A DNA stretch of 55,014 bases from an uncultured Gammaproteobacteria bacterium (lineage in GTDB: Bacteria; Pseudomonadota; Gammaproteobacteria; Nitrosococcales; Methylophagaceae): contig CAJQOM010000012.1 in NCBI GenBank assembly GCA_905479985.1, positions 1-55,014 on the forward strand, given 5' to 3'. Below, piece after piece: positions 1 to 55,014 of this stretch (positions are counted from its first letter, which is position 1; each line of letters opens with the position of its first letter). Below the pieces are notes generated by a model. The model was not told the origin of the DNA. It made no database searches and worked only from the letters and a program-made list of their open reading frames with translations. Position numbers and translations under genes: made by a program.

Positions 1-258
1 CAAGGTGATCACCATGACCGTGGCGAAACGCACTTCTGGGAATTAGATGAAGTTGGTTCACCTAATGCTCGTTGGGGTTACTTTACAGAGTTTACTGTTG
101 CGTTAATCCCACCTCTATATCACATGATGATGAAGAAAAAACTAGCAACATGGGATAGAGATTTTGCGACTGAAGGTGAATTAGAAATCGCTGCAAGAAT
201 CAATGAACAGGCTGGTTACACAATGCCTGAGAATCACGATTCTTACGCTAGAATCTAA
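1..258 (+). CDS. XylM-like membrane di-iron hydroxylase, C-terminal part
   Basis: This is the last 85 codons of a gene cut by the window edge. The fragment opens with a His-rich motif (GDHHDRGETHFWEL), fits the third histidine box region of membrane fatty-acid-desaturase/alkane-hydroxylase enzymes, and continues with a hydrophobic stretch (VALIPPLYHMMMKKKL) and a tail, WDRDFATEGELEIAARINEQ. That order resembles the C-terminus of xylene monooxygenase hydroxylase XylM more than AlkB. Members insert one oxygen atom into methyl or alkyl groups of hydrocarbons at the inner membrane, using a di-iron centre fed by a ferredoxin and reductase. A hairpin terminator follows immediately, so the ferredoxin gene downstream probably has its own promoter. 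The substrate cannot be told from this fragment. Confidence 0.75.
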   Translation, partial: QGDHHDRGETHFWELDEVGSPNARWGYFTEFTVALIPPLYHMMMKKKLATWDRDFATEGELEIAARINEQAGYTMPENHDSYARI

Positions 259-270
259 GGAGGATTGAGT

Positions 271-304
271 ATGGGCCTGGGGATTACTTCAGGCCCATAT
301 TTTT
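271..304 (+). terminator. Rho-independent terminator after the XylM-like gene
   Basis: A perfect 9-bp stem (ATGGGCCTG / CAGGCCCAT) with a 10-nt loop is followed by a T-rich run, 12 bases after the hydroxylase stop codon. Confidence 0.8.
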
Positions 305-410
305 CATAACGCTATCACGATGTTTTTACATATATTCAGATAAAAAAGGATGGCAATACAAGCCATCTAATTAAAACTATTTTTTATCAAATAAGCCAAA
401 GGAAATAAAT

Positions 411-725
411 ATGTTCGGCCTTTTTAAAAAGAAGCAAGACCACACAGCTGTAATCAATGGGGCTGACACTTTAACTGTCAAGGTGGGTGATAACTTGTTA
501 AAAACTGCACTTGATGCGGGTTTGGCATGGCCACATGATTGCAGGGTTGGTAGCTGTGGAACATGTAAATGTAAGCTAATTGAAGGCAAAATAACGCCGA
601 CATCAGATTTCGCCTATACACTCGAAATGGAAGACTTACAAAATGGTTACATCCTAGCCTGTCAGACACGATTGAAAAAGAATATTAAAGTTGAAGTCGA
701 GTTACTAGCAAGTAACGAAGCGTAG
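411..725 (+). CDS. Plant-type [2Fe-2S] ferredoxin
   Basis: The 104-residue protein has the four cysteine ligands of plant-type [2Fe-2S] ferredoxins at C44, C49, C52 (CRVGSCGTCKC) and C84 (ILACQTR). It matches the N-terminal ferredoxin module of XylA-type reductases in size and pattern but lacks the FAD and NADH domains, so it must receive electrons from a separate reductase. A ribosome site (AAGGAA, 398-403) fixes the start. It lies just after the XylM-like hydroxylase, and the likely role, inferred from context, is electron donor to that enzyme in the cytoplasm. Confidence 0.88.
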   Translation: MFGLFKKKQDHTAVINGADTLTVKVGDNLLKTALDAGLAWPHDCRVGSCGTCKCKLIEGKITPTSDFAYTLEMEDLQNGYILACQTRLKKNIKVEVELLASNEA

Positions 726-778
726 TAATGGGTTGCATATAACGTCGAAAAAATTGACGTTTTATATGTGACATTACT
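724..778 (+). terminator. Long hairpin over the ferredoxin stop codon
   Basis: Two nested arms pair here: AGTAATG with CATTACT on the outside, and CATATAACGTC with GACGTTTTATATG (one bulge) inside. The hairpin begins on the ferredoxin stop codon and ends 31 bases before the next start. The loop is A-rich and there is no long T tract, so it may be a terminator or an mRNA-stabilising or processing structure. Confidence 0.5.
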
Positions 779-809
779 TAATTAATTTAAATGAAAACTG
801 GAGATTAAT

Positions 810-1013
810 ATGGCTTCTTTCAAAGCATTAATTGTTATGGTTATTTGGACTGCTATTGCAGGATTTGGTTTGTTCACTATTGGTGCTCAGGAGCACTTTA
901 GAAACCCAATGTGGGCTGTGGGTGTAGGCGTTGCATTGCTTACTATTCATATGATTAACATGGCGTTATATTTTAAAATTGCCGGTGAACGTCCATTTGA
1001 GTGGTTTAAATAA
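810..1013 (+). CDS. Small two-helix membrane protein (67 aa)
   Basis: The 67-residue protein has two clear membrane segments (about residues 6-25 and 35-54) joined by a short loop (GAQEHFRNPMW) and ends FEWFK. The start has a good ribosome site (TGGAG, 799-803). I do not recognise a family. It follows the XylM-like hydroxylase and ferredoxin on the same strand, so it could be an accessory subunit or stabiliser of the membrane hydroxylase. This is inference from position only. Codon use and a clean hydrophobicity pattern support a real gene. Confidence 0.65.
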   Translation: MASFKALIVMVIWTAIAGFGLFTIGAQEHFRNPMWAVGVGVALLTIHMINMALYFKIAGERPFEWFK

Positions 1014-1074
1014 AACCTTTTAGTCTGGGCTTAGGTGTTGGGATTGAATCCAATCTAAGCAAGATGGCTATTTT

Positions 1075-1980
1075 ATGAAGCATTATCTAATCTCAGGCGG
1101 AACAGGTTTAATTGGGGCAGCATTATGTCAGCAGCTAATAGCTGCGGGTCATGAGGTCACCGTGCTGAGTAGAAGGCCAAGTACCGTGGAAGATAAATGT
1201 GGTGTTGGTATCAAAGCGGTCCAGTCTTTGACTGACATAACGCCAGACACGACAATTGATATAGTGATTAATCTTGCAGGTGAACCGATTGCTAACGCCA
1301 GATGGACAGATAAACGTAAAAAACTGCTCGAGTCTAGTCGTATTGAGTTAACGGCAGAAATTGTAGACTGGATATCTTCTAGAAAACAAAAACCTGAGTG
1401 CCTAATCAGCGGCTCTGCTGTTGGCTGGTATGGTGATGGTGGTGATCAAGTCCTAACAGAACAGTCAACCTCTAGTTATGAATACACCCACCGGCTTTGT
1501 GATGCTTGGGAAAAGGAAGCCTTACTGGCAGCAGAAATGGGTGTAAGAGTTTGTATTGTTAGGACGGGGTTGGTCCTTTCCTCATCGGGTGGGGTGTTAC
1601 AGAAAATGCTCTTGCCCTTCAAGCTTGGTTTAGGGGGTAATCTAGGCAGTGGTGAGCAATATATGCCATGGATACATATTTTAGATATGATCAGATTGTT
1701 ATATTTTTTGGCTACCAATAAGCGCGTAAATGGTGTTTTTAATGCCTGCTCCCCAAACCCAGTTACAAATCAAGAGTTTACCCTCGAACTGACTCTACAA
1801 TTGCATCGTTACAGCTTGTTTTCTGTACCAGCGAGGGCCTTGAAAATAGTATTAGGCGAGATGTCGCGCTTATTACTTACAGGCCAACGCGCCTTGCCAC
1901 AGCGGGCCATTGAAAACGGTTTTAGTTTTACTTATCCAGAGTTAAAGCCTGCTTTGAAAAACATATTAGATAACGAATGA
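1075..1980 (+). CDS. TIGR01777-family NAD(P)-dependent epimerase
   Basis: This 301-residue extended-SDR protein starts with a Rossmann nucleotide-binding motif (ISGGTGLIGAALC, residues 6-18) and continues with NLAGEPIANARW and SGSAVGWYGD, both typical of the YfcH/TIGR01777 family. The C-terminal third carries the conserved N-P-V-T-N-Q-E-F and P-x-R-A-x-x-x-G-F-x-F-x-Y-P-E segments. The biochemical substrate of this family is unknown. It ends 62 bases before the lipid-modification cluster on the same strand and may be co-transcribed with it. The length is normal for the family. There is no strong ribosome site before the ATG. Confidence 0.88.
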   Translation: MKHYLISGGTGLIGAALCQQLIAAGHEVTVLSRRPSTVEDKCGVGIKAVQSLTDITPDTTIDIVINLAGEPIANARWTDKRKKLLESSRIELTAEIVDWISSRKQKPECLISGSAVGWYGDGGDQVLTEQSTSSYEYTHRLCDAWEKEALLAAEMGVRVCIVRTGLVLSSSGGVLQKMLLPFKLGLGGNLGSGEQYMPWIHILDMIRLLYFLATNKRVNGVFNACSPNPVTNQEFTLELTLQLHRYSLFSVPARALKIVLGEMSRLLLTGQRALPQRAIENGFSFTYPELKPALKNILDNE

Positions 1981-2042
1981 AATACGATGAGTAGTAAAGC
2001 CTTTATTAGAAATAACCACGATATGCACTCGAGGCTTATATT

Positions 2043-3341
2043 TTGACTAAAAAAATAGCGGTCGTAGGTACAGGTATTGCTGGTATGGCGAGTGCGTGGC
2101 TATTGAGTCAGCGGTATCAAATACTTTTGATCGACAAAAATAATTATGTTGGTGGCCATACGAATACAGTTTCTGTAACCAATGACAAAACAGGTCATAA
2201 AACGGATGTTGATACAGGCTTTATCGTGTACAACGAACCTAACTATCCAAATTTAGTCGGTTTATTAGAGACACTCGGAGTCACAACGAGAGCGACGGAC
2301 ATGACTTTCTCGGCTTCAATTTTAAACACAGGATTAGAATATGCCGGTAGCAATCTGGATACGCTATTCGCACAGCGAAGAAACCTATTTTCACCTCGTT
2401 TTCTTAAATTAGTCTATGACATTCTTAAGTTTAATAGACATGCCAAAAGGCTTATCAACGGTAACGGGGCTGATCCTGGCTTCACTTTAGGTGATTTTCT
2501 ATCGGATCACCGTATTGGTAAAGTAATGCAAGATAATTATTTACTTCCAATGGCTGCAGCTATTTGGTCATGTTCTCCGCAGCAGATGCAGTCTTTTCCT
2601 GCTAAGAGTTTTTGTCAGTTTTTTGATAATCATGGCTTACTCAATGTTACTAACCGTCCGCAGTGGCGTACGGTTATCGGTGGTAGTCAATGCTACGTAG
2701 ATAAGCTATTAGCCTCCTTTTCGGGAGAGACTATTGTTAATAATGGTGTAAGTAAAATAGATCGAGGCCCTGATTCGGTGACCATTACACTTGAAGATGG
2801 CCAGCAACATGAGGTCGATGAGGTTGTCATAGCTACACATGCAGATGAGGCTTTGTCTTTACTCACAAAGGCAACCGAGCAAGAACAGCATTTGTTGTCG
2901 TCATTCCGTTATCAAGAAAATGATACCTACTTGCATACCGATTCTAACCTTATGCCAAGACATCACAAAGTATGGTCATGCTGGAACTACCTTGCACAAA
3001 ATAGCGGTGAAGACACTTCCTCAGTATCTGTCAGCTATTGGATGAATGCACTACAGGGTCTAGATCCGTCACAAGATTATTTTGTTAGCCTTAATCCTAT
3101 TCAGGATATAGATCCTGAAAAAGTGATTAAACGCATTCAATATATGCATCCTATTTTTGATAGGAAGGCGATGGTTTCACAAAAGAAGCTACACCAGTTA
3201 CAGGGTAAAAATAGAACCTGGTTTGCTGGTAGCTATTTCGGCTATGGTTTTCATGAAGACGCTCTGTCTTCAGCTGTTTCTATTGCAAAACATTTTAATG
3301 TTCCTATTCCATGGGAGAGGAGCTTAAGTAATGGCAAGTAA
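2043..3341 (+). CDS. FAD/NAD(P)-binding amine-oxidase-like oxidoreductase
   Basis: The 432-residue protein opens with a dinucleotide-binding fold (KIAVVGTGIAGMASAWLLS) and the VGGHTNT motif of the FAD-dependent amine-oxidase/desaturase-like proteins that travel with DUF1365 and cyclopropane synthase genes. The C-terminus has the FAD-binding WFAGSYFGYGFHEDA motif. The start is TTG, preceded by CGAGG (2030-2034). It overlaps the next gene by 11 bases, so the two are translationally coupled. In alphaproteobacteria related gene sets belong to the singlet-oxygen (RpoE-ChrR) response, and a related desaturase acts on phospholipid acyl chains during furan fatty acid synthesis. A similar membrane-lipid role here is inference. 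Confidence 0.85.
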   Translation: MTKKIAVVGTGIAGMASAWLLSQRYQILLIDKNNYVGGHTNTVSVTNDKTGHKTDVDTGFIVYNEPNYPNLVGLLETLGVTTRATDMTFSASILNTGLEYAGSNLDTLFAQRRNLFSPRFLKLVYDILKFNRHAKRLINGNGADPGFTLGDFLSDHRIGKVMQDNYLLPMAAAIWSCSPQQMQSFPAKSFCQFFDNHGLLNVTNRPQWRTVIGGSQCYVDKLLASFSGETIVNNGVSKIDRGPDSVTITLEDGQQHEVDEVVIATHADEALSLLTKATEQEQHLLSSFRYQENDTYLHTDSNLMPRHHKVWSCWNYLAQNSGEDTSSVSVSYWMNALQGLDPSQDYFVSLNPIQDIDPEKVIKRIQYMHPIFDRKAMVSQKKLHQLQGKNRTWFAGSYFGYGFHEDALSSAVSIAKHFNVPIPWERSLSNGK

Positions 3342-4113
3342 ACTTTATTTTGGGAATGTAATGCATCAACGGATGATGCCAATGTCCTATCGCTTTGCTT
3401 ATCGTGTCTTTGGATTGTTAATTGATCTAGACCATATAGAACACGAAGCGGCCTCTCTAAAATGGCTTAGTCTAAATAGATTCAATTTACTCAGTGTCCG
3501 TACTCAAGACCACGGACCACGCGATGGCTCTGCCTGGAGACCTTGGGTTGAAAAGACCCTTGCTGAAGCGAAAATATATGATGTTGGCCGTATTCGTTTA
3601 TCGTGTTTTCCACGCGTTTTAGGGTATGGGTTTAACCCAATATCTGTTTGGTACTGTGATAACAAAGATGGCGAAACCGTAGCAATTATTAGTGAGGTAA
3701 GTAATACCTTTGGGGGCGTTTATCACTACGTTCATCATATGGAAGGGGAAAGCTTGCAGTGGCCAGTCGAATGTATTGCAGACAAGCGTTTTCACGTATC
3801 CCCCTTTATTAATATGGACCAACAATATCATTTTAAATTTACCCAACTAGAATCTAGTTTCGGTGTTTTGATAAACGAATATCAAAATGAGGAACTTCAT
3901 CTTATAGCCTCGCAAAACTCGGATATTAAAGCGCTCAATAATCGAGGCTTAATTAAGGCATTTTTTATGATGCCACTGATGACTTTCAAAATTATGTTTC
4001 TGATCCACTGGCACGCCATAAAAATTTGGGTGCGGGGTGGGAAATTTCATTCTTATGACGAAAAACAACAGCAAGAGGTCAAAAGCGAATGGATAGTCAA
4101 AACGCGCAAATAA
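3331..4113 (+). CDS. DUF1365 family protein
   Basis: This 260-residue protein has the hallmarks of DUF1365: an N-terminal Y-F-G-x-V-M-H-x-R segment, RLSCFPRVLGYGFNPISVWYC in the middle, and an EVSNTFGG stretch followed by KRFHVSPFI. The biochemical activity is not established. It is found almost always between an FAD oxidoreductase and a cyclopropane-synthase-like methyltransferase, as here, and overlaps both neighbours (11 and 25 bases). It is therefore expected to act in the same lipid-modifying pathway. A hydrophobic stretch near residues 213-226 (MMPLMTFKIMFLI) may contact the membrane. Confidence 0.9.
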   Translation: MASKLYFGNVMHQRMMPMSYRFAYRVFGLLIDLDHIEHEAASLKWLSLNRFNLLSVRTQDHGPRDGSAWRPWVEKTLAEAKIYDVGRIRLSCFPRVLGYGFNPISVWYCDNKDGETVAIISEVSNTFGGVYHYVHHMEGESLQWPVECIADKRFHVSPFINMDQQYHFKFTQLESSFGVLINEYQNEELHLIASQNSDIKALNNRGLIKAFFMMPLMTFKIMFLIHWHAIKIWVRGGKFHSYDEKQQQEVKSEWIVKTRK

Positions 4114-5306
4114 GGTTACTGCCCGATGCCAATGCACCTATTGCAATTAAATTGCTTTATCGCGTGCTATCGCGCTGCGACCGAGGACGACTTCATATCA
4201 CAGTAGATGATGAGACTTATCTTGTCGAAGGAAAACAGACTGGGCCTGATGCCAACATCACGATTCACAAGGCCTTAAAAATTATAAAAAAATTAAGTAA
4301 TGATGGCGACATTGGCTTTGCAGAAGCCTATATGCAAGGCGATTGGGATACTGACAACTTATCTGATTTTCTCTATTGGGCCACGCTGAACCTAGGGGCT
4401 TTATCTGACCACCTTAAAGCACACTTTTTTGTCCGCGTCTTTAACCGCTTACGTCACCTGACACGGCGCAATAGTGAACGGGGCAGCCGCCGTAACATTT
4501 CAGCCCATTATGATTTGGGTAATGATTTCTACGAGTTATGGCTTGACTCTACTATGACGTATTCAAGTGCTATCTTCGCGGATCCAGAAGAAGATCTTGA
4601 ACAGGCGCAAACGCGAAAGTATCAGCAATTACTGGCTTCTCTCGGTGCATCACCCGGACAACATATTTTGGAAGTGGGGTGTGGGTGGGGTGGTTTTGCT
4701 GAGCATGCTGCGAGACAGGGCTATCGGGTTACCGGTGTTACCTTGTCCACCGAACAATTAGCCTGGGCTCAAAAACGAATCGTGGATGCAGGCCTAGATG
4801 ACCTGGTTGATTTACGCTTACAGGATTATCGCCATATAGAAGAACAGTTCGATCATATTGTGAGTATTGAAATGTTTGAGGCTGTTGGCGAATCGTACTG
4901 GCCCAGTTTTTTTGATACGCTGTTTTCTCGTCTTAAATCAGGTGGCAAGATAGCCTTACAAACTATCACGATTGATCATCAATACTTTGACCACTACCGA
5001 CAAAATGTTGATTTTATTCAACGTTATATTTTTCCTGGTGGCATGCTGCCTTCACCAGAGATTTTCGCTCAACATGCTGAGAAATCAGGGCTGACTATCG
5101 AACAAGCGACTAACTATGGCGCCGATTATGAGCGAACCGTTTTAGTATGGCACCAGCGCTTTAATGATGTTGTCCATCAAGTTGAAGCGCTCGGTTACGA
5201 CGATCAATTTATACGTATGTGGCGCTATTATTTATCTTATTGTGAAGCCGGTTTTCGAGACAAGCACACCGGGGTTTATCAATATCTCATGGTTAAACCA
5301 CACTAA
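4089..5306 (+). CDS. cfa: Cyclopropane-fatty-acyl-phospholipid synthase family methyltransferase
   Basis: The 405-residue protein is a CFA synthase/mycolic-acid-cyclopropane-synthase family SAM methyltransferase. Visible landmarks are the acyl-binding ISAHYDLGNDFYELWLD segment (about 136-152), the SAM-binding glycine loop ILEVGCGWGGFAEHAA (about 194-209), VSIEMFEAVGE (about 258-268), and FIQRYIFPGGMLPS. These enzymes add a methylene or methyl carbon from SAM to double bonds of phospholipid acyl chains at the inner face of the membrane. The family also includes methylases that start furan fatty acid synthesis, so the exact product is uncertain. It overlaps the DUF1365 gene and is followed after 2 bases by an MFS carrier. 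Confidence 0.9.
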   Translation: MDSQNAQIRLLPDANAPIAIKLLYRVLSRCDRGRLHITVDDETYLVEGKQTGPDANITIHKALKIIKKLSNDGDIGFAEAYMQGDWDTDNLSDFLYWATLNLGALSDHLKAHFFVRVFNRLRHLTRRNSERGSRRNISAHYDLGNDFYELWLDSTMTYSSAIFADPEEDLEQAQTRKYQQLLASLGASPGQHILEVGCGWGGFAEHAARQGYRVTGVTLSTEQLAWAQKRIVDAGLDDLVDLRLQDYRHIEEQFDHIVSIEMFEAVGESYWPSFFDTLFSRLKSGGKIALQTITIDHQYFDHYRQNVDFIQRYIFPGGMLPSPEIFAQHAEKSGLTIEQATNYGADYERTVLVWHQRFNDVVHQVEALGYDDQFIRMWRYYLSYCEAGFRDKHTGVYQYLMVKPH

Positions 5307-5308
5307 TC

Positions 5309-6601
5309 ATGTCTCGCGCTAGTCGTTATTGGTTTTATGGGTTGCCAGGTTTACCCTTGGCAGCTCTGGGACTACCCCTATATATTTATTTGCCTACTTT
5401 TTATGCTGAACAGCTTGGAATTGGGCTTGCTGCTGTCGGTACGGCTCTGTTGATCGCACGTGTCAGCGATGTCTTGACTGACCCATTGATTGGCATGTTG
5501 TCAGACTGGTTACCTATACCGTCGCGGCGTAAATGGCTGATGGCCATTGCGACCCCGTTATTAATTCTTGCCATTTGGGCGCTTTTTATTCCGCCTGATG
5601 GTGCTGGCTTCTGGTGGCTTTTATCATGGAGTTTGCTCGTTTATTTGGCATGGAGCTTACTGACATTACCCTATACCGCTTGGGGTGCTGAACTGTCAGG
5701 AGATTATGACCAACGAAGTACTATTACAGCCAGCCGTGAAAGCTTTGTTTTAATTGGCACTTTAGTCGCCGCGGGCTTACCTTTAGCGATGGGAATAGGC
5801 AGCGATGCACCCGGTGAAGCCTTGGCTGTCCTTGCTCAATTTCTGGCCATTCTGCTTCCCGTCACTGTTCTGCTTTGTATACTAAAAGTCCCCGAACCTA
5901 ATCGCCGCTCCGACCCTATCGGATTTCGAGCTGGTTTGGCTTTGTTGAAACAAAACCGTTTATTTATTCGATTACTCTTTGCCTATCTTATGAATGGCAT
6001 TGCGAATGGGTTGCCTGCCACACTCTTTTTACTCTTTGTTAGTTATGTTCTGGTATTACCAGAACAGTTTGGATTATTACTCTCTGCTTACTTTGTCAGT
6101 GGCTTAATCGGCTTACCCATTGGTATTAAACTCGCACAACGTTTTAATAAACACCGCGTTTGGGGAATCTCGATGCTGTGGGCTGTGGTTATTTTTGCTT
6201 GGGTGCCAAGTTTGGGTGCTGGGGACTTTGTTCCTTTCCTCATTATTTGTATTTTATCTGGCCTGAGTCTGGGCATCGACATGGCCTTACCAGCATCAAT
6301 TCAGGCTGATGTTATTGATCTCGACAGCGCTGAAGGCGGGGGCCAAAGAAGCGGTTTCTTCTTTGGCCTTTGGGGTATGGCGACCAAATTATCACTGGCT
6401 TTGGCTGTTGGTATCGCTTTTCCTTTACTAGCCGCCCTAGGCTTCGACACACAAACTGCACCTGTTGATAATAATTTATTGGCTCTGTCTGTACTTTATG
6501 GCTTGCTACCTATTCCATTTAAGTTATTGGCCGCTTGGACAATATGGCGCTTTCCGCTAGGTCGTCAACAACACCAAGCCGTACAACAACAACTCAATTG
6601 A
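5309..6601 (+). CDS. MFS transporter (GPH-like)
   Basis: The 430-residue protein is almost entirely hydrophobic with about 12 predicted membrane helices. It has the R-x-S-D-x-L-T-D-P-x-I-G-x-L-S-D loop typical of the glycoside-pentoside-hexuronide (GPH) branch of MFS, followed by RRKW and the PYTAWGAELSGDYDQRS signature. It lies 2 bases behind the cfa-like gene. In this conserved neighbourhood the carrier is usually called a putative sugar or lipid transporter, but no substrate has been established that I know of. An export or flippase-like role for the modified lipid is possible. Confidence 0.85.
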   Translation: MSRASRYWFYGLPGLPLAALGLPLYIYLPTFYAEQLGIGLAAVGTALLIARVSDVLTDPLIGMLSDWLPIPSRRKWLMAIATPLLILAIWALFIPPDGAGFWWLLSWSLLVYLAWSLLTLPYTAWGAELSGDYDQRSTITASRESFVLIGTLVAAGLPLAMGIGSDAPGEALAVLAQFLAILLPVTVLLCILKVPEPNRRSDPIGFRAGLALLKQNRLFIRLLFAYLMNGIANGLPATLFLLFVSYVLVLPEQFGLLLSAYFVSGLIGLPIGIKLAQRFNKHRVWGISMLWAVVIFAWVPSLGAGDFVPFLIICILSGLSLGIDMALPASIQADVIDLDSAEGGGQRSGFFFGLWGMATKLSLALAVGIAFPLLAALGFDTQTAPVDNNLLALSVLYGLLPIPFKLLAAWTIWRFPLGRQQHQAVQQQLN

Positions 6602-6730
6602 GGAACCTTTTGATGAAGGAAAGTGGCTCAAATTTACTCTCACTACCACTCTTACCGTACAACAACGACTCAACTGAGGAACCTTATGATGAAGAAAAGT
6701 GGCTCAATTTTACTCACACTCTCACTCTTT
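6579..6730 (+). repeat. Imperfect 76-bp tandem duplication at an operon junction
   Basis: Copy 1 (6579-6654) and copy 2 (6655-6730) match at about 85-90% over their first 70 bases. Each contains the ribosome site GAGGAACC, the start codon and the first codons of the DUF3833 lipoprotein gene. Copy 1 therefore holds a duplicate translation start (ATG at 6612) that does not lead into the intact signal peptide frame. The functional start is in copy 2. Confidence 0.85.
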
Positions 6731-7225
6731 ATTTTCATGATGACGGGCTGTAACAAAATGTCTATTGAACAATACCAAAACAGCACTCCCCATTTAGTGT
6801 TGGAAGATTACTTCCTTGGGCAAACTCGCGCTTGGGGTATATTTCAGAACCGTAGCGGCGAAGTTGAACGCCAATTTACCGTCGATATCCAGGGCAAAAT
6901 GGTCGATGGAAACCTTGTACTCGAGGAAGATTTTATCTATGCCGATGGCACGTTAGATCGCCGTGTTTGGACCATTACTAAAATTGATGAACACAACTAT
7001 GAAGGTCGTGCCTCAGACGTGGTTGGCCATGCGACGGGGAAAGCCTACGGTAATGCCTTGAGCTGGGCCTACACTCTAGACTTACCTTATAAAGACGGAA
7101 CGGCGAAAGTGCAGTTTGATGACTGGATGTTTTTACAAGAAGACGGCGTGCTCATTAACCGGGCTAAGATGAGCAAATTTGGTGTTTTTTTAGGCGAGGT
7201 AACGCTTGTCTTTCAGAGGCCATAA
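6686..7225 (+). CDS. DUF3833 family lipoprotein
   Basis: The 179-residue product begins MMKKSGSILLTLSLFIFMM and reaches a lipobox-like cysteine (MTGC, near residue 20), so it is a predicted lipoprotein. The body (QTRAWGIFQNRSGEVERQF, WTITKIDEHNYEGRASDVVG, ALSWAYTLDLPY) matches DUF3833, a lipocalin-like family found in this lipid cluster. I chose the ATG at 6686 because it has GAGGA at 6676-6680 and yields a proper signal peptide; reading further upstream only translates the duplicated start region. The stop codon abuts the next ATG. Envelope binding of a modified lipid is plausible but unproven. Confidence 0.87.
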   Translation: MMKKSGSILLTLSLFIFMMTGCNKMSIEQYQNSTPHLVLEDYFLGQTRAWGIFQNRSGEVERQFTVDIQGKMVDGNLVLEEDFIYADGTLDRRVWTITKIDEHNYEGRASDVVGHATGKAYGNALSWAYTLDLPYKDGTAKVQFDDWMFLQEDGVLINRAKMSKFGVFLGEVTLVFQRP

Positions 7226-7777
7226 ATGATGATAAAGCCCATTGTCTTTGTTTTGCTCTGCTACTCTTTATTACTTAATGTCAGTTGGGCTGCACCGCAT
7301 TCTCACCCTGACTTTCAACCGACCCGCAATGACATTGAATTAAAATCGACTGCGACAGCAACGTGGCTGGCTTTTATAAGCGTTTATGATGCCGCTTTAT
7401 ATGCCCAGGAAGATGCACAGGCAGAGCAAGTTTTAAATGGTAATGGGCCTTTTTCTCTTGAGATTCTTTATAAGGTTTCACTGTCAAAGTCTCAATTGAT
7501 CGAAGGAGCAGATGTTGCCCTCGGACGGCAACATAGCGAGCAACAACGTGCCTTGTATCAAAGCGATGTCGATGCCTTGCATACTTTTTACCAAGATGTC
7601 TCTGAAGGTGACCGCTTCCGCCTTGATATTGCCACAACTGAGGGCTTATCACTGTTTTTTAATGATGAATTAGTTTACCAAAATGCCAGCATTGATTTTG
7701 CGCGTTACTATGTCGGCTTATGGCTAGCAGAGAACCCGTTGTCAGACCGTGTGAGACGAGGATTGTTGGACTGGTAA
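7226..7777 (+). CDS. Chalcone isomerase-like exported protein
   Basis: This 183-residue protein has a signal peptide (MMIKPIVFVLLCYSLLLNVSWA|AP). The mature part, with LKSTATATWLAFISVYDAALY near the start and F-N-D-E-L-V-Y near the end, fits the bacterial chalcone-isomerase-like family. Bacterial members are not shown to act on chalcones; the fold is related to fatty-acid-binding proteins. It starts on the base after the DUF3833 stop codon, indicating tight translational coupling. Its stop meets the stop of the opposite-strand SnoaL-like gene with no gap. A role in handling acyl chains in the envelope is inference from context. Confidence 0.8.
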   Translation: MMIKPIVFVLLCYSLLLNVSWAAPHSHPDFQPTRNDIELKSTATATWLAFISVYDAALYAQEDAQAEQVLNGNGPFSLEILYKVSLSKSQLIEGADVALGRQHSEQQRALYQSDVDALHTFYQDVSEGDRFRLDIATTEGLSLFFNDELVYQNASIDFARYYVGLWLAENPLSDRVRRGLLDW

Positions 7778-8203
7778 TCAACTGGCAGCTTGGCGGCGAA
7801 TAAAACGTAATAAGCTGCCAATAACAGGTAATTTCATATAAAACTGCTCGCTGGCATCCCAATAATCGATATGTTCAGTCACTAAACCATCGCTATCAAA
7901 TACCACTCGACTGACACCGACTAATTTCAATGATTTTGCTTTTAGTTCAGCCGTGAATTGCCATTTTATATAAGCAACATCTCCACTGGGAATCGCTTCT
8001 TCAATGATAAATTTAGGTGATGCCAATGTGTCAAACATATGATGAAAAATGGTGTTAATCCGTTCGACACCCACAACATCATTAAAGGGGTCCTTAAAAT
8101 GGGCTTGTTTAGCAAAAAACGCTGGTAGCCTAGCTAAATCTTCCCTTGTCATCTGTTCATAAAACACGATGTAAGCATCTAATGCGTCTTGTTGTGAGGC
8201 CAT
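7778..8203 (-). CDS. SnoaL-like/NTF2-fold protein
   Basis: The 141-residue protein shows the NTF2-like pattern: an N-terminal helix (ALDAYIVFYEQM), AHFKDPFNDVVG in the middle, and YIKWQFTAEL plus VVFDSDGLVTEHIDYWD at the end. SnoaL-like folds host small hydrophobic ligands; the substrate here is unknown. Its start lies one base from the stop of the upstream SDR gene on the same strand, so the two form an operon. Both accompany the cfa/DUF1365 cluster, which is read towards them from the other side. Confidence 0.82.
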   Translation of the reverse strand: MASQQDALDAYIVFYEQMTREDLARLPAFFAKQAHFKDPFNDVVGVERINTIFHHMFDTLASPKFIIEEAIPSGDVAYIKWQFTAELKAKSLKLVGVSRVVFDSDGLVTEHIDYWDASEQFYMKLPVIGSLLRFIRRQAAS

Positions 8204-8959
8204 CTATTTATCCGTTATTTTGCTAATGAGAAAGAAATAAAGTCGGTATGGTAAACAGCGTAGCATTTTCAGAATATAAGTGAACCGTTTGGGAAATGTG
8301 ATTTCAAAACTGGTTGAATCCAGCGCATCCATTATTCTATCCGCCGCTTGTATTGGCGTTATTTCTGCTGGCATTTTGAAACTGTTTTGTGCTGTTAATT
8401 GTGTTGTAACAAAGCCAGGATTGACTATTCTCAACATAACACCTTGTTGCTTTAAGGGCATATATAATGCTTCGGCAAAGTTAATCAGTGCAGCTTTGCT
8501 TGCGCCATAAGGCGCGGCGTCTGGTAAACCGCGATAACCTGCAACACTCGACATGAGTAAGACTTGTCCTGACCCACGTGCTTGCATCGCGGGTAAAACA
8601 GGCGCTAGGCCATTCATCACGCCCAAATAATTGACCTGGTTCAACTTATAGATCAAGTCAAGGTTGAACGCTTCTAAGGGCATCGGGGTGTAGTCTCCTG
8701 CATTCAGAACAACTAAGTCGGGTAAGCCATAAGTGTCACATAAAGTATTAAAAACCTGCTGACTTTGTTCTCGGTCTGTGACATCAAGCGTTAGATAGGT
8801 TATCTGCTGGCTTTTTGCTACAACTGCCTGAAGCTTTTGCTCTGTTCGACCAGAAATCACCACTTGCCAGCCTTGCCTATCTAAAGCCAGTGCTAATGCT
8901 TCACCAATGCCGGTACCCCCCCCCGTTATCCAAGCGAGTTTTTTATGTTGGTCTGCCAT
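8204..8959 (-). CDS. Short-chain dehydrogenase/reductase
   Basis: This 251-residue classical SDR has the cofactor motif TGGGTGIGEALA (residues 12-23), NAG (86-88), the catalytic serine region MSSVAGYRG and the Y-x-x-x-K pair (YGASK). It reduces or oxidises a hydroxyl/keto group using NAD(P)(H). The C-terminus is hydrophobic and basic (FTYILKMLRCLPYRLYFFLI), suggesting membrane attachment, which fits a lipid substrate. It is first in a two-gene operon with the SnoaL-like gene. A TATAAT-like box occurs on this strand at 9021-9026, without a convincing -35. Confidence 0.88.
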   Translation of the reverse strand: MADQHKKLAWITGGGTGIGEALALALDRQGWQVVISGRTEQKLQAVVAKSQQITYLTLDVTDREQSQQVFNTLCDTYGLPDLVVLNAGDYTPMPLEAFNLDLIYKLNQVNYLGVMNGLAPVLPAMQARGSGQVLLMSSVAGYRGLPDAAPYGASKAALINFAEALYMPLKQQGVMLRIVNPGFVTTQLTAQNSFKMPAEITPIQAADRIMDALDSTSFEITFPKRFTYILKMLRCLPYRLYFFLISKITDK

Positions 8960-9085
8960 TGCCTCTTTATACCTCTTGAACTATTTTCGTGTTTGACCCA
9001 GCTAATGCGAACTAGTTTCTATTATAGTGATGATAAGCCCACAATAGACTGATTATTTACTTTGTTTGTCGTGTTTTTAAGCTAG

Positions 9086-9099
9086 AAGGTGTACACCTT
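9086..9099. promoter_or_regulatory. 14-bp perfect palindrome
   Basis: AAGGTGTACACCTT is a perfect palindrome located 127 bases upstream of the SDR start codon, in a 222-bp gap that otherwise holds only a short unrecognised open stretch. It could be a regulator-binding site for the SDR/SnoaL operon. There is no bound protein to name. Confidence 0.3.
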
Positions 9100-9181
9100 A
9101 ATAAAGAAGGTCACCCCATCGTACTGACACTATCTACAACCGTTACTTAGATGAAGCGGACTATTGGCCAACGCAATGAAA

Positions 9182-9733
9182 CTAATCAATTGTTCTGACC
9201 TTATTGGTTGTTGCTGTTGGGACTTCTAAACGATTATTGGTATCTCTGTTTTCACGAATGAGTGTATTGCCTGCGGCGTAATTGCCTGTTTTGCATAGCC
9301 GGTCATAAAGCAGCACATTGACCGAAGCCGATAAGTTCATACAGCCCACGGTGGGCACATAAACAACGTCATCCGCCTTGTCGATAATCGCTTGGTCTAT
9401 AGAGCCATCTTCAGGGCCAAAGATATACAGGGCATTTTCTGGATGGACATAGTCAGGTAAGGGAATGGCATTTAAAGCAAATTCAACGCAAACAATTTTC
9501 ATGTCCTTAGTGACAACATCACTCAGGCTATCCTGTTGCGTTAACAGCACGTCTTTACTCACTTTACGTCTCATATCGACCGTTCTTGCTTTACGCTCAA
9601 TCGCACGCGGATAACGGTCACCGGTGTAAAAAACCTTATCAACACCATAATTGGCGGCAGCACGTAAAACAGAGCCCACATTATCTGGGCTTTTAGGGTT
9701 TACTAAACCGAGACTGACTTGAGGTTTTTTCAT
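9182..9733 (-). CDS. TrmH-family (SpoU) RNA methyltransferase
   Basis: The 183-residue protein has the SPOUT knot signatures: GLVNPKSPDNVGSVLRAAANYG at the N-terminus (motif 1, N-x-G/R), LYIFGPEDGSI in the middle (motif 2) and VYVPTVGCMNLSASVNVLLYDR (motif 3). These enzymes 2'-O-methylate ribose in tRNA or rRNA using SAM. It lacks an extra RNA-binding N-terminal domain and resembles a minimal SPOU protein, so the RNA target is not predictable. It is a single gene; the 394-bp gap upstream holds the SulP terminator and a repeat copy. Confidence 0.87.
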   Translation of the reverse strand: MKKPQVSLGLVNPKSPDNVGSVLRAAANYGVDKVFYTGDRYPRAIERKARTVDMRRKVSKDVLLTQQDSLSDVVTKDMKIVCVEFALNAIPLPDYVHPENALYIFGPEDGSIDQAIIDKADDVVYVPTVGCMNLSASVNVLLYDRLCKTGNYAAGNTLIRENRDTNNRLEVPTATTNKVRTID

Positions 9734-9925
9734 TTTTTCCTTGCCCAGATAATCAATGAGGAGTGGGGTGAAGGTTAATACACTATCCCAACACGATGTA
9801 AAGAAGTGAGATAAAGCCGTAGTTCAAATTCTAACTGATGATAGTCAGGTTGTATCTGCATAATTTTGCTCTTTATCTTTTAAATGGGCTAATTAATGCA
9901 CGATGGTCATGCCTTAAAATGATGC

Positions 9926-9991
9926 TAATCAAATTTTAACGCAATGGACTAGAGAGAGGGTGTTGTCTGCTAAGGCGGGGTTGATCGTAAT
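9926..9991 (+). repeat. Dispersed repeat, copy A
   Basis: This stretch shares TAATCAAATTTTAACGCAAT and a later block, TAAGGCGGGG-TGATCGT-AT, with 15117-15196. The middle differs by small insertions. Both copies lie in intergenic DNA. It may be a small family of repeated intergenic elements. Confidence 0.65.
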
Positions 9992-10007
9992 GTATTGTTT
10001 GAAAAAC

Positions 10008-10034
10008 TTAAGGGGTCAGTTACTGACCCCTTAA
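10008..10034 (-). terminator. Terminator of the SulP operon
   Basis: TTAAGGGGTCAGT and its exact complement are separated by one base. Read on the minus strand it is followed by GTTTTTC. It lies about 95 bases downstream of the SulP stop codon. Confidence 0.7.
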
Positions 10035-10127
10035 TTACTTTTCAGTAAATCAGGCTGGCTGATCTTTTGATTTGTTCAATTATATTTTTGATAAACAAAC
10101 CTTCTATGAGGCTGGGGTGAGTTTTAG

Positions 10128-11735
10128 TTAGTGACCTTGTTTAAGATCATCAAAAGCTTGTTGCATTGCTTCTAAGCGGTCAATAAAAACACCATGTCTG
10201 GTTAATTCAGCTAGTAAACCAAAGTTTTCAAGCGTGGTTTTTACCTCATCATTTATGCCAGTTAAATAAAGGTTATTACCATTGTGCTCTGCATCAACGG
10301 CTATAGTCTCTACCGCTTTGATAGCAGAAATATCAATGAAGGGGACTTTACTAAAATCTAAAATAATAGCTTCTGTCTCCTCTTTATCGTGTAGCCGAAC
10401 ATGGTGACCCAGATCAGCTGCCGCGCCAAAACTCAGTGGACCGCCAAAATCGAAGATGTTGATCTTTCCTTTGGCTAGTTTCATTAACTTAGCTTCCTCA
10501 GGGCGCTCAACATCGTCAGGAAGTTGCTTGATTGAAGAGATCTGTGCTTTGGCCATATTTTGTAAAAAGACCAATGATGCCAGCATCACGCCAACAGCGA
10601 CAGCCGTAATTAAATCAACAAAAACAGTTAAAACTAATACGATTGCCATCAAGACTAAATCCCATCGGGGGCCACGGTGTGCTTTTTTCAGGTAGCTCCA
10701 GTCGATAATATCAATACCTACTTTAACCAGTAACCCAGCCAAGGCGGCGTGAGGGATTTGTGCTGCATAGGGTGCAAAAGCCATGACAATAGCCAGCAAT
10801 ACTAAGGCGTGAATCATTCCTGAAAGGCGTGTTTTACCCCCTGCACGAATATTAACAACGGTCCGCATTGTTGCTCCGGCCCCAGCGACACCCCCAACCA
10901 TACCAACAACAGCATTACCAATACCTTGACCAATGAGTTCTTTGTTTGAATCGTGCCGGCTACGGGTCATATTGTCGGCGACCAGTGATGTTAATAAGGT
11001 ATCAAGTGACCCTAAAGCGGCTAAAATAATGGCCGCTTGAATGACCAATAAGAAGGAAGCTTGATCAAAAACAGGCATATGTAAATCAGGAAAACCTGAA
11101 GGTAGCGCTCCTAAGACTGGAGAGTAGAAAAAGCTTACACCCATTAGCGTGCCAATCGTCAGTGCAGCCAGAGGGCCAGGGACGTACTTACCCCAGCTAA
11201 CAGGCCACTTCAACGCAATAAGCAGCGTGGTTAAACCAACAATTAAAGCATTGAAGTCGATGTCATTGATAACGGTAGGAATAAACGTTAATGCCGGTAT
11301 TGTTCCGCCAGGAGGTTCGTGGCCGATTAACCGTCCAATTTGTATAATAATAATGATGACACCAATACCCGTCATAAAGCCGGATACAACAGAGTAGGGC
11401 ACTATGCGAATAAACTGGCCAATGCCGGTTAAACCAAAAATGATTTGTATGACGCCCGCTAGCATTATTGCTGTCAATACCAGTTCAACACTACCAGATA
11501 AGCTGGCAAACAAACCTGCAATGACCACAACCATCGGACCTGTTGGCCCAGATATTTGTGATGGCGTACCGCCAAATAAAGCGGCCAGAAAACCGAGCAC
11601 GATGGCGCCATAGAGTCCTGCCATGGCGCCTAAGCCTGACGCTACGCCGAGTGCTAGCGCTAAGGGTAAGGCAACGATTCCTGCGGTTAGACCTCCGAAA
11701 AGGTCATTTCGAAAATCATTCATACTTAGTTGCAT
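10128..11735 (-). CDS. SulP-family anion (probable bicarbonate) transporter
   Basis: The 535-residue protein has a SulP/SLC26 membrane domain (DLFGGLTAGIVALPLALALGVASG at the start, SGPTGPM, about 12-14 helices to residue about 395) and a cytoplasmic STAS domain (from about 415 to the end; IILDFSKVPFIDISAIKAVE). SulP carriers move sulfate, bicarbonate or dicarboxylates. The gene immediately upstream encodes a beta-carbonic anhydrase on the same strand. Pairing of SulP carriers with carbonic anhydrases, sometimes as fusions, is known and points to bicarbonate uptake. The substrate is inferred from that context and not from a residue signature. Confidence 0.9.
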   Translation of the reverse strand: MQLSMNDFRNDLFGGLTAGIVALPLALALGVASGLGAMAGLYGAIVLGFLAALFGGTPSQISGPTGPMVVVIAGLFASLSGSVELVLTAIMLAGVIQIIFGLTGIGQFIRIVPYSVVSGFMTGIGVIIIIIQIGRLIGHEPPGGTIPALTFIPTVINDIDFNALIVGLTTLLIALKWPVSWGKYVPGPLAALTIGTLMGVSFFYSPVLGALPSGFPDLHMPVFDQASFLLVIQAAIILAALGSLDTLLTSLVADNMTRSRHDSNKELIGQGIGNAVVGMVGGVAGAGATMRTVVNIRAGGKTRLSGMIHALVLLAIVMAFAPYAAQIPHAALAGLLVKVGIDIIDWSYLKKAHRGPRWDLVLMAIVLVLTVFVDLITAVAVGVMLASLVFLQNMAKAQISSIKQLPDDVERPEEAKLMKLAKGKINIFDFGGPLSFGAAADLGHHVRLHDKEETEAIILDFSKVPFIDISAIKAVETIAVDAEHNGNNLYLTGINDEVKTTLENFGLLAELTRHGVFIDRLEAMQQAFDDLKQGH

Positions 11736-11825
11736 ATTTTTCTCTTTAAATTCTTCTTAAATTACGTCTAACACTTTAATATTCAACAGTGTCTGGGCCT
11801 AAACACTGAATAGGCTTTTCAATCG

Positions 11826-12458
11826 TTAATTTGCAGAATCATAATGTTCATTAATAGGAGAAAATGAACGGTCTTCACCATCACAACACCTGACTTCACC
11901 CGACTCAATTTCATACACCCAAGCATGTAATTTCAGATCACCTGTTGCAAGCTTTGCAGCAACTGTGGGGTGAGTCTTTAAATGTAGTAATTGTTGTAAT
12001 ACATTTTCTTCAGTTATTTTCTGTAATTGGTTTTCTTCTGAGTCGCCAGCTTGCGCCTTAACAATCTCATGGGCTGAGCGGCAATGGCTTAACCATTCTT
12101 TGACATGGGGTAAATTATCAAGTGCTTCAATATTTAGCGCGCCCTTCATTGCACCACAATCAGTGTGGCCACAAATCACAATGTGGCGCACATTCAACAC
12201 CGCAACTGCGAATTCGATTGAGGCGGTCATACCACCAGTCGCTGTGCTGTGAGGAGGCACAATATTACCGGCATTACGACAGATGAACAGATCCCCCGGT
12301 TTACTTTGCGTCACTAGGTTGGGATCAACCCTTGAGTCAGAACAGGTGATAAAAAGCACATCTGGATCTTGCTGGTTGGCTAAGGAATCAAATAATTCTT
12401 CATGCGTAGGGAAAATATCTTTTTGAAATTTTAAAACACCATCAATAATTTTGTCCAT
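11826..12458 (-). CDS. Beta-class carbonic anhydrase
   Basis: This 210-residue protein has the complete beta-carbonic-anhydrase active site: C39, D41 and R43 in CSDSRVDP, and H98 and C101 in GHTDCGAMKG. Zinc would be held by C39, H98 and C101, while D41-R43 form the catalytic dyad. It interconverts CO2 and bicarbonate in the cytoplasm. It is the first gene of a two-gene operon with the SulP carrier 90 bases downstream, and faces a divergent LysR-type regulator across a 132-bp gap. The length is standard. Confidence 0.95.
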   Translation of the reverse strand: MDKIIDGVLKFQKDIFPTHEELFDSLANQQDPDVLFITCSDSRVDPNLVTQSKPGDLFICRNAGNIVPPHSTATGGMTASIEFAVAVLNVRHIVICGHTDCGAMKGALNIEALDNLPHVKEWLSHCRSAHEIVKAQAGDSEENQLQKITEENVLQQLLHLKTHPTVAAKLATGDLKLHAWVYEIESGEVRCCDGEDRSFSPINEHYDSAN

Positions 12459-12544
12459 GTGATTCGACCCGGGTTATCAGTTTACGATCTAACATTTTGG
12501 CCACCTAACTATGATTAAGCAATAGAAGGTTTCTAGTTTTATTG

Positions 12545-12559
12545 ATAGTATAAAGCTAT
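12545..12559. promoter_or_regulatory. OxyR-like half operator (ATAG-N7-CTAT)
   Basis: ATAG, seven bases and CTAT have the exact spacing of an OxyR half-site; the dyad extends to GATAG/CTATC (12544-12560). It lies in the gap between the carbonic anhydrase gene and the divergent OxyR-like gene, 31 bases before the regulator's ATG. It is a good candidate for autoregulation and control of the ca-sulP operon. Confidence 0.5.
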
Positions 12560-12590
12560 CACTATCGATTTGACCCGTGGAACGAAGAAT

Positions 12591-13547
12591 ATGGCGAACA
12601 ACACACCGACACTAAAGCAGCTGGAGTACTTTGTTGCTATTGCAGAATCAAAAACGTTTCGCAGAGCTGCCGAGCATATAGGGGTTAGCCAACCGACGCT
12701 CACCTCTCAGATGTATATATTAGAAAAAAGCCTACAAGTCTCACTGTTTGAGCGATCTCGGACAGGCGCAGTGCTAACCCCTGTCGGGCGTGATCTTCTG
12801 AATAATGCACGACAAGTATTAGAAGAAATGAAAGGGCTGGTTGATCAGGCAGGGATGATTAGGCACGGCCCAGGGGGGACTTTCCGAATCGGTGTGTCGC
12901 CCACCGTGGGGCCGTATTTATTACCGCATATCATGTCCGAACTGCATCAGGAATATTCAACGCTAAAGCTGTATGTTCGAGAGAATATGCCTCATATATT
13001 AGAACTCGATTTATTAGAGGGTCGGCTTGATCTGCTCTTAATTCCATTGCCATTTAGTGGGTCAACAGTGACGACTGAAGTTTTATTTCATGAGCCCCTG
13101 CAACTCATTGTGCCGGCAGATCATAAACTGGCAAAACTTAACACCATTAAGCCTAGTGACCTACGCAATCAAGATGTACTGACATTAGAAGCGCAATATA
13201 GCCATTATCACCAAGTCCAAAAAGCCTGTGATGAACTAGGTGCGCATGTTTTACGTGACTACGAAGGAACGAGCTTAGATGCCTTACGGCAAATGGTAGT
13301 GATGAGCATGGGCCTCGCTTTTTTACCCTCGCTTTATGTCCACTCAGAAATACATGAGCCGGAAGCGTTAGTCGTCACAAAAGTAGAAAAGCTAAACCTC
13401 CATCGAACCCACGTGTTAGCTTGGAGAAAAAAATCACCTAACCGCGTTTTTTACCAACAGCTGGCTCAATCCATCAGGCAGTTAGTGAAAAAGAATTTGG
13501 GCGATGCACAGCTTGTTTTTTCCGACGATAATGAAAAACCATTATAA
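12591..13547 (+). CDS. LysR-type regulator, OxyR-like lacking the peroxidatic cysteine
   Basis: The 318-residue protein has an N-terminal LysR helix-turn-helix (LKQLEYFVAIAESKTFRRAA.. and VSQPTLTSQ) and an OxyR-like effector domain (RIGVSPTVGPYLLPHI, GLAFLPSLYV). In E. coli OxyR the redox pair is C199 and C208. The aligned segment here, LEAQYSHYHQVQKACDEL, keeps the second cysteine but has serine in place of the first, nine residues before it. It therefore cannot form the OxyR disulfide. I chose the ATG at 12591 over a TTG 21 bases upstream. It is divergent from ca-sulP and is likely their regulator; the ligand is unknown. Confidence 0.85.
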   Translation: MANNTPTLKQLEYFVAIAESKTFRRAAEHIGVSQPTLTSQMYILEKSLQVSLFERSRTGAVLTPVGRDLLNNARQVLEEMKGLVDQAGMIRHGPGGTFRIGVSPTVGPYLLPHIMSELHQEYSTLKLYVRENMPHILELDLLEGRLDLLLIPLPFSGSTVTTEVLFHEPLQLIVPADHKLAKLNTIKPSDLRNQDVLTLEAQYSHYHQVQKACDELGAHVLRDYEGTSLDALRQMVVMSMGLAFLPSLYVHSEIHEPEALVVTKVEKLNLHRTHVLAWRKKSPNRVFYQQLAQSIRQLVKKNLGDAQLVFSDDNEKPL

Positions 13548-13564
13548 TTTAGTAAACGACGAAT

Positions 13565-13715
13565 TTATTCAGTCAAAAAAACACGCCAACTTGGCAGCGC
13601 AAGGCGGAAATCCTCTAAGCCACAAAACGCTTCCGATTCAACATCGTAGAGCGACAATGCCTCTTCAAGTTCAACTTCTTCACCGTTTTCAAGATCATTG
13701 GCAAACACCCTCACT
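13565..13715 (-). pseudogene. Truncated copy of the 3' part of yacL
   Basis: These 151 bases match the last third of the yacL gene (14723-14873) at roughly 88-90%, including the stop codon position. The N-terminal two thirds, start codon and promoter are missing, and the reading frame runs out at the upstream edge. It lies about 1.1 kb from the intact gene with the Lon-N-domain gene and a small membrane protein gene between. I read it as a decaying partial duplication. Confidence 0.85.
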
Positions 13716-13779
13716 CTGAGTTGAAATGAAGTCAACTATTCTGGCACCATTACTAAAATAATTATAAGCTGTTGACCCT

Positions 13780-14436
13780 ATGATAGAAGTTGCCCTTTTC
13801 CCAATACCCAACTCAGTTAACTTTCCCGGTGTGCCGACGCCGTTGCATGTGTTCGAGCCCCGTTTTCGAGACATGGTGAAATATTGTATCGATAACGATG
13901 TGATGATGGGTGTTTGTCATACTCAGGGGGTTGTTCGTGCCATTAAACATGAGCAGAACCCAGAAGAAGCGCTTAGCAGCAATCAATCGACCTATAAGCC
14001 CTGTGATGTTTTTTCTGCCGGTAAAGTAGAGCTGCTTAAAGAACTGGATGATGGCCGACTGGGCATCATGGTGCATTTTGAAACACGATTAGAACTAAAA
14101 CAAGTGCGACAGATATTACCTTTTAATATATGGGCGTGCGAGTCGTATGACGATGACCCTATTGAGGATGACGACTTAGTCAACTTAAGACAAACCCATG
14201 AAAAAGTGATGCAGCGTTTATTGGTGCTTGCCCATGGCAAAGATGAATTTCAAAAAATGATGGCAAGTGAACAATGGCAAAACCTATCCGCCACCGAATT
14301 TAGTTTTATGGTCAACGGCTTATTCGCTATGCCAGGCAACATAAAACAAGACATACTTGAAATGAGACACCCACAACAGCGTCTAGATGCCTTATTAAAA
14401 ATGTTAAACACGATTCAGCCGTCGTTTAAAAGGTAA
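13780..14436 (+). CDS. Lon N-terminal-domain (PUA-like) protein
   Basis: This 218-residue protein is made only of the Lon substrate-binding domain: VALFPIPNSVNFPGVPTPLHVFEPRFRDM at the start, then the GVCH...GKVELLKELDDGRLGIMVHFETR region and a helical C-terminal half. No AAA+ or protease domain is present, as in the stand-alone LonN family. The function of these stand-alone proteins is not established; substrate or adaptor binding is assumed. It precedes a 53-residue membrane protein gene by 45 bases. Confidence 0.88.
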   Translation: MIEVALFPIPNSVNFPGVPTPLHVFEPRFRDMVKYCIDNDVMMGVCHTQGVVRAIKHEQNPEEALSSNQSTYKPCDVFSAGKVELLKELDDGRLGIMVHFETRLELKQVRQILPFNIWACESYDDDPIEDDDLVNLRQTHEKVMQRLLVLAHGKDEFQKMMASEQWQNLSATEFSFMVNGLFAMPGNIKQDILEMRHPQQRLDALLKMLNTIQPSFKR

Positions 14437-14481
14437 TGTTAAAAACGTAATACTAAAAATGAAGCGTGGTGTTAGGAGATA

Positions 14482-14643
14482 ATGATCAAATTCGATTGGC
14501 TTACAACGCTACTAGTGACACTACTGATAGCCACATTTTTAGCCTTTTTCAGTGGCTATTTTCCGTATCCTTACGGCTGGATTGTTATCACACTGGTGCT
14601 GATAGCGAGACTCACTGCGAATGGTGGCAAAAATGACAGCTAA
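14482..14643 (+). CDS. Small membrane protein (53 aa)
   Basis: A 53-codon open frame follows a strong ribosome site (AGGAG, 14474-14478). The product has two hydrophobic stretches (TTLLVTLLIATFLAFFSGYF and GWIVITLVLIARL) separated by PYPYG and ends in a hydrophilic tail (TANGGKND). It is on the same strand as the LonN-domain gene and 45 bases after it, so it is probably in the same transcript. I do not recognise a family. The ribosome site, hydrophobic pattern and clean stop support a real gene. Confidence 0.65.
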   Translation: MIKFDWLTTLLVTLLIATFLAFFSGYFPYPYGWIVITLVLIARLTANGGKNDS

Positions 14644-14722
14644 GGGCCCAAGGCGAACAGAGTAAACACGATTAGCGGACAATCAATGACGTTGACCCCA
14701 GCGATTTTTATACGATAGAACT

Positions 14723-15091
14723 TTAGTCAGTCAAAAACACACGCCAACTTTCAAGCGCAACGCGAAAATCTTCCAAGCCACAAAACGTTTCCGATTCACC
14801 ATCGTAGAGAGACAATGCCTCTTCAAGCTCAACTTCTTCACCATTTTCAAGATCATTGGCAAACACCCTCACTTCCTCACCATCGAGTTCAATGGATAGC
14901 GCTTTACCGACCAACTGCCAGTTTTTCAGCTGATTTAACTGCAATTGCTCAATGCTTTGGCAGATCGCGTCATATTTTTCCGAACATTCCCCTAATTCCT
15001 CAACAAACCAAAATCCTAATACTTCCTGACCCACACTAAAATCAGCCACTAAGGCACCCGTTAAGGTATTACGTTGAAACTCATATTCCAT
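14723..15091 (-). CDS. yacL: UPF0231 family protein YacL
   Basis: The 122-residue acidic protein matches E. coli YacL in length and landmarks: MEYEFQRNTLTGALVADFSVGQEVLGFWF at the start, LDGEEVRVFANDLE in the middle and the SLYDGESETFCGLEDFRVAL segment near the end. The function of UPF0231 is unknown; it is a small soluble cytoplasmic protein. A partial second copy of its 3' end lies at 13565-13715. It is transcribed towards the LonN/small membrane protein pair. Confidence 0.88.
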   Translation of the reverse strand: MEYEFQRNTLTGALVADFSVGQEVLGFWFVEELGECSEKYDAICQSIEQLQLNQLKNWQLVGKALSIELDGEEVRVFANDLENGEEVELEEALSLYDGESETFCGLEDFRVALESWRVFLTD

Positions 15092-15378
15092 AAATTATCA
15101 TTTCTTAAAATAGTTTTAATCAAATTTTAACGCAATGCACTAAAAGAGGGGTAATAGAAAGAGGGAGTTGCTTGGTAAGGCGGGGGTGATCGTGATTTCG
15201 CGAACAATTTCGAACGTTCAGATAATGCCTCCGAAGGGGTGAGGCACACGATGTGTGGAATAATTCCCGCTACAGGATATTAACTTGGGTAGGATCTGTG
15301 TTTATTAAAACACCAATCGAGTCTGAGCCTATTGATTTTTTCAGATTGTTACACCTTAATTACTTATAGATTTTTCTC
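15092..15378. other. Left flank of the defence island
   Basis: This non-coding stretch carries copy B of the dispersed repeat at its yacL side, followed by a short palindromic area (TTCGCGAA, GAACGTTC around 15197-15221). Composition becomes clearly A+T-richer from about 15290. No integrase, tRNA end or obvious direct repeat matching the right flank (23150-23262) was found. Confidence 0.5.
15117..15196 (+). repeat. Dispersed repeat, copy B
   Basis: It is the partner of 9926-9991, with an almost identical 26-base start and a conserved GGTAAGGCGGGGGTGATCGT block near the end. It lies 220 bases from the first gene of the A+T-rich defence island. Confidence 0.65.
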
Positions 15379-15407
15379 TTGAGTCTCTGGGTCAATAGAG
15401 TGATAAT
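15379..15407 (+). promoter_or_regulatory. Sigma70-type promoter of dcm
   Basis: A -35 box TTGAGT (15379-15384) and a -10 box GATAAT (15402-15407) are separated by 17 bases. The predicted transcript would start near 15414, about 23 bases before the methyltransferase ATG. Confidence 0.65.
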
Positions 15408-15429
15408 ACGTCACAACATTCACCCAGAG
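15385..15429. promoter_or_regulatory. Inverted repeat across the dcm promoter
   Basis: CTCTGGGT (15385-15392) and ACCCAGAG (15422-15429) are exact complements placed on either side of the -10 box; the first arm fills the start of the spacer and the second is just before the start codon. Some EcoRII-like C5 methyltransferases repress their own promoter through an N-terminal extension. This dyad is a candidate operator for such control. Confidence 0.5.
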
Positions 15430-15436
15430 TTTTATA

Positions 15437-16813
15437 ATGAAAAATAATAATCAAGATCTAACGCTAATAAAAAAAATACTTGAAATATACGATCAGAAAT
15501 TTATAGCAGGCTATCTCAATGAGCTGGGCGAAGATAGCTGGAATCGTGAATTGATTAATCGATGGTTAAAAGGAAAGCTACAGGCTAAATTATCATATAG
15601 GGAAACAGTACATTTAAGAAAATTGCTGCCCAGTCCACCTTTTAACAAGCAGCACGAATTCACCTTCATAGATCTTTTTGCTGGTATTGGTGGAATAAGG
15701 AAAGGATTTGAATTGACGGGTGGAAAATGTGTTTTCACAAGTGAGAATGATAAATTTGCGTTAAAGACTTATAAGGCAAATTATTATAATGATCCAAAAA
15801 CACATACATTTGCTGAAGATATAAGAAATGTTACTTTGAGTAATAACGAGGATGTTTCAGAAAAACAGTCATACAATCATATAAAAAGTGTAATACCTGA
15901 TCACGACGTGTTGTTAGCAGGGTTTCCTTGCCAACCTTTTTCTCTTGCAGGTGTATCAAAAAAAAATTCTCTTGGAAAAGAACATGGTTTTGAATGTATA
16001 ACTCAAGGGACCTTATTTTTTGATGTCGCGAGAATTTTGGCAGCAAAAAAACCTGCTGTATTCATGTTGGAAAACGTTAAGAATCTCAAAAGCCATGACA
16101 AGGGAAATACATTCAGGATTATTCTTGAAACTCTAGATGAGCTGGGCTACCACGTTTCTGATACAACTTTTGAAGGCAAGCGAGATCCTAAAATAATTGA
16201 TGGCCAGAATTTCCTGCCACAACATCGTGAAAGATTAGTCTTAGTTGGTTTTAGAAGAGATTTGGATATTCATAAAGAATTCACCTTGCAAGATATACAA
16301 AAAAAATACCCTTCCCAAATTCCTTCATTTAAAGATTTATTAGAAAAACGAATAGACAAAAAATATATTTTGACTGAAGGTTTATGGGAATATCTTTATA
16401 ACTATGCAAAAAAACATAAGTTAAAAGGTAATGGTTTTGGCTTTGGACTTATTAAGCCTCGGAATAAGAGTAGCGTAACAAGAACTTTATCTGCACGATA
16501 TCATAAGGATGGCTCTGAAATTTTAATTGATAGGGGATGGAGTATGCGCACTGGAGAAAGAAATTTTAGAGATATTAATAATATGAAAAAAAGGCCTCGA
16601 CGCTTAACACCTCGTGAATGTGCGAGATTGATGGGGTTTGATGCACCTAAGAGTTCAAGTTTTGTTATCCCCGTTTCAGATACTCAGGCATATAGACAGT
16701 TTGGGAATTCTGTCGTAGTACCAGTATTTACTGCTGTAGCTGAATTAATGAAACCAAGGATTTTAAAAGCACAAAAGGTGTTGGATGAGAAGAATGCATG
16801 TAGAGCTGCTTAG
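15437..16813 (+). CDS. dcm: DNA cytosine-5 methyltransferase, Dcm/EcoRII type
   Basis: The 458-residue protein aligns with E. coli Dcm along its full length: an N-terminal helical extension (residues 1-75), [16 protein letters not shown] (SAM loop), catalytic C165 in [33 protein letters not shown] (ENV motif), [18 protein letters not shown] (QxRxR motif), a target-recognition region with [19 protein letters not shown], and [13 protein letters not shown] with FGNSVVVPV. Dcm and M.EcoRII methylate the second cytosine of CCWGG, and close similarity in the recognition region makes that the expected target. Five co-directional genes for restriction follow, so it is probably the protecting methylase. 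No Vsr repair gene accompanies it. Confidence 0.95.
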
Positions 16814-16814
16814 T

Positions 16815-16885
16815 TGATGTGTTTTGAGCTCAACGCAGGTCATACGAAATAAAAGATGGTAAGTAGTGAGTCTGAAAACACATCA
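16815..16885. promoter_or_regulatory. 11-bp inverted repeat between dcm and the SNF2 gene
   Basis: TGATGTGTTTT (16815-16825) and AAAACACATCA (16875-16885) are perfectly complementary, 49 bases apart. They almost fill the 100-base gap between the methyltransferase and the SNF2 ATPase, the only large gap in the operon. It could be an operator, or an mRNA structure that lowers or delays expression of the restriction genes relative to methylase. Confidence 0.5.
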
Positions 16886-16913
16886 TTCAAGTTATTAGGT
16901 ACTTAAGGATAAG

Positions 16914-18815
16914 ATGACAAAATTCATTATTCAGAATTCTCAGCTAGTGTTAGAAAGTAAAGGGGAAATAATATCACCTACTGCTGATGAGATATATCGT
17001 TCGGTTATTGAAGGGGAACAGGTATGGTCTGACTTAGCACCAGGTAAAAGTGACATACCTGAAGGGGTGGTATTTTCAAGATATTCTGTTAATGCAAAAA
17101 TGGTGCTGGAACGTGATATTGAGAATTCCAATCCTAGTATACGTATTACATACTTCCATAATTCTAATGAATTGAAATTGTTTCAACCATTGATAAGTGA
17201 TGTTGATCACCTCATTTATGAAGGGGTGTGGTATCCAATTGATGTTACATCAGTCGCTGAGGTGGATAGGCTATTAACCGAGACAGGAGTCAAGGTTGGG
17301 ATAATCAAGTCATTAAAAATCTTTTTAAAATTAAAGCAAGTAGCATCGGGAAACTATTATTTCGAGGATCGGACGGCATCGGAAATTTTCACACCTTTCA
17401 CATTCATTCCTGATAAGAAAGGTGCTCCGAATGGTATCTGTGCAGAATTATATCCATATCAATTAGATGGTTGGAATTGGCTTCGCTTTATTGTATCTGA
17501 AAATGTAGGTGGATTACTTGCTGATGAAATGGGGCTAGGAAAAACGCTACAAATTATTAGTGTTTTGACTGACTCAGGTGGCGAACCTTTATTCCCAGCA
17601 CTGATAGTGGCGCCTGGAAGTTTACTTGAAAATTGGACAAGAGAAATAAAGCGGTTTTCTCCAAAACTATCTATACTTAAACATCATGGTCCGAGTAGGA
17701 CTGGTGATCCTAAACAACTCAAAAAGTCTGACATTGTTATTACAACATATGAGTCCATTGTCAGAGACAATTCCCTTATGCTTATGGTCGATTGGGGAAT
17801 AGTAGTTATCGATGAAGCGCAAAACATAAAGAATCCTAATGCAAAAAGAACCCATGCACTGAAAAGGCTGAATCGAAAAGTTGCAATAGCAGTTACAGGT
17901 ACACCTGTAGAGAATCGACTAACTGATATATGGTCCATTTTAGATTTTATTATTCCAGGATATTTGGGCAGCCAACCTGATTTTGAAAGGAGGTTTTGTA
18001 ACGATTTTGATGGGGGGGTGCTTCTAGAACCATTCATTTCACCAATAATTTTGAGAAGGACAATTTCATTAGTTGCGAGTGACCTTCCGGAGAGAATTGA
18101 TATTCCTCAGGCAATTAAGTTAGAGCCTGATGAGGCCAGATATTACGAAACTATTAGAGCTGACATATTTCAACAATATGAAGCAGGAGCCTCACTTGTT
18201 GCATTGTCATCTCTCAGGATGTTTTGTTCTCATCCTATGCTTTATGATAATGAGGAGCGTTGGCTTAGTGATTTAGATTCAAACGTTGTTTCATTCTCTA
18301 AATTTCAGAGATTCGATGAAATAATTCAAGAGATTATTGAATGTAAGGATAAAGTAATTGTTTTTACTTCATTTACAAAGATGTCAGATTTAATTGCAAA
18401 TCATATTAAGAAAAAATATAAAATTTTTGTCGGTTGCCTTGATGGTAGATTACCAATTGATGAGAGACAAACTCTTATAGATGATTTTTCTAATATTTCA
18501 GGTTCTGCTGTCTTAGTACTTAATCCACGTGCTGGTGGTGCAGGATTAAATATTACAGCTGCAAATCATGTGATTCATTACAATTTGGAATGGAATCCTG
18601 CACTTGAAGATCAAGCATCTGCAAGAGCGTATAGGAAAGGCCAAATTAAGCCAGTTACAGTCCATAGACTTTTTATTGCTGATTCAGTGGAAGAGGTAAT
18701 TAATGAAAGACTACAGAGGAAACGCGGAGTATCTGAGGCCGCAGTTGTCGGTATAACTGGAAAAGATGAAGACTATAATGATATTGTAGCTGCTTTACAG
18801 CGTTCACCACTCTGA
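16914..18815 (+). CDS. SNF2-family DNA-dependent ATPase/translocase
   Basis: The 633-residue protein has a unique N-terminal region (1-175) and a full SNF2 motor. Visible motifs are LYPYQLDGWNWL, Walker A ADEMGLGKT (about 203-211), the motif II variant VVIDEAQNIKN (about 298-308), VTGTPVENRL, and in the second lobe IVFTSFTKMSDL, LVLNPRAGGAGLNIT and DQASARAYRKGQ (about 565-576). SNF2 proteins move on double-stranded DNA without strand separation. In bacterial restriction loci they supply translocation or remodelling of incoming DNA. The start has an AAGGA ribosome site. The EcoRII-N gene follows after 11 bases. Confidence 0.92.
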   Translation: MTKFIIQNSQLVLESKGEIISPTADEIYRSVIEGEQVWSDLAPGKSDIPEGVVFSRYSVNAKMVLERDIENSNPSIRITYFHNSNELKLFQPLISDVDHLIYEGVWYPIDVTSVAEVDRLLTETGVKVGIIKSLKIFLKLKQVASGNYYFEDRTASEIFTPFTFIPDKKGAPNGICAELYPYQLDGWNWLRFIVSENVGGLLADEMGLGKTLQIISVLTDSGGEPLFPALIVAPGSLLENWTREIKRFSPKLSILKHHGPSRTGDPKQLKKSDIVITTYESIVRDNSLMLMVDWGIVVIDEAQNIKNPNAKRTHALKRLNRKVAIAVTGTPVENRLTDIWSILDFIIPGYLGSQPDFERRFCNDFDGGVLLEPFISPIILRRTISLVASDLPERIDIPQAIKLEPDEARYYETIRADIFQQYEAGASLVALSSLRMFCSHPMLYDNEERWLSDLDSNVVSFSKFQRFDEIIQEIIECKDKVIVFTSFTKMSDLIANHIKKKYKIFVGCLDGRLPIDERQTLIDDFSNISGSAVLVLNPRAGGAGLNITAANHVIHYNLEWNPALEDQASARAYRKGQIKPVTVHRLFIADSVEEVINERLQRKRGVSEAAVVGITGKDEDYNDIVAALQRSPL

Positions 18816-18826
18816 GGCAAAGGATT

Positions 18827-19234
18827 ATGCATACAGTTGCAAAAACATTAAGTGCAAACGATACATCTGAAACAAACGCCCACCAAGCAGGAATATTAGT
18901 ACCTAAAGACCCCAGTATTCTTAGCTTTTTCCCACAACTTAGCAAAGAGGATAAGAATCCTCGTTCTCATATCATTTTTGAAGATCAAGATGGTTCTAAG
19001 TGGGAATTTGCCTTTATCTATTACAATAATAAATTTTTTGGCGGTACTAGGAACGAATATAGATTAACAAGAATGACAAAATATATTCGCACATCACAAC
19101 TTAGTTCTGGTGATGACGTGATCTTCACTAAAGTGAACGAAAAATATCAAGTCAATTATGAGCGTAAAAATAGTGTTGTAAATAAGGCTGGAGTACTGAA
19201 GTTAGGATCAAACTGGAAAGTAATCCAAATCTAG
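18827..19234 (+). CDS. Stand-alone EcoRII N-terminal (B3-like) DNA-binding protein
   Basis: This 135-residue protein corresponds to the N-terminal effector domain of restriction enzyme EcoRII. The signature AKTLSANDTSETNAHQAGIL-VPK (residues 5-27) and IYYNNKFFGGTRNEYRLTRM (about 64-83) match EcoRII's LSANDTGATGGHQVGLYIP and IYYNSRHFGKTRNEKRITRW as I recall them. In EcoRII this pseudobarrel binds CCWGG and gates the C-terminal nuclease. Here the PD-(D/E)xK nuclease half is completely absent, so the protein can read CCWGG but not cut. It lies between the SNF2 and GHKL genes with gaps of 11 and 12 bases. Its role as a separate site reader is inference. Confidence 0.9.
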   Translation: MHTVAKTLSANDTSETNAHQAGILVPKDPSILSFFPQLSKEDKNPRSHIIFEDQDGSKWEFAFIYYNNKFFGGTRNEYRLTRMTKYIRTSQLSSGDDVIFTKVNEKYQVNYERKNSVVNKAGVLKLGSNWKVIQI

Positions 19235-19246
19235 CAGGAGGAAAAA

Positions 19247-20845
19247 GTGACACATTCTGATTCAATACAAGTAGTTTTACCTGATCCTAGACGAATGATA
19301 GAAGGTTTACGGGATACTGGTTATGAGTTCCATACTTCTGTAGCAGATATTTTAGATAATTCTATAGCTGCTGAGGCTGAATTAATTGATCTGAAGATTA
19401 CCTTAGATTATAGAGGAGCAGTTAGGGTATCGATCGCAGATAATGGGTATGGTATGAACGAGGCTGGCCTTGTTGATGCAATGCAATATGGTGCTAAAGA
19501 AAGACCGAACCCAGCTAGCCTTGGAAAATATGGATTAGGGTTAAAAACTGCTTCCACCGCTTTTTGTCGAAGACTGTCTCTTATTTCACGTAATTCAGGT
19601 GATTCACCACTAGCCATGGCTACATGGGACCTTGACCATGTTGGAGATAAAAATGCATGGGAATTACTTATAAGTCAAAACCCAGATGAAGAGGCGGGAG
19701 AGCATCTAAATTCTATTTCACTTAATGGTTCTGGAACGATAGTTGTCTGGACAAAAGTTGATCGTTTAATGAAGGAGTATGACAATCCAACAGGTGTTCA
19801 TGCACAAAAGGCACTCGGGAAGAAAATTCAAAGTCTGAAAGAACATATTGCGATGGTATACCAACGTTTTTTGGATCCAAAAGACGAGAGAGCAAGAAAT
19901 ATAATAATTAAAGTAAATGACGAAACCATCACTGCTTGGGATCCATTCGCGATAAAGTATTCAGAATTAGTTGCTGAACAATCAATTGAAGTTTTGACCC
20001 CAAGTGGTGCCGAGGCAGAATTTACTGTTAAAGCATATATTTTGCCTCGAGTAGAGGAGTTTCCATCTGATAGTGCTGTAAAAGAGGCTAAAACTGCACC
20101 TAATAGACAAGGTATTTACGTATATCGTGAAAACCGCTTGATAGTTGATGCAACCTGGTTAAATTTATATAAACTTGAAACTCACTATCAGTTGATACGA
20201 GTTGAGTTTTCATTTGATCATGCGTTAGATGAGGCATTTCATCTTGACATTATGAAGTCGCAAATCATTCTGAATGATGATTTGTTAAAGTGGCTAAAAG
20301 ATGAGTTCTTGCCGGCACCACGTCGAGAAGCGAACAATAGATCAAGAAAAGGTCAGCAGAAAGTTATTAGCGAACAAAGCCATGGGGCACATGATAATTC
20401 AAACAGTAATATACGAACCCGAGAATTAGCCGCTGGTGGTGCAAAGGTGTCAATTTCAGATAAGGATAAGGGTGAAGTTCTTGTAGAAAATAAGAAAGGT
20501 AAGTTTATACTGAAAATACCCGTTGAATCTGCTACTAATCCAAACGAAGTATACGTGCAACCAGTAGAAAGTATAAATAATGGCTTACTTTATGAACCGG
20601 CCTTAATTAATAAAAGTAGAGCTGTAAAAATTAATACGGCCCATCCGTATTATCATAAAATTTATCTTCCAAATCTTAAAGAAAGCGTGACGATACAAGG
20701 TATGGATGCGCTTCTATGGGCACTCTGTGTGGCAGAGTTGACAACAATAAGTGATACTACCGCTGATAGCTTTAAAGACCTAAGGTACGAGCTTTCTCGT
20801 ATTTTAGATAAACTTGTTGAAACATTGCCTGAGGCTGAGGAATAG
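19247..20845 (+). CDS. MORC/MutL-like GHKL ATPase
   Basis: The 532-residue protein has an N-terminal GHKL ATP-binding fold: N box ADILDNSIAA with N38 (residues 33-42), G1 box IADNGYGM with D65, and G2 box LGKYGLGLKTAS (92-103). Aspartate (D34) occupies the place of the usual catalytic glutamate. A transducer-like region follows to about residue 360 and includes an invariant-looking K/R cluster (RQGIYVYRENRLI). The tail has a basic linker (NNRSRKGQQK) and a distinct C-terminal domain. Such ATPases form ATP-closed clamps, and MORC/MutL-like members are known from restriction loci with SNF2 ATPases and methylases. The start is GTG after AGGAGG. The following gene begins 7 bases after the stop. 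Confidence 0.88.
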   Translation: MTHSDSIQVVLPDPRRMIEGLRDTGYEFHTSVADILDNSIAAEAELIDLKITLDYRGAVRVSIADNGYGMNEAGLVDAMQYGAKERPNPASLGKYGLGLKTASTAFCRRLSLISRNSGDSPLAMATWDLDHVGDKNAWELLISQNPDEEAGEHLNSISLNGSGTIVVWTKVDRLMKEYDNPTGVHAQKALGKKIQSLKEHIAMVYQRFLDPKDERARNIIIKVNDETITAWDPFAIKYSELVAEQSIEVLTPSGAEAEFTVKAYILPRVEEFPSDSAVKEAKTAPNRQGIYVYRENRLIVDATWLNLYKLETHYQLIRVEFSFDHALDEAFHLDIMKSQIILNDDLLKWLKDEFLPAPRREANNRSRKGQQKVISEQSHGAHDNSNSNIRTRELAAGGAKVSISDKDKGEVLVENKKGKFILKIPVESATNPNEVYVQPVESINNGLLYEPALINKSRAVKINTAHPYYHKIYLPNLKESVTIQGMDALLWALCVAELTTISDTTADSFKDLRYELSRILDKLVETLPEAEE

Positions 20846-20852
20846 ATACTCG

Positions 20853-21701
20853 GTGCATATTGAATCTAGAGATATAGCTCGAATAGTTACAATTAACACG
20901 GGTCTAAAATTTAATGGAAGACATGGTGTTGATAGTGGCAATCAGTGGATAGAGCTGCACTTAGATGGACATGCGAAGTCTAGTACTTTCACAATTAAAG
21001 CCATTATTGGGTGGCGGCATATTGAAGTACTCTTTAAGCCAGGCGCATATGCTGGTGAGCTTTTAACCATCATGCGTAATTCTGACTATGATTCGCGGAA
21101 TTTATTTATAAGCTTGCTAGAAGATACCCGAGAAAAAGGAACAGCGGTTTCGTTAAGTATTAATGACAGGAATTTTGATTTTAATGAGAAATCTCTTTGG
21201 GATAATAAGTGGGTAAAAATAGCATTGGGTTTTCGAGTTGGGCAGATAGACCTAAGTGCCTATGGAGAAAACGATGCACATAAAATAGTTCAAAATTTGA
21301 TTAGTAGTATGGCTGCGACAGTTATATCTCTTATGCCTATAGAAAAAAATACTAGTGAAGAAACAGAAAATGAACAGTATCCTGAAGGAGCAAGCGTCTC
21401 TATAGAAGTTAACCGATATGAGCGCGATCCGAGAAATAGAGCGGCAGCTCTTGCTATTCATGGGTATGCATGCATGGCATGTGGGGTGTTGATGTCCAAT
21501 ATTTATGGTGATATTGTCGATGGTTTTATTGAAGTTCATCATACCAAGCCAATTTCACAACTTGGAAAAGACTACCTTATCAATCCTGTTGAAGATCTAT
21601 TACCTCTTTGCCCTAACTGTCACTCAGTTATTCATCGAAGGGACCCTCCTTATACGTTAAGTGAGCTGAAGGCATTGCTGGTTGAGAAATCCGAAGAATA
21701 G
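20853..21701 (+). CDS. HNH endonuclease with novel N-terminal domain
   Basis: The 282-residue product ends in an HNH/McrA-like nuclease domain: two zinc knuckles, CMAC (about 206-209) and CPNCH, flank VHHTKP (about 226-231) with the catalytic histidine pair, then N in LINPVEDLLPLC. Residues 1-165 form an unrecognised alpha/beta domain. A short acidic linker (NTSEETENEQYPEG) joins the halves. I chose the GTG at 20853 because it avoids overlap with the GHKL gene and follows GAGG; a TTG start upstream would overlap it by 32 bases. In the operon it is the only obvious nuclease, so it is the probable DNA-cutting subunit. Confidence 0.87.
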   Translation: MHIESRDIARIVTINTGLKFNGRHGVDSGNQWIELHLDGHAKSSTFTIKAIIGWRHIEVLFKPGAYAGELLTIMRNSDYDSRNLFISLLEDTREKGTAVSLSINDRNFDFNEKSLWDNKWVKIALGFRVGQIDLSAYGENDAHKIVQNLISSMAATVISLMPIEKNTSEETENEQYPEGASVSIEVNRYERDPRNRAAALAIHGYACMACGVLMSNIYGDIVDGFIEVHHTKPISQLGKDYLINPVEDLLPLCPNCHSVIHRRDPPYTLSELKALLVEKSEE

Positions 21702-21721
21702 AAAAATACTGAGTATAAAAA

Positions 21722-23149
21722 ATGGATATTTTATATGTGGAATTTAATACGACTGCTCTGAAAGAGAACTTAATTAATGTTACTCAAGCAGCTATTCCAA
21801 ATGTAAAGATTAGTGATTTTCAGTCTAAAGAAACGGCAATTGAATTTTGTAGAAATAATCTAATAGATGTCTTCATTATAAGTCTTGATGGCTTTTCAAA
21901 TGAGGATGGGGGTAATGCCTTAATTATAGAAGCTATGGGGTATCTTCAAGAGATCATAAATATAGCCCCACATACTCCGGTATATTTCATCGGCAGCTCA
22001 GAATTAAATATTCAAATTACTAATCAATTATTGTCATCATCACATCATGTAGATGTATGGGGTGATAGAGCTTCCTCACCAACAATTAAGGTTCTGTCAA
22101 AGGATGATCTAGATTATTTATTACAAGAACTTATTCAAATATCAACCTCACTTATACAGCTAGAAGGAATCACGATAAATTCAGGAGGAACAATGCTTTC
22201 TTTATCTCCTGTACAAAAACGAATTTTAAGGATATTTGCAAGGAAGTTTAAAGGAAAGCGCTGTTATGTGAAATCTCTAGATGCCGGTCTATCTGGATCT
22301 AGGGTACTTCAGCTTGAAATAAAGGATATGAATGATGCCTCTAGAGTACATGCTATTGCAAAGTTAGATGACATAAAAAATATAGATATTGAGGTGAATA
22401 ATTATTATCAAGATATATCGAGATTGCCAGTTCGAGCATATGCACCTCAAGTTGGGACGGTCAAAGGTGAGACATCTAATTCAGCTGGTGTATTTTATAG
22501 ATTACTAAAGCCAAGTGATGTCCCGTTGTTCAAGGTAGCTACAATGGATGATGATCGAGCGACGCAGGTTGTAATTAAATTAAGAGAGTTGTTAGATTCT
22601 TGGTACTCGAATAGTCCAATAGAAATAATTAGCATAGGTAGTATTCGAGAGAAATTCCTTTCTAACCAAGAGGTAAGTGGCTTGAGCGAAAAGTACAACT
22701 TAGACTGGATCCAAGAGATTGAGCGTATTGAGGTTAATGCGAGAAAATCATGTATACATGGTGATTTACATGGGGAGAATATTTTTGTAAGTGATAATAA
22801 TGAACCTGTAATTATTGATTTTGGAGATGTCGGTGAGGGTCATTCGGTACTAGATCCTATAACGTTAGAATTATCGTTATTTACTCATCCAAGTGTAAGA
22901 GAAAAGCTCACATGGCAACCTGATCTGGAAATTTCGTCTTGGCAGAATTTAGAGACATATTTACATGATTGCCCATATTCTAATTTTATAAAGGAATGTA
23001 GAAATTGGAGTTATAGCATAGCTGGCGATGATCTAGCGGTTAATGCAGGTGCATATGGTTATTTATTACGACAGCTAAAATATGATGATGTTGATGAAGA
23101 TTTAATTTTGAAACTTTTGCTGTCAATTAAAGAGTCTATCTTAAGTTAA
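21722..23149 (+). CDS. Pseudo-receiver/APH-like kinase fusion protein
   Basis: The 475-residue protein joins two domains. Residues 1-150 resemble a response-regulator receiver (MDILYVEFN..., LIDVFIISLDG), but the phosphoacceptor position carries S54 instead of aspartate and the acidic pair is reduced to E7. Residues 180-475 are an aminoglycoside-phosphotransferase/choline-kinase-like fold with HAIAKLDD (ATP lysine), the catalytic loop CIHGDLHGENIFV (about 343-355) and the metal motif VIIDFGDVG (about 363-371). It is the last gene of the defence operon, 20 bases after the HNH gene. A drug-modifying role is unlikely in this context. A regulatory or toxin-like phosphorylation role in the system is inference. 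Confidence 0.8.
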   Translation: MDILYVEFNTTALKENLINVTQAAIPNVKISDFQSKETAIEFCRNNLIDVFIISLDGFSNEDGGNALIIEAMGYLQEIINIAPHTPVYFIGSSELNIQITNQLLSSSHHVDVWGDRASSPTIKVLSKDDLDYLLQELIQISTSLIQLEGITINSGGTMLSLSPVQKRILRIFARKFKGKRCYVKSLDAGLSGSRVLQLEIKDMNDASRVHAIAKLDDIKNIDIEVNNYYQDISRLPVRAYAPQVGTVKGETSNSAGVFYRLLKPSDVPLFKVATMDDDRATQVVIKLRELLDSWYSNSPIEIISIGSIREKFLSNQEVSGLSEKYNLDWIQEIERIEVNARKSCIHGDLHGENIFVSDNNEPVIIDFGDVGEGHSVLDPITLELSLFTHPSVREKLTWQPDLEISSWQNLETYLHDCPYSNFIKECRNWSYSIAGDDLAVNAGAYGYLLRQLKYDDVDEDLILKLLLSIKESILS

Positions 23150-23262
23150 ATGTTGTGCAACACTGTTTTTATTTCAGAAAACCATTAATCAAAGATCCTA
23201 AAAAATTGTAATAAAACCTGATTGTAATTAATAATAAAGCAATTTTCTATATGTTTAATTCA
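23150..23262. other. Right flank of the defence island
   Basis: A+T-rich spacer between the last defence gene and rlmF, whose stop codons face each other. A short stem TGTTG/CAACA (23152-23163) followed by TGTTTTT may end the operon. No direct repeat shared with the left flank was seen. Confidence 0.4.
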
Positions 23263-24213
23263 TTAGCTATATGTCCAAGCTAATATCCGTGTAATTTTAT
23301 TGCCTTGTGCCATTTCTATTTGCCGTATATCAGTGGCACCCAGCTTACGAAGCAATTTTGTTGATGGCTTTAGGTTGTCACTTTTTGACACTAGGCTTGT
23401 GAACCAGTGACATTGCGTGGCAAAGTCCTTACTTTCTTTTATCATTTTTTTAAGGAATAGTCGTTCGCCGCCATTACACCATAGTTCGGCTTGTTGGCCA
23501 CCAAAGTTAAGGGTGGGTGAGTTTGGTTTTTTAGGGCCTGGTGTTTTATCGATTTGTTCACCACGATTGCGTGTGAGGTTGTTGACCTTTTGTTGGTTGC
23601 CTTTGAGTGCTTCTTCTTGTGAGGCATGGAAGGGTGGGTTACAGACGGTGACATCAAAATAATCATCTGCTTGAATGATGCCTTTAAACATCTGGTTTTT
23701 ATCGGCTTGCAAACGCAGTTCAAACTCACTTTTAAGTGATGGATTACTGGTGATGATGGCTGCTACGTTATCCAGTGATTGTTGATTAATATCGCTGCCA
23801 ACACATTGCCAACCGTATAGTTGGTGGGCTAATAGTGGGTAGATGCCATTGGCACCTGTGCCTATATCGAGCAGGGTGATGTTTGATTTGGTTGGGGCTT
23901 TGTTAGTCGTCGTTTGATCTATGCCGAGTAATTCGGCGATGTGGTGGATGTAATCTGCTCTGCCGGGAATGGGTGGGCACAGTGCGCCTTGTGGAATGTG
24001 CCAGTTAACAATGTTGTAGTGGTGTTTTAACAGTGCGGTGTTGAGGGCATTGACAGCCAGTGGGTTGGCAAAGTCGATGGAGAGGTTACCGTGATCATTG
24101 GTTTTGACATAGTTTGAAAGTGTTGGATAGCTGCTGGTGAGGGCTGGGAAGTCATAACCCGCTTGATGGCTATTTCTGGGGTGTAAGCCTTTACGACGTT
24201 TGGGTGTTTGCAT
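23263..24213 (-). CDS. rlmF: 23S rRNA (adenine-1618-N6)-methyltransferase
   Basis: The 316-residue protein has the RlmF opening KGLHPRNSHQAGYDF, SIDFANPLAVNALNTALLKHHY, NWHIPQGALCPPIPGRADYIHH, the SAM-binding LLDIGTGANGIYPLLA and the N6-adenine catalytic motif NPPF (VTVCNPPFHAS). It methylates A1618 of 23S rRNA. The ATG at 24213 (MQTPKRRKGLHPRN) gives the same N-terminus as E. coli RlmF; a GTG nine codons upstream is possible, and neither has a clear ribosome site. It borders the right edge of the A+T-rich defence island and runs towards it. Confidence 0.93.
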   Translation of the reverse strand: MQTPKRRKGLHPRNSHQAGYDFPALTSSYPTLSNYVKTNDHGNLSIDFANPLAVNALNTALLKHHYNIVNWHIPQGALCPPIPGRADYIHHIAELLGIDQTTTNKAPTKSNITLLDIGTGANGIYPLLAHQLYGWQCVGSDINQQSLDNVAAIITSNPSLKSEFELRLQADKNQMFKGIIQADDYFDVTVCNPPFHASQEEALKGNQQKVNNLTRNRGEQIDKTPGPKKPNSPTLNFGGQQAELWCNGGERLFLKKMIKESKDFATQCHWFTSLVSKSDNLKPSTKLLRKLGATDIRQIEMAQGNKITRILAWTYS

Positions 24214-24311
24214 ATTGCTTTGTCGTTGGCGTGTGGTCACGGTGGTGAGTCTAAAGGGTTAGAGAGTGAAGGTTATTATAAGCTGAAGTGTACGTTGGCA
24301 GCTTTAAAAAT

Positions 24312-24347
24312 AAAACGGGATAAGCCAGTGATGGCTTATCCCGTTTT
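24312..24347. terminator. Perfect 16-bp terminator hairpin after ettA
   Basis: AAAACGGGATAAGCCA and its exact complement surround a GTGA loop, 26 bases downstream of the ettA stop codon (minus strand). A and T tracts on both sides make it usable in either direction. Confidence 0.9.
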
Positions 24348-24372
24348 GTGTTTTGATGATTGTGCTGGTTTG

Positions 24373-26031
24373 TTAGTTCATTTTGCGATATTTAATCCGT
24401 TCTGGCTGGTGGTCTTTACCAAAGCGTTGTTTGTAGTCTTCGGCATATTCTGTGTAGTTGCCTTCAAAGAACACGACGTTGGATTCACCTTCATAGGCAA
24501 TCATATGGGTACAGACACGATCTAGGAACCAGCGATCATGCGAGATAACCACGGCGGAACCGGGGAAGGCTAAAATCGCTTCTTCGAGGGCACGTAGGGT
24601 TTCAATATCAAGATCATTGGTGGGCTCATCGAGTAGCAAGACATTGCCACCTTCTTTTAGTAGCTTGGCCATATGGAGGCGATTGCGTTCGCCACCTGAT
24701 AGGTCTTTAACAAATTTTTGTTGGTCAGAGCCTTTAAAGTTAAAACGACCACAATAGGCACGAGCCGGGGTGGTGTAGGTGCCGACGGTGATCATGTCAT
24801 TGCCTTCTGAAATCTCTTGAAACACGGTGTTTGTGCCGTTGAGATCTCGTGATTGGTCGACATAGGACAGTTGCACGGTGCTGCCGAGTTCTATTGAACC
24901 TGAATCAGGTTGCTCTTGGCCTGCGATCATACGGAATAGGGTCGATTTACCGGCGCCATTAGGACCGATAATGCCAACAATGGCACCGGCAGGAATGGTG
25001 AGGTTGAGGTTTTCGATTAACAGTTTGTCGCCATAGGATTTGGTGACATTGTTTAACTCGATGACTTTGTCACCTAGGCGTGGGCCAGGTGGGATGTAGA
25101 TTTCTGAGGTTTCATTGCGTTTTTGGAATTCACGCGAGTTCATTTCTTCAAATGATTTTAAGCGTGATTTTGATTTGGCTTGGCGGCCTTTAGCGCCTTG
25201 TTTTACCCATTCTAATTCGGCTTTGATGGCTTTATTATGTGAGGCTTCTGCTTTGGCTTCTTGTTGTAGGCGGGCGTCTTTTTGTTCTAACCAACTCGAA
25301 TAATTACCTTCATAAGGAATACCGCGACCGCGATCGAGTTCTAAAATCCAACCGGCAGCGTTATCTAAGAAGTAACGATCATGGGTAATGGCGACAACCG
25401 TACCGGGGAAGTCTTGTAAGAAACGTTCTATCCAAGCAATGGATTCGGCATCAAGATGGTTAGTGGGCTCGTCGAGCAATAACATGTCTGGGTTATCGAG
25501 TAATAAGCGACACAGTGCGACACGACGACGTTCACCACCGGATAAGACGGCAACGCTGGCATCCCATGCAGGTAGGCGTAAGGCATCGGCTGCCCGTTCA
25601 AGGGCATTGTCTAAGTTATGACCATCTTTGGCTTGAATAAGGTTTTCTAATTCGGCTTGTTTGGTGGCTAAGGCGTCGAAATCCGCATCGGGTTCAGAAT
25701 AAGCGGTATAGATAGCTTCTAAGTCATCCATGGCTTGTTTAACATCAGACACGGATTCTTCAACAATTTCTCGTACCGTTTTACTGTCATCAAGTTCAGG
25801 TTCTTGGGGAAGATAGCCTACTTTAATATTCGGCATCGGGATGGCTTCACCGATATAGTCATTATCTAACCCGGCCATGATTCTGAGTAGCGTCGATTTA
25901 CCCGAGCCATTTAAGCCCAACATGCCGATTTTTGCACCGGGGAAGAATGACAGCGAGATGTCTTTAAGGATTTCACGTTTTGGCGGCACAATTTTGCCAA
26001 CGCGGTTCATGCTATATACGTACTGGGCCAT
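24373..26031 (-). CDS. ettA: Energy-dependent translational throttle protein EttA
   Basis: The 552-residue ABC-F protein has two ATP-binding cassettes: Walker A GLNGSGKST and GPNGAGKST, signature LSGGERRRVALCRLL and LSGGERNRLHMAKLL, and Walker B LLLDEPTNHLD and LLLDEPTNDLD. Between them is the arm and P-site-tRNA interaction motif region (KARLQQEAKAEASHNKAIKAELEWV). The start MAQYVYSMNRVGKIVPPKREILKDISLSF is that of EttA. It binds the ribosomal E site and gates entry into elongation according to ADP/ATP ratio. It is a single-gene unit ending in a strong hairpin. Confidence 0.96.
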   Translation of the reverse strand: MAQYVYSMNRVGKIVPPKREILKDISLSFFPGAKIGMLGLNGSGKSTLLRIMAGLDNDYIGEAIPMPNIKVGYLPQEPELDDSKTVREIVEESVSDVKQAMDDLEAIYTAYSEPDADFDALATKQAELENLIQAKDGHNLDNALERAADALRLPAWDASVAVLSGGERRRVALCRLLLDNPDMLLLDEPTNHLDAESIAWIERFLQDFPGTVVAITHDRYFLDNAAGWILELDRGRGIPYEGNYSSWLEQKDARLQQEAKAEASHNKAIKAELEWVKQGAKGRQAKSKSRLKSFEEMNSREFQKRNETSEIYIPPGPRLGDKVIELNNVTKSYGDKLLIENLNLTIPAGAIVGIIGPNGAGKSTLFRMIAGQEQPDSGSIELGSTVQLSYVDQSRDLNGTNTVFQEISEGNDMITVGTYTTPARAYCGRFNFKGSDQQKFVKDLSGGERNRLHMAKLLKEGGNVLLLDEPTNDLDIETLRALEEAILAFPGSAVVISHDRWFLDRVCTHMIAYEGESNVVFFEGNYTEYAEDYKQRFGKDHQPERIKYRKMN

Positions 26032-26174
26032 GTTTAACTCAAGTCAATCGAAAGGTCTGATTTTACCTACGATAATCCTATTTAGCTAATCGATTTCAGA
26101 TGGCTAAAGCAAAGTGTTTTAGACTTTCTTCGAAACCGTCATTATGAATGGGAAAGCGTATTCCATAAAAAACA

Positions 26175-26194
26175 AAACCCGCCGAAGCGGGTTT
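26175..26194 (-). terminator. Terminator after the His-rich exported protein gene
   Basis: AAACCCGC and GCGGGTTT pair around a CGAA loop (TTCG on the minus strand), about 40 bases past the stop codon of the 26235-26894 gene; A/T tracts lie on both sides. Confidence 0.8.
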
Positions 26195-26234
26195 GTCTGA
26201 TATTAAAGTTATGAACTCGGGTGTTTGAGAACCT

Positions 26235-26894
26235 TTAGCGTTTCATACCTTCGGCATCCATCATGATACCCATGTGTTGGTTTGCAACTTTAAGACCACC
26301 TTCATGTGCATGCCAGCTGATACTACTGTCGCCATTATGGTCAACACCGTCAACTACTGCTTGCGTCAGTTCTGCCATTTTGACAGCATGTGGCGCGGCT
26401 TGGCTTGCACTGGTTGAAATAAGCACGGCTTGGGCTGCATATAAGGCCATTCTACTACGTGCGATTGCATTGTTTAACGATGTTACTGCGTGTTCTGTGT
26501 GGACTTTGACTGCGTCGGATGCACCTTCGCTTTTACTGGCGAGTGTGGCGTGTCCAATTCCGCCACTGGCGGCCCTAATGAGTCCGTATCCCGTACCTGG
26601 TCCTGATCCTTCATATGAGGTGTCGATGGCATGACGCACATGTCTTGCATGCAATTTCATTGCTGCTAGGTTGTCTGGCGTTTTAGCAGAAAGCGCAGCG
26701 TGAGCGGCTGCAATTTCACCCTCTTTCATTGCCACTGGTAGGAGGCCGTGTTGGGATGGTGTGTCAGCCCAACTTGTCATGACATGCCCGATATGAGCAT
26801 GAGCTTCACTCATGGCTTGTCCTGCATAGGCAGTGGTGTTAAAAGCGATTCCTGCAATCATTACTGTTGCTAACCCAGATATAATTTTTTTCAT
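26235..26894 (-). CDS. Histidine-rich exported protein of unknown function
   Basis: The 219-residue protein has a clear signal peptide (MKKIISGLATVMIAGIAFNTTAYA|G). The mature part is mostly helical, alanine-rich and unusually rich in histidine, with pairs and spaced histidines (EAHAHIGHVM, LHARHVRHAID, HTEHAV, SWHAHEGGLKVANQHMG). The spacing suggests metal or haem binding in a helical bundle. I do not recognise a family. It stands alone between ettA and a HAD phosphatase gene, with its own terminator. A start preceded by AGGAGT supports the assigned start. Confidence 0.7.
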   Translation of the reverse strand: MKKIISGLATVMIAGIAFNTTAYAGQAMSEAHAHIGHVMTSWADTPSQHGLLPVAMKEGEIAAAHAALSAKTPDNLAAMKLHARHVRHAIDTSYEGSGPGTGYGLIRAASGGIGHATLASKSEGASDAVKVHTEHAVTSLNNAIARSRMALYAAQAVLISTSASQAAPHAVKMAELTQAVVDGVDHNGDSSISWHAHEGGLKVANQHMGIMMDAEGMKR

Positions 26895-26972
26895 TTTGAT
26901 ACTCCTAATAAAGTTTATTTTGAGGGTATAAATTATTGGCGCTAATGAAACTAGACAACGGCGGTTGTGATT

Positions 26973-27755
26973 TTATCCCGAATTAATGTTTTTACACTTA
27001 TTCTGGTTGGTTTGGGTTGGGTGTAACCGTCGAATTAGTTCAGGTATTTCAGATGGATGTATGACGGTATGATGTGGGTTGATACCCAGTTCTGCATCTA
27101 AGGGTTGTTGATGTTGTACCCACAGTGATGTTATACCAATATTGAGTGCGCCGGCAATATCTGTTTTAAGACTGTCGCCGATATGAATGACTTCATGGGC
27201 TTCGCAGTTGGCTAATTTAAGCGCTTTGTGGAAGATGGATGCAGCGGGTTTTTCTTCTGGTTCTTGGCCACCGATAATAATATGGTCGACATGTTTAGCG
27301 AGGTTTGTTGATTCTATTTTTGGAATCTGGGAAAAGACGGGGCCATTGGTGATGACGACGAGGGTGAAAAGGGCACGTGCTTCCGCTAAGAAGGTGAGGA
27401 TACCAGGGTAGAAGTCGAATGCTTCAATACGGTCATTATCAAATTTGTCTTGAATGGCTTGGGCCGTTTCGTCGCTAACATTATTAATGTTACGTTCGGC
27501 TAATAAGTCTTGAATCAATTGCAGTCGAAAGGCGCTTTCGCTTTGTTGTTCAATAATGGGCATGTAACGCGTGCGTTGTTGGTCAGTCCAGTCACGGTAA
27601 ATACCGGTGACATAGTCATTGGCAAAAGTGTCGCCGTTCATGTTGGGGCCAAATTGCGATTCAATGCTGTGTGCCATTAACTGCTTGGCCTGTTCATTGG
27701 CGCCTGTTGTATCACACAGGGTTTCATCAAGATCAAGGAAGAGGGCTTTTAACAT
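26973..27755 (-). CDS. HAD-superfamily hydrolase (YjjG/NANP-like)
   Basis: The 260-residue protein has the HAD motifs: LFLDLDETLCDT (motif I, nucleophile D8 and acid D10), VVITNGP (motif II), KPAASIFHKAL (motif III lysine) and HIGDSLKTDIAGALNIG (motif IV). The cap region between motif I and II is helical (C1), as in YjjG and N-acylneuraminate-9-phosphatase-like enzymes. It is a cytoplasmic phosphatase of small metabolites; the substrate is not predictable. A short basic tail rich in Gln, Asn and Lys follows the domain. Confidence 0.87.
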   Translation of the reverse strand: MLKALFLDLDETLCDTTGANEQAKQLMAHSIESQFGPNMNGDTFANDYVTGIYRDWTDQQRTRYMPIIEQQSESAFRLQLIQDLLAERNINNVSDETAQAIQDKFDNDRIEAFDFYPGILTFLAEARALFTLVVITNGPVFSQIPKIESTNLAKHVDHIIIGGQEPEEKPAASIFHKALKLANCEAHEVIHIGDSLKTDIAGALNIGITSLWVQHQQPLDAELGINPHHTVIHPSEIPELIRRLHPTQTNQNKCKNINSG

Positions 27756-27892
27756 GGAGGCTCAACAGAATAAGAATTTATGCCATTGATCATAGCAAAC
27801 ATTGGCTTACTGTAATTGAAGATAAAGGGTGTTAAATCCTATTTTAGCGTTGGTGGTCAGTCACAGTGATGATTTTCATTGTGACAATGAGT

Positions 27893-27910
27893 GACATGTT
27901 ATAACATGTC
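27893..27910. promoter_or_regulatory. Zur-box-like palindrome upstream of zur
   Basis: GACATGTTATAACATGTC is a perfect 18-bp palindrome with the TGTTATA/TATAACA core typical of gammaproteobacterial Zur sites. It lies 50 bases before the Zur-family gene and is well placed for autoregulation of the zur-merC pair. Confidence 0.65.
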
Positions 27911-27960
27911 TTTTCCTGAGACGGCCCTCGATGTTTTAAATATGCGTTTAATCCGCTGAG

Positions 27961-28494
27961 GTGATGATGGACAAAAGTAAAGGAGCGGAGATATTGAGTG
28001 TGAAAGGAAAGTGCACCTTATCAGGTGAGGATATGGAAAAAGTAGAGACGATACTTGAACATGCCGAACAGTATTGTAAAGCGCATGGGGCGCGCTTAAC
28101 AAGTAAGAGAAAGCAAGTTCTATCAGGTTTGTTACAGTCTGAAAAAGCCTTGTCTGCCTACGAGCTAGTGGATTTTTGTAAAACCAAATTTGGTGTGTCG
28201 ATACCTGCGATGTCGGTGTATCGGATTTTGGATTTTCTTCAGGGCGAATACTTGGTTCACAAGCTGAATTTAGCCAACAAGTATGTTGCTTGTGCCCACA
28301 TTACCTGTGCCCATTCCCATGCTGTCCCGCAATTCTTAATTTGTGGTCAATGTAAAAAGGTAGAAGAGATAAGTATTAGCAAATCGACGATAGATGTCCT
28401 TGAGAAAAGCGTGGAACATGCAGGTTTTCACCTTGTTAGCCCACAATTAGAGATGAACTGTGTTTGCGAAGCCTGCATGGTCAATGCAGTTTAG
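27961..28494 (+). CDS. zur: Zur-like Fur-family zinc uptake regulator
   Basis: The 177-residue protein has a Fur-family winged helix (RLTSKRKQVLSGLLQSEKALSAYELVDFCKTKFG, SIPAMSVYRILDFL) and a C-terminal metal domain with two zinc-knuckle pairs (CGQC about 125-128, CVCEAC at the end) and HITCAHSHAVPQF. The spacing is that of Zur rather than Fur. With zinc bound it represses zinc uptake genes. The start is ambiguous among GTG 27961, ATG 27964 and ATG 27967; GAGG precedes all three. It is followed after 21 bases by a MerC-domain gene. Confidence 0.88.
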   Translation: MMMDKSKGAEILSVKGKCTLSGEDMEKVETILEHAEQYCKAHGARLTSKRKQVLSGLLQSEKALSAYELVDFCKTKFGVSIPAMSVYRILDFLQGEYLVHKLNLANKYVACAHITCAHSHAVPQFLICGQCKKVEEISISKSTIDVLEKSVEHAGFHLVSPQLEMNCVCEACMVNAV

Positions 28495-28515
28495 AATTAC
28501 CCATATGAGAGAACA

Positions 28516-28917
28516 ATGAGAACGATACAAAACTTCACCGATAAAATGGCGATTAGCCTCTCTTTATTATGCGCTATTCACTGCTTGGCTTTTCCGCTAG
28601 TGATTTTGCTATTACCGACCGTTGCAGCATTGCAGCTCAACGACGAGGCTTTTCATCTATGGATGTTGATGGCGGTGATACCCACCAGTCTCTACGCCTT
28701 AACGATGGGCTGTCAACAACATAAACATTATCGCTTACTTGCCATGGGTTTAGTGGGCTTGCTTTTCTTAGTTTCAGCTGTTGTTGTAGGTGGGGTATGG
28801 GAAAAGGTACTGACGTGTATCGGTGCTGGGATTATGGCTTTTGGTCATTATAGGAACTATCGTTTATGCCAGCATGAAGACAGCTGTGAATGCCATGCAT
28901 CTCAGAACGATACGTAA
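28516..28917 (+). CDS. MerC-domain membrane protein
   Basis: The 133-residue protein has four hydrophobic segments and the MerC hallmark of paired cysteine-containing helices: SLSLLCAIHCLAFPLVILLL near the start, and MGCQQH and a Cys/His-rich tail (CQHEDSCECHASQ). MerC was first known as a mercuric-ion transporter, but many chromosomal MerC proteins sit next to zinc regulators. The placement behind zur and the palindrome suggests zinc handling here; this is inference. No other mer genes are present. Confidence 0.85.
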   Translation: MRTIQNFTDKMAISLSLLCAIHCLAFPLVILLLPTVAALQLNDEAFHLWMLMAVIPTSLYALTMGCQQHKHYRLLAMGLVGLLFLVSAVVVGGVWEKVLTCIGAGIMAFGHYRNYRLCQHEDSCECHASQNDT

Positions 28918-28996
28918 AAACAGGCTTAGAGTTTAATATTTGAGCGACATATAGAGGCGTTAGGCTCCTAGGCTCGAATTGATTGCCACAATACAT

Positions 28997-29021
28997 AAAC
29001 CACTTTCGAGTGGTTTTTTTT
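28997..29021 (+). terminator. Terminator after zur-merC
   Basis: AAACCACT and AGTGGTTT pair around a TTCG tetraloop followed by eight T residues. Confidence 0.85.
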
Positions 29022-29102
29022 GTTTATTAGATAAGGCTGAGCGGATATTTTGAGTACAAAAATGTAGAATAGCGATCTATTGAAGCTAAGTGGAAGAACA
29101 CG

Positions 29103-29600
29103 GTGAGTAAAACGGAACAATTGTCCCAAGAAGAATATCTAAAACGCTGCCAAGCTGCTGCGGATGATGGCAATGTGGTTGCCCAGAATACGCTGGGGTT
29201 TTTGTATTTGAATGGTCAAGGGATTGAGCAGAATGATGAAGAGGCTGTAACGTGGTTTCGACGTGCTGCCCATGATGGCTATGCGGCCGCACAATACAAT
29301 TTGGCTGTGATGTATAAGCTAGGTCAAGGGGTTGAGCAAAGTCACCCTGAATCGATTAAGTGGATGCAGGCCTCTGCGAACCAAAGCTATGTGGAAGCAC
29401 AGTCTAATTTGGGTAATTTGTATTATCAGGGTTTGGGCGTGATGCAAGATTATGCAATGGCGTATCTGTGGTGGACATTGGCAGAACAAAATGGTGCTAA
29501 TGATGTTGAGCATAATATAACGGACTTAGTGAGCAAGATGTCGGCAGCACAAATTCGAGAAGCGAAGCAGCTCGTTGTACAATGGCAAAAAAAGCATTAA
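29103..29600 (+). CDS. Sel1-repeat (TPR-like) protein
   Basis: The 165-residue protein consists of Sel1-like repeats: AADDGNVVAQNTLGFLYLNGQGIEQNDEEAVTWFRRAA, then DGYAAAQYNLAVMYKLGQGV and SYVEAQSNLGNLYYQGLGV, and ends in a helical cap. No signal peptide is seen, so it is probably cytoplasmic. Sel1 repeats are protein-binding solenoids without enzymatic activity. The start is GTG behind GGAAG. An FKBP gene follows after 42 bases on the same strand. Confidence 0.88.
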   Translation: MSKTEQLSQEEYLKRCQAAADDGNVVAQNTLGFLYLNGQGIEQNDEEAVTWFRRAAHDGYAAAQYNLAVMYKLGQGVEQSHPESIKWMQASANQSYVEAQSNLGNLYYQGLGVMQDYAMAYLWWTLAEQNGANDVEHNITDLVSKMSAAQIREAKQLVVQWQKKH

Positions 29601-29642
29601 GTTTTCTTTTTAAAACCCTTATTAATATTTCAGGAAAAGATC

Positions 29643-30125
29643 GTGTCAAAGAATATCTATTTTTTTATAGCAGCGGTTTTGGTGGGCTTTTATATTTTTC
29701 AAACCTATACGCCGTCGTTAAACGATGAAGAATTAGCAGCCAATAAGCAGGCAAGTTTGGCGTATCTCGAAGCAAATAAAGTAATGGAAGGCATTATGGT
29801 TACTGAGTCTGGCTTGCAATATAAGCAATTGCAGGCAGGGACTGGGACTGTGCATCCTAAAGTGGCTGATATGGTGAAAGTGCATTATGAAGGCATGCTG
29901 GCGGATGGGACTGTGTTTGATAGTTCTATTCAGCGTGGCGAGCCGATTACATTTGGTTTAGAGCGCGTCATCGTGGGTTGGAAAGAAGGTTTACAGTTGA
30001 TGGTGGTGGGGGATAAAACCCGTTTCTTTATTCCGCCTTCGCTGGCTTATGGCGAACAATGGGCCGGTGATATTCCACCTAATTCGGCGTTGATCTTTGA
30101 TGTTGAGTTGTTAGATATTAATTAA
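29643..30125 (+). CDS. Membrane-anchored FKBP-type peptidyl-prolyl isomerase (copy 1)
   Basis: The 160-residue protein has an N-terminal membrane anchor (IYFFIAAVLVGFYIFQTY) and a full FKBP domain: VKVHYEGMLADGTVFDSS, ITFGLERVIVGWKEGLQLM, and FFIPPSLAYGEQWAGDIPPNSALIFDVELL. FKBPs catalyse cis-trans isomerisation of proline bonds; this one should face the periplasm. It starts with GTG after AGGAAAAG. A close paralogue is at 31321-31809. A bidirectional hairpin separates it from the convergent GNAT gene. Confidence 0.92.
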   Translation: MSKNIYFFIAAVLVGFYIFQTYTPSLNDEELAANKQASLAYLEANKVMEGIMVTESGLQYKQLQAGTGTVHPKVADMVKVHYEGMLADGTVFDSSIQRGEPITFGLERVIVGWKEGLQLMVVGDKTRFFIPPSLAYGEQWAGDIPPNSALIFDVELLDIN

Positions 30126-30150
30126 ACGTTTGATACTAGATTTGAATGTA

Positions 30151-30178
30151 AAAAAGTCACCTCAAAGGTGGCTTTTTT
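30151..30178. terminator. Bidirectional terminator between FKBP and GNAT genes
   Basis: AAAAAGTCACCT and AGGTGGCTTTTT pair (one G-U) around a CAA loop between convergent genes; T tracts are present in both directions. Confidence 0.85.
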
Positions 30179-30188
30179 GTTGGTGGAT

Positions 30189-30608
30189 TTAGCTTAAGGT
30201 CAGTTGCATTGTTATATGGGGAATGCCGGCTTCCATAAACTCTTCCCCTTCGGCGATAAAACCGTGTTTGGTATAAAAGGCTTCTGCAGGACGTTGGGCA
30301 TGCAGTTTTAAGGATTTCATTCGACTTTTTTTAGCCGTTTTAATTATTTGAGCCATCATGGCAGACCCCGTCCCTTGGTTTCTGAAGCTATCTAAAACCG
30401 CCATGCGACCAACAATACCATCAGAAGTTAATCGGGCTGTGCCAATGGGGTTGCCATCTAGTGAAGCGATAAGGTGTAGGGCGTTTTCATCATACTCGTC
30501 CCACTCATCTTCTTCGGCTATATTTTGTTCGTTAATGAAAACGGCATGGCGAACATGTTTTGCTGTTATTCCGGCGCGAGCCCATTCTGCGAGTAATATT
30601 TTAAGCAT
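30189..30608 (-). CDS. GNAT-family N-acetyltransferase
   Basis: The 139-residue protein has the GNAT order of motifs: VRHAVFINEQNIAEEDEWDEYD at the start, GNPIGTARLTSDGIVGRMAVLDSFRNQGTGSAMM (acetyl-CoA loop R-x-x-G-x-G/A) and AFYTKHGFIAEGEEFMEAGIPHITM. The pattern is that of the ElaA/YjdJ-like ACT subgroup. It transfers an acetyl group from acetyl-CoA to an unknown amine. The AhpD-like gene precedes it by 23 bases on the same strand. Confidence 0.88.
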   Translation of the reverse strand: MLKILLAEWARAGITAKHVRHAVFINEQNIAEEDEWDEYDENALHLIASLDGNPIGTARLTSDGIVGRMAVLDSFRNQGTGSAMMAQIIKTAKKSRMKSLKLHAQRPAEAFYTKHGFIAEGEEFMEAGIPHITMQLTLS

Positions 30609-30631
30609 AATATTTAAGTCTATTTCTCAGA

Positions 30632-31171
30632 TTAAGCAAATGGCGCGAAGGCATCATCAAGCGGGGTGTTGGCGATGTGGTTGAGGTAGTTACTCATGGT
30701 TTTTTGGGCGAGCACTAATAACACTTCGGCGATAGAACGATCAGTGAAACCGGCTTGTTTGAATGTTTCAACACCGGCAGAATCGACATTACCGCGGTTA
30801 CGGACGACTTGTAGTATAAAGGTGCGTAGTGCTTCTAATTTAGCGGTAGGTAATGCGGTTTCATTTTTAATGGCATCACAAATACTTTTGTCGACACCCA
30901 TGCCTACAGCGACAGCGACATGTGCTGGAAAGCAGTAATGGCAGTCATGCTCGTGGTTGATGGTTTGCCATGCGACGGTCATTTCTTCTGCGGTAAAAGC
31001 ACTTTCTGTGACGAGTTGATGCAAGGTCATATAGCCTTTTAGCGCTTGTGGTGACACAGAGAGCATCGTATGAAAGTTGGGTACCATACCGATGCTTTTT
31101 TGCATTTGGTCTAACAGTGGTTGACTTTCTGCTGGGATAGCATCTTTGTCTAGTAGGCCTAATGTGGTCAT
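30632..31171 (-). CDS. AhpD-like/carboxymuconolactone decarboxylase-family protein
   Basis: The 179-residue protein has the AhpD-like core with a CXXC-type redox motif and histidine (HEHDCHYCFPAHVAVAVGMG), preceded by AFTAEEMTVAWQTIN. Such proteins act as thiol peroxidase-like reductants or as uncharacterised CMD-family enzymes. The ATG at 31171 follows GAGGAA closely; an upstream TTG-initiated reading adds an unlikely basic extension. It lies between two FKBP paralogues and may form a two-gene unit with the GNAT gene. Confidence 0.85.
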   Translation of the reverse strand: MTTLGLLDKDAIPAESQPLLDQMQKSIGMVPNFHTMLSVSPQALKGYMTLHQLVTESAFTAEEMTVAWQTINHEHDCHYCFPAHVAVAVGMGVDKSICDAIKNETALPTAKLEALRTFILQVVRNRGNVDSAGVETFKQAGFTDRSIAEVLLVLAQKTMSNYLNHIANTPLDDAFAPFA

Positions 31172-31320
31172 GAATGTTTCCTCGTTTCTAGTTATTTTGG
31201 GTATTATGTTGATTATAGACTTTAGTCTCGGTGTTTGGATACTGCGAGAGTGTGTTTGCTGCGTCAACTTTGTTTGATGCCCTAGTGTGTCATGTTTTAA
31301 TTTGTTTTTAGGAATTGTGT

Positions 31321-31809
31321 ATGGAAGATGTGCTTCTCTTTATTACGATTGGCGTTATTTTGGTTTCCGTCAGCTTTTACCGCGCTTATATTTCTTCTGG
31401 CGTGTCGAAACTCAATGGTGAGAGTAAGCAGGACGGTCAGGACTTTTTGGCGCTCAATCGTTTTAAAGACGGTGTGGCAGTGACGGAGTCTGGGCTGCAA
31501 CATACCGTCTTGGTGGCGGGAACAGGAACAGCACATCCGGGCGTGAGCGATCAGGTTAAGGTGCATTATGAAGGCACGTTTTCTGACGGTCGGGTTTTTG
31601 ATAGTTCAATTAAACGGGGTCGGCCCGCTCAGTTCGGTTTGAATAGGGTGATAAAAGGCTGGCGGGAAGGGCTACAGTTGATGGTGGTTGGTGAGAAGCG
31701 GCGTTTTTTTATTCCTGCTAAGTTGGCTTATGGCAACCGTTGGGTCGGTAATATACCCCCAGGTTCGACGTTGATCTTTGATATTGAGTTAATAGAGATT
31801 AAAGACTAG
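31321..31809 (+). CDS. Membrane-anchored FKBP-type peptidyl-prolyl isomerase (copy 2)
   Basis: The 162-residue protein has a short N-terminal hydrophobic anchor (VLLFITIGVILVSVSFY) and an FKBP domain very similar to the protein at 29643-30125 (shared VTESGLQ, VKVHYEG, GRVFDSSIKRG, REGLQLMVVGEKRRFFIP, LIFDIELIEI). The ATG at 31321 has AGGA seven bases upstream and is preferred over a TTG two codons earlier. The two genes look like an old duplication now separated by two genes on the opposite strand. The S1/P1 nuclease gene begins 6 bases after its stop. Confidence 0.9.
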   Translation: MEDVLLFITIGVILVSVSFYRAYISSGVSKLNGESKQDGQDFLALNRFKDGVAVTESGLQHTVLVAGTGTAHPGVSDQVKVHYEGTFSDGRVFDSSIKRGRPAQFGLNRVIKGWREGLQLMVVGEKRRFFIPAKLAYGNRWVGNIPPGSTLIFDIELIEIKD

Positions 31810-31815
31810 GCAAAG

Positions 31816-32682
31816 ATGTTGAAACAGCTATTATCAAAATGGATTTTGATGTTGTTATTGTTAAGCCCCCAAGCGAGCTTTGCATTTTCACACTTTGGCC
31901 ATCAATTAATTTGTGCCACGGCGTATGAATTGACTGCACCGAAAACCAAAGTGTTTATCGATAAGTTAGTTAAGACGAAGGGTGTAGCCAAGGGCTATGA
32001 CTTTGTTAAAGGCTGTACTTGGCCCGATGTGGTGCGTAAGACCACGCATCGCGAGACCGATGAATACCATTATATGAATGTGCCCAAAGGGCTGGCTTTT
32101 AATCACCAGCGTGATTGTGCGGCTTATGATTGTGTGACCCAAGCGATTCAGCGTTATGCGTTAAATTTGGCTGATTCGGGTGTGAGTAGACGTAACCGGA
32201 AAGAAGCGTTGTTTTTCCTTGGGCATTTTGTAGCAGATTTACATCAACCATTGCATGTTGGATTTGGGGAAGATCGGGGCGGAAATACGATTAAGGTATT
32301 TCGCTCGGCTAAACACAAAAAGCCAGATATTAATTTACATGCTTTATGGGATAGAGATGTGCCGTATAAAGCAGGCTTAGGGCGGTCATCTTCGCAACGG
32401 GTTTTGCTTGAAAAGATTAGAAAGTACGATCGCAGTTCATGGCAAGGCTTTGATGTGATTGCTTGGGCACGGGCATCACATGAGATGGCAAAAGACGTTG
32501 CGTATGTGATGCCAGATGGTTCACCTGTAGTGAATAAAACACGGTTAACCGAAGCTTATTATCAGCGGGCAAGTCCGGTGATTGTTCAGCAGTTTATGAA
32601 AGCTTCGGTGCGCCTAGCTTATTTATTGGATAAGGCGGCGGCTAGTGAGATTGGGGTAGATAGTTTTCAATTGGATCAATAA
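31816..32682 (+). CDS. S1/P1-family zinc nuclease, exported
   Basis: The 288-residue protein has a signal peptide (residues 1-23, ...SPQASFA|FSHFGH). The mature enzyme keeps the zinc ligands of P1 nuclease: H6 (FGHQ), the TWPDVVR aspartate, YHYMNV histidine, FLGHFVADLHQPLHVGFGEDRGGN (H, D, H) and NLHALWDRD (H, D). P1-type enzymes use the N-terminal tryptophan as a zinc ligand through backbone atoms; here the predicted first residue is phenylalanine. The enzyme would degrade single-stranded DNA/RNA and 3'-nucleotides in the periplasm or outside. It is tightly linked to the second FKBP, perhaps as a folding helper. Confidence 0.9.
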   Translation: MLKQLLSKWILMLLLLSPQASFAFSHFGHQLICATAYELTAPKTKVFIDKLVKTKGVAKGYDFVKGCTWPDVVRKTTHRETDEYHYMNVPKGLAFNHQRDCAAYDCVTQAIQRYALNLADSGVSRRNRKEALFFLGHFVADLHQPLHVGFGEDRGGNTIKVFRSAKHKKPDINLHALWDRDVPYKAGLGRSSSQRVLLEKIRKYDRSSWQGFDVIAWARASHEMAKDVAYVMPDGSPVVNKTRLTEAYYQRASPVIVQQFMKASVRLAYLLDKAAASEIGVDSFQLDQ

Positions 32683-32745
32683 GTAAAAGCGTCTCTTGAT
32701 GCACGTAGGGTAAGTGATTAATCGGTTTGTAATGGCAGTTATAAA

Positions 32746-32779
32746 AAAAGCCGTAATGAAGTGAATCATTACGGCTTTT
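32746..32779. terminator. Terminator of the PEP-CTERM gene, shared with the nuclease gene
   Basis: AAAAGCCGTAATGA pairs with TCATTACGGCTTTT around a 6-nt loop, between convergent genes. The same stem and loop, with one change in the stem, recurs at 47912-47945 behind a PEP-CTERM gene remnant. Confidence 0.9.
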
Positions 32780-32804
32780 GGTTTGTGTAGACTTGATTTA
32801 GGGG

Positions 32805-33395
32805 TTAGCTCTTGGTTTTACGTCTGAGCCCTAAGAAGCCTAATAAAGCAGGTGCGAATAAAAACAATGCCGCTGGCACTGGGACTTCAGAGACACCAGA
32901 GTTATAAGCTCTCCAGTTACTTATGCCACCGCCTCGAGTTGCACTGATATCGGAGATTGTAAATCCCGTTCCTGGTGTCACGAGTGATGCAAAATGGAAA
33001 AACACTTCAAATCCCCCAAAATGAACCGCTAGGTAGTCATAGGGAATAGTGCTGATTATTGTGTTAGAAGCACCGCTAATATTATCTTTAAATGTGCCCG
33101 ATAATGTTCCTTCATCAGCAAAGGTGTTAGCAGGAAGCATGAAAACGCTTTCGATTGCATCACCAATAACGTCGTAGCTTTGGTTGGAAATGGGTGCGCT
33201 TGGGTTGTCATCACCGGCAGCAATTTGGCTAACGGTTGGGCCAGAATAACTAAAAGTTAAGGTCTGACCGCTGTCGGGAGCTGTAAATGAGAATGGACTG
33301 GTGGGTGCGTTGTCGATTGGAAGAAAAGCCGCATTAGCGATGGGGCTCATTAAGAAGGTTGTCGCGATTGCGAGTGCAGTAAGATATTTTTTCAT
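32805..33395 (-). CDS. PEP-CTERM (VPxPA) sorted exported protein
   Basis: The 196-residue protein has a signal peptide (MKKYLTALAIATTFLMSPIANA) and a C-terminal exosortase-type sorting signal: VPVPAALFLFAPALLGFLG followed by LRRKTKS. The body is rich in Ser, Thr, Gly and beta-strand patterns (FSFTAPDSGQTLTFSYSG), without recognised catalytic motifs. Such proteins are cut by exosortase and are often exported with extracellular polysaccharide. No exosortase gene is in the window. A candidate c-di-GMP riboswitch lies just upstream, implying control together with biofilm genes. Confidence 0.9.
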   Translation of the reverse strand: MKKYLTALAIATTFLMSPIANAAFLPIDNAPTSPFSFTAPDSGQTLTFSYSGPTVSQIAAGDDNPSAPISNQSYDVIGDAIESVFMLPANTFADEGTLSGTFKDNISGASNTIISTIPYDYLAVHFGGFEVFFHFASLVTPGTGFTISDISATRGGGISNWRAYNSGVSEVPVPAALFLFAPALLGFLGLRRKTKS

Positions 33396-33419
33396 AACAT
33401 TTCCTCTAAGTTAGAAAAT

Positions 33420-33487
33420 GCAGCTCAGCCATCTTTAGAAGGTTAAAGACCCGTAGCTTTCCGTATTTGGCTCACACCAAGGTTGGC
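33420..33487 (-). ncRNA. Candidate cyclic-di-GMP (GEMM-I-like) riboswitch
   Basis: On the minus strand the leader of the PEP-CTERM gene contains a hairpin TTGG-TGTGAG-CCAA, then CGGAAAGCTACGGGTCTTT, a short loop and AAAGATGGCTGAGCTGC. This order (GNAAAGCnACGGGnC ... GAUGGCUGnGCUGC) resembles the GEMM-I c-di-GMP aptamer. The 3' end is 24 bases before the start codon and just upstream of the GAGGAAA ribosome site, so translational control is possible. Assignment is by eye, without a covariance model. Confidence 0.6.
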
Positions 33488-33691
33488 TTTTTTATTTTTA
33501 TATATTCCAAGTTAGTCCTACTAACTGAATATGATATTTATTATATTTTTAATTAATGACTTAGTCAATATAAGAGTTTTGTTAAAAACCCGCCAAATGG
33601 ATACTGATGAATAAAGTCAGTGAAAAGCTCAGCCACAAGGTAAAAGGTCTAGGTTCTATAGTGGGTTGATGTCTTCTGGTAGAATCAGGTC

Positions 33692-34390
33692 ATGAAAAAA
33701 TACCGTCAGATTTTGATTAAAATGGGGTTACGTGCCATTTTTGCTTTTGTTGTATTGAGTTTGTTGATCGTGTTGCCATTTCGTTGGCTAAACCCGCCGA
33801 TTACCATGGTGATGGCCGACCGTTGGTTGGGATCAGATGATAATTTTGAACTGAAACAGCGTTGGCTACGATGGGATAAGCTGCCAAAACAAGCGGCGCT
33901 GGCGGTAGTGACCTCTGAAGATCAATTGTTTCCACTTCATTCAGGTTTTGATTTTAAGGCCATATTTGGTGTGTTGAAATCAGTTGGGGATGGTGGCGGT
34001 CAGTTACGTGGGGCAAGTACGATTAGTCAGCAGGTGGCTCGTAATGTTTACTTATGGACCGGGCGAAGCTGGTTTCGTAAAGGCTTAGAGGTCTGGTTTA
34101 CTTTGTTGATTGAATTAACCTGGGGTAAGCAACGTATATTAGAAGTGTATTTGAATGTGGCTGAGTGGGGACATGGTGTTTTTGGTGTCGAGGCGGCGAG
34201 TCTTCATCACTTTGGCAAATCGGCCAAACGTTTGAACTCGATGCAAATCGCGTTGTTGGCTTCTGCTTTGCCGAGTCCATTGAAATATGATCCTGCCAGA
34301 CCAGCACAGCACCTCAGTGACAGGGCGCGATGGAATCTTGAGCAACAAGCGAGTTTAGGGGGTGTGCTTTGGTTAGGTCCTATCGAATAG
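33692..34390 (+). CDS. mtgA: Monofunctional peptidoglycan transglycosylase MtgA
   Basis: The 232-residue protein has one N-terminal membrane helix (AIFAFVVLSLLIVLPF) and a glycosyltransferase-51 domain: VVTSEDQLFPLHSGFDFKAI with the catalytic glutamate, RGASTISQQVARNVYLWTGRSW, and ILEVYLNVAEWGHGVFGVEAAS. It polymerises lipid II into glycan strands in the periplasm. No transpeptidase domain is present. The length matches MtgA of other gammaproteobacteria. Confidence 0.95.
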   Translation: MKKYRQILIKMGLRAIFAFVVLSLLIVLPFRWLNPPITMVMADRWLGSDDNFELKQRWLRWDKLPKQAALAVVTSEDQLFPLHSGFDFKAIFGVLKSVGDGGGQLRGASTISQQVARNVYLWTGRSWFRKGLEVWFTLLIELTWGKQRILEVYLNVAEWGHGVFGVEAASLHHFGKSAKRLNSMQIALLASALPSPLKYDPARPAQHLSDRARWNLEQQASLGGVLWLGPIE

Positions 34391-34484
34391 GGACTTCAGG
34401 CTAATTAATAACTTTAATGGTTAATTATTTGATCATTACCTAGTTAAAGGTTGATTATGTATATTACTTTTATCATTAACTTGT

Positions 34485-34553
34485 TTGACAGGCTGATTGA
34501 ACAGGTGTAGTTTAATGATTAATAAATTAACCAATATAGGGTTGATTATCATT
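34485..34553 (+). promoter_or_regulatory. hipBA promoter and candidate operator
   Basis: A -35 box TTGACA (34485-34490) with a weak -10 (TAGTTT, 34508-34513, 17-bp spacing) is followed by an imperfect dyad, AATGAT...AATTAACC / GGTTGATT...ATCATT (34514-34553), before the antitoxin start. The repeated GTTGATTAT also occurs at 34450-34458. It fits autorepression by a HipB-like protein. Confidence 0.45.
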
Positions 34554-34576
34554 TAAAGATAAAATAAGACTACATT

Positions 34577-34915
34577 ATGAAATTTAATTCGATGACAGAT
34601 AAGGCCATAGCGGCTGAGATAGGTGGCCGTATTGAGCAGATGCGTTTAGAGCGTAATTTGACACAACAGCAGCTGGCTGATCGTGTTGGATTATCTCGCG
34701 TTAGTTACCGTAGCTTGGTTGCGGGTCAGGGTAAATTCATCAATTTCATTGCAGTGTTACGGACACTGGATCAATTAGCCTTGGTTGAGCAGTTTGTGCC
34801 TGAAACGACCTTTAGCCCGATGGAACAGCTCAAATTAAAGGGCAAGCAACGTCAGCGTGCGTCTGGATCGCGTGAGGTTAAAACCGAGCAAGATGATGAA
34901 GAGGCTGACTGGTAA
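34577..34915 (+). CDS. hipB: HipB-like XRE-family antitoxin/regulator
   Basis: The 112-residue protein has an XRE helix-turn-helix (IGGRIEQMRLERNLTQQQLADRVGLSRVSYRSLVAGQG) and an acidic, basic-patched tail (KGKQRQRASGSREVKTEQDDEEADW). It is immediately followed by the HipA-like kinase gene, with stop and start sharing one base (34915), so translation is coupled. HipB-type proteins neutralise HipA and repress the operon. Confidence 0.87.
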   Translation: MKFNSMTDKAIAAEIGGRIEQMRLERNLTQQQLADRVGLSRVSYRSLVAGQGKFINFIAVLRTLDQLALVEQFVPETTFSPMEQLKLKGKQRQRASGSREVKTEQDDEEADW

Positions 34916-36249
34916 TGGATAATTTAGCCGAAGTTAGACTTTGGGGCGAGCAAGTTGGGGCATTAGCTTATGATGATGCTAGCCAGTTTAGTACGTTTGA
35001 ATACGCACCGAGTTGGTTGAAAAAAGGCATTGAGATTGCTCCAATCCATATGCCCTTGGCTGAGACGAAATATCAGTTTCAAGGATTAAACCCGGATACT
35101 TTTCGTGGCTTGCCGGCGGTGTTTGCCGATATGTTACCTGATGATTTTGGTAATGCGGTGATTAATGCGTGGTTGGCACGTAATGGACGGAGTGCGGACT
35201 CATTCACAGCTGTAGAACGCTTGTTGTATACCGGAACGCGTGGCATGGGGGCATTAGCATTTTTGCCTGCGGTTGAGCGAGATGACGCGGTGAATGGTGA
35301 AGTAGCCATCGATTCTTTGGTGATGATGGCCCAACAGGTATTGGATGAGCGGGTTCAGATGCGTCAAGCTATGCAGGCTGAATTATTTGATAATGCAAAC
35401 CAGCAAACCGCGATGAAAGCGATTTTGCAGGTTGGGACGTCGGCTGGGGGTGCTAGGGCTAAGGCTGTGGTGGCTGTGAATGCAGATCGAACACAAATTC
35501 GCTCGGGCCAGGTCGATGTGCCAGAGGGCTTTGAGCATTATTTATTAAAGCTGGATGGCGTCGAAGAACATAAGACGAACAATGAAACCTTTGGTGATCC
35601 TAAGGGGTTTGGCAGGATGGAATATGCCTATTATTTAATGGCGAAAGAAGCCGGTATTGATATGTCTCCTTGTGAACTATTACTGGAAGGTGGCCGAGCA
35701 CATTTTATGACGCAACGTTTTGACCGGGTGGGGAATCGCAAGCGCCATATAGCGTCATTATGTGCGATGGACCATGCAGATTATAAGCAGCCCGGCCAGT
35801 ATAGTTATGAGCAGTTACTCACTGTGGCAAGGCAATTAAAATTACCTCGGTCGGATGCCATCGAAATTTTTCGACGTATGGTGTTTAACGTGGTGGCGCG
35901 TAATCACGATGATCATACGAAGAATATGAGTTTTATGTTGGACGATACAGACAGCGATTGGCGTTTATCGCCCGCGTTTGATGTTGCTTATAGTTATAAA
36001 AAAGACTCACCTTGGGTGAACTCACATCAGATGTCATTGAATGGCAAGCGCGAGGATTTTGTAGCCAGTGATTTACAACAAGTGGCGTCGTTGATTGGTA
36101 ACTTTGGCCGTGAGTCAAAACAGATCGTTGAGCAGGTGTTAGAGGTGGTTAATGCGTGGCCAACTTATGCAGCACAAGCGGGTGTGGCTGATGCCTTGGA
36201 GGATGAGGTGAGGCGTCACCTTCGGGTGTTTGATAACTTGCGATTGTGA
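34915..36249 (+). CDS. hipA: HipA-family serine/threonine kinase toxin
   Basis: The 444-residue protein has the HipA N-terminal domain (VRLWGEQVGALAYDDASQFSTFEYAPSWL) and the kinase core: SAGGARAKAVVAVN (P-loop-like), HYLLKLDG, the RFDRVGNRKRHIASLCAMDHADYKQPGQYSYEQL segment, catalytic FNVVARNHDDHTKNMSFML and the metal-binding LSPAFDVAYSY. HipA phosphorylates aminoacyl-tRNA synthetases and slows growth. The HNDDHTKN-type catalytic loop appears intact, so the toxin is probably active. Length is normal for HipA. Confidence 0.93.
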   Translation: MDNLAEVRLWGEQVGALAYDDASQFSTFEYAPSWLKKGIEIAPIHMPLAETKYQFQGLNPDTFRGLPAVFADMLPDDFGNAVINAWLARNGRSADSFTAVERLLYTGTRGMGALAFLPAVERDDAVNGEVAIDSLVMMAQQVLDERVQMRQAMQAELFDNANQQTAMKAILQVGTSAGGARAKAVVAVNADRTQIRSGQVDVPEGFEHYLLKLDGVEEHKTNNETFGDPKGFGRMEYAYYLMAKEAGIDMSPCELLLEGGRAHFMTQRFDRVGNRKRHIASLCAMDHADYKQPGQYSYEQLLTVARQLKLPRSDAIEIFRRMVFNVVARNHDDHTKNMSFMLDDTDSDWRLSPAFDVAYSYKKDSPWVNSHQMSLNGKREDFVASDLQQVASLIGNFGRESKQIVEQVLEVVNAWPTYAAQAGVADALEDEVRRHLRVFDNLRL

Positions 36250-36362
36250 TAGTTTACGTGGTTGAACGAATTATTGACCTCACGTTATTGTCCATTAATT
36301 AGCTATAATAAGCGGCATTATCAGTCTCCTTGCAGACATTACTATCAATATTAGGGATCGCA

Positions 36363-36908
36363 ATGAAATCACATTACGCAACAGGTTTAAAACAACGGGG
36401 CTCAACCATTATTTATGTGGTGTTGGCGATTATTATTTTGTCGGCATCAGCAGGCGTGTTGTTTTTTAAGATCAAGTCGCCCCCTAAAGCGGCCTATGAA
36501 ATGGATATGTCATCAACGGTTCCTGTGGCTGTTTTACCCGAAGTGACGGTGTATAAATCAGCGACGTGTGGCTGTTGCAGTAAGTGGATTACCCATATGG
36601 AAAATGAAGGGTTTAAGGTCGTTTCGCATAATAAAGATGATATGACATCGATTAAGATAGAAGCGGGCCTACAGCCTGAACTAGCGTCTTGTCATACTGC
36701 CTTTGTTGATGGTTATGTGATTGAAGGTCATGTGCCCGCAGATGATATTAAACGTCTGCTCACCGAGAAACCGCCAGTATTGGGTTTAACAGCACCGGGT
36801 ATGCCTCAAAAATCACCGGGTATGCAGCCAGAAGGTGATGCACCGCAAGGGTATGATGTTTTAGCGTTTGATAAAGCTGGCCAAACACATGTCTATACTG
36901 CTTATTAG
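36363..36908 (+). CDS. DUF411 metal-binding protein, membrane anchored
   Basis: The 181-residue protein has one N-terminal membrane segment (TIIYVVLAIIILSASAGVLFF) and a DUF411 domain: VTVYKSATCGCCSKWITHMENEGFKVV, ASCHTAFVDGYVIEGHVPADDI, and LTAPGMPQKSPGM. The CGCC motif and conserved Cys/His/Met residues suggest copper or other soft metal handling in the periplasm. The ATG at 36363 follows AGGGA and yields a sensible anchor. It is followed after 33 bases by a RibD-C-like gene. Confidence 0.88.
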   Translation: MKSHYATGLKQRGSTIIYVVLAIIILSASAGVLFFKIKSPPKAAYEMDMSSTVPVAVLPEVTVYKSATCGCCSKWITHMENEGFKVVSHNKDDMTSIKIEAGLQPELASCHTAFVDGYVIEGHVPADDIKRLLTEKPPVLGLTAPGMPQKSPGMQPEGDAPQGYDVLAFDKAGQTHVYTAY

Positions 36909-36941
36909 TTCAACGTTGTTTGTCTAAATTGAGATAGGTTG

Positions 36942-37469
36942 ATGACTAATAGTGTTTATATTGCGACGAGCTTGGATGGCTATATAGCGACTATCAATGG
37001 TGGCTTGGAGTGGCTTAATGGTTTCCCTAACCCTTCTGAAAGTGATTATGGCTACCATGAGTTTATGGATAGGATTGATGCGCTGGTGATGGGACGTAAG
37101 ACGTTCGACATTGTGGCGGCTTTAACCCCGTGGCCTTATACAAAAAAAGTCTTTGTGCTGAGCGGCAGTTTGAAGGAAGTGCCAGCGGTATTAGTCGACC
37201 AAGTTGAGATTGTAAATGGTGATATCAGTACGGTGGTTAAAAAACTGAATACGCGGGGTTATCACAATCTTTATATTGATGGTGGCCAGACCATTCAGGC
37301 ATTTCTCAGAAAGAACCTGATTGATGAACTGATCATTTCTAAAATCCCACTTATTTTGGGTGAGGGGATTCCCTTATTTTCACCGCAAGACCAACCACTT
37401 AAGTTTGAACACTGTTCAACAGAGGTGTTTGAGGGTGGGTTGGTGAAGAGTCATTATAAGAAGCTGTAA
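36942..37469 (+). CDS. RibD C-terminal/dihydrofolate-reductase-like protein
   Basis: The 175-residue protein has the RibD-C/DHFR fold pattern: VYIATSLDGYIATINGGLEWL at the start, DALVMGRKTFDIV, LYIDGGQTIQAFLRKNLIDELIISKIPLILGEGIPLF at the end. It is similar to the YyaP/YwjB group of stand-alone reductases using NADPH. The physiological substrate is unknown. The ATG at 36942 is preferred over an adjacent TTG. Confidence 0.87.
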   Translation: MTNSVYIATSLDGYIATINGGLEWLNGFPNPSESDYGYHEFMDRIDALVMGRKTFDIVAALTPWPYTKKVFVLSGSLKEVPAVLVDQVEIVNGDISTVVKKLNTRGYHNLYIDGGQTIQAFLRKNLIDELIISKIPLILGEGIPLFSPQDQPLKFEHCSTEVFEGGLVKSHYKKL

Positions 37470-37685
37470 TAGAACGGCATTCAAATAAGCCTTGAGCTAA
37501 TGAAGAATGAGTATCTACAAGCCATTTTGATAAAGTCAGCTTTGAGTTGAGAGTGATCTTTGGATAATGCTTTGCTAACGTGCCCTAAGGCGGCAATTAT
37601 TATGGCTAGCATAACGACAACCAAAGACCTGTTTCCAAGCAGGGCGGTTTAAAGCACATTCTCTTTATTTCAAACCCACACCCAA

Positions 37686-40244
37686 TCAAAGTCGCTTTTT
37701 AGTCTTCCATGTCGCCATTTCAACCAGCGGATCATCGGGCCAGGGGTGCTTGGGATAGCGACCCCTCATTTCTTTTTTCACCTCGTGATATGAGGTGTGC
37801 CAGAAACTGGCTAGGTCTTGCGTGATTTGCAGCGGTTTGCCTGCGGGTGACAAGAGGTGAATCAGCACAGGTACTTTGCCTGCAATAACAGCGGGGCTTT
37901 GCTCGCAGCCAAACATTTCCTGTAATTTCACCGCCAGCACGGGCGGGGATTCTGTGTAGTCGATGCGGATACTAGATCCAGATGGTACTTTCAAATGGGT
38001 TGGTGCTAGTTTGTTGAGTGTCTGTTGCTGCTCCCAAGGCAGGCGTGCGTGCAGGATGTTAGTTAACCTAACCTTTTTAAAGTCGTTTAATAAATTCACA
38101 TCATTCAGATAAGGCGCTAACCAATTCTCAAGCGTGGCAAGTAACCCTTCCTGACTCACATCTGGCCAGTTATTGTCCCTTTCAATGGTGCGAACCAGTG
38201 ACACTCTGGCACACCATTGTTGAAGTTCGGAGGTCCAGGGTAGAAGACTGAGCCCCTGTTTTCGGATATGCTGAATTAACGCCGCACTTTTGGCTTGCGT
38301 AGATACGGTGTCTAAGCGAGTGCGTTGTAGAATCAGAGTACCTATTTTTTTCTGTTCTTCGGCGACAAACCGGTTAGTTTTTTTATCCCATTCGGCAACG
38401 GTCTCTAACTGAATCGCGTTACTGAGGGCTGAATCGAACAAGCCTTCATCAAATTTCACCGCCGAGCGAATAACATCTCCTTTACCGCCTAGCTGGCTTG
38501 ACACTTCGGCGATCGCGAGCCAGCTATTATTAGCAAGATGATGATGCCCCATCAGATTGGCGCTGCGACCATTGGCGAGCTGATAACCACCCGAATGTCT
38601 ACGCCGCGCAATGCGATCTGGATAGGCGCAGGCAAGCAGATAACCGGGCAATTGTTCAGCGGTTATCAAATGGCTTATTTTACCGGGCCGTTTTACCTTC
38701 AAGGTCTGTTGTTCGAATTGTTGTGCTAACTGACGCGTGCGATGTAACCAGCCTTTATGCATTGGTGGACAATGCGACTTGCCGTTCAATAGTTCAAGGC
38801 GGTCGCTAATATCTGCATTATCACGACTAAAAGGGTCACGGTCAGATAGCAGACTCGCTAATAAGGCCGCGGGTTTAATACAACCGATCGCGCTACCGCA
38901 CAGTAATAGATGTGCGAGCCGTGGGTGTACCGGTAAAGATGTCATGGCCTGACCATGTTTTGTCAGAACCCAGCCATTGGTTTCACGTTTAATCGCACCG
39001 AGCGATCTGAGTAAATCTATGGCCTGTTGCCATAACCCTTTTGGCGGTGGGTCGATCCAGCTTAATTGCTTTGGATCGTCTACGCCCCATTGTAATAATT
39101 GCAGTGCCAATGGTGCCAGGTCAGCATTTAGAATTTCGGCGGTGCTGTGTGCTGCCAGTTGACCCTGCTGATCGGCCGACCAGAGCCGGTAACACTTCCC
39201 AGGTCTTAGCCGCCCGGCACGCCCGGCTCTTTGGTCACTGGATGCTTTCGAAATTTTGACGGTATGCAATCCTGTCATGCCAATCGACGGATTGAATTTT
39301 GCTTCCCTCGCAAGGCCACAATCAACCACGACATCAACACCATCAATGGTCAGGCTGGTTTCGGCAATATTGGTGGCCAATACAATTTTCTGATCGTTGA
39401 CTTGTTGGCCACTGAGTGGCGCGATGGCTTGTTGTTGCGCTTCAATCGATAGATTGCCATAGAGCGGATGCAGATGAATGCCCTTTAATTTTCTATCAAA
39501 AATCCAGTCCGAAAGATCATCTGCAACGCGGTGAATTTCTCCCTGCCCCGGCAAAAAAGCCAGCACGCTGCTAGTTGGATTGTCAGTAACTGCCTGTTTA
39601 ATGGTGCTAACCATACGATCAGTAATGCGTTCTTTGACTTGTCTGGCCTTCCCGTAAATAATATCGACAGGGTAAGCTCGACCTTCACTTTTCACGATCG
39701 GTGCGTCGCCTAACAATTCCGCTGTGGCCTTGCTATCGAGTGTCGCCGACATCACCAGTATTTTTAACGGGGTCTGGTTTTGATCAGGGTCATTTCTAAA
39801 CAAAGCGCGACCTTTAAGGCACAAACTGAGCGCCAGATCAGAATCTAAACTGCGTTCGTGAAATTCGTCAAAGATCACCAAACCCAGGTCATCTAACGAG
39901 GGGTCATTCTGTAACATTCGGGTAAGAATACCCTCAGTGATTACTTCCACTTTTGTATTTTTGCCAACCTTAGACTCTAACCGCATACGATAACCAATCG
40001 TTTGGCCAGCACTTTCATTCAACAGGCTTGCCATGCGATGCGCTGCTGATCGGGTGGCGATTCTGCGTGGCTCTAACATTAGAATTTTTCTGTGCTTTAG
40101 CCAAGGTTCATCCATCAGCGCCAGCGGGACTAAAGTGGTTTTACCCGCACCCGGTGGGGCTTCCAGTACAACCTCATGCCGCTCAGACAATTGCTGCTTA
40201 AGACTGTCTAAAATATCTTCAACAGGTAGGCCCAGTGGGGTCAC
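37686..40244 (-). CDS. hrpB: ATP-dependent helicase HrpB
   Basis: The 852-residue protein is a full-length DEAH-box HrpB: LEAPPGAGKTTLVPLALM (Walker A), LEPRRIATRSAAHRMA, FDEFHERSLDSDLALSLC (DEFH motif II), VMSATLD, ATNIAETSLTIDGVDVVVDCGLAREAKF and QRAGRAGRLRPGKCYRLW, followed by the HrpB C-terminal domain. The exact cellular role is unclear; an RNA or DNA helicase role is assumed, with links to peptidoglycan and RNA processing reported in some species. No ATG fits, so the GTG at 40244 is the probable start. A duplicate of its 5' end lies at 42099-42167. Confidence 0.94.
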   Translation of the reverse strand: MTPLGLPVEDILDSLKQQLSERHEVVLEAPPGAGKTTLVPLALMDEPWLKHRKILMLEPRRIATRSAAHRMASLLNESAGQTIGYRMRLESKVGKNTKVEVITEGILTRMLQNDPSLDDLGLVIFDEFHERSLDSDLALSLCLKGRALFRNDPDQNQTPLKILVMSATLDSKATAELLGDAPIVKSEGRAYPVDIIYGKARQVKERITDRMVSTIKQAVTDNPTSSVLAFLPGQGEIHRVADDLSDWIFDRKLKGIHLHPLYGNLSIEAQQQAIAPLSGQQVNDQKIVLATNIAETSLTIDGVDVVVDCGLAREAKFNPSIGMTGLHTVKISKASSDQRAGRAGRLRPGKCYRLWSADQQGQLAAHSTAEILNADLAPLALQLLQWGVDDPKQLSWIDPPPKGLWQQAIDLLRSLGAIKRETNGWVLTKHGQAMTSLPVHPRLAHLLLCGSAIGCIKPAALLASLLSDRDPFSRDNADISDRLELLNGKSHCPPMHKGWLHRTRQLAQQFEQQTLKVKRPGKISHLITAEQLPGYLLACAYPDRIARRRHSGGYQLANGRSANLMGHHHLANNSWLAIAEVSSQLGGKGDVIRSAVKFDEGLFDSALSNAIQLETVAEWDKKTNRFVAEEQKKIGTLILQRTRLDTVSTQAKSAALIQHIRKQGLSLLPWTSELQQWCARVSLVRTIERDNNWPDVSQEGLLATLENWLAPYLNDVNLLNDFKKVRLTNILHARLPWEQQQTLNKLAPTHLKVPSGSSIRIDYTESPPVLAVKLQEMFGCEQSPAVIAGKVPVLIHLLSPAGKPLQITQDLASFWHTSYHEVKKEMRGRYPKHPWPDDPLVEMATWKTKKRL

Positions 40245-40393
40245 AGTTTTGCCTTTGGCAGTCGGTTTGGAGGGGGGTGATAATAACTCAAAATGAGATG
40301 ATTAATCACTCGGTTTATGTCACTTGGTTGAATAAATTGAAATGGCATGTCTGCTTTGTGTAGAGTGGCCTAAACCGGTCAAGGAACCTAAAT

Positions 40394-40462
40394 ATGTCGA
40401 TTTTGAAACCAATAGATTTTACACTGAACTACCCCGATTATCCCGATAGTATCCCCCTCTAA
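40394..40462 (+). CDS. Possible 22-residue open frame
   Basis: A 22-codon frame with an ideally placed ribosome site (AAGGAA, 40381-40386, seven bases before ATG) and a proline/aspartate-rich product (MSILKPIDFTLNYPDYPDSI..) lies between hrpB and the VF530 gene. It may be a leader peptide or the relic of the start of a lost gene. Evidence is limited to the start context. Confidence 0.25.
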   Translation: MSILKPIDFTLNYPDYPDSIPL

Positions 40463-40510
40463 TTCGTCTCGTGACAGGTATAATGATGCATTTTGCACTT
40501 TCAACTGGAC

Positions 40511-41080
40511 ATGAGTATGCGCACTGAGATCAATTATGAGAATAACCCATTAAATGGGGTTGGTTTAAAAAGCTTGTTGATCGAAATAGTGGATCACTAT
40601 GGTTTTGAGATTCTCTTTGCCTATTTAAACATCAATTGTTTTAAGACTAACCCGAGCATTGAATCTAGTGCGAAGTTTCTTAAGAAAACAGATTGGGCAC
40701 GTGAAAAGGTCGAGGCTTTCTATTTGTACGAATTTAAAAACTTACCTAAAGCATCGTCAGAGCAGTTTTCACTGCCTCCCAGAAGTCGCATTATTCCAGA
40801 TGATCATAAGCCAGGTACACCTGCCGAACTGACCCTTGAGGATGCTGAGCAATTACGTGAGAAGCGAGAAGAAAAATCAGCTGCCTGGGAACGGGAAGCA
40901 GAACAACGTTCTGGCAAGCGCTTTAGCACCCAGCGAAAAAAGCCTTCCAGTGAGAGTGAGAGCATAAGAGACAATAAGCACAGTAAGCAGGACGGCCAGG
41001 CGTTAGAGGAATCAGCAAGTACCTCTGATCAGAGTGACAGCGATCCATGGGCGAATTGGAAAAATAAATCGGACCGTTAG
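40511..41080 (+). CDS. VF530 (DUF2132) family DNA-binding-like protein with long tail
   Basis: Residues 3-75 ([65 protein letters not shown]) match the VF530 family, small SAP-like helical proteins with a suspected DNA-binding role. The usual protein ends near there; this one continues for about 110 highly charged, Ser/Glu/Lys-rich residues ([33 protein letters not shown]) that look disordered. The total is 189 residues. The ATG at 40511 is used; ATG 40517 is also possible. Confidence 0.85.
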
Positions 41081-41167
41081 AAGCACTGGCATCAAGTCTA
41101 GATGTTAGCCTTTTCAATTGTCCGACTAGCTTAACGTCCTAGCGCTGTATTAAGAATTCAGCGAGTT

Positions 41168-42016
41168 TCATTGGAGGAATTTCTTAAAGAAATCATCCAT
41201 ATCTTTAGGTACTGGCAAATCGGACGGGTTTGCCCAACTAAAAGCGGCAACGGTTGCAACATGTCCACCTGTTTCATAGATGATCGTCTCTACATCGCCA
41301 TTCGCCTTTTCTATACCAGCCTTAAGTGCCGCTAAGTTTCTAGGATAGACGGTGTCATCTTCGCCAGTGTATATCAATAGCATCGGTGGCTCATCGCCAT
41401 CGATAAAGTTAGTTACCACCATATTTGGAAAGTTGTCAGGCGGGCCGAAGATTTCTTTTATGTCAGCGGCTTTTGGCACAAAATCATAAGGACCAGCCAG
41501 ACCAGCAAAAGCATTTACAACATTAGGCTTGAGCTTGTGCGTTGCCAAATAAGCATTATCGGCAATAATCAATGCCCCTATATGTGCACCCGATGAATGA
41601 CCCGATATAAACAAATTCTGATTGCCTTTATAGTTGGCTATGTTTTTGTGAACCCAAGCAACTGACTTTGCTGCATCTTCTGCAAACGTCGGGAATTTTA
41701 CATCCGGATATAGGCGAGTATTGGGCAACACCACAACATAACCCATACTTGATAGTGTCGTACCTACAAATTTGTACTGATCTTTAGAGCCATCTATCCA
41801 GCGACCGCCATGAAAAAACACCACAACGGGAAACGTTTCTTGTTCAATATTGGGTACATAAATATCTAACTCTTGACGGGGGAGTTGACCATAAGGGACA
41901 TCTTTTGAAATTTGGCCGTCGTAGGTCAGCGTAGGCGCATTGACGACTGCAAACTGCAGAGGTGTGCAGGCAACAAGAAACGCCATAAGGAAGAGTATAG
42001 TTAGTGTTTTTTGCAT
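41168..42016 (-). CDS. Lipoprotein alpha/beta-hydrolase (esterase)
   Basis: The 282-residue protein has a lipoprotein signal (MQKTLTILFLMAFLVAC|T) and a carboxylesterase-like alpha/beta hydrolase fold: VVVFFHGGRWIDGS (oxyanion-hole HGG), nucleophile S in FISGHSSGAHIGA, the acid region LLIYTGEDDTVYP and histidine in YETGGHVATVAAF. It hydrolyses an ester of unknown kind at the cell envelope. A second, truncated copy of its 5' 300 bases with strong identity lies at 47437-47738. Confidence 0.9.
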   Translation of the reverse strand: MQKTLTILFLMAFLVACTPLQFAVVNAPTLTYDGQISKDVPYGQLPRQELDIYVPNIEQETFPVVVFFHGGRWIDGSKDQYKFVGTTLSSMGYVVVLPNTRLYPDVKFPTFAEDAAKSVAWVHKNIANYKGNQNLFISGHSSGAHIGALIIADNAYLATHKLKPNVVNAFAGLAGPYDFVPKAADIKEIFGPPDNFPNMVVTNFIDGDEPPMLLIYTGEDDTVYPRNLAALKAGIEKANGDVETIIYETGGHVATVAAFSWANPSDLPVPKDMDDFFKKFLQ

Positions 42017-42098
42017 GTAATAAATACGCTTTAAAATTTCAAATGGATAAGAATGTTTTTATGCTTTAGCCAAGCTTACCCCCTATATTGTGGTGCTT

Positions 42099-42167
42099 CC
42101 AGTGGGGTCACGGTTTTGCCTCTGGCAGTCGGTTTGCAGGGCTGTGATAATAATTCAAAATAGGATT
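42099..42167 (-). pseudogene. Duplicate of the hrpB 5' end
   Basis: About 69 bases match 40230-40296 (start codon and upstream leader of hrpB) at roughly 85%, including AGTGGGGTCAC-GTTTTGCC and GGCAGTCGGTTTG. Only the first few codons and the region upstream are present. It lies just upstream of the esterase gene, 1.9 kb from the real hrpB start. Confidence 0.8.
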
Positions 42168-42213
42168 TACACAATTGCAAAATCAAGCTGGCCGGCCCTA
42201 TAATTTCAAAAAT

Positions 42214-42450
42214 CTAATCTTCAGCTATAGAATCAAATAACTTCCGCTTCGAATTCATCCAGTCACTAAATGCTTGAGGCGCTTGCATTAAGGTCATTAC
42301 CTCTCCCATCACTTTTAAATGTGCTTGATCCTGTGCCTGAAACATCGCCATGCCATGTTCTTTGCTGAGTATCGCCATATCTTCGAAGGTTTCGGCCTGA
42401 AATGTTGCATCACAAGCACCGCCCATTTCTTTACATGTCATCGTTTTCAT
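42214..42450 (-). CDS. DUF1059-like small protein
   Basis: The 78-residue protein starts MKTMTCKEMGGACDATFQAETFEDMAILSKEHG, the typical start of DUF1059 proteins, with a conserved Cys pair (C6 and C13) and an alpha-helical rest. The function is unknown; small Cys-bearing cytoplasmic proteins of this type are often stress-linked. The ATG at 42450 is preceded by AGGAAAAA, and an ATG five codons upstream is less likely. Confidence 0.78.
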   Translation of the reverse strand: MKTMTCKEMGGACDATFQAETFEDMAILSKEHGMAMFQAQDQAHLKVMGEVMTLMQAPQAFSDWMNSKRKLFDSIAED

Positions 42451-42604
42451 TATTTTTCCTTTCATAAAATAGTGCGTTTAAGCTTTTACTACATTGGTCG
42501 CCATTGACTGGCATAGTGAGATTAGGCGTTGTTAATGCCATTTTCATATACAAATCAAACTGGCTGATCCCTTTATTCTTGGTTTAATCAACTACACCTA
42601 CGTG

Positions 42605-43195
42605 TCAGAAGTTCACTTCAATGCCAAGCAAAGTGATAAGTTCATAGTATCCAATAAATACTGCTATAAAAAACGTAATAATGATCAACTCATGTTTATA
42701 ACCGTGACGATGGAAGAAGTCTCTATCTCGATGATGAACGACATCCATGAGCTCGTCAGCAAACCGAATAGACAGAAACGTCCCAACTCCGGAGAGTAAA
42801 ATCACGCTCCAATACGGATATGGCATTGTTAGAATTTGATACAGGAACCTTGTTAGTGTCGTTGTCTCATAATATTCAGCGAAATAGAGTAGTGAAATAA
42901 TGTTAATCGTAATAGCTATTGCCCAAACAGCAATTTCTGACACTAACATACGAACACCCAATATTAATCGGAGAGGGAAGTCCAATAGAAACCCAGCATC
43001 TGCAATTGGCGTACACAGAACAAAAAAGCTCCACGTTAGAATGGAGGTTATCCCTCCCGTCATAATATCGTATTGAATACTAAGGTAAGAAAAGTAAGCT
43101 ATTAGTAATGCGCATAGCAAAAGGAACTTGTAGAGCAACTGCTTCTTTGGCGCCGCACTCTTTGTTGTGACGGTCGTTTTCATTAGTGGTTTCAT
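42605..43195 (-). CDS. Conserved membrane protein with His-rich loop
   Basis: The 196-residue protein has about five membrane segments (FLLLCALLIAYFSYL, ITSILTWSFFVLCTP, VSEIAVWAIAITINIISLLYF, WSVILLSGVGTFLSI, LIIITFFIAVFIGYY). A cytoplasmic or periplasmic loop is rich in His, Arg and Asp (DVVHHRDRDFFHRHGYKHE), which may bind metal. I do not recognise a named family. Its start overlaps the stop of a 25-codon frame upstream by ATGA, implying translational coupling. Confidence 0.75.
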   Translation of the reverse strand: MKPLMKTTVTTKSAAPKKQLLYKFLLLCALLIAYFSYLSIQYDIMTGGITSILTWSFFVLCTPIADAGFLLDFPLRLILGVRMLVSEIAVWAIAITINIISLLYFAEYYETTTLTRFLYQILTMPYPYWSVILLSGVGTFLSIRFADELMDVVHHRDRDFFHRHGYKHELIIITFFIAVFIGYYELITLLGIEVNF

Positions 43196-43269
43196 TGAAT
43201 TATAGTTCTGTTATCCGTTAAACACGCTTCAGCGTTAGCAGCACAAGTCCATTTTTCACAATCGCTCAT
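43192..43269 (-). CDS. Cysteine-containing micro-ORF (25 aa) coupled to membrane protein gene
   Basis: A 25-codon frame with ribosome site GGAGAG encodes MSDCEKWTCAANAEACLTDN followed by five residues, with cysteines at 4, 9 and 16. Its TGA overlaps the ATG of the membrane protein gene (ATGA), a classic coupling arrangement. The upstream location, ribosome site and overlap suggest it is translated, either as a microprotein or as a leader. Confidence 0.45.
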   Translation of the reverse strand: MSDCEKWTCAANAEACLTDNRTIIQ

Positions 43270-43317
43270 GATTTTATCTCTCCGCAGTGGCTTTGGACAT
43301 CTGAACGAATTTCCTTG

Positions 43318-43815
43318 TCAGGCTTCACTTGCTTCTGCCAGAAAACTGAAAAATATATTGCCAACCAAAATAAGAAAGCCTATGACTAACCCCCCGACGC
43401 CGACATAAGTTAGTAGCTCTGTAACAATGTGCGAATGCGCTGCGCTGCGACCCATCGAAGGGGCGAGCAAAAACATAGTCAACCATGCAAAGGGATAAAG
43501 AGCCCCTAGGCCTATAAGCACGGAAGTCGTTTTTTTAAGTTTGTGGCTTATCGTTGAGAGTGAAACCAGTAGCAACAAGCCAATTGAGAACGCGGCTATA
43601 CCCGTAGAGTGAAAATGTGCCCGTTGTGCATAGCGCCAAATCTTATCTTGGCTTTTGGCATCGTGAATATCAGGATGTGCAGCAATCCCTTGAGCCACAA
43701 AATCCTTAAAGACATCTTCATTCACACCAAACGCAACGCCTAACGCAATGCCGAAAGCAAGCCCAAGGAGGACTAATGCCAGTCCTGGTTTTATTACTGA
43801 TAGTTCAATTCTCAT
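43318..43815 (-). CDS. Four-helix membrane protein of unknown function
   Basis: The 165-residue protein has four predicted membrane helices (ALVLLGLAFGIALGVAFGV, STGIAAFSIGLLLLVSLS, VLIGLGALYPFAWLTMFLLAP, LTYVGVGGLVIGFLILVGNIFF). Conserved-looking histidines lie at helix ends (RAHFHSTG, SAAHSHIV), a pattern seen in haem- or quinone-binding membrane proteins, but this is not diagnostic. A good ribosome site (AGGAG) fixes the start. The gene precedes the micro-ORF/membrane protein pair on the same strand. Confidence 0.72.
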   Translation of the reverse strand: MRIELSVIKPGLALVLLGLAFGIALGVAFGVNEDVFKDFVAQGIAAHPDIHDAKSQDKIWRYAQRAHFHSTGIAAFSIGLLLLVSLSTISHKLKKTTSVLIGLGALYPFAWLTMFLLAPSMGRSAAHSHIVTELLTYVGVGGLVIGFLILVGNIFFSFLAEASEA

Positions 43816-44200
43816 AAAGTGCTCCTGTGAAATCTAACGATATGCTTGTGCCCTTGCGTTTGTTAAATACCTTATGTAATGGCGGTAAGCAATAATCGAC
43901 GGGCTTTTCTATTTATTAATTCAACCTATTTCACTATAACCCCAATTTCTACATGTTAATACGCAGGATAAAATAATCTAGGGAAACACGGCGAATAACC
44001 GACAGTCTATAATAGGTTGCGTGGTTAAAATGTGGCAGGTTCAATCTACTCCGCTTTTGGTCTGTTTTGTCCGATTGTTTGACAAATAAATTAACCATTT
44101 AAGATAGCATCAAGAATAAAGGCTATTCTTTAAGTATCTCGGGTATTATTGCCACTGGATCATTCTTCTGGCTCATCTTTTTCTGTAAGGCCTTTCGTCT
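43816..44200. other. Intergenic region with degenerate repeat
   Basis: The 385-base gap holds upstream regions of two divergent genes and a roughly 60-bp repeat (43931-43990) related to 46545-46603. No other coding signal was found. Confidence 0.5.
43931..43990 (+). repeat. Degenerate 60-bp repeat, copy 1
   Basis: It shares ACTATAACCC, GTTAATAC, TAAAA-AATCTAG and CACG blocks in the same order with 46545-46603, at about 75% identity. Confidence 0.5.
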
Positions 44201-45430
44201 ATGACTAAGCAAGTTACCTTAAGTCGAACACTTTCACTGCCAATGATCCTACTTTATGGCCTCGGCACAACCATCGGTGCGGGTATTTATGCTTTAGTTG
44301 GTGAAATAGCTAATGTAGCGGGTTATTTCGCCCCAATGTCTTTCCTTCTCGCATCCTTCACAGCGGGTTTCACTGCAATCTCCTTTGCCGAATTGTGCAG
44401 TCGTTTCCCTCGCGCGGCCGGTGCGGCTTTATATGTCAAACAAGGTTTTGGCTCTGAACGCATATCTACCCTTGTTGGCCTGCTAGTCATCTTAGCCGGT
44501 CTGGTGTCGGCCGCAGCGTTGATCAATGGCTTTGTAGGTTACTTACATCAATTCATCGGCGTAGAACGTACGCTTGCTATCGTGCTAGTGACGATAGTGC
44601 TTGGCGGCATTGCCATATGGGGTATTGCCGAATCTGTCGCCGTTGCCAGTCTCATTACCCTCATTGAAATCGGCGGCATACTGCTCGTCATTGCTGTCAG
44701 TGGCAAAGGCTTAGCCACTTTCTCAGCTAACTGGACTGAATTTATTCCGCCTGCTGATATCACCAGTTGGAGTGGTATTTACTTTGGGGCAATTCTGGCT
44801 TTCTATGCCTTTATCGGTTTTGAGGATATGGTCGATGTCGCCGAAGAAGTGAAGGATGTAAAACGTAACCTTCCCCTTGCGATTTTGCTGACACTCGGTA
44901 TTACGACCCTTCTCTATATGCTGCTGATGGTGACAGCGCTATTGTCGCTAACACCGACACAGCTTGCTGACAGTAAAGCCCCCCTTGCACTACTCTATGA
45001 ACACCATACCGGAGAGAAAGCTATCGTTATCGGTATTATCGGCATGTTCGCGATTATCAACGGTGCTTTAATTCAAATGATCATGGCATCTAGGGTTATA
45101 TATGGCTTAAGTTCACGCGGACAGCTACCCAAGATATTAAGTCAGGTATATCACCGTACACGCACACCGCTGATTGCAACAGTCGTGGTCACGGTAATCG
45201 CACTCGTCCTTGCACTCATAGGCCGCCTCGGCTCACTGGCTGAAACGACCTCATTAATTATGTTAACTATCTTTTCGCTAGTAAACCTTGCCTTATGGCG
45301 CATTAAACGACGGGATCCGACTCCAAGTGGTGTGAAGGTATTTCCAATATGGATACCCATCCTTGGTTTCTTTATTAGTCTGGCCTTTGTTTTAATTCAA
45401 ATTAACGGGTTTATTAATGGGCTCTTTTAA
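44201..45430 (+). CDS. APC-family amino acid permease
   Basis: The 409-residue protein has about 12 membrane helices and the APC consensus: LSLPMILLYGLGTTIGAGIYALVGEIA in helix 1 (substrate-binding G-x-G-I), ISFAELCSRFPRAAGAALYVKQGFG, and FYAFIGFEDMVDVAEEVKDVKRNLPLAI (helix 6 region). Such permeases import amino acids or amines by proton symport. The substrate cannot be predicted. It is a single gene divergent from the four-helix membrane protein. Confidence 0.92.
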   Translation: MTKQVTLSRTLSLPMILLYGLGTTIGAGIYALVGEIANVAGYFAPMSFLLASFTAGFTAISFAELCSRFPRAAGAALYVKQGFGSERISTLVGLLVILAGLVSAAALINGFVGYLHQFIGVERTLAIVLVTIVLGGIAIWGIAESVAVASLITLIEIGGILLVIAVSGKGLATFSANWTEFIPPADITSWSGIYFGAILAFYAFIGFEDMVDVAEEVKDVKRNLPLAILLTLGITTLLYMLLMVTALLSLTPTQLADSKAPLALLYEHHTGEKAIVIGIIGMFAIINGALIQMIMASRVIYGLSSRGQLPKILSQVYHRTRTPLIATVVVTVIALVLALIGRLGSLAETTSLIMLTIFSLVNLALWRIKRRDPTPSGVKVFPIWIPILGFFISLAFVLIQINGFINGLF

Positions 45431-45520
45431 CTCAGAACCAAGGTGTTAGAGATCCGCTTCGGGACGAATACGAATATTTGAGCAACCCATTGCTGACGTG
45501 CCATTGTGAACCCTTCGCGA

Positions 45521-45889
45521 TCAGTCTTTTATTTGAAAGGGAAGCTGACAATCCCCTTTCGACTTTATCTTCTCAAGCGTAGCGACAAGCTGCTCTGCTG
45601 CATCTGCTACACGGTCTGTTGGGTAGCGCTGACAATGCTGAGTTACAAACGCCCGAAGGCTATCATAGTCAGTCTCAGTGAGATTAATGCCAGCAGCGCC
45701 CACACCAGACACAAAACCAAGTACCCAAGAAGTGAGCTGATGATAGCTAAGGGACTCTTCTGCTATCGTCCCTTTAAGCCATGTATCACAAGATATTTCA
45801 CCTGCCTGGTTATAAACTTTGTAAGAATAGGATGGGAAAGAAATTAACCCTAAAAGCAATAAACCAACAACCAATAACGATTTTTTCAT
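45521..45889 (-). CDS. Small exported protein, Rap1a/Tai-like
   Basis: The 122-residue protein has a signal peptide (MKKSLLVVGLLLLGLISFPSYS|Y), a mature helical domain with three cysteines (CDTWLKG, TQHCQRYP, GDCQLPF), a GFVSGVGAAG stretch and VADAAEQLVATLEKIKS. The pattern (W-x-x-G-F-x-S-G-x ... C-x-x-x-P-x-x-x-V-x-x-A-A-x-x-L-V) resembles Rap1a/Tai immunity-type or similar small periplasmic proteins. No effector gene is nearby, so an immunity role is not supported by context. Confidence 0.7.
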   Translation of the reverse strand: MKKSLLVVGLLLLGLISFPSYSYKVYNQAGEISCDTWLKGTIAEESLSYHQLTSWVLGFVSGVGAAGINLTETDYDSLRAFVTQHCQRYPTDRVADAAEQLVATLEKIKSKGDCQLPFQIKD

Positions 45890-46048
45890 GACTTTCTCCT
45901 TGTTTGTCTTCTTAATATAAAAGTCTCAGCATTTACGTTTTTTATCAATTATGATTGATAATTTCTTCGGGGTAATAACCTAAGAAACTATCGACTTACT
46001 CCTTTGGGCCTAACACTAACATTTGAGCAATCCCTCGCTAATGGCTGG

Positions 46049-46408
46049 TTAAGCGTCATTTTGCTGTTGAGAAATACTCCAGTTATAGGCCTCATCATAG
46101 CTGTCGCAATAATGGGTATTCTTATTTTTATGGTGAACTAACATGGCGTGAGCCCAAGGATCATGTGTCGCTGTTTCTTCTTTTACGACATAGGCAATAG
46201 ATTTGAAATTAATCATGCCAGCCAAGAAAGTATCATCACAGAATGTAAAACAATTATTGGCGCTAGTGTTAAGTATTAACCGACTGCCAGTGGGGATTTT
46301 TAGCTGCTCTATATAGGTTAGTAGTTCCTGGCCGCACAGTGAACAGCTTCCAACCTTATCCAGTCTGAGGTAATAAATATTGTCGGCAACTTTCTTTATG
46401 GAACCCAT
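46049..46408 (-). CDS. Hypothetical protein (119 aa)
   Basis: The 119-residue protein has no signal peptide or membrane segment. It contains a CSLC pair (GSCSLCGQELL), a further CFTFC pair and a His/Asn-rich end (VHHKNKNTHYCDSYDEAYNWS). The two cysteine pairs could form a small metal site. I do not recognise it. A good ribosome site (TAGGGA) precedes the ATG. Confidence 0.6.
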   Translation of the reverse strand: MGSIKKVADNIYYLRLDKVGSCSLCGQELLTYIEQLKIPTGSRLILNTSANNCFTFCDDTFLAGMINFKSIAYVVKEETATHDPWAHAMLVHHKNKNTHYCDSYDEAYNWSISQQQNDA

Positions 46409-46855
46409 AACTTTATCCCTAAAAATTAAATCAAGATTATTCCTAATAGCATGTTTAGCAATCTCCTCCGTTTATAAGACACATTTTTATGATAAAAGTT
46501 AGCGATAAACAAGACGTTTATTCTGTTTATTACGCCATCTTAGTTAACTATAACCCTATTTTTTGCAGGTTAATACAGGGGGTAAAAGAATCTAGAGGCC
46601 ACGATACCTTGAGAGACCAACTGCTTTGGGCCTGTTTCGGGCTTCTCGCTAAATTATCCCCATCACATCAGCTAATTCAGGGGTAATTTAAGACGGACCT
46701 CACTACTCTTTTTCTCACTATTTTGATTTCTATTTTTTAAAACAAGCTTTGCAAAACAGCTACATTAACGAGACAATTAAAAATTAATTGAACACATCAA
46801 CACGCTAACTCATTAAACGAGTTTATCTATAGCATCGTTTTAGCAAGGAAAAATC
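46409..46855. other. Intergenic region before DUF2058 gene
   Basis: The 447 bases contain a degenerate repeat copy (46545-46603). A 65-codon open frame (46489-46686) overlaps the repeat and has no family match or ribosome site, so I do not treat it as a gene. The rest is A+T-rich without visible structure. Confidence 0.5.
46545..46603 (+). repeat. Degenerate 60-bp repeat, copy 2
   Basis: It is the partner of 43931-43990 (about 75% identity, same block order), 2.6 kb away. Confidence 0.5.
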
Positions 46856-47401
46856 ATGGCAGGCTCATTACAAGATCAACTCAAAAAATCTGGTCTCGTC
46901 AGTAAGAAAAAGTCGCAACAATTAGATGTTGAAAAACGTAAAAAAATAAAGGCTAAAAATAAAGGCCTAAAGAGTAATAATGAGATTGCAGAAAAAGTAC
47001 AACAAGCTAAATTACAAAAAAAGCAAGATGACCAAAAACGAAATCAGCAGCAACAACAGCAAATAAAACAAAACGAAGAAAAAGCACGTATCAAGCAAAT
47101 TATTGACCAAGTGAAAATCAAAGACTATGACGGCGATACCGCTTTTAATTTTCAATTCAATAACAAAATTAAAACGCTGTATCTCAATAAAGAAAACTAC
47201 GATGCCTTAGTGGCAGGCAGTATTGGACTCTGTCAGGTCGATAACATCATCTTTATTGTGCCAAACGCAACGGTGAATAAAATCAAGTCGATTAACCCGG
47301 TGTACGTCGTATTACATCAAGACAAACTGAATACAACGCCAGAAACAGTAAGCGATGATCCCTATGCCGACTATGATATTCCCGATGATTTAATGTGGTG
47401 A
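46856..47401 (+). CDS. yaiL: DUF2058 family protein (YaiL-like)
   Basis: The 181-residue protein starts MAGSLQDQLKKSGLVSKKK and has a long charged coiled coil (residues 20-85, with a Gln-rich run RNQQQQQQIKQNEEKAR) and a C-terminal domain (DTAFNFQFNNKIKTLYLNKENYDALVAGSIGLCQVDNIIFIVP). This is the DUF2058/YaiL family, called nucleoprotein or polynucleotide-associated protein. A nucleic-acid-linked role is presumed. The coding region ends 36 bases before a truncated esterase copy on the opposite strand. Confidence 0.9.
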   Translation: MAGSLQDQLKKSGLVSKKKSQQLDVEKRKKIKAKNKGLKSNNEIAEKVQQAKLQKKQDDQKRNQQQQQQIKQNEEKARIKQIIDQVKIKDYDGDTAFNFQFNNKIKTLYLNKENYDALVAGSIGLCQVDNIIFIVPNATVNKIKSINPVYVVLHQDKLNTTPETVSDDPYADYDIPDDLMW

Positions 47402-47436
47402 TAACCCGAGGTTACAGTCGAGGTTTTTGACACTAA

Positions 47437-47738
47437 TATTTGATGGTGTCGTACCTACAAATTTGTACTGATCTTTAGAGCCATCTATCCAGCGACCGCC
47501 ATGAAAAAATACCACAACAGGAAACGTTTCTTGTTCAATATTGGGTACATAAATATCTAAATTTTGGCGCGGAAGTTGGCCATAAAGGACATCTTTTGAA
47601 ATCTGGCCGTCGTAGGTCAGCGTAGGCGCATTGACGACTGCAAACTGCAGAGGTGTGCAGGCAACAAGAAAGGCCATAAAGAAGAGTATAGTTAGTATTT
47701 TTTGCATGTGATAAATACGCTTTAAAATTTCAGATGGA
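47437..47738 (-). pseudogene. Truncated duplicate of the lipoprotein esterase
   Basis: About 300 bases match 41749-42048 at about 95%. They cover the upstream region, start codon, lipoprotein signal and the first 87 codons to the ...YKFVGTT segment, then the match stops. The catalytic serine, acid and histidine are lost, so the product cannot be an enzyme, although the signal peptide and start remain open (47707 down to an unrelated stop at 47390). High identity points to a recent event. Confidence 0.9.
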
Positions 47739-47774
47739 TTCAGATTTCCACCAATTTGATAATACCTATATTGA

Positions 47775-47885
47775 TGTTTTCTTGCCCCATCAGCCGTCCC
47801 GGTACCGGCCGTACTACTTATGTTTGCTTCAGCACTCTTCGGCTTTATGGGCTGCAGTCGTAGCGCTAAAAACTTAGCGACTTAA
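47775..47885 (+). pseudogene. Remnant of a PEP-CTERM protein gene (3' end)
   Basis: Reading in frame to the TAA at 47883-47885 gives a tail, VPVPAVLLMFASALFGFMG, followed by CSRSAKNLAT. This is the VPxPA/hydrophobic helix/basic layout of an exosortase sorting signal. An in-frame TGA at 47772-47774 cuts it off and no body domain is found upstream. A terminator nearly identical to that of the intact PEP-CTERM gene follows 26 bases after the stop, matching the spacing there. Confidence 0.75.
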
Positions 47886-47911
47886 GTAACAGCACAGCAA
47901 AATAAAACATC

Positions 47912-47945
47912 AAGCCGTAGTGATTCAGTTCATTACGGCTTTTTT
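47912..47945 (+). terminator. Terminator homologous to the PEP-CTERM gene terminator
   Basis: AAGCCGTAGTGA pairs with TCATTACGGCTT (one G-U) around TTCAGT, followed by T residues. Stem and loop match the terminator of the gene at 32805-33395 except for one or two bases. Confidence 0.85.
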
Positions 47946-48128
47946 GAAAATATCAAAGGGTCAGCCAGTTTATTTTTAGGTAGATTATAGCCATTCTACT
48001 CTGAAAGTGACGTTCTGGTTTTTGGCTATCTGCTTTAAGTCGTTAGCTGTTTCAGGGCAGTATGATATCCATGCAAAAGTTAGGTTGATTGATTTGATTT
48101 CTGTTAATAATGGTGGGTAAATCCAGCA

Positions 48129-49766
48129 TTAATCGCGAGTCCAGCCTTTACGTTTAGCCCGTTTTTCTAGGCGGGCTACTTTGTTGACGATGTGGTAAAT
48201 CGCATTTTGTTCTAATAAACCACTGACTAAGGCTGAACCTGGTCCAGTTGCATAGATGGCAACGTCTTCAGCAGCATGGGTCTCTGAAGAAAGCGGGACG
48301 ACCACTTCAGGATGAAAGCCTTGGTCTGTTGTATCAACGGTGGTTAAATCAGATCGGCCACCATGGTTGATGTCTTCATCGTAAATAGTGTCACCACCTT
48401 TTGGTAAGACATGGAAACCACGGCCATTGGTATAACTCAATGTGCTGTAGGGTAGGCCATCGGCTGCCATTGTTTCACTTTGTTCTGGGTTACCTGCACT
48501 GTCGTTGCTAATGACTTTGCCTAAAATTGGGTTACCGCGTGTTGGATAGCCACCGATTGTGAATACGTGGCTGTGGTCAGCTGTGACGATGATTAAGGTG
48601 TCACGCGGGTTTGTGTTGTCGTATGCCGTTTTAATGGCGTTAGCGAACTCAACAGTATCTTGTAGCGCACGCTTAGGGTTAGTGGCATGGTGGGCGTGGT
48701 CAATACGGCCTGCTTCCACATGTAATAAGAATCCTTTCGGATTGTTATCTAATATATCTATTGCTGTCTTTGTCATGTCGCTTAAAGAGGGCTCTTTTCC
48801 TGCGTCCGTTTCACGGTCAAGTTCATATGCCATATGGGACATGTCGAAGAGACCTAATAGATGGTCAACTTGGTTAGGCGAAATGGCATCGAATTGGCTT
48901 TTGTTCCAGACGTATTGTGCATTTTGATATTGTGATGTCCACTCTGCTGTTAAATCACGGCCATCTGTTCGTTCGCCACGACCACCATCTTCTGGGTCAA
49001 TACCTTCGATACGTTCGATGAAGTTACGACGGCCACCACCTAAGGCAACCTCTAAGCCATTCACCCAAGGGTAATCGTCTTGGAACCGGTCAGGAAATTC
49101 AATCAATTGACGTGCGATGTCGGGGCAATCCCCTGGGTTTGAGAACTTGCTGGCATCACGGTCATCTTCGAAGTTTCTGTCCATGCTATGGGCATAGGTT
49201 GCGGCGGGTGTGGCATGTGTGAGTCGAGCTGTTGTAACAACGCCAGTCGACATGCCGATGATTTCTGCCAGTTCGAGTGATGTGGTGAGTTCGTTGCCTT
49301 TTTGGGAGTCGCAGTCACCACGGGTGGTGTTTTGGTTAACGCTAATGAGGCCGGCTTTGGTTTTGACGCCCGTTGTGATGGCGGTCATGGTGCCAGCAGA
49401 GTCAGGTGTTTGCTGATTGGTGTTATAGGTTTTAGATAAGGCAAGGTGAGGGAATGTTTCGAAGAAGAGTGCGTGCTCTTCGCCCGCTAAACCCAGTTGT
49501 TGTCCTTCATAAATACGGGCAGCTGTTTGGGTTGAAATACCCATGCCATCAGCGACGAAGACGATGACATTTTTGGCACGCTGTCTGGCATTGTCATGGG
49601 CTTTGCGTGTGATGTTGAGATTGTCTTCGATGGCTTGCTTGCCTTGTTGATACCAGTCATCTGCATTTTTTGGGCTTGTTAGATTGGTGTCAGCCTGTAC
49701 GGTTATTGCTGTCGCCGTGAGCAAGGTTGTCAATATTGCCAAGGAGAGGCTTTTGTTACGTTTCAT
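48129..49766 (-). CDS. Alkaline phosphatase (PhoA-like), exported
   Basis: The 545-residue protein (from ATG 49766) has a signal peptide (MKRNKSLSLAILTTLLTATAITVQA|D) and an alkaline phosphatase fold: VIVFVADGMGISTQTAARI (metal aspartate), the nucleophile in QTPDSAGTMTAITTGVKTKAG, FLLHVEAGRIDHAHHATNPKRALQD and VTADHSHVFTIGGYPTRGNPI (metal histidines). It releases phosphate from organic esters in the periplasm. A longer reading from 49826 would place the signal peptide internally, so the shorter start is preferred. No Pho box was identified by eye. Confidence 0.92.
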   Translation of the reverse strand: MKRNKSLSLAILTTLLTATAITVQADTNLTSPKNADDWYQQGKQAIEDNLNITRKAHDNARQRAKNVIVFVADGMGISTQTAARIYEGQQLGLAGEEHALFFETFPHLALSKTYNTNQQTPDSAGTMTAITTGVKTKAGLISVNQNTTRGDCDSQKGNELTTSLELAEIIGMSTGVVTTARLTHATPAATYAHSMDRNFEDDRDASKFSNPGDCPDIARQLIEFPDRFQDDYPWVNGLEVALGGGRRNFIERIEGIDPEDGGRGERTDGRDLTAEWTSQYQNAQYVWNKSQFDAISPNQVDHLLGLFDMSHMAYELDRETDAGKEPSLSDMTKTAIDILDNNPKGFLLHVEAGRIDHAHHATNPKRALQDTVEFANAIKTAYDNTNPRDTLIIVTADHSHVFTIGGYPTRGNPILGKVISNDSAGNPEQSETMAADGLPYSTLSYTNGRGFHVLPKGGDTIYDEDINHGGRSDLTTVDTTDQGFHPEVVVPLSSETHAAEDVAIYATGPGSALVSGLLEQNAIYHIVNKVARLEKRAKRKGWTRD

Positions 49767-49922
49767 TATCGAGTTGTCCATGTCGTTTAGGTTTCGCACC
49801 GTTAAGTCACTATTTTGTCTGCGCATTATTTTATAGGATATTCATTGTGTTTGATGGGCTGATTTTATTAAGGCGAGGTGAGAATATGATAGGCTTTGTT
49901 TACTTTATGTTTGTTAGGCGTT

Positions 49923-50573
49923 ATGCCCATAGTTATGCAACCTAAACCGTTTGAAAATCAGTTGGCAGAACAGGAAATGGCTTGTCACGAGTGTGATTTG
50001 TTGGTCAGCTTTCCTGAGCTTGAGCCAGGCAGTGCTGCGGTGTGCCCACGCTGTGATTATGTCCTGACAAAACGGCATCAAAATGCGATGGAACGGCTGT
50101 TGGCCTTTTCTGTTTCGGGCTTGGTTTTTTTATTAATGTCGGCTTTATATCCTTTTTTAAGTTTCAGTGCCAATGGGCAAGAGCGGGTGGTGACATTGTT
50201 GCAGAGTCTTGACGTGTTAGCCGATGAGCAACAGGTTCTGTTGGCGCTGCTAATTATGGTGGTGATTTTAATTATTCCGGCTGCCTTTTTAATGGGTGTT
50301 GTCTATGTGATTGGTGGATTGAAATACGGGGCTGTTTTACCGCCTTATGGTCGACGGGTTTTGCGGTTTATTTTGGCTTTAGCACCCTGGAGCATGGTGG
50401 AAATATTTTTAATCGGCACGATGGTGAGCTTGGTTAAAATTGCCTCTTTGGCCACGATTAGTTTGGGCATGTCTTTTTGGTCTTATATTGCTTTTACGGT
50501 TTTGATGACCTTGGTGTTATTGCATTTGGATAAAGTGCAAGTTTGGTCTTGGGTTGAAAACAGTGAGTATTAG
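49923..50573 (+). CDS. pqiA: Paraquat-inducible protein A, first half-type subunit
   Basis: The 216-residue protein has a cytoplasmic zinc-ribbon (CHECDLLVSF...CPRCDY, about residues 19-43) and four membrane helices (FSVSGLVFLLMSALYPFLSF, LLALLIMVVILIIPAAFLMGVVYVI, FILALAPWSMVEIFLIGTM, SYIAFTVLMTLVLLHL). It corresponds to one of the two repeats of E. coli PqiA, here split over two genes. PqiA is the inner-membrane partner of the PqiB MCE tunnel. The start is uncertain between ATG 49923 and ATG 49935. It overlaps the next gene. Confidence 0.87.
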   Translation: MPIVMQPKPFENQLAEQEMACHECDLLVSFPELEPGSAAVCPRCDYVLTKRHQNAMERLLAFSVSGLVFLLMSALYPFLSFSANGQERVVTLLQSLDVLADEQQVLLALLIMVVILIIPAAFLMGVVYVIGGLKYGAVLPPYGRRVLRFILALAPWSMVEIFLIGTMVSLVKIASLATISLGMSFWSYIAFTVLMTLVLLHLDKVQVWSWVENSEY

Positions 50574-51189
50574 ACAATCATATAGTCACGGTTCTGCCGC
50601 ACGAAGTGGTTTGTTACTGTGCCATCATTGTGGAAAGACGCAGTCGATATCAGAAGTGGCTTGTGTGCGTTGTGGCACGCCGGTGCATGTCCGTAATGCG
50701 AACAGTATTCAACGTGCTTGGGCGTATTTAATCACGGCGATGGTGTTGTATATACCGGCAAATATGTTGCCGATCATGAGTACGACGTTCTTAGGAAAGA
50801 CATCCTCGAACACTATTTTAAGTGGCGTTGTGACTTTGTGGGAGCATGGTTCTTATCCAATTGCGATGGTGATTTTTATTGCCAGTGTGTTGATTCCGAT
50901 TGGTAAGTTATTTGTGTTGTCTTGGTTATGTTTTATGGTGCAACACCGAAGTCCGCTGTTAATGCGTGAACGTACATTACTGTATCGTATTACGGAGTTT
51001 ATTGGCCGTTGGTCAATGATCGATGTCTTTGTGGTGGCGATTTTAGTGAGTTTGGTACATTTGGGTAATTTGATGACGATTTACCCGGGACCGGCTGCGT
51101 TGTCTTTTGCTGGGATGGTGATAGCGACCATGCTAGCGGCGACCAGTTTTGATCCACGATTAATATGGGATAACTATGACGGTGAATAA
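50563..51189 (+). CDS. pqiA: Paraquat-inducible protein A, second half-type subunit
   Basis: The 208-residue protein has its own zinc-ribbon (LCHHCGKTQSISEVACVRCGTPVH) and four membrane helices, with AWAYLITAMVLYIPANMLPIM and LGKTSSNTILSGVVTLWEHGSYPIA typical of the PqiA family. It starts with GTG at 50563 inside the end of the first pqiA gene (11-base overlap) and overlaps pqiB by 14 bases. Together with the first subunit it equals one full-length PqiA. Confidence 0.88.
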   Translation: MSIRQSYSHGSAARSGLLLCHHCGKTQSISEVACVRCGTPVHVRNANSIQRAWAYLITAMVLYIPANMLPIMSTTFLGKTSSNTILSGVVTLWEHGSYPIAMVIFIASVLIPIGKLFVLSWLCFMVQHRSPLLMRERTLLYRITEFIGRWSMIDVFVVAILVSLVHLGNLMTIYPGPAALSFAGMVIATMLAATSFDPRLIWDNYDGE

Positions 51190-52837
51190 TAAACCGGCAG
51201 CGAAAGCGAACATTAAGGTGGCAAAGCCATCACGTATTTGGTTAATTCCATTTCTGGCGGTGTTGATCGGTGGCTGGATGGTCTATCAAGATTGGAAAAA
51301 CCAAGGCACGTTGATTACGGTTGAGTTTAAAACGGCATCAGGCATTGAAGTCGGAACGACCAAGATTAAGTCGTTGGATGTGGATATTGGTCAGGTTACA
51401 AAAGTGGTGATTAAGCCTGGGTTAGATGGTGTGGTTGTCACGGCTCGATTGGCTTCACCTGATTATTCTGCCTTATTACATGAAGACACTGCTTTTTGGG
51501 TGGTGTCACCTCAAGTGACACGCGCGGGTATTTCGGGTTTACATACTTTACTGTCTGGTCCGTATATTGAACTTTACCCGGGGACAAAAGGTGAGGAAGT
51601 AACGCATTTTAAGGGGCTTGAAACGCCACCATTGACGGCAACGGGGACGCCAGGTTTGAGTGTGACATTGAGCAGTGAATCTGACTTTAGCTTTGCGGCG
51701 GGCGACCCTATTGTTTATAAAGGTTTCAATGTCGGGAAGATTGAAGATATTTACTTCAATAGTGATGAAAACAAAATGTATTACAACGCGTTTATTGAAG
51801 CGCCATACCACACGCTAATTCGTCGTAATACTCGGTTTTGGAAAGTCAGTGGCTTTGAGGTTGAGTTATCTGCGGATGGGCTGAATGTCCAAGCGGGGAC
51901 GTTGGAGACGATTGCCCGTGGTGGGGTGACGTTTGACTTACCTGCTGATGAAGTGATGGGTGAGCAGGTTGAAGGACGCGCTTATTTTGATATTTATGCC
52001 GATGAACAAGCCATTATCGATGAACGTTATAAGCATTCAATTGACTATATTCTATTGGTTGAGGATTCGATTCGAGGCCTGAATGTGGGGGCACCAGTCG
52101 AATTTCGTGGCGTCAAAATCGGTCGTGTAGTACGGACGGATGTGATCTATAGTCAAATGGCTAATTTACTGGAGGCGTCTTCAAAGATTCCAGTATTGAT
52201 TCGTCTTGAGCCCGGTAGACTGGGACTAAGCGATGATGATGCCGGTGTTGAACAAGCGAAAGCGGATATAGCCAAATGGCTTGGCACCGGTTTAAAGGCA
52301 TCCTTAGTCACGGGCAATTTACTCACGGGTAGTCAATTGGTCGAATTACAGTATTTTGATGTTGCAAAGGCTGAGAGCAATACTGCTGCTCAATTTCATG
52401 GCTATGCTGTCATTCCCGTCGTGCCTAACCAATTTTCACGAATTAGCATTGAAGTCGGCGAGTTGGTGAATAAATTAAATAATTTACCGTTAGAGTCAGT
52501 GGCAACGAGTACCCAAGGGGTATTAGTTGAAGTGAAGCAAACGTTGATGAAATTACAAAAACTGCCTTTGGCATCGATGGCAGATAATGCGAATGAAACA
52601 TTAGAAAAGACGAGTAAGATGCTGGATGGTTTACAACAATCCGTCAACGCATTAGAGGGGATTATGGTTGATGTTGAGCAGACGCAATTACCGGGTGAAA
52701 TGGCAAAAACACTTCAGTCAGTCAATGCCGTGTTATTGGATTTAAAGCCATTAGTGTTACACATGAGAAATAAACCGAATAGCTTGATTTTTAGTGGTCA
52801 AGCGGGTGAGACAATAGAACCGAAGAAAGGGCAATAA
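51176..52837 (+). CDS. pqiB: Intermembrane transport protein PqiB (three MCE domains)
   Basis: The 553-residue protein has one N-terminal membrane helix (IWLIPFLAVLIGGWMVYQDW) and three MCE domains (starting about residues 44, 160 and 285; each with GIEVG-, FAAGDPIVYKGFNVGKIE and GLNVGAPVEFRGVKIGRV signatures). The C-terminal part is a long helical region (LNNLPLESVATSTQG ... NANETLEKTSKMLDGLQQSV) that forms the needle. PqiB forms a hexameric syringe spanning the periplasm to move phospholipids between membranes. The operon order pqiA-pqiA-pqiB-pqiC with overlapping genes is conserved. Confidence 0.93.
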   Translation: MTVNNKPAAKANIKVAKPSRIWLIPFLAVLIGGWMVYQDWKNQGTLITVEFKTASGIEVGTTKIKSLDVDIGQVTKVVIKPGLDGVVVTARLASPDYSALLHEDTAFWVVSPQVTRAGISGLHTLLSGPYIELYPGTKGEEVTHFKGLETPPLTATGTPGLSVTLSSESDFSFAAGDPIVYKGFNVGKIEDIYFNSDENKMYYNAFIEAPYHTLIRRNTRFWKVSGFEVELSADGLNVQAGTLETIARGGVTFDLPADEVMGEQVEGRAYFDIYADEQAIIDERYKHSIDYILLVEDSIRGLNVGAPVEFRGVKIGRVVRTDVIYSQMANLLEASSKIPVLIRLEPGRLGLSDDDAGVEQAKADIAKWLGTGLKASLVTGNLLTGSQLVELQYFDVAKAESNTAAQFHGYAVIPVVPNQFSRISIEVGELVNKLNNLPLESVATSTQGVLVEVKQTLMKLQKLPLASMADNANETLEKTSKMLDGLQQSVNALEGIMVDVEQTQLPGEMAKTLQSVNAVLLDLKPLVLHMRNKPNSLIFSGQAGETIEPKKGQ

Positions 52838-53412
52838 TGAAACGATTGTTAGTAGTATGGTGTGTTTTGGTGCTGGCTGGGTGTGCGTCTTCGTCGTCAT
52901 CGCGCTTAAATTATTATCTGTTGGATTCAGGTGGCAGTGCACTTACCGGGCCTGAACGCGTGAGTGAGAAAAGACCGTTGCTGTTGTTAGGCGATGTCAC
53001 ATTGAGCGAGTTTTTGCGACAATCGAGTTTATTAGTTCAGCTGGAAGATCACCAAATGCATTATGCCTTGCAACATGTCTGGGCGGAGCCATTGGAAGAG
53101 GCGATACCCAAGGCATTGTTGAAAGATTTACGCCAACGCAGTAACGATCTGAATTTTGAGCGTGGGTCGACGGAGTGGTTTGGTAAAGAACGCTATCGTT
53201 TGAAAATTCAAATCGATCAGTTTTATCCGGATGCACAGCAGCAAGTGGTGTTATCTGGTCGCTATTGGTTGACGACCGCTGAGAGTGGCGAAACAGTGGC
53301 GCGCGATTTCTTGTTCACAGACAGTTTGACTCAAGATGGCTACGGTCATGCTGTGGTTAAGATGCGTCGGTTGGTCGCGTTATTAGCGGATAATTTATTG
53401 AAAACGTTGTAA
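52837..53412 (+). CDS. pqiC: Outer-membrane lipoprotein PqiC
   Basis: The 191-residue protein has a lipoprotein signal (MKRLLVVWCVLVLAGC|ASS) and the PqiC/YmbA-type domain (NYYLLDSG at the start, LLLGDVTLSEFLRQSSLLVQLEDHQMHYALQHVWAEPLEEAIPKAL in the middle). It caps the PqiB tunnel at the outer membrane. Stop of pqiB and start of pqiC share one base, so translation is coupled. The size is normal. Confidence 0.9.
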   Translation: MKRLLVVWCVLVLAGCASSSSSRLNYYLLDSGGSALTGPERVSEKRPLLLLGDVTLSEFLRQSSLLVQLEDHQMHYALQHVWAEPLEEAIPKALLKDLRQRSNDLNFERGSTEWFGKERYRLKIQIDQFYPDAQQQVVLSGRYWLTTAESGETVARDFLFTDSLTQDGYGHAVVKMRRLVALLADNLLKTL

Positions 53413-53443
53413 GTTTTTCGGTCGGGACTTTGTAAGGAAGAAT

Positions 53444-54799
53444 ATGAATTACGATTATGATCTGTTTGTCATTGGTGCGGGTTCTGGTGGTGTTAGAGCC
53501 AGCCGTATTTCGGGTTCATTGGGTGCTAAAGTGGCCATTTGTGAAGATTTATATATGGGTGGTACCTGCGTTAATGTCGGGTGTGTTCCCAAGAAACTCT
53601 ATGTCTATGCTTCCGAATATGCCGGGTACTTTCGCGACGCGAGGGGCTTTGGCTGGCAAGCGCCTGAACCTGAGTTTGATTGGCCAACATTGCGTGATAA
53701 TAAAAAGGCTGAAATTAGTCGCTTGAATGGCATTTATGATGAGATCTTAGGTGCTGCTAATGTTGAAATCATCAAGGGCCGGGGTCGTTTTGTCGATGCC
53801 CATACGGTTGATGTCAATGGCCATCACTATAGTGCTGAACGAATCATCATTGCCGTCGGTGGTTGGCCGTTTATTCCTGATTTTCCTGGTAGTGAGTATG
53901 CGGTGAGTTCTAATGAGGTTTTTGATTTAGACCAGTTCCCCAAACGATTAGCCGTGGTCGGTGGTGGTTATATTGCAGTTGAGTTTGCCGGTATCTTTAA
54001 TGGCTTAGGCGCCGAGGTCACCCAACTTTATCGTGGTGAGCTGTTCTTACGTGGTTTTGATAATGAAGTCCGTGATGTCGCAGCAACAGAGATTGCAAAG
54101 AAGGGCGTCGATTTACGATTTGAAACCGATGTTATCTCAATAGAAAAATTGTCTAATGGCTCATTAATAGTGCACTTATCGACTGGCGAGGCCTTGATAG
54201 TGGATGCTGTGTTGTATGCCACGGGTCGCAAACCAAAATTAACTGATTTAGGTCTAGACAATGTCAATGTCGCTTTGACGGATAAAGGCTTTGTTGATGT
54301 GAATGACCAGTATCAAACCAGTGAGCCGAGTATTTATGCTTTAGGTGATGTGATTGGCGGTATGGCCTTAACGCCAGTGGCATTAGAAGAGGGCATGGCG
54401 TTAGCAAAACATTTATATAACAACGAGCCGTGCGAGCTGAACTACAATAATATTGCGACCACCGTTTTTTGTCAGCCGAATATCGGCACAATCGGGGTGA
54501 CAGAAGAACAGGCTAAAGCGCGGTATCCCAATGTAGTGAAATATCGCAGTCATTACCGTGCTATGCGTCATAACTTGGGCGGCAGCGATGAGCGCTCGAT
54601 GATGAAGCTATTGGTCGATGGCGATACCGATAAAATGGTGGGAATGCATATGGTCGGTGGTGATGCCGGTGAGATTATGCAAGGGTTTGCAGTGGCCATG
54701 CGAATGGGTGCAACTAAAGCGGACTTTGACTTAACGGTCGGAATCCACCCAACAGCAGCGGAAGAGTTTGTGACAATGCGAGAGCCTGTTGTTGATTAA
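53444..54799 (+). CDS. gor: Glutathione-disulfide reductase
   Basis: The 451-residue flavoprotein has FAD-binding DLFVIGAGSGGVRASRIS (residues 6-23), redox cysteines C42 and C47 in GGTCVNVGCVPKK, the NADPH-binding VVGGGYIAVEFAGIFNGLG with a following arginine (LYRGE), the second FAD motif ALGDVIGG and the C-terminal HPTAAEEF with the catalytic histidine. It reduces oxidised glutathione with NADPH in the cytoplasm. The ribosome site AAGGAAG precedes the ATG. It follows pqiC by 31 bases and may be transcribed with it. Confidence 0.94.
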   Translation: MNYDYDLFVIGAGSGGVRASRISGSLGAKVAICEDLYMGGTCVNVGCVPKKLYVYASEYAGYFRDARGFGWQAPEPEFDWPTLRDNKKAEISRLNGIYDEILGAANVEIIKGRGRFVDAHTVDVNGHHYSAERIIIAVGGWPFIPDFPGSEYAVSSNEVFDLDQFPKRLAVVGGGYIAVEFAGIFNGLGAEVTQLYRGELFLRGFDNEVRDVAATEIAKKGVDLRFETDVISIEKLSNGSLIVHLSTGEALIVDAVLYATGRKPKLTDLGLDNVNVALTDKGFVDVNDQYQTSEPSIYALGDVIGGMALTPVALEEGMALAKHLYNNEPCELNYNNIATTVFCQPNIGTIGVTEEQAKARYPNVVKYRSHYRAMRHNLGGSDERSMMKLLVDGDTDKMVGMHMVGGDAGEIMQGFAVAMRMGATKADFDLTVGIHPTAAEEFVTMREPVVD

Positions 54800-54817
54800 T
54801 AGTCCGATACCGTTATT

Positions 54818-54838
54818 TTGTTAAACGGGGTTTAACAA
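54818..54838 (+). terminator. Hairpin after gor
   Basis: TTGTTAAAC and GTTTAACAA pair around GGG, with TGTTTTT shortly after, 18 bases beyond the gor stop codon. Moderately strong terminator candidate. Confidence 0.6.
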
Positions 54839-55014
54839 GAATGTTTTTCTCTGCCTTGCTCAAACGGCAGCTCCCGACCCAATATAGTTATTCCGTCCTA
54901 CTTTCAGCGATACTATTCACAGCTGACAGGTAGCTGTCAGTGAGAGCAGGACATGCACCGCAGACTACGAATAATCCGACCCTAACATACGATGTTTACC
55001 GCTTTAGTTTCGAG
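54839..55014. other. Terminal non-coding stretch
   Basis: No convincing open frame. A CTGACAG/CTGTCAG hairpin (54923-54940) is embedded. The rest continues past the window edge. Confidence 0.4.

Follow-up and report, generated by a model that had tools for sequence, protein, structure and literature searches.

The PEP-CTERM-type tail at positions 47790-47885 of the window, i.e. of the whole 55,014-base contig C12 of a 2.2-Mb genome in 46 contigs (hereafter the own genome, G000), is an ordinary gene relic. In the reading that we prefer (probability ~0.7), it is the 3′ end of a decayed gene, and its terminator is shared with an intact PEP-CTERM gene of the same window through linked, inherited 3′ ends that are occasionally exchanged between unrelated bodies. 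Of an exosortase substrate gene, the remnant would retain the final 38 nt of body and the tail, followed after a 26-nt spacer by an intrinsic terminator. PEP-CTERM genes of the family would carry a few types of 3′ end, each inherited as a linked set of tail codons, spacer and terminator, and the terminators of the remnant and of the intact gene would match because this small set has been inherited in the family.

Results

The remnant still carries the end of its body

The locus lies on the plus strand. It starts with the 3′ end of a lost PEP-CTERM body (47740-47777; SDFHQFDNTYIDV), followed by the body-tail junction (47778-47789), by the tail with its stop codon (47790-47885; reading SAVPVPAVLLMFASALFGFMGCSRSAKNLAT, with an in-frame stop a little upstream) and, 26 nt after the stop codon as the first-pass annotation had stated, by a hairpin with a T-run (47912-47945; hairpin at 47912-47941, with a 12-bp stem and loop TTCAGT, from the fold). 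The tail displays the VPxPA-like motif, hydrophobic helix and basic cluster (SRSAK, degenerate) of PEP-CTERM signals and scores E 1e-10 with a subtype tail profile in a search of the own genome. This profile recovers both the remnant and the intact gene of the window, unlike Pfam PF07589, which listed neither of them in an own-genome search up to E 10 and was dropped from the census of PEP tails as too insensitive. The own genome encodes an exosortase (PF09721 at G000:C24:78713, 221.9 bits, E 7.5e-66). A functional gene would have a signal peptide and a body in frame with the tail; the remnant has only a 36-aa open frame, and an excess of 11 nt at the body-tail junction, compared with its relatives in genomes G006 and G008, puts its body end out of frame with the tail.

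The 38-nt body end is 87% identical to the G006 relative and 79% to the G008 relative. Compared with 96 PEP 3′ ends, it scores 28 and 22 with these two and 12 with the next best (mean 6.7, sd 3.6), and a 36-nt match to the G006:C10 gene reaches 88.9% identity (E 4e-8 over 663 kb of loci, many of which are PEP genes). Both relatives belong to one body family, which a protein search finds in only two of 57 genomes; in the DNA comparison of their loci with the window, made for synteny, the remnant alone is matched. Since 38 nt of the original body are still attached to the tail, the remnant is, as judged from its sequence, a truncated PEP-CTERM gene and not a bare transplanted tail. The first-pass annotation had proposed that tail and terminator moved alone, with the protein body lost, and this proposal is not supported. 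The attached body argues against the arrival of a bare tail-terminator module at a site without a body, and casual inspection showed no mobile element or target-site duplication. We regard such an arrival as very improbable, even with three observations that would fit it: a PEP tail is absent beside phoA in five other genomes, AAACTGGCTGACCCTTTGAT adjoins the hairpin and recurs with three mismatches at 42557, and a second near-bodiless tail with a terminator stands at G000:C39:29587. As to the first of these, phoA was found in six of 29 genus genomes, the own included; the flanks examined in the other five carry no PEP tail (5/5), and these five genomes give no DNA match to the window left of 48129.

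The break of the truncated gene coincides with the edge of a duplication. A 304-bp segment (47436-47739, minus strand), comprising the 5′ part of a BD-FAE-type esterase (~90 codons plus upstream sequence), is 94% identical to 41745-42048 (minus strand), where the other copy forms the 5′ part of a 282-aa ORF (41168-42016) and its upstream region. The duplicate at 47436-47739 spans part of a truncated 105-aa ORF (47390-47707; Pfam BD-FAE residues 50-83) and its upstream sequence. The body end of the remnant starts at 47740, the base directly after this duplicate, so that the remnant is cut on its 5′ side exactly at the right edge of the esterase duplicate; the duplication event probably removed the PEP-CTERM body.

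Other short features were observed. The sequence AAACTGGCTGACCCTTTGAT next to the terminator (47952-47971) has its 3-mismatch copy at 42557-42576, near the other esterase copy, and is possibly part of a dispersed repeat. A 75-nt direct repeat, 76% identical, occupies 43907-43981 and 46521-46595 of the window. Elsewhere in the own genome, the short PEP-type tail with terminator at G000:C39:29587-29676 (L110) has almost no open body upstream and is probably another relic.

The remnant and the intact gene end in matching hairpins

The intact PEP-CTERM gene (32805-33395, minus strand; 196 aa, tail SEVPVPAALFLFAPALLGFLGLRRKTKS, recognized by the subtype tail profile) is followed by the matching terminator at 32744-32777, minus strand, which lies 27 nt after the stop codon; a hairpin had indeed been reported there (hairpin at 32746-32779, ~25 bases after the gene). 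When each is read in the direction of its PEP-CTERM gene, the hairpins agree at 32 of 34 positions. The match had been said to include the loop, which holds for five of its six bases (TTCAGT in the remnant, TTCACT in the intact gene). The remnant and intact-gene hairpins fold into stems of 12 pairs (-18.0 kcal/mol, z -6.9) and 14 pairs (-19.8 kcal/mol, z -9.1), respectively, and none of 200 shuffles was equally stable for either; the stem at 47912 holds one G-U pair. The remnant hairpin, a stable GC-containing stem followed by a T-run, is predicted from its fold to be an intrinsic terminator. The list of a generic terminator scan did not contain it, because the scan required a run of five T behind the stem, and some of the T-run here pairs within the stem. 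Note that the intact-gene hairpin also lies 63-65 nt past the convergent S1/P1 nuclease gene (31816-32682), so that it has a gene on either side.

The hairpin is strongly associated with the 3′ ends of PEP-CTERM genes

The own genome contains three copies of the hairpin with a loop-specific or gapped pattern (two with a stricter pattern) and none in the reversed control, which excludes chance. The first-pass annotation had called for a search of the genome for the hairpin after other PEP-CTERM genes, and all three copies do sit 24-27 nt after PEP-CTERM tails, i.e. those of the intact gene, of the remnant and of a choice-of-anchor-C-like PEP-CTERM gene at C16:93116. The tail profile finds 11 PEP-type tails in this genome at E up to 1, three of them with the hairpin; the others are followed by hairpins of another kind or lack a nearby one. 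The C11 gene has a GCCGTGA-type hairpin in its vicinity, but 378 nt from its stop, and this hairpin was left out of the count.

Over 57 genomes of the family, an asymmetric-loop pattern with up to three mismatches gives 31 hairpin places and none in the reversed control. Twenty-three adjoin PEP-CTERM tails (22 on the stated strand and G006:C25:64309 on the other), and eight stand by an MscS-like channel (3), a DUF4440-like secreted protein (3), a tRNA (1) or in an unassigned context (1), the first two being names read from translations and not from a search. The objection that would count against a PEP-CTERM link, that the hairpin be common after unrelated genes, thus applies weakly, to these 8 of 31. 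Of the 12 hairpins that the gapped pattern locates in four genomes, 10 are adjacent to a PEP tail (P 5e-22, assuming 55 tails among ~10,400 genes). A GTDB scan returned 26 stretches with 28 hairpin matches, 17 of which follow PEP tails; by their titles, the stretches belong to Methylophaga (13), unnamed or higher-rank proteobacteria (9) and other genera (4), and in these last four, labelled Acinetobacter, Agrobacterium, Pseudobutyrivibrio and Eubacterium, the hairpin occurs without a PEP tail. Overall, the hairpin shows a strong link to the 3′ ends of PEP-CTERM genes.

The copies of the same hairpin beside MscS-like, DUF4440-like and tRNA genes include those of loci L055, L058, L060, L061 and L065, the first two contexts recurring between species.

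In Neisseria, DNA uptake sequences are 12-mers, an inverted pair of which forms terminators. The 12-mer here is likewise paired as a terminator; unlike the uptake sequences, it is not scattered singly over the window, where its three exact matches all lie inside the two hairpins, and a DNA uptake sequence reading was rejected on these counts. An integron gene cassette, also considered, would have an attC with core sites and an integrase; the hairpin here carries a T-run and keeps a near-fixed distance from a stop codon.

PEP-CTERM genes with unrelated bodies share 3′ ends

Sharing of 3′ ends was measured on 96 PEP tail records (one gene twice) falling into 31 body clusters (phmmer), taken from 80 stretches and from own-genome loci; the choice of stretches, made among the matches listed, favored high scores and tail-rich genomes, so that class frequencies among these PEP genes are biased, and tails with the hairpin had served to build the tail profile (A2). 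For the correlation and codon tests, 76 of the 96 records were kept (body ≥100 aa, tail ≥26 aa, with terminator). Body relatedness was assessed by phmmer, and the tail-terminator test, unlike the 3′ UTR sharing test, also required different clusters. An apparent body-unrelated pair in G054 (L169/L172) turned out to be one gene seen in two loci; it was rejected and is removed by the body, tail and terminator filter.

A shared 3′ UTR (E<1e-4) is found in 46 of 95 body-related pairs, in 24 of 200 body-unrelated pairs of the same genome and in 172 of 1772 body-unrelated pairs of different genomes, while pairs whose bodies are neither clearly related nor clearly unrelated (783 of 2850) were left out of the comparison. 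The background is given by 178 non-PEP genes from loci not chosen by the hairpin, which share a 3′ UTR with PEP genes in 29 of 13528 pairs; they replaced an earlier control of 171 genes (12/171 matching PEP 3′ UTRs), taken mostly from hairpin-chosen loci. Restricted to the non-PEP genes with a terminator (14/178), the background is 19/1064. Compared with 24/200, this corresponds to a ~7-fold excess of PEP-PEP sharing without body likeness among genes with terminators (Fisher P 9e-10, treating pairs as independent, which pairs are not). The non-coding likeness of body-unrelated PEP genes thus exceeds the non-PEP background.

Could the hairpin simply be a favorite terminator of the family, arising by convergence or as a small mobile hairpin, and linked to PEP-CTERM genes because these, as single-gene units, depend on a strong terminator? 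Terminator-like hairpins do follow 85 of the 96 PEP tails (within 110 nt; one of the genes is included twice) vs 14 of the 178 other genes (within 95 nt), and the eight copies by MscS-like, DUF4440-like, tRNA or other contexts fit such a preference. So does the use of other stems, GCCACC or GGGAGC, by other PEP terminators. What a favored stem would leave aside is that loop and flanks are common too, that PEP-PEP sharing is ~7 times PEP-other sharing among genes with a terminator, and that at least four of the sharing non-PEP genes (L019, L117, L211 and L242) are convergent neighbors that share the hairpin belonging to the PEP gene. We therefore consider a mere favorite terminator unlikely.

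Tail and terminator vary together. In 175 body-unrelated pairs of the same genome, tail similarity correlates with terminator similarity (r 0.348; permuted mean 0.067, 1 of 5000 permutations); the correlation between genomes is weak (r 0.149, 133/5000). At identical tail residues, codon identity is 0.475 within a genome and 0.441 between genomes, for 0.445 expected. Recent exchange would raise synonymous identity well above the codon-usage expectation, and the value of 0.475 vs 0.445 is barely raised, which indicates that DNA-level sharing is weak and that any exchange is old or rare; recent gene conversion as a general cause was rejected on these grounds. The suggestion that PEP-CTERM genes are shuffled as 3′ modules thus survives in part: unrelated bodies share tail and terminator, and the codon identity speaks against frequent recent copying.

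The higher sharing among body-related pairs (46/95 vs 24/200) points to inheritance with the body as the main cause, and this is the role that it would have in the mechanism proposed here. In the other 49 of 95 body-related pairs no 3′ UTR match was found; related bodies are thus often followed by different terminators, which must also be replaced independently of the body. Whole-gene duplication followed by fast body divergence from a few ancestors, with a conserved 3′ end, would need no exchange at all. The frequent 3′ UTR sharing of body-related pairs and the weak codon sharing both fit it, and Haft et al (2006; PMC1569441) infer paralogous expansion, duplication and loss of fast-evolving PEP-CTERM proteins. 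It accounts less easily for one hairpin class on different domain families, namely TSP_C and choice-of-anchor I in the single genome G006 (both above Pfam cut-offs) and, in the own genome, a choice-of-anchor-C-like body (E 1e-16, below its cut-off), or for a gene (L194, below) that joins the body and leader of one family to the 3′ end of another. Divergence without any exchange is in our view possible and somewhat doubtful. That 3′ modules are common to unrelated bodies is moderately supported by these data.

Two candidate recombinants

The tail, spacer and hairpin of the remnant resemble most those of a choice-of-anchor-C-like gene in G009, which has the highest score of the 96 (79, for a mean of 39 and 44 for the G006 relative). 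A maximum-descent test restricted to the tail and 3′ region places a break near 47822 (p 0.016). The whole-length test gives p 5e-5, the floor of the test, as expected since the remnant body has no homologue in the other parent. With the G008 relative (L147), the break falls at 47775, ahead of the tail. The terminator stem of the G006 and G008 relatives, GCCATAATG vs GCCGTAATG, differs by one compensated pair, so that the 3′ end of the remnant could be orthologous and merely less diverged.

The second candidate, L194 of G001, belongs by its body and 5′ leader to the L192 family (identity 0.81 on the 5′ side, vs 0.68 to L181) and combines them with the C-terminus, spacer, terminator and flank of L181 and L136, with UTR matches at E 4e-13 and 2e-10 and body matches at E 3.7 and 3.2, respectively. 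Its break lies near tail codon 20, with p 0.0024, 0.0016 and 0.16 in three triplets; note that the recombinant triplets were picked after seeing the data. The remnant and L194 are candidate recombinants, suggestive of exchange and no proof of it. From such candidate breakpoints we infer that 3′ ends would occasionally pass between unrelated bodies, the conserved tail codons being the probable site of homologous recombination, and would give a new body a working sorting signal and a transcription stop at once. This step, from sharing to active module exchange, is moderately supported.

c-di-GMP-I riboswitches lie at the 5′ ends of many PEP-CTERM genes

Rfam places a c-di-GMP-I riboswitch upstream of the intact PEP-CTERM gene (aptamer at 33416-33497, minus strand; 47.4 bits for a gathering threshold of 35), 20 nt before its start codon. 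At least 53 c-di-GMP-I sites are present in six genomes (G000, G006, G008, G010, G036 and G054), 52 of the 53 preceding PEP-type genes whose bodies are unrelated; these counts are lower bounds, up to 150 candidates having been scored per genome. Among 30 riboswitch loci that were read, 29 lead into a PEP gene: 26 by the tail pattern, L220 by eye, L223 through a 1125-aa frame and L244 through L250. Four further sites lie in fetched stretches (L246, L248, L249 and L247), and 19 were assigned by position relative to known tails, four of which were re-examined (L076, L251, L252 and L253). The PEP tail pattern missed L220 and L247, so both were read by eye. Conversely, a riboswitch is present in 50 of the 80 PEP records with enough upstream sequence.

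At one of these loci (L251, G054:C3:460100-461100), the PEP-CTERM gene behind the riboswitch has an in-frame stop in its body. An orphan riboswitch at G000:C16:41925-42012 (L226) leads into a terminator-like hairpin and precedes no PEP-type gene.

In two leaders that were folded, a hairpin beside the aptamer covers the probable ribosome-binding region, which suggests that translation may be the controlled step. The leader hairpin of the window (33376-33500, minus strand) stands between aptamer and start codon, has like sequences in L112, L120 and L122, and may mask the ribosome-binding site.

A link between this riboswitch and PEP-CTERM genes is partly known already: Table 4 of a 2025 paper on Methylophaga nitratireducenticrescens GP59 lists four of seven c-di-GMP riboswitches as adjoining PEP-CTERM or VPLPA-CTERM genes (PMC12530212). 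Compared with that table, the sites reported here number 52 of at least 53 in six genomes, precede unrelated bodies and have a leader hairpin in the two cases folded.

Discussion

The genes described here resemble the PEP-CTERM/exosortase (EpsH) system of Haft et al (2006; PMC1569441) in their VPxPA-type motif, membrane helix and basic end, in their mostly unrelated bodies and in their organization as single-gene units. Haft et al called the tail a module and inferred a rapid, lineage-specific paralogous expansion. In the sections of that paper drawn on here, the shared regulatory element is an upstream sigma-54 motif, and neither a common terminator at the 3′ end nor breakpoints within the tail are described; our search of the open-licence literature found no description of a shared terminator and tail breakpoints of PEP-CTERM genes. 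VPLPA-CTERM (TIGR03370) belongs to the same tail class and has matches over its cut-off in 21 of the 57 genomes of the family; the C5 gene is its single match in the own genome, where it misses the three hairpin-linked tails.

Tentatively, and at slightly less than even odds, the PEP-CTERM genes of Methylophagaceae could be pictured as a combinatorial surface-protein repertoire, in which many genes have a riboswitch and a start-site hairpin on the 5′ side and a tail-terminator on the 3′ side, with unrelated bodies joined by recombination in the tail codons. The remnant, the near-bodiless tail at C39:29587 and the C16:41925 orphan riboswitch would then be debris of its turnover.

These results touch on the question of how so many unrelated proteins gain one short sorting tail. 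The terminator is useful as a tracer here because it is non-coding and free of the protein constraint that confounds comparisons of tails. A tail that has its own terminator and recombines within its own codons would make of a new body a sorted transcription unit in one step. Together with the c-di-GMP riboswitches, a biofilm signal appears to control a large and fast-changing set of surface proteins in these methylotrophs.
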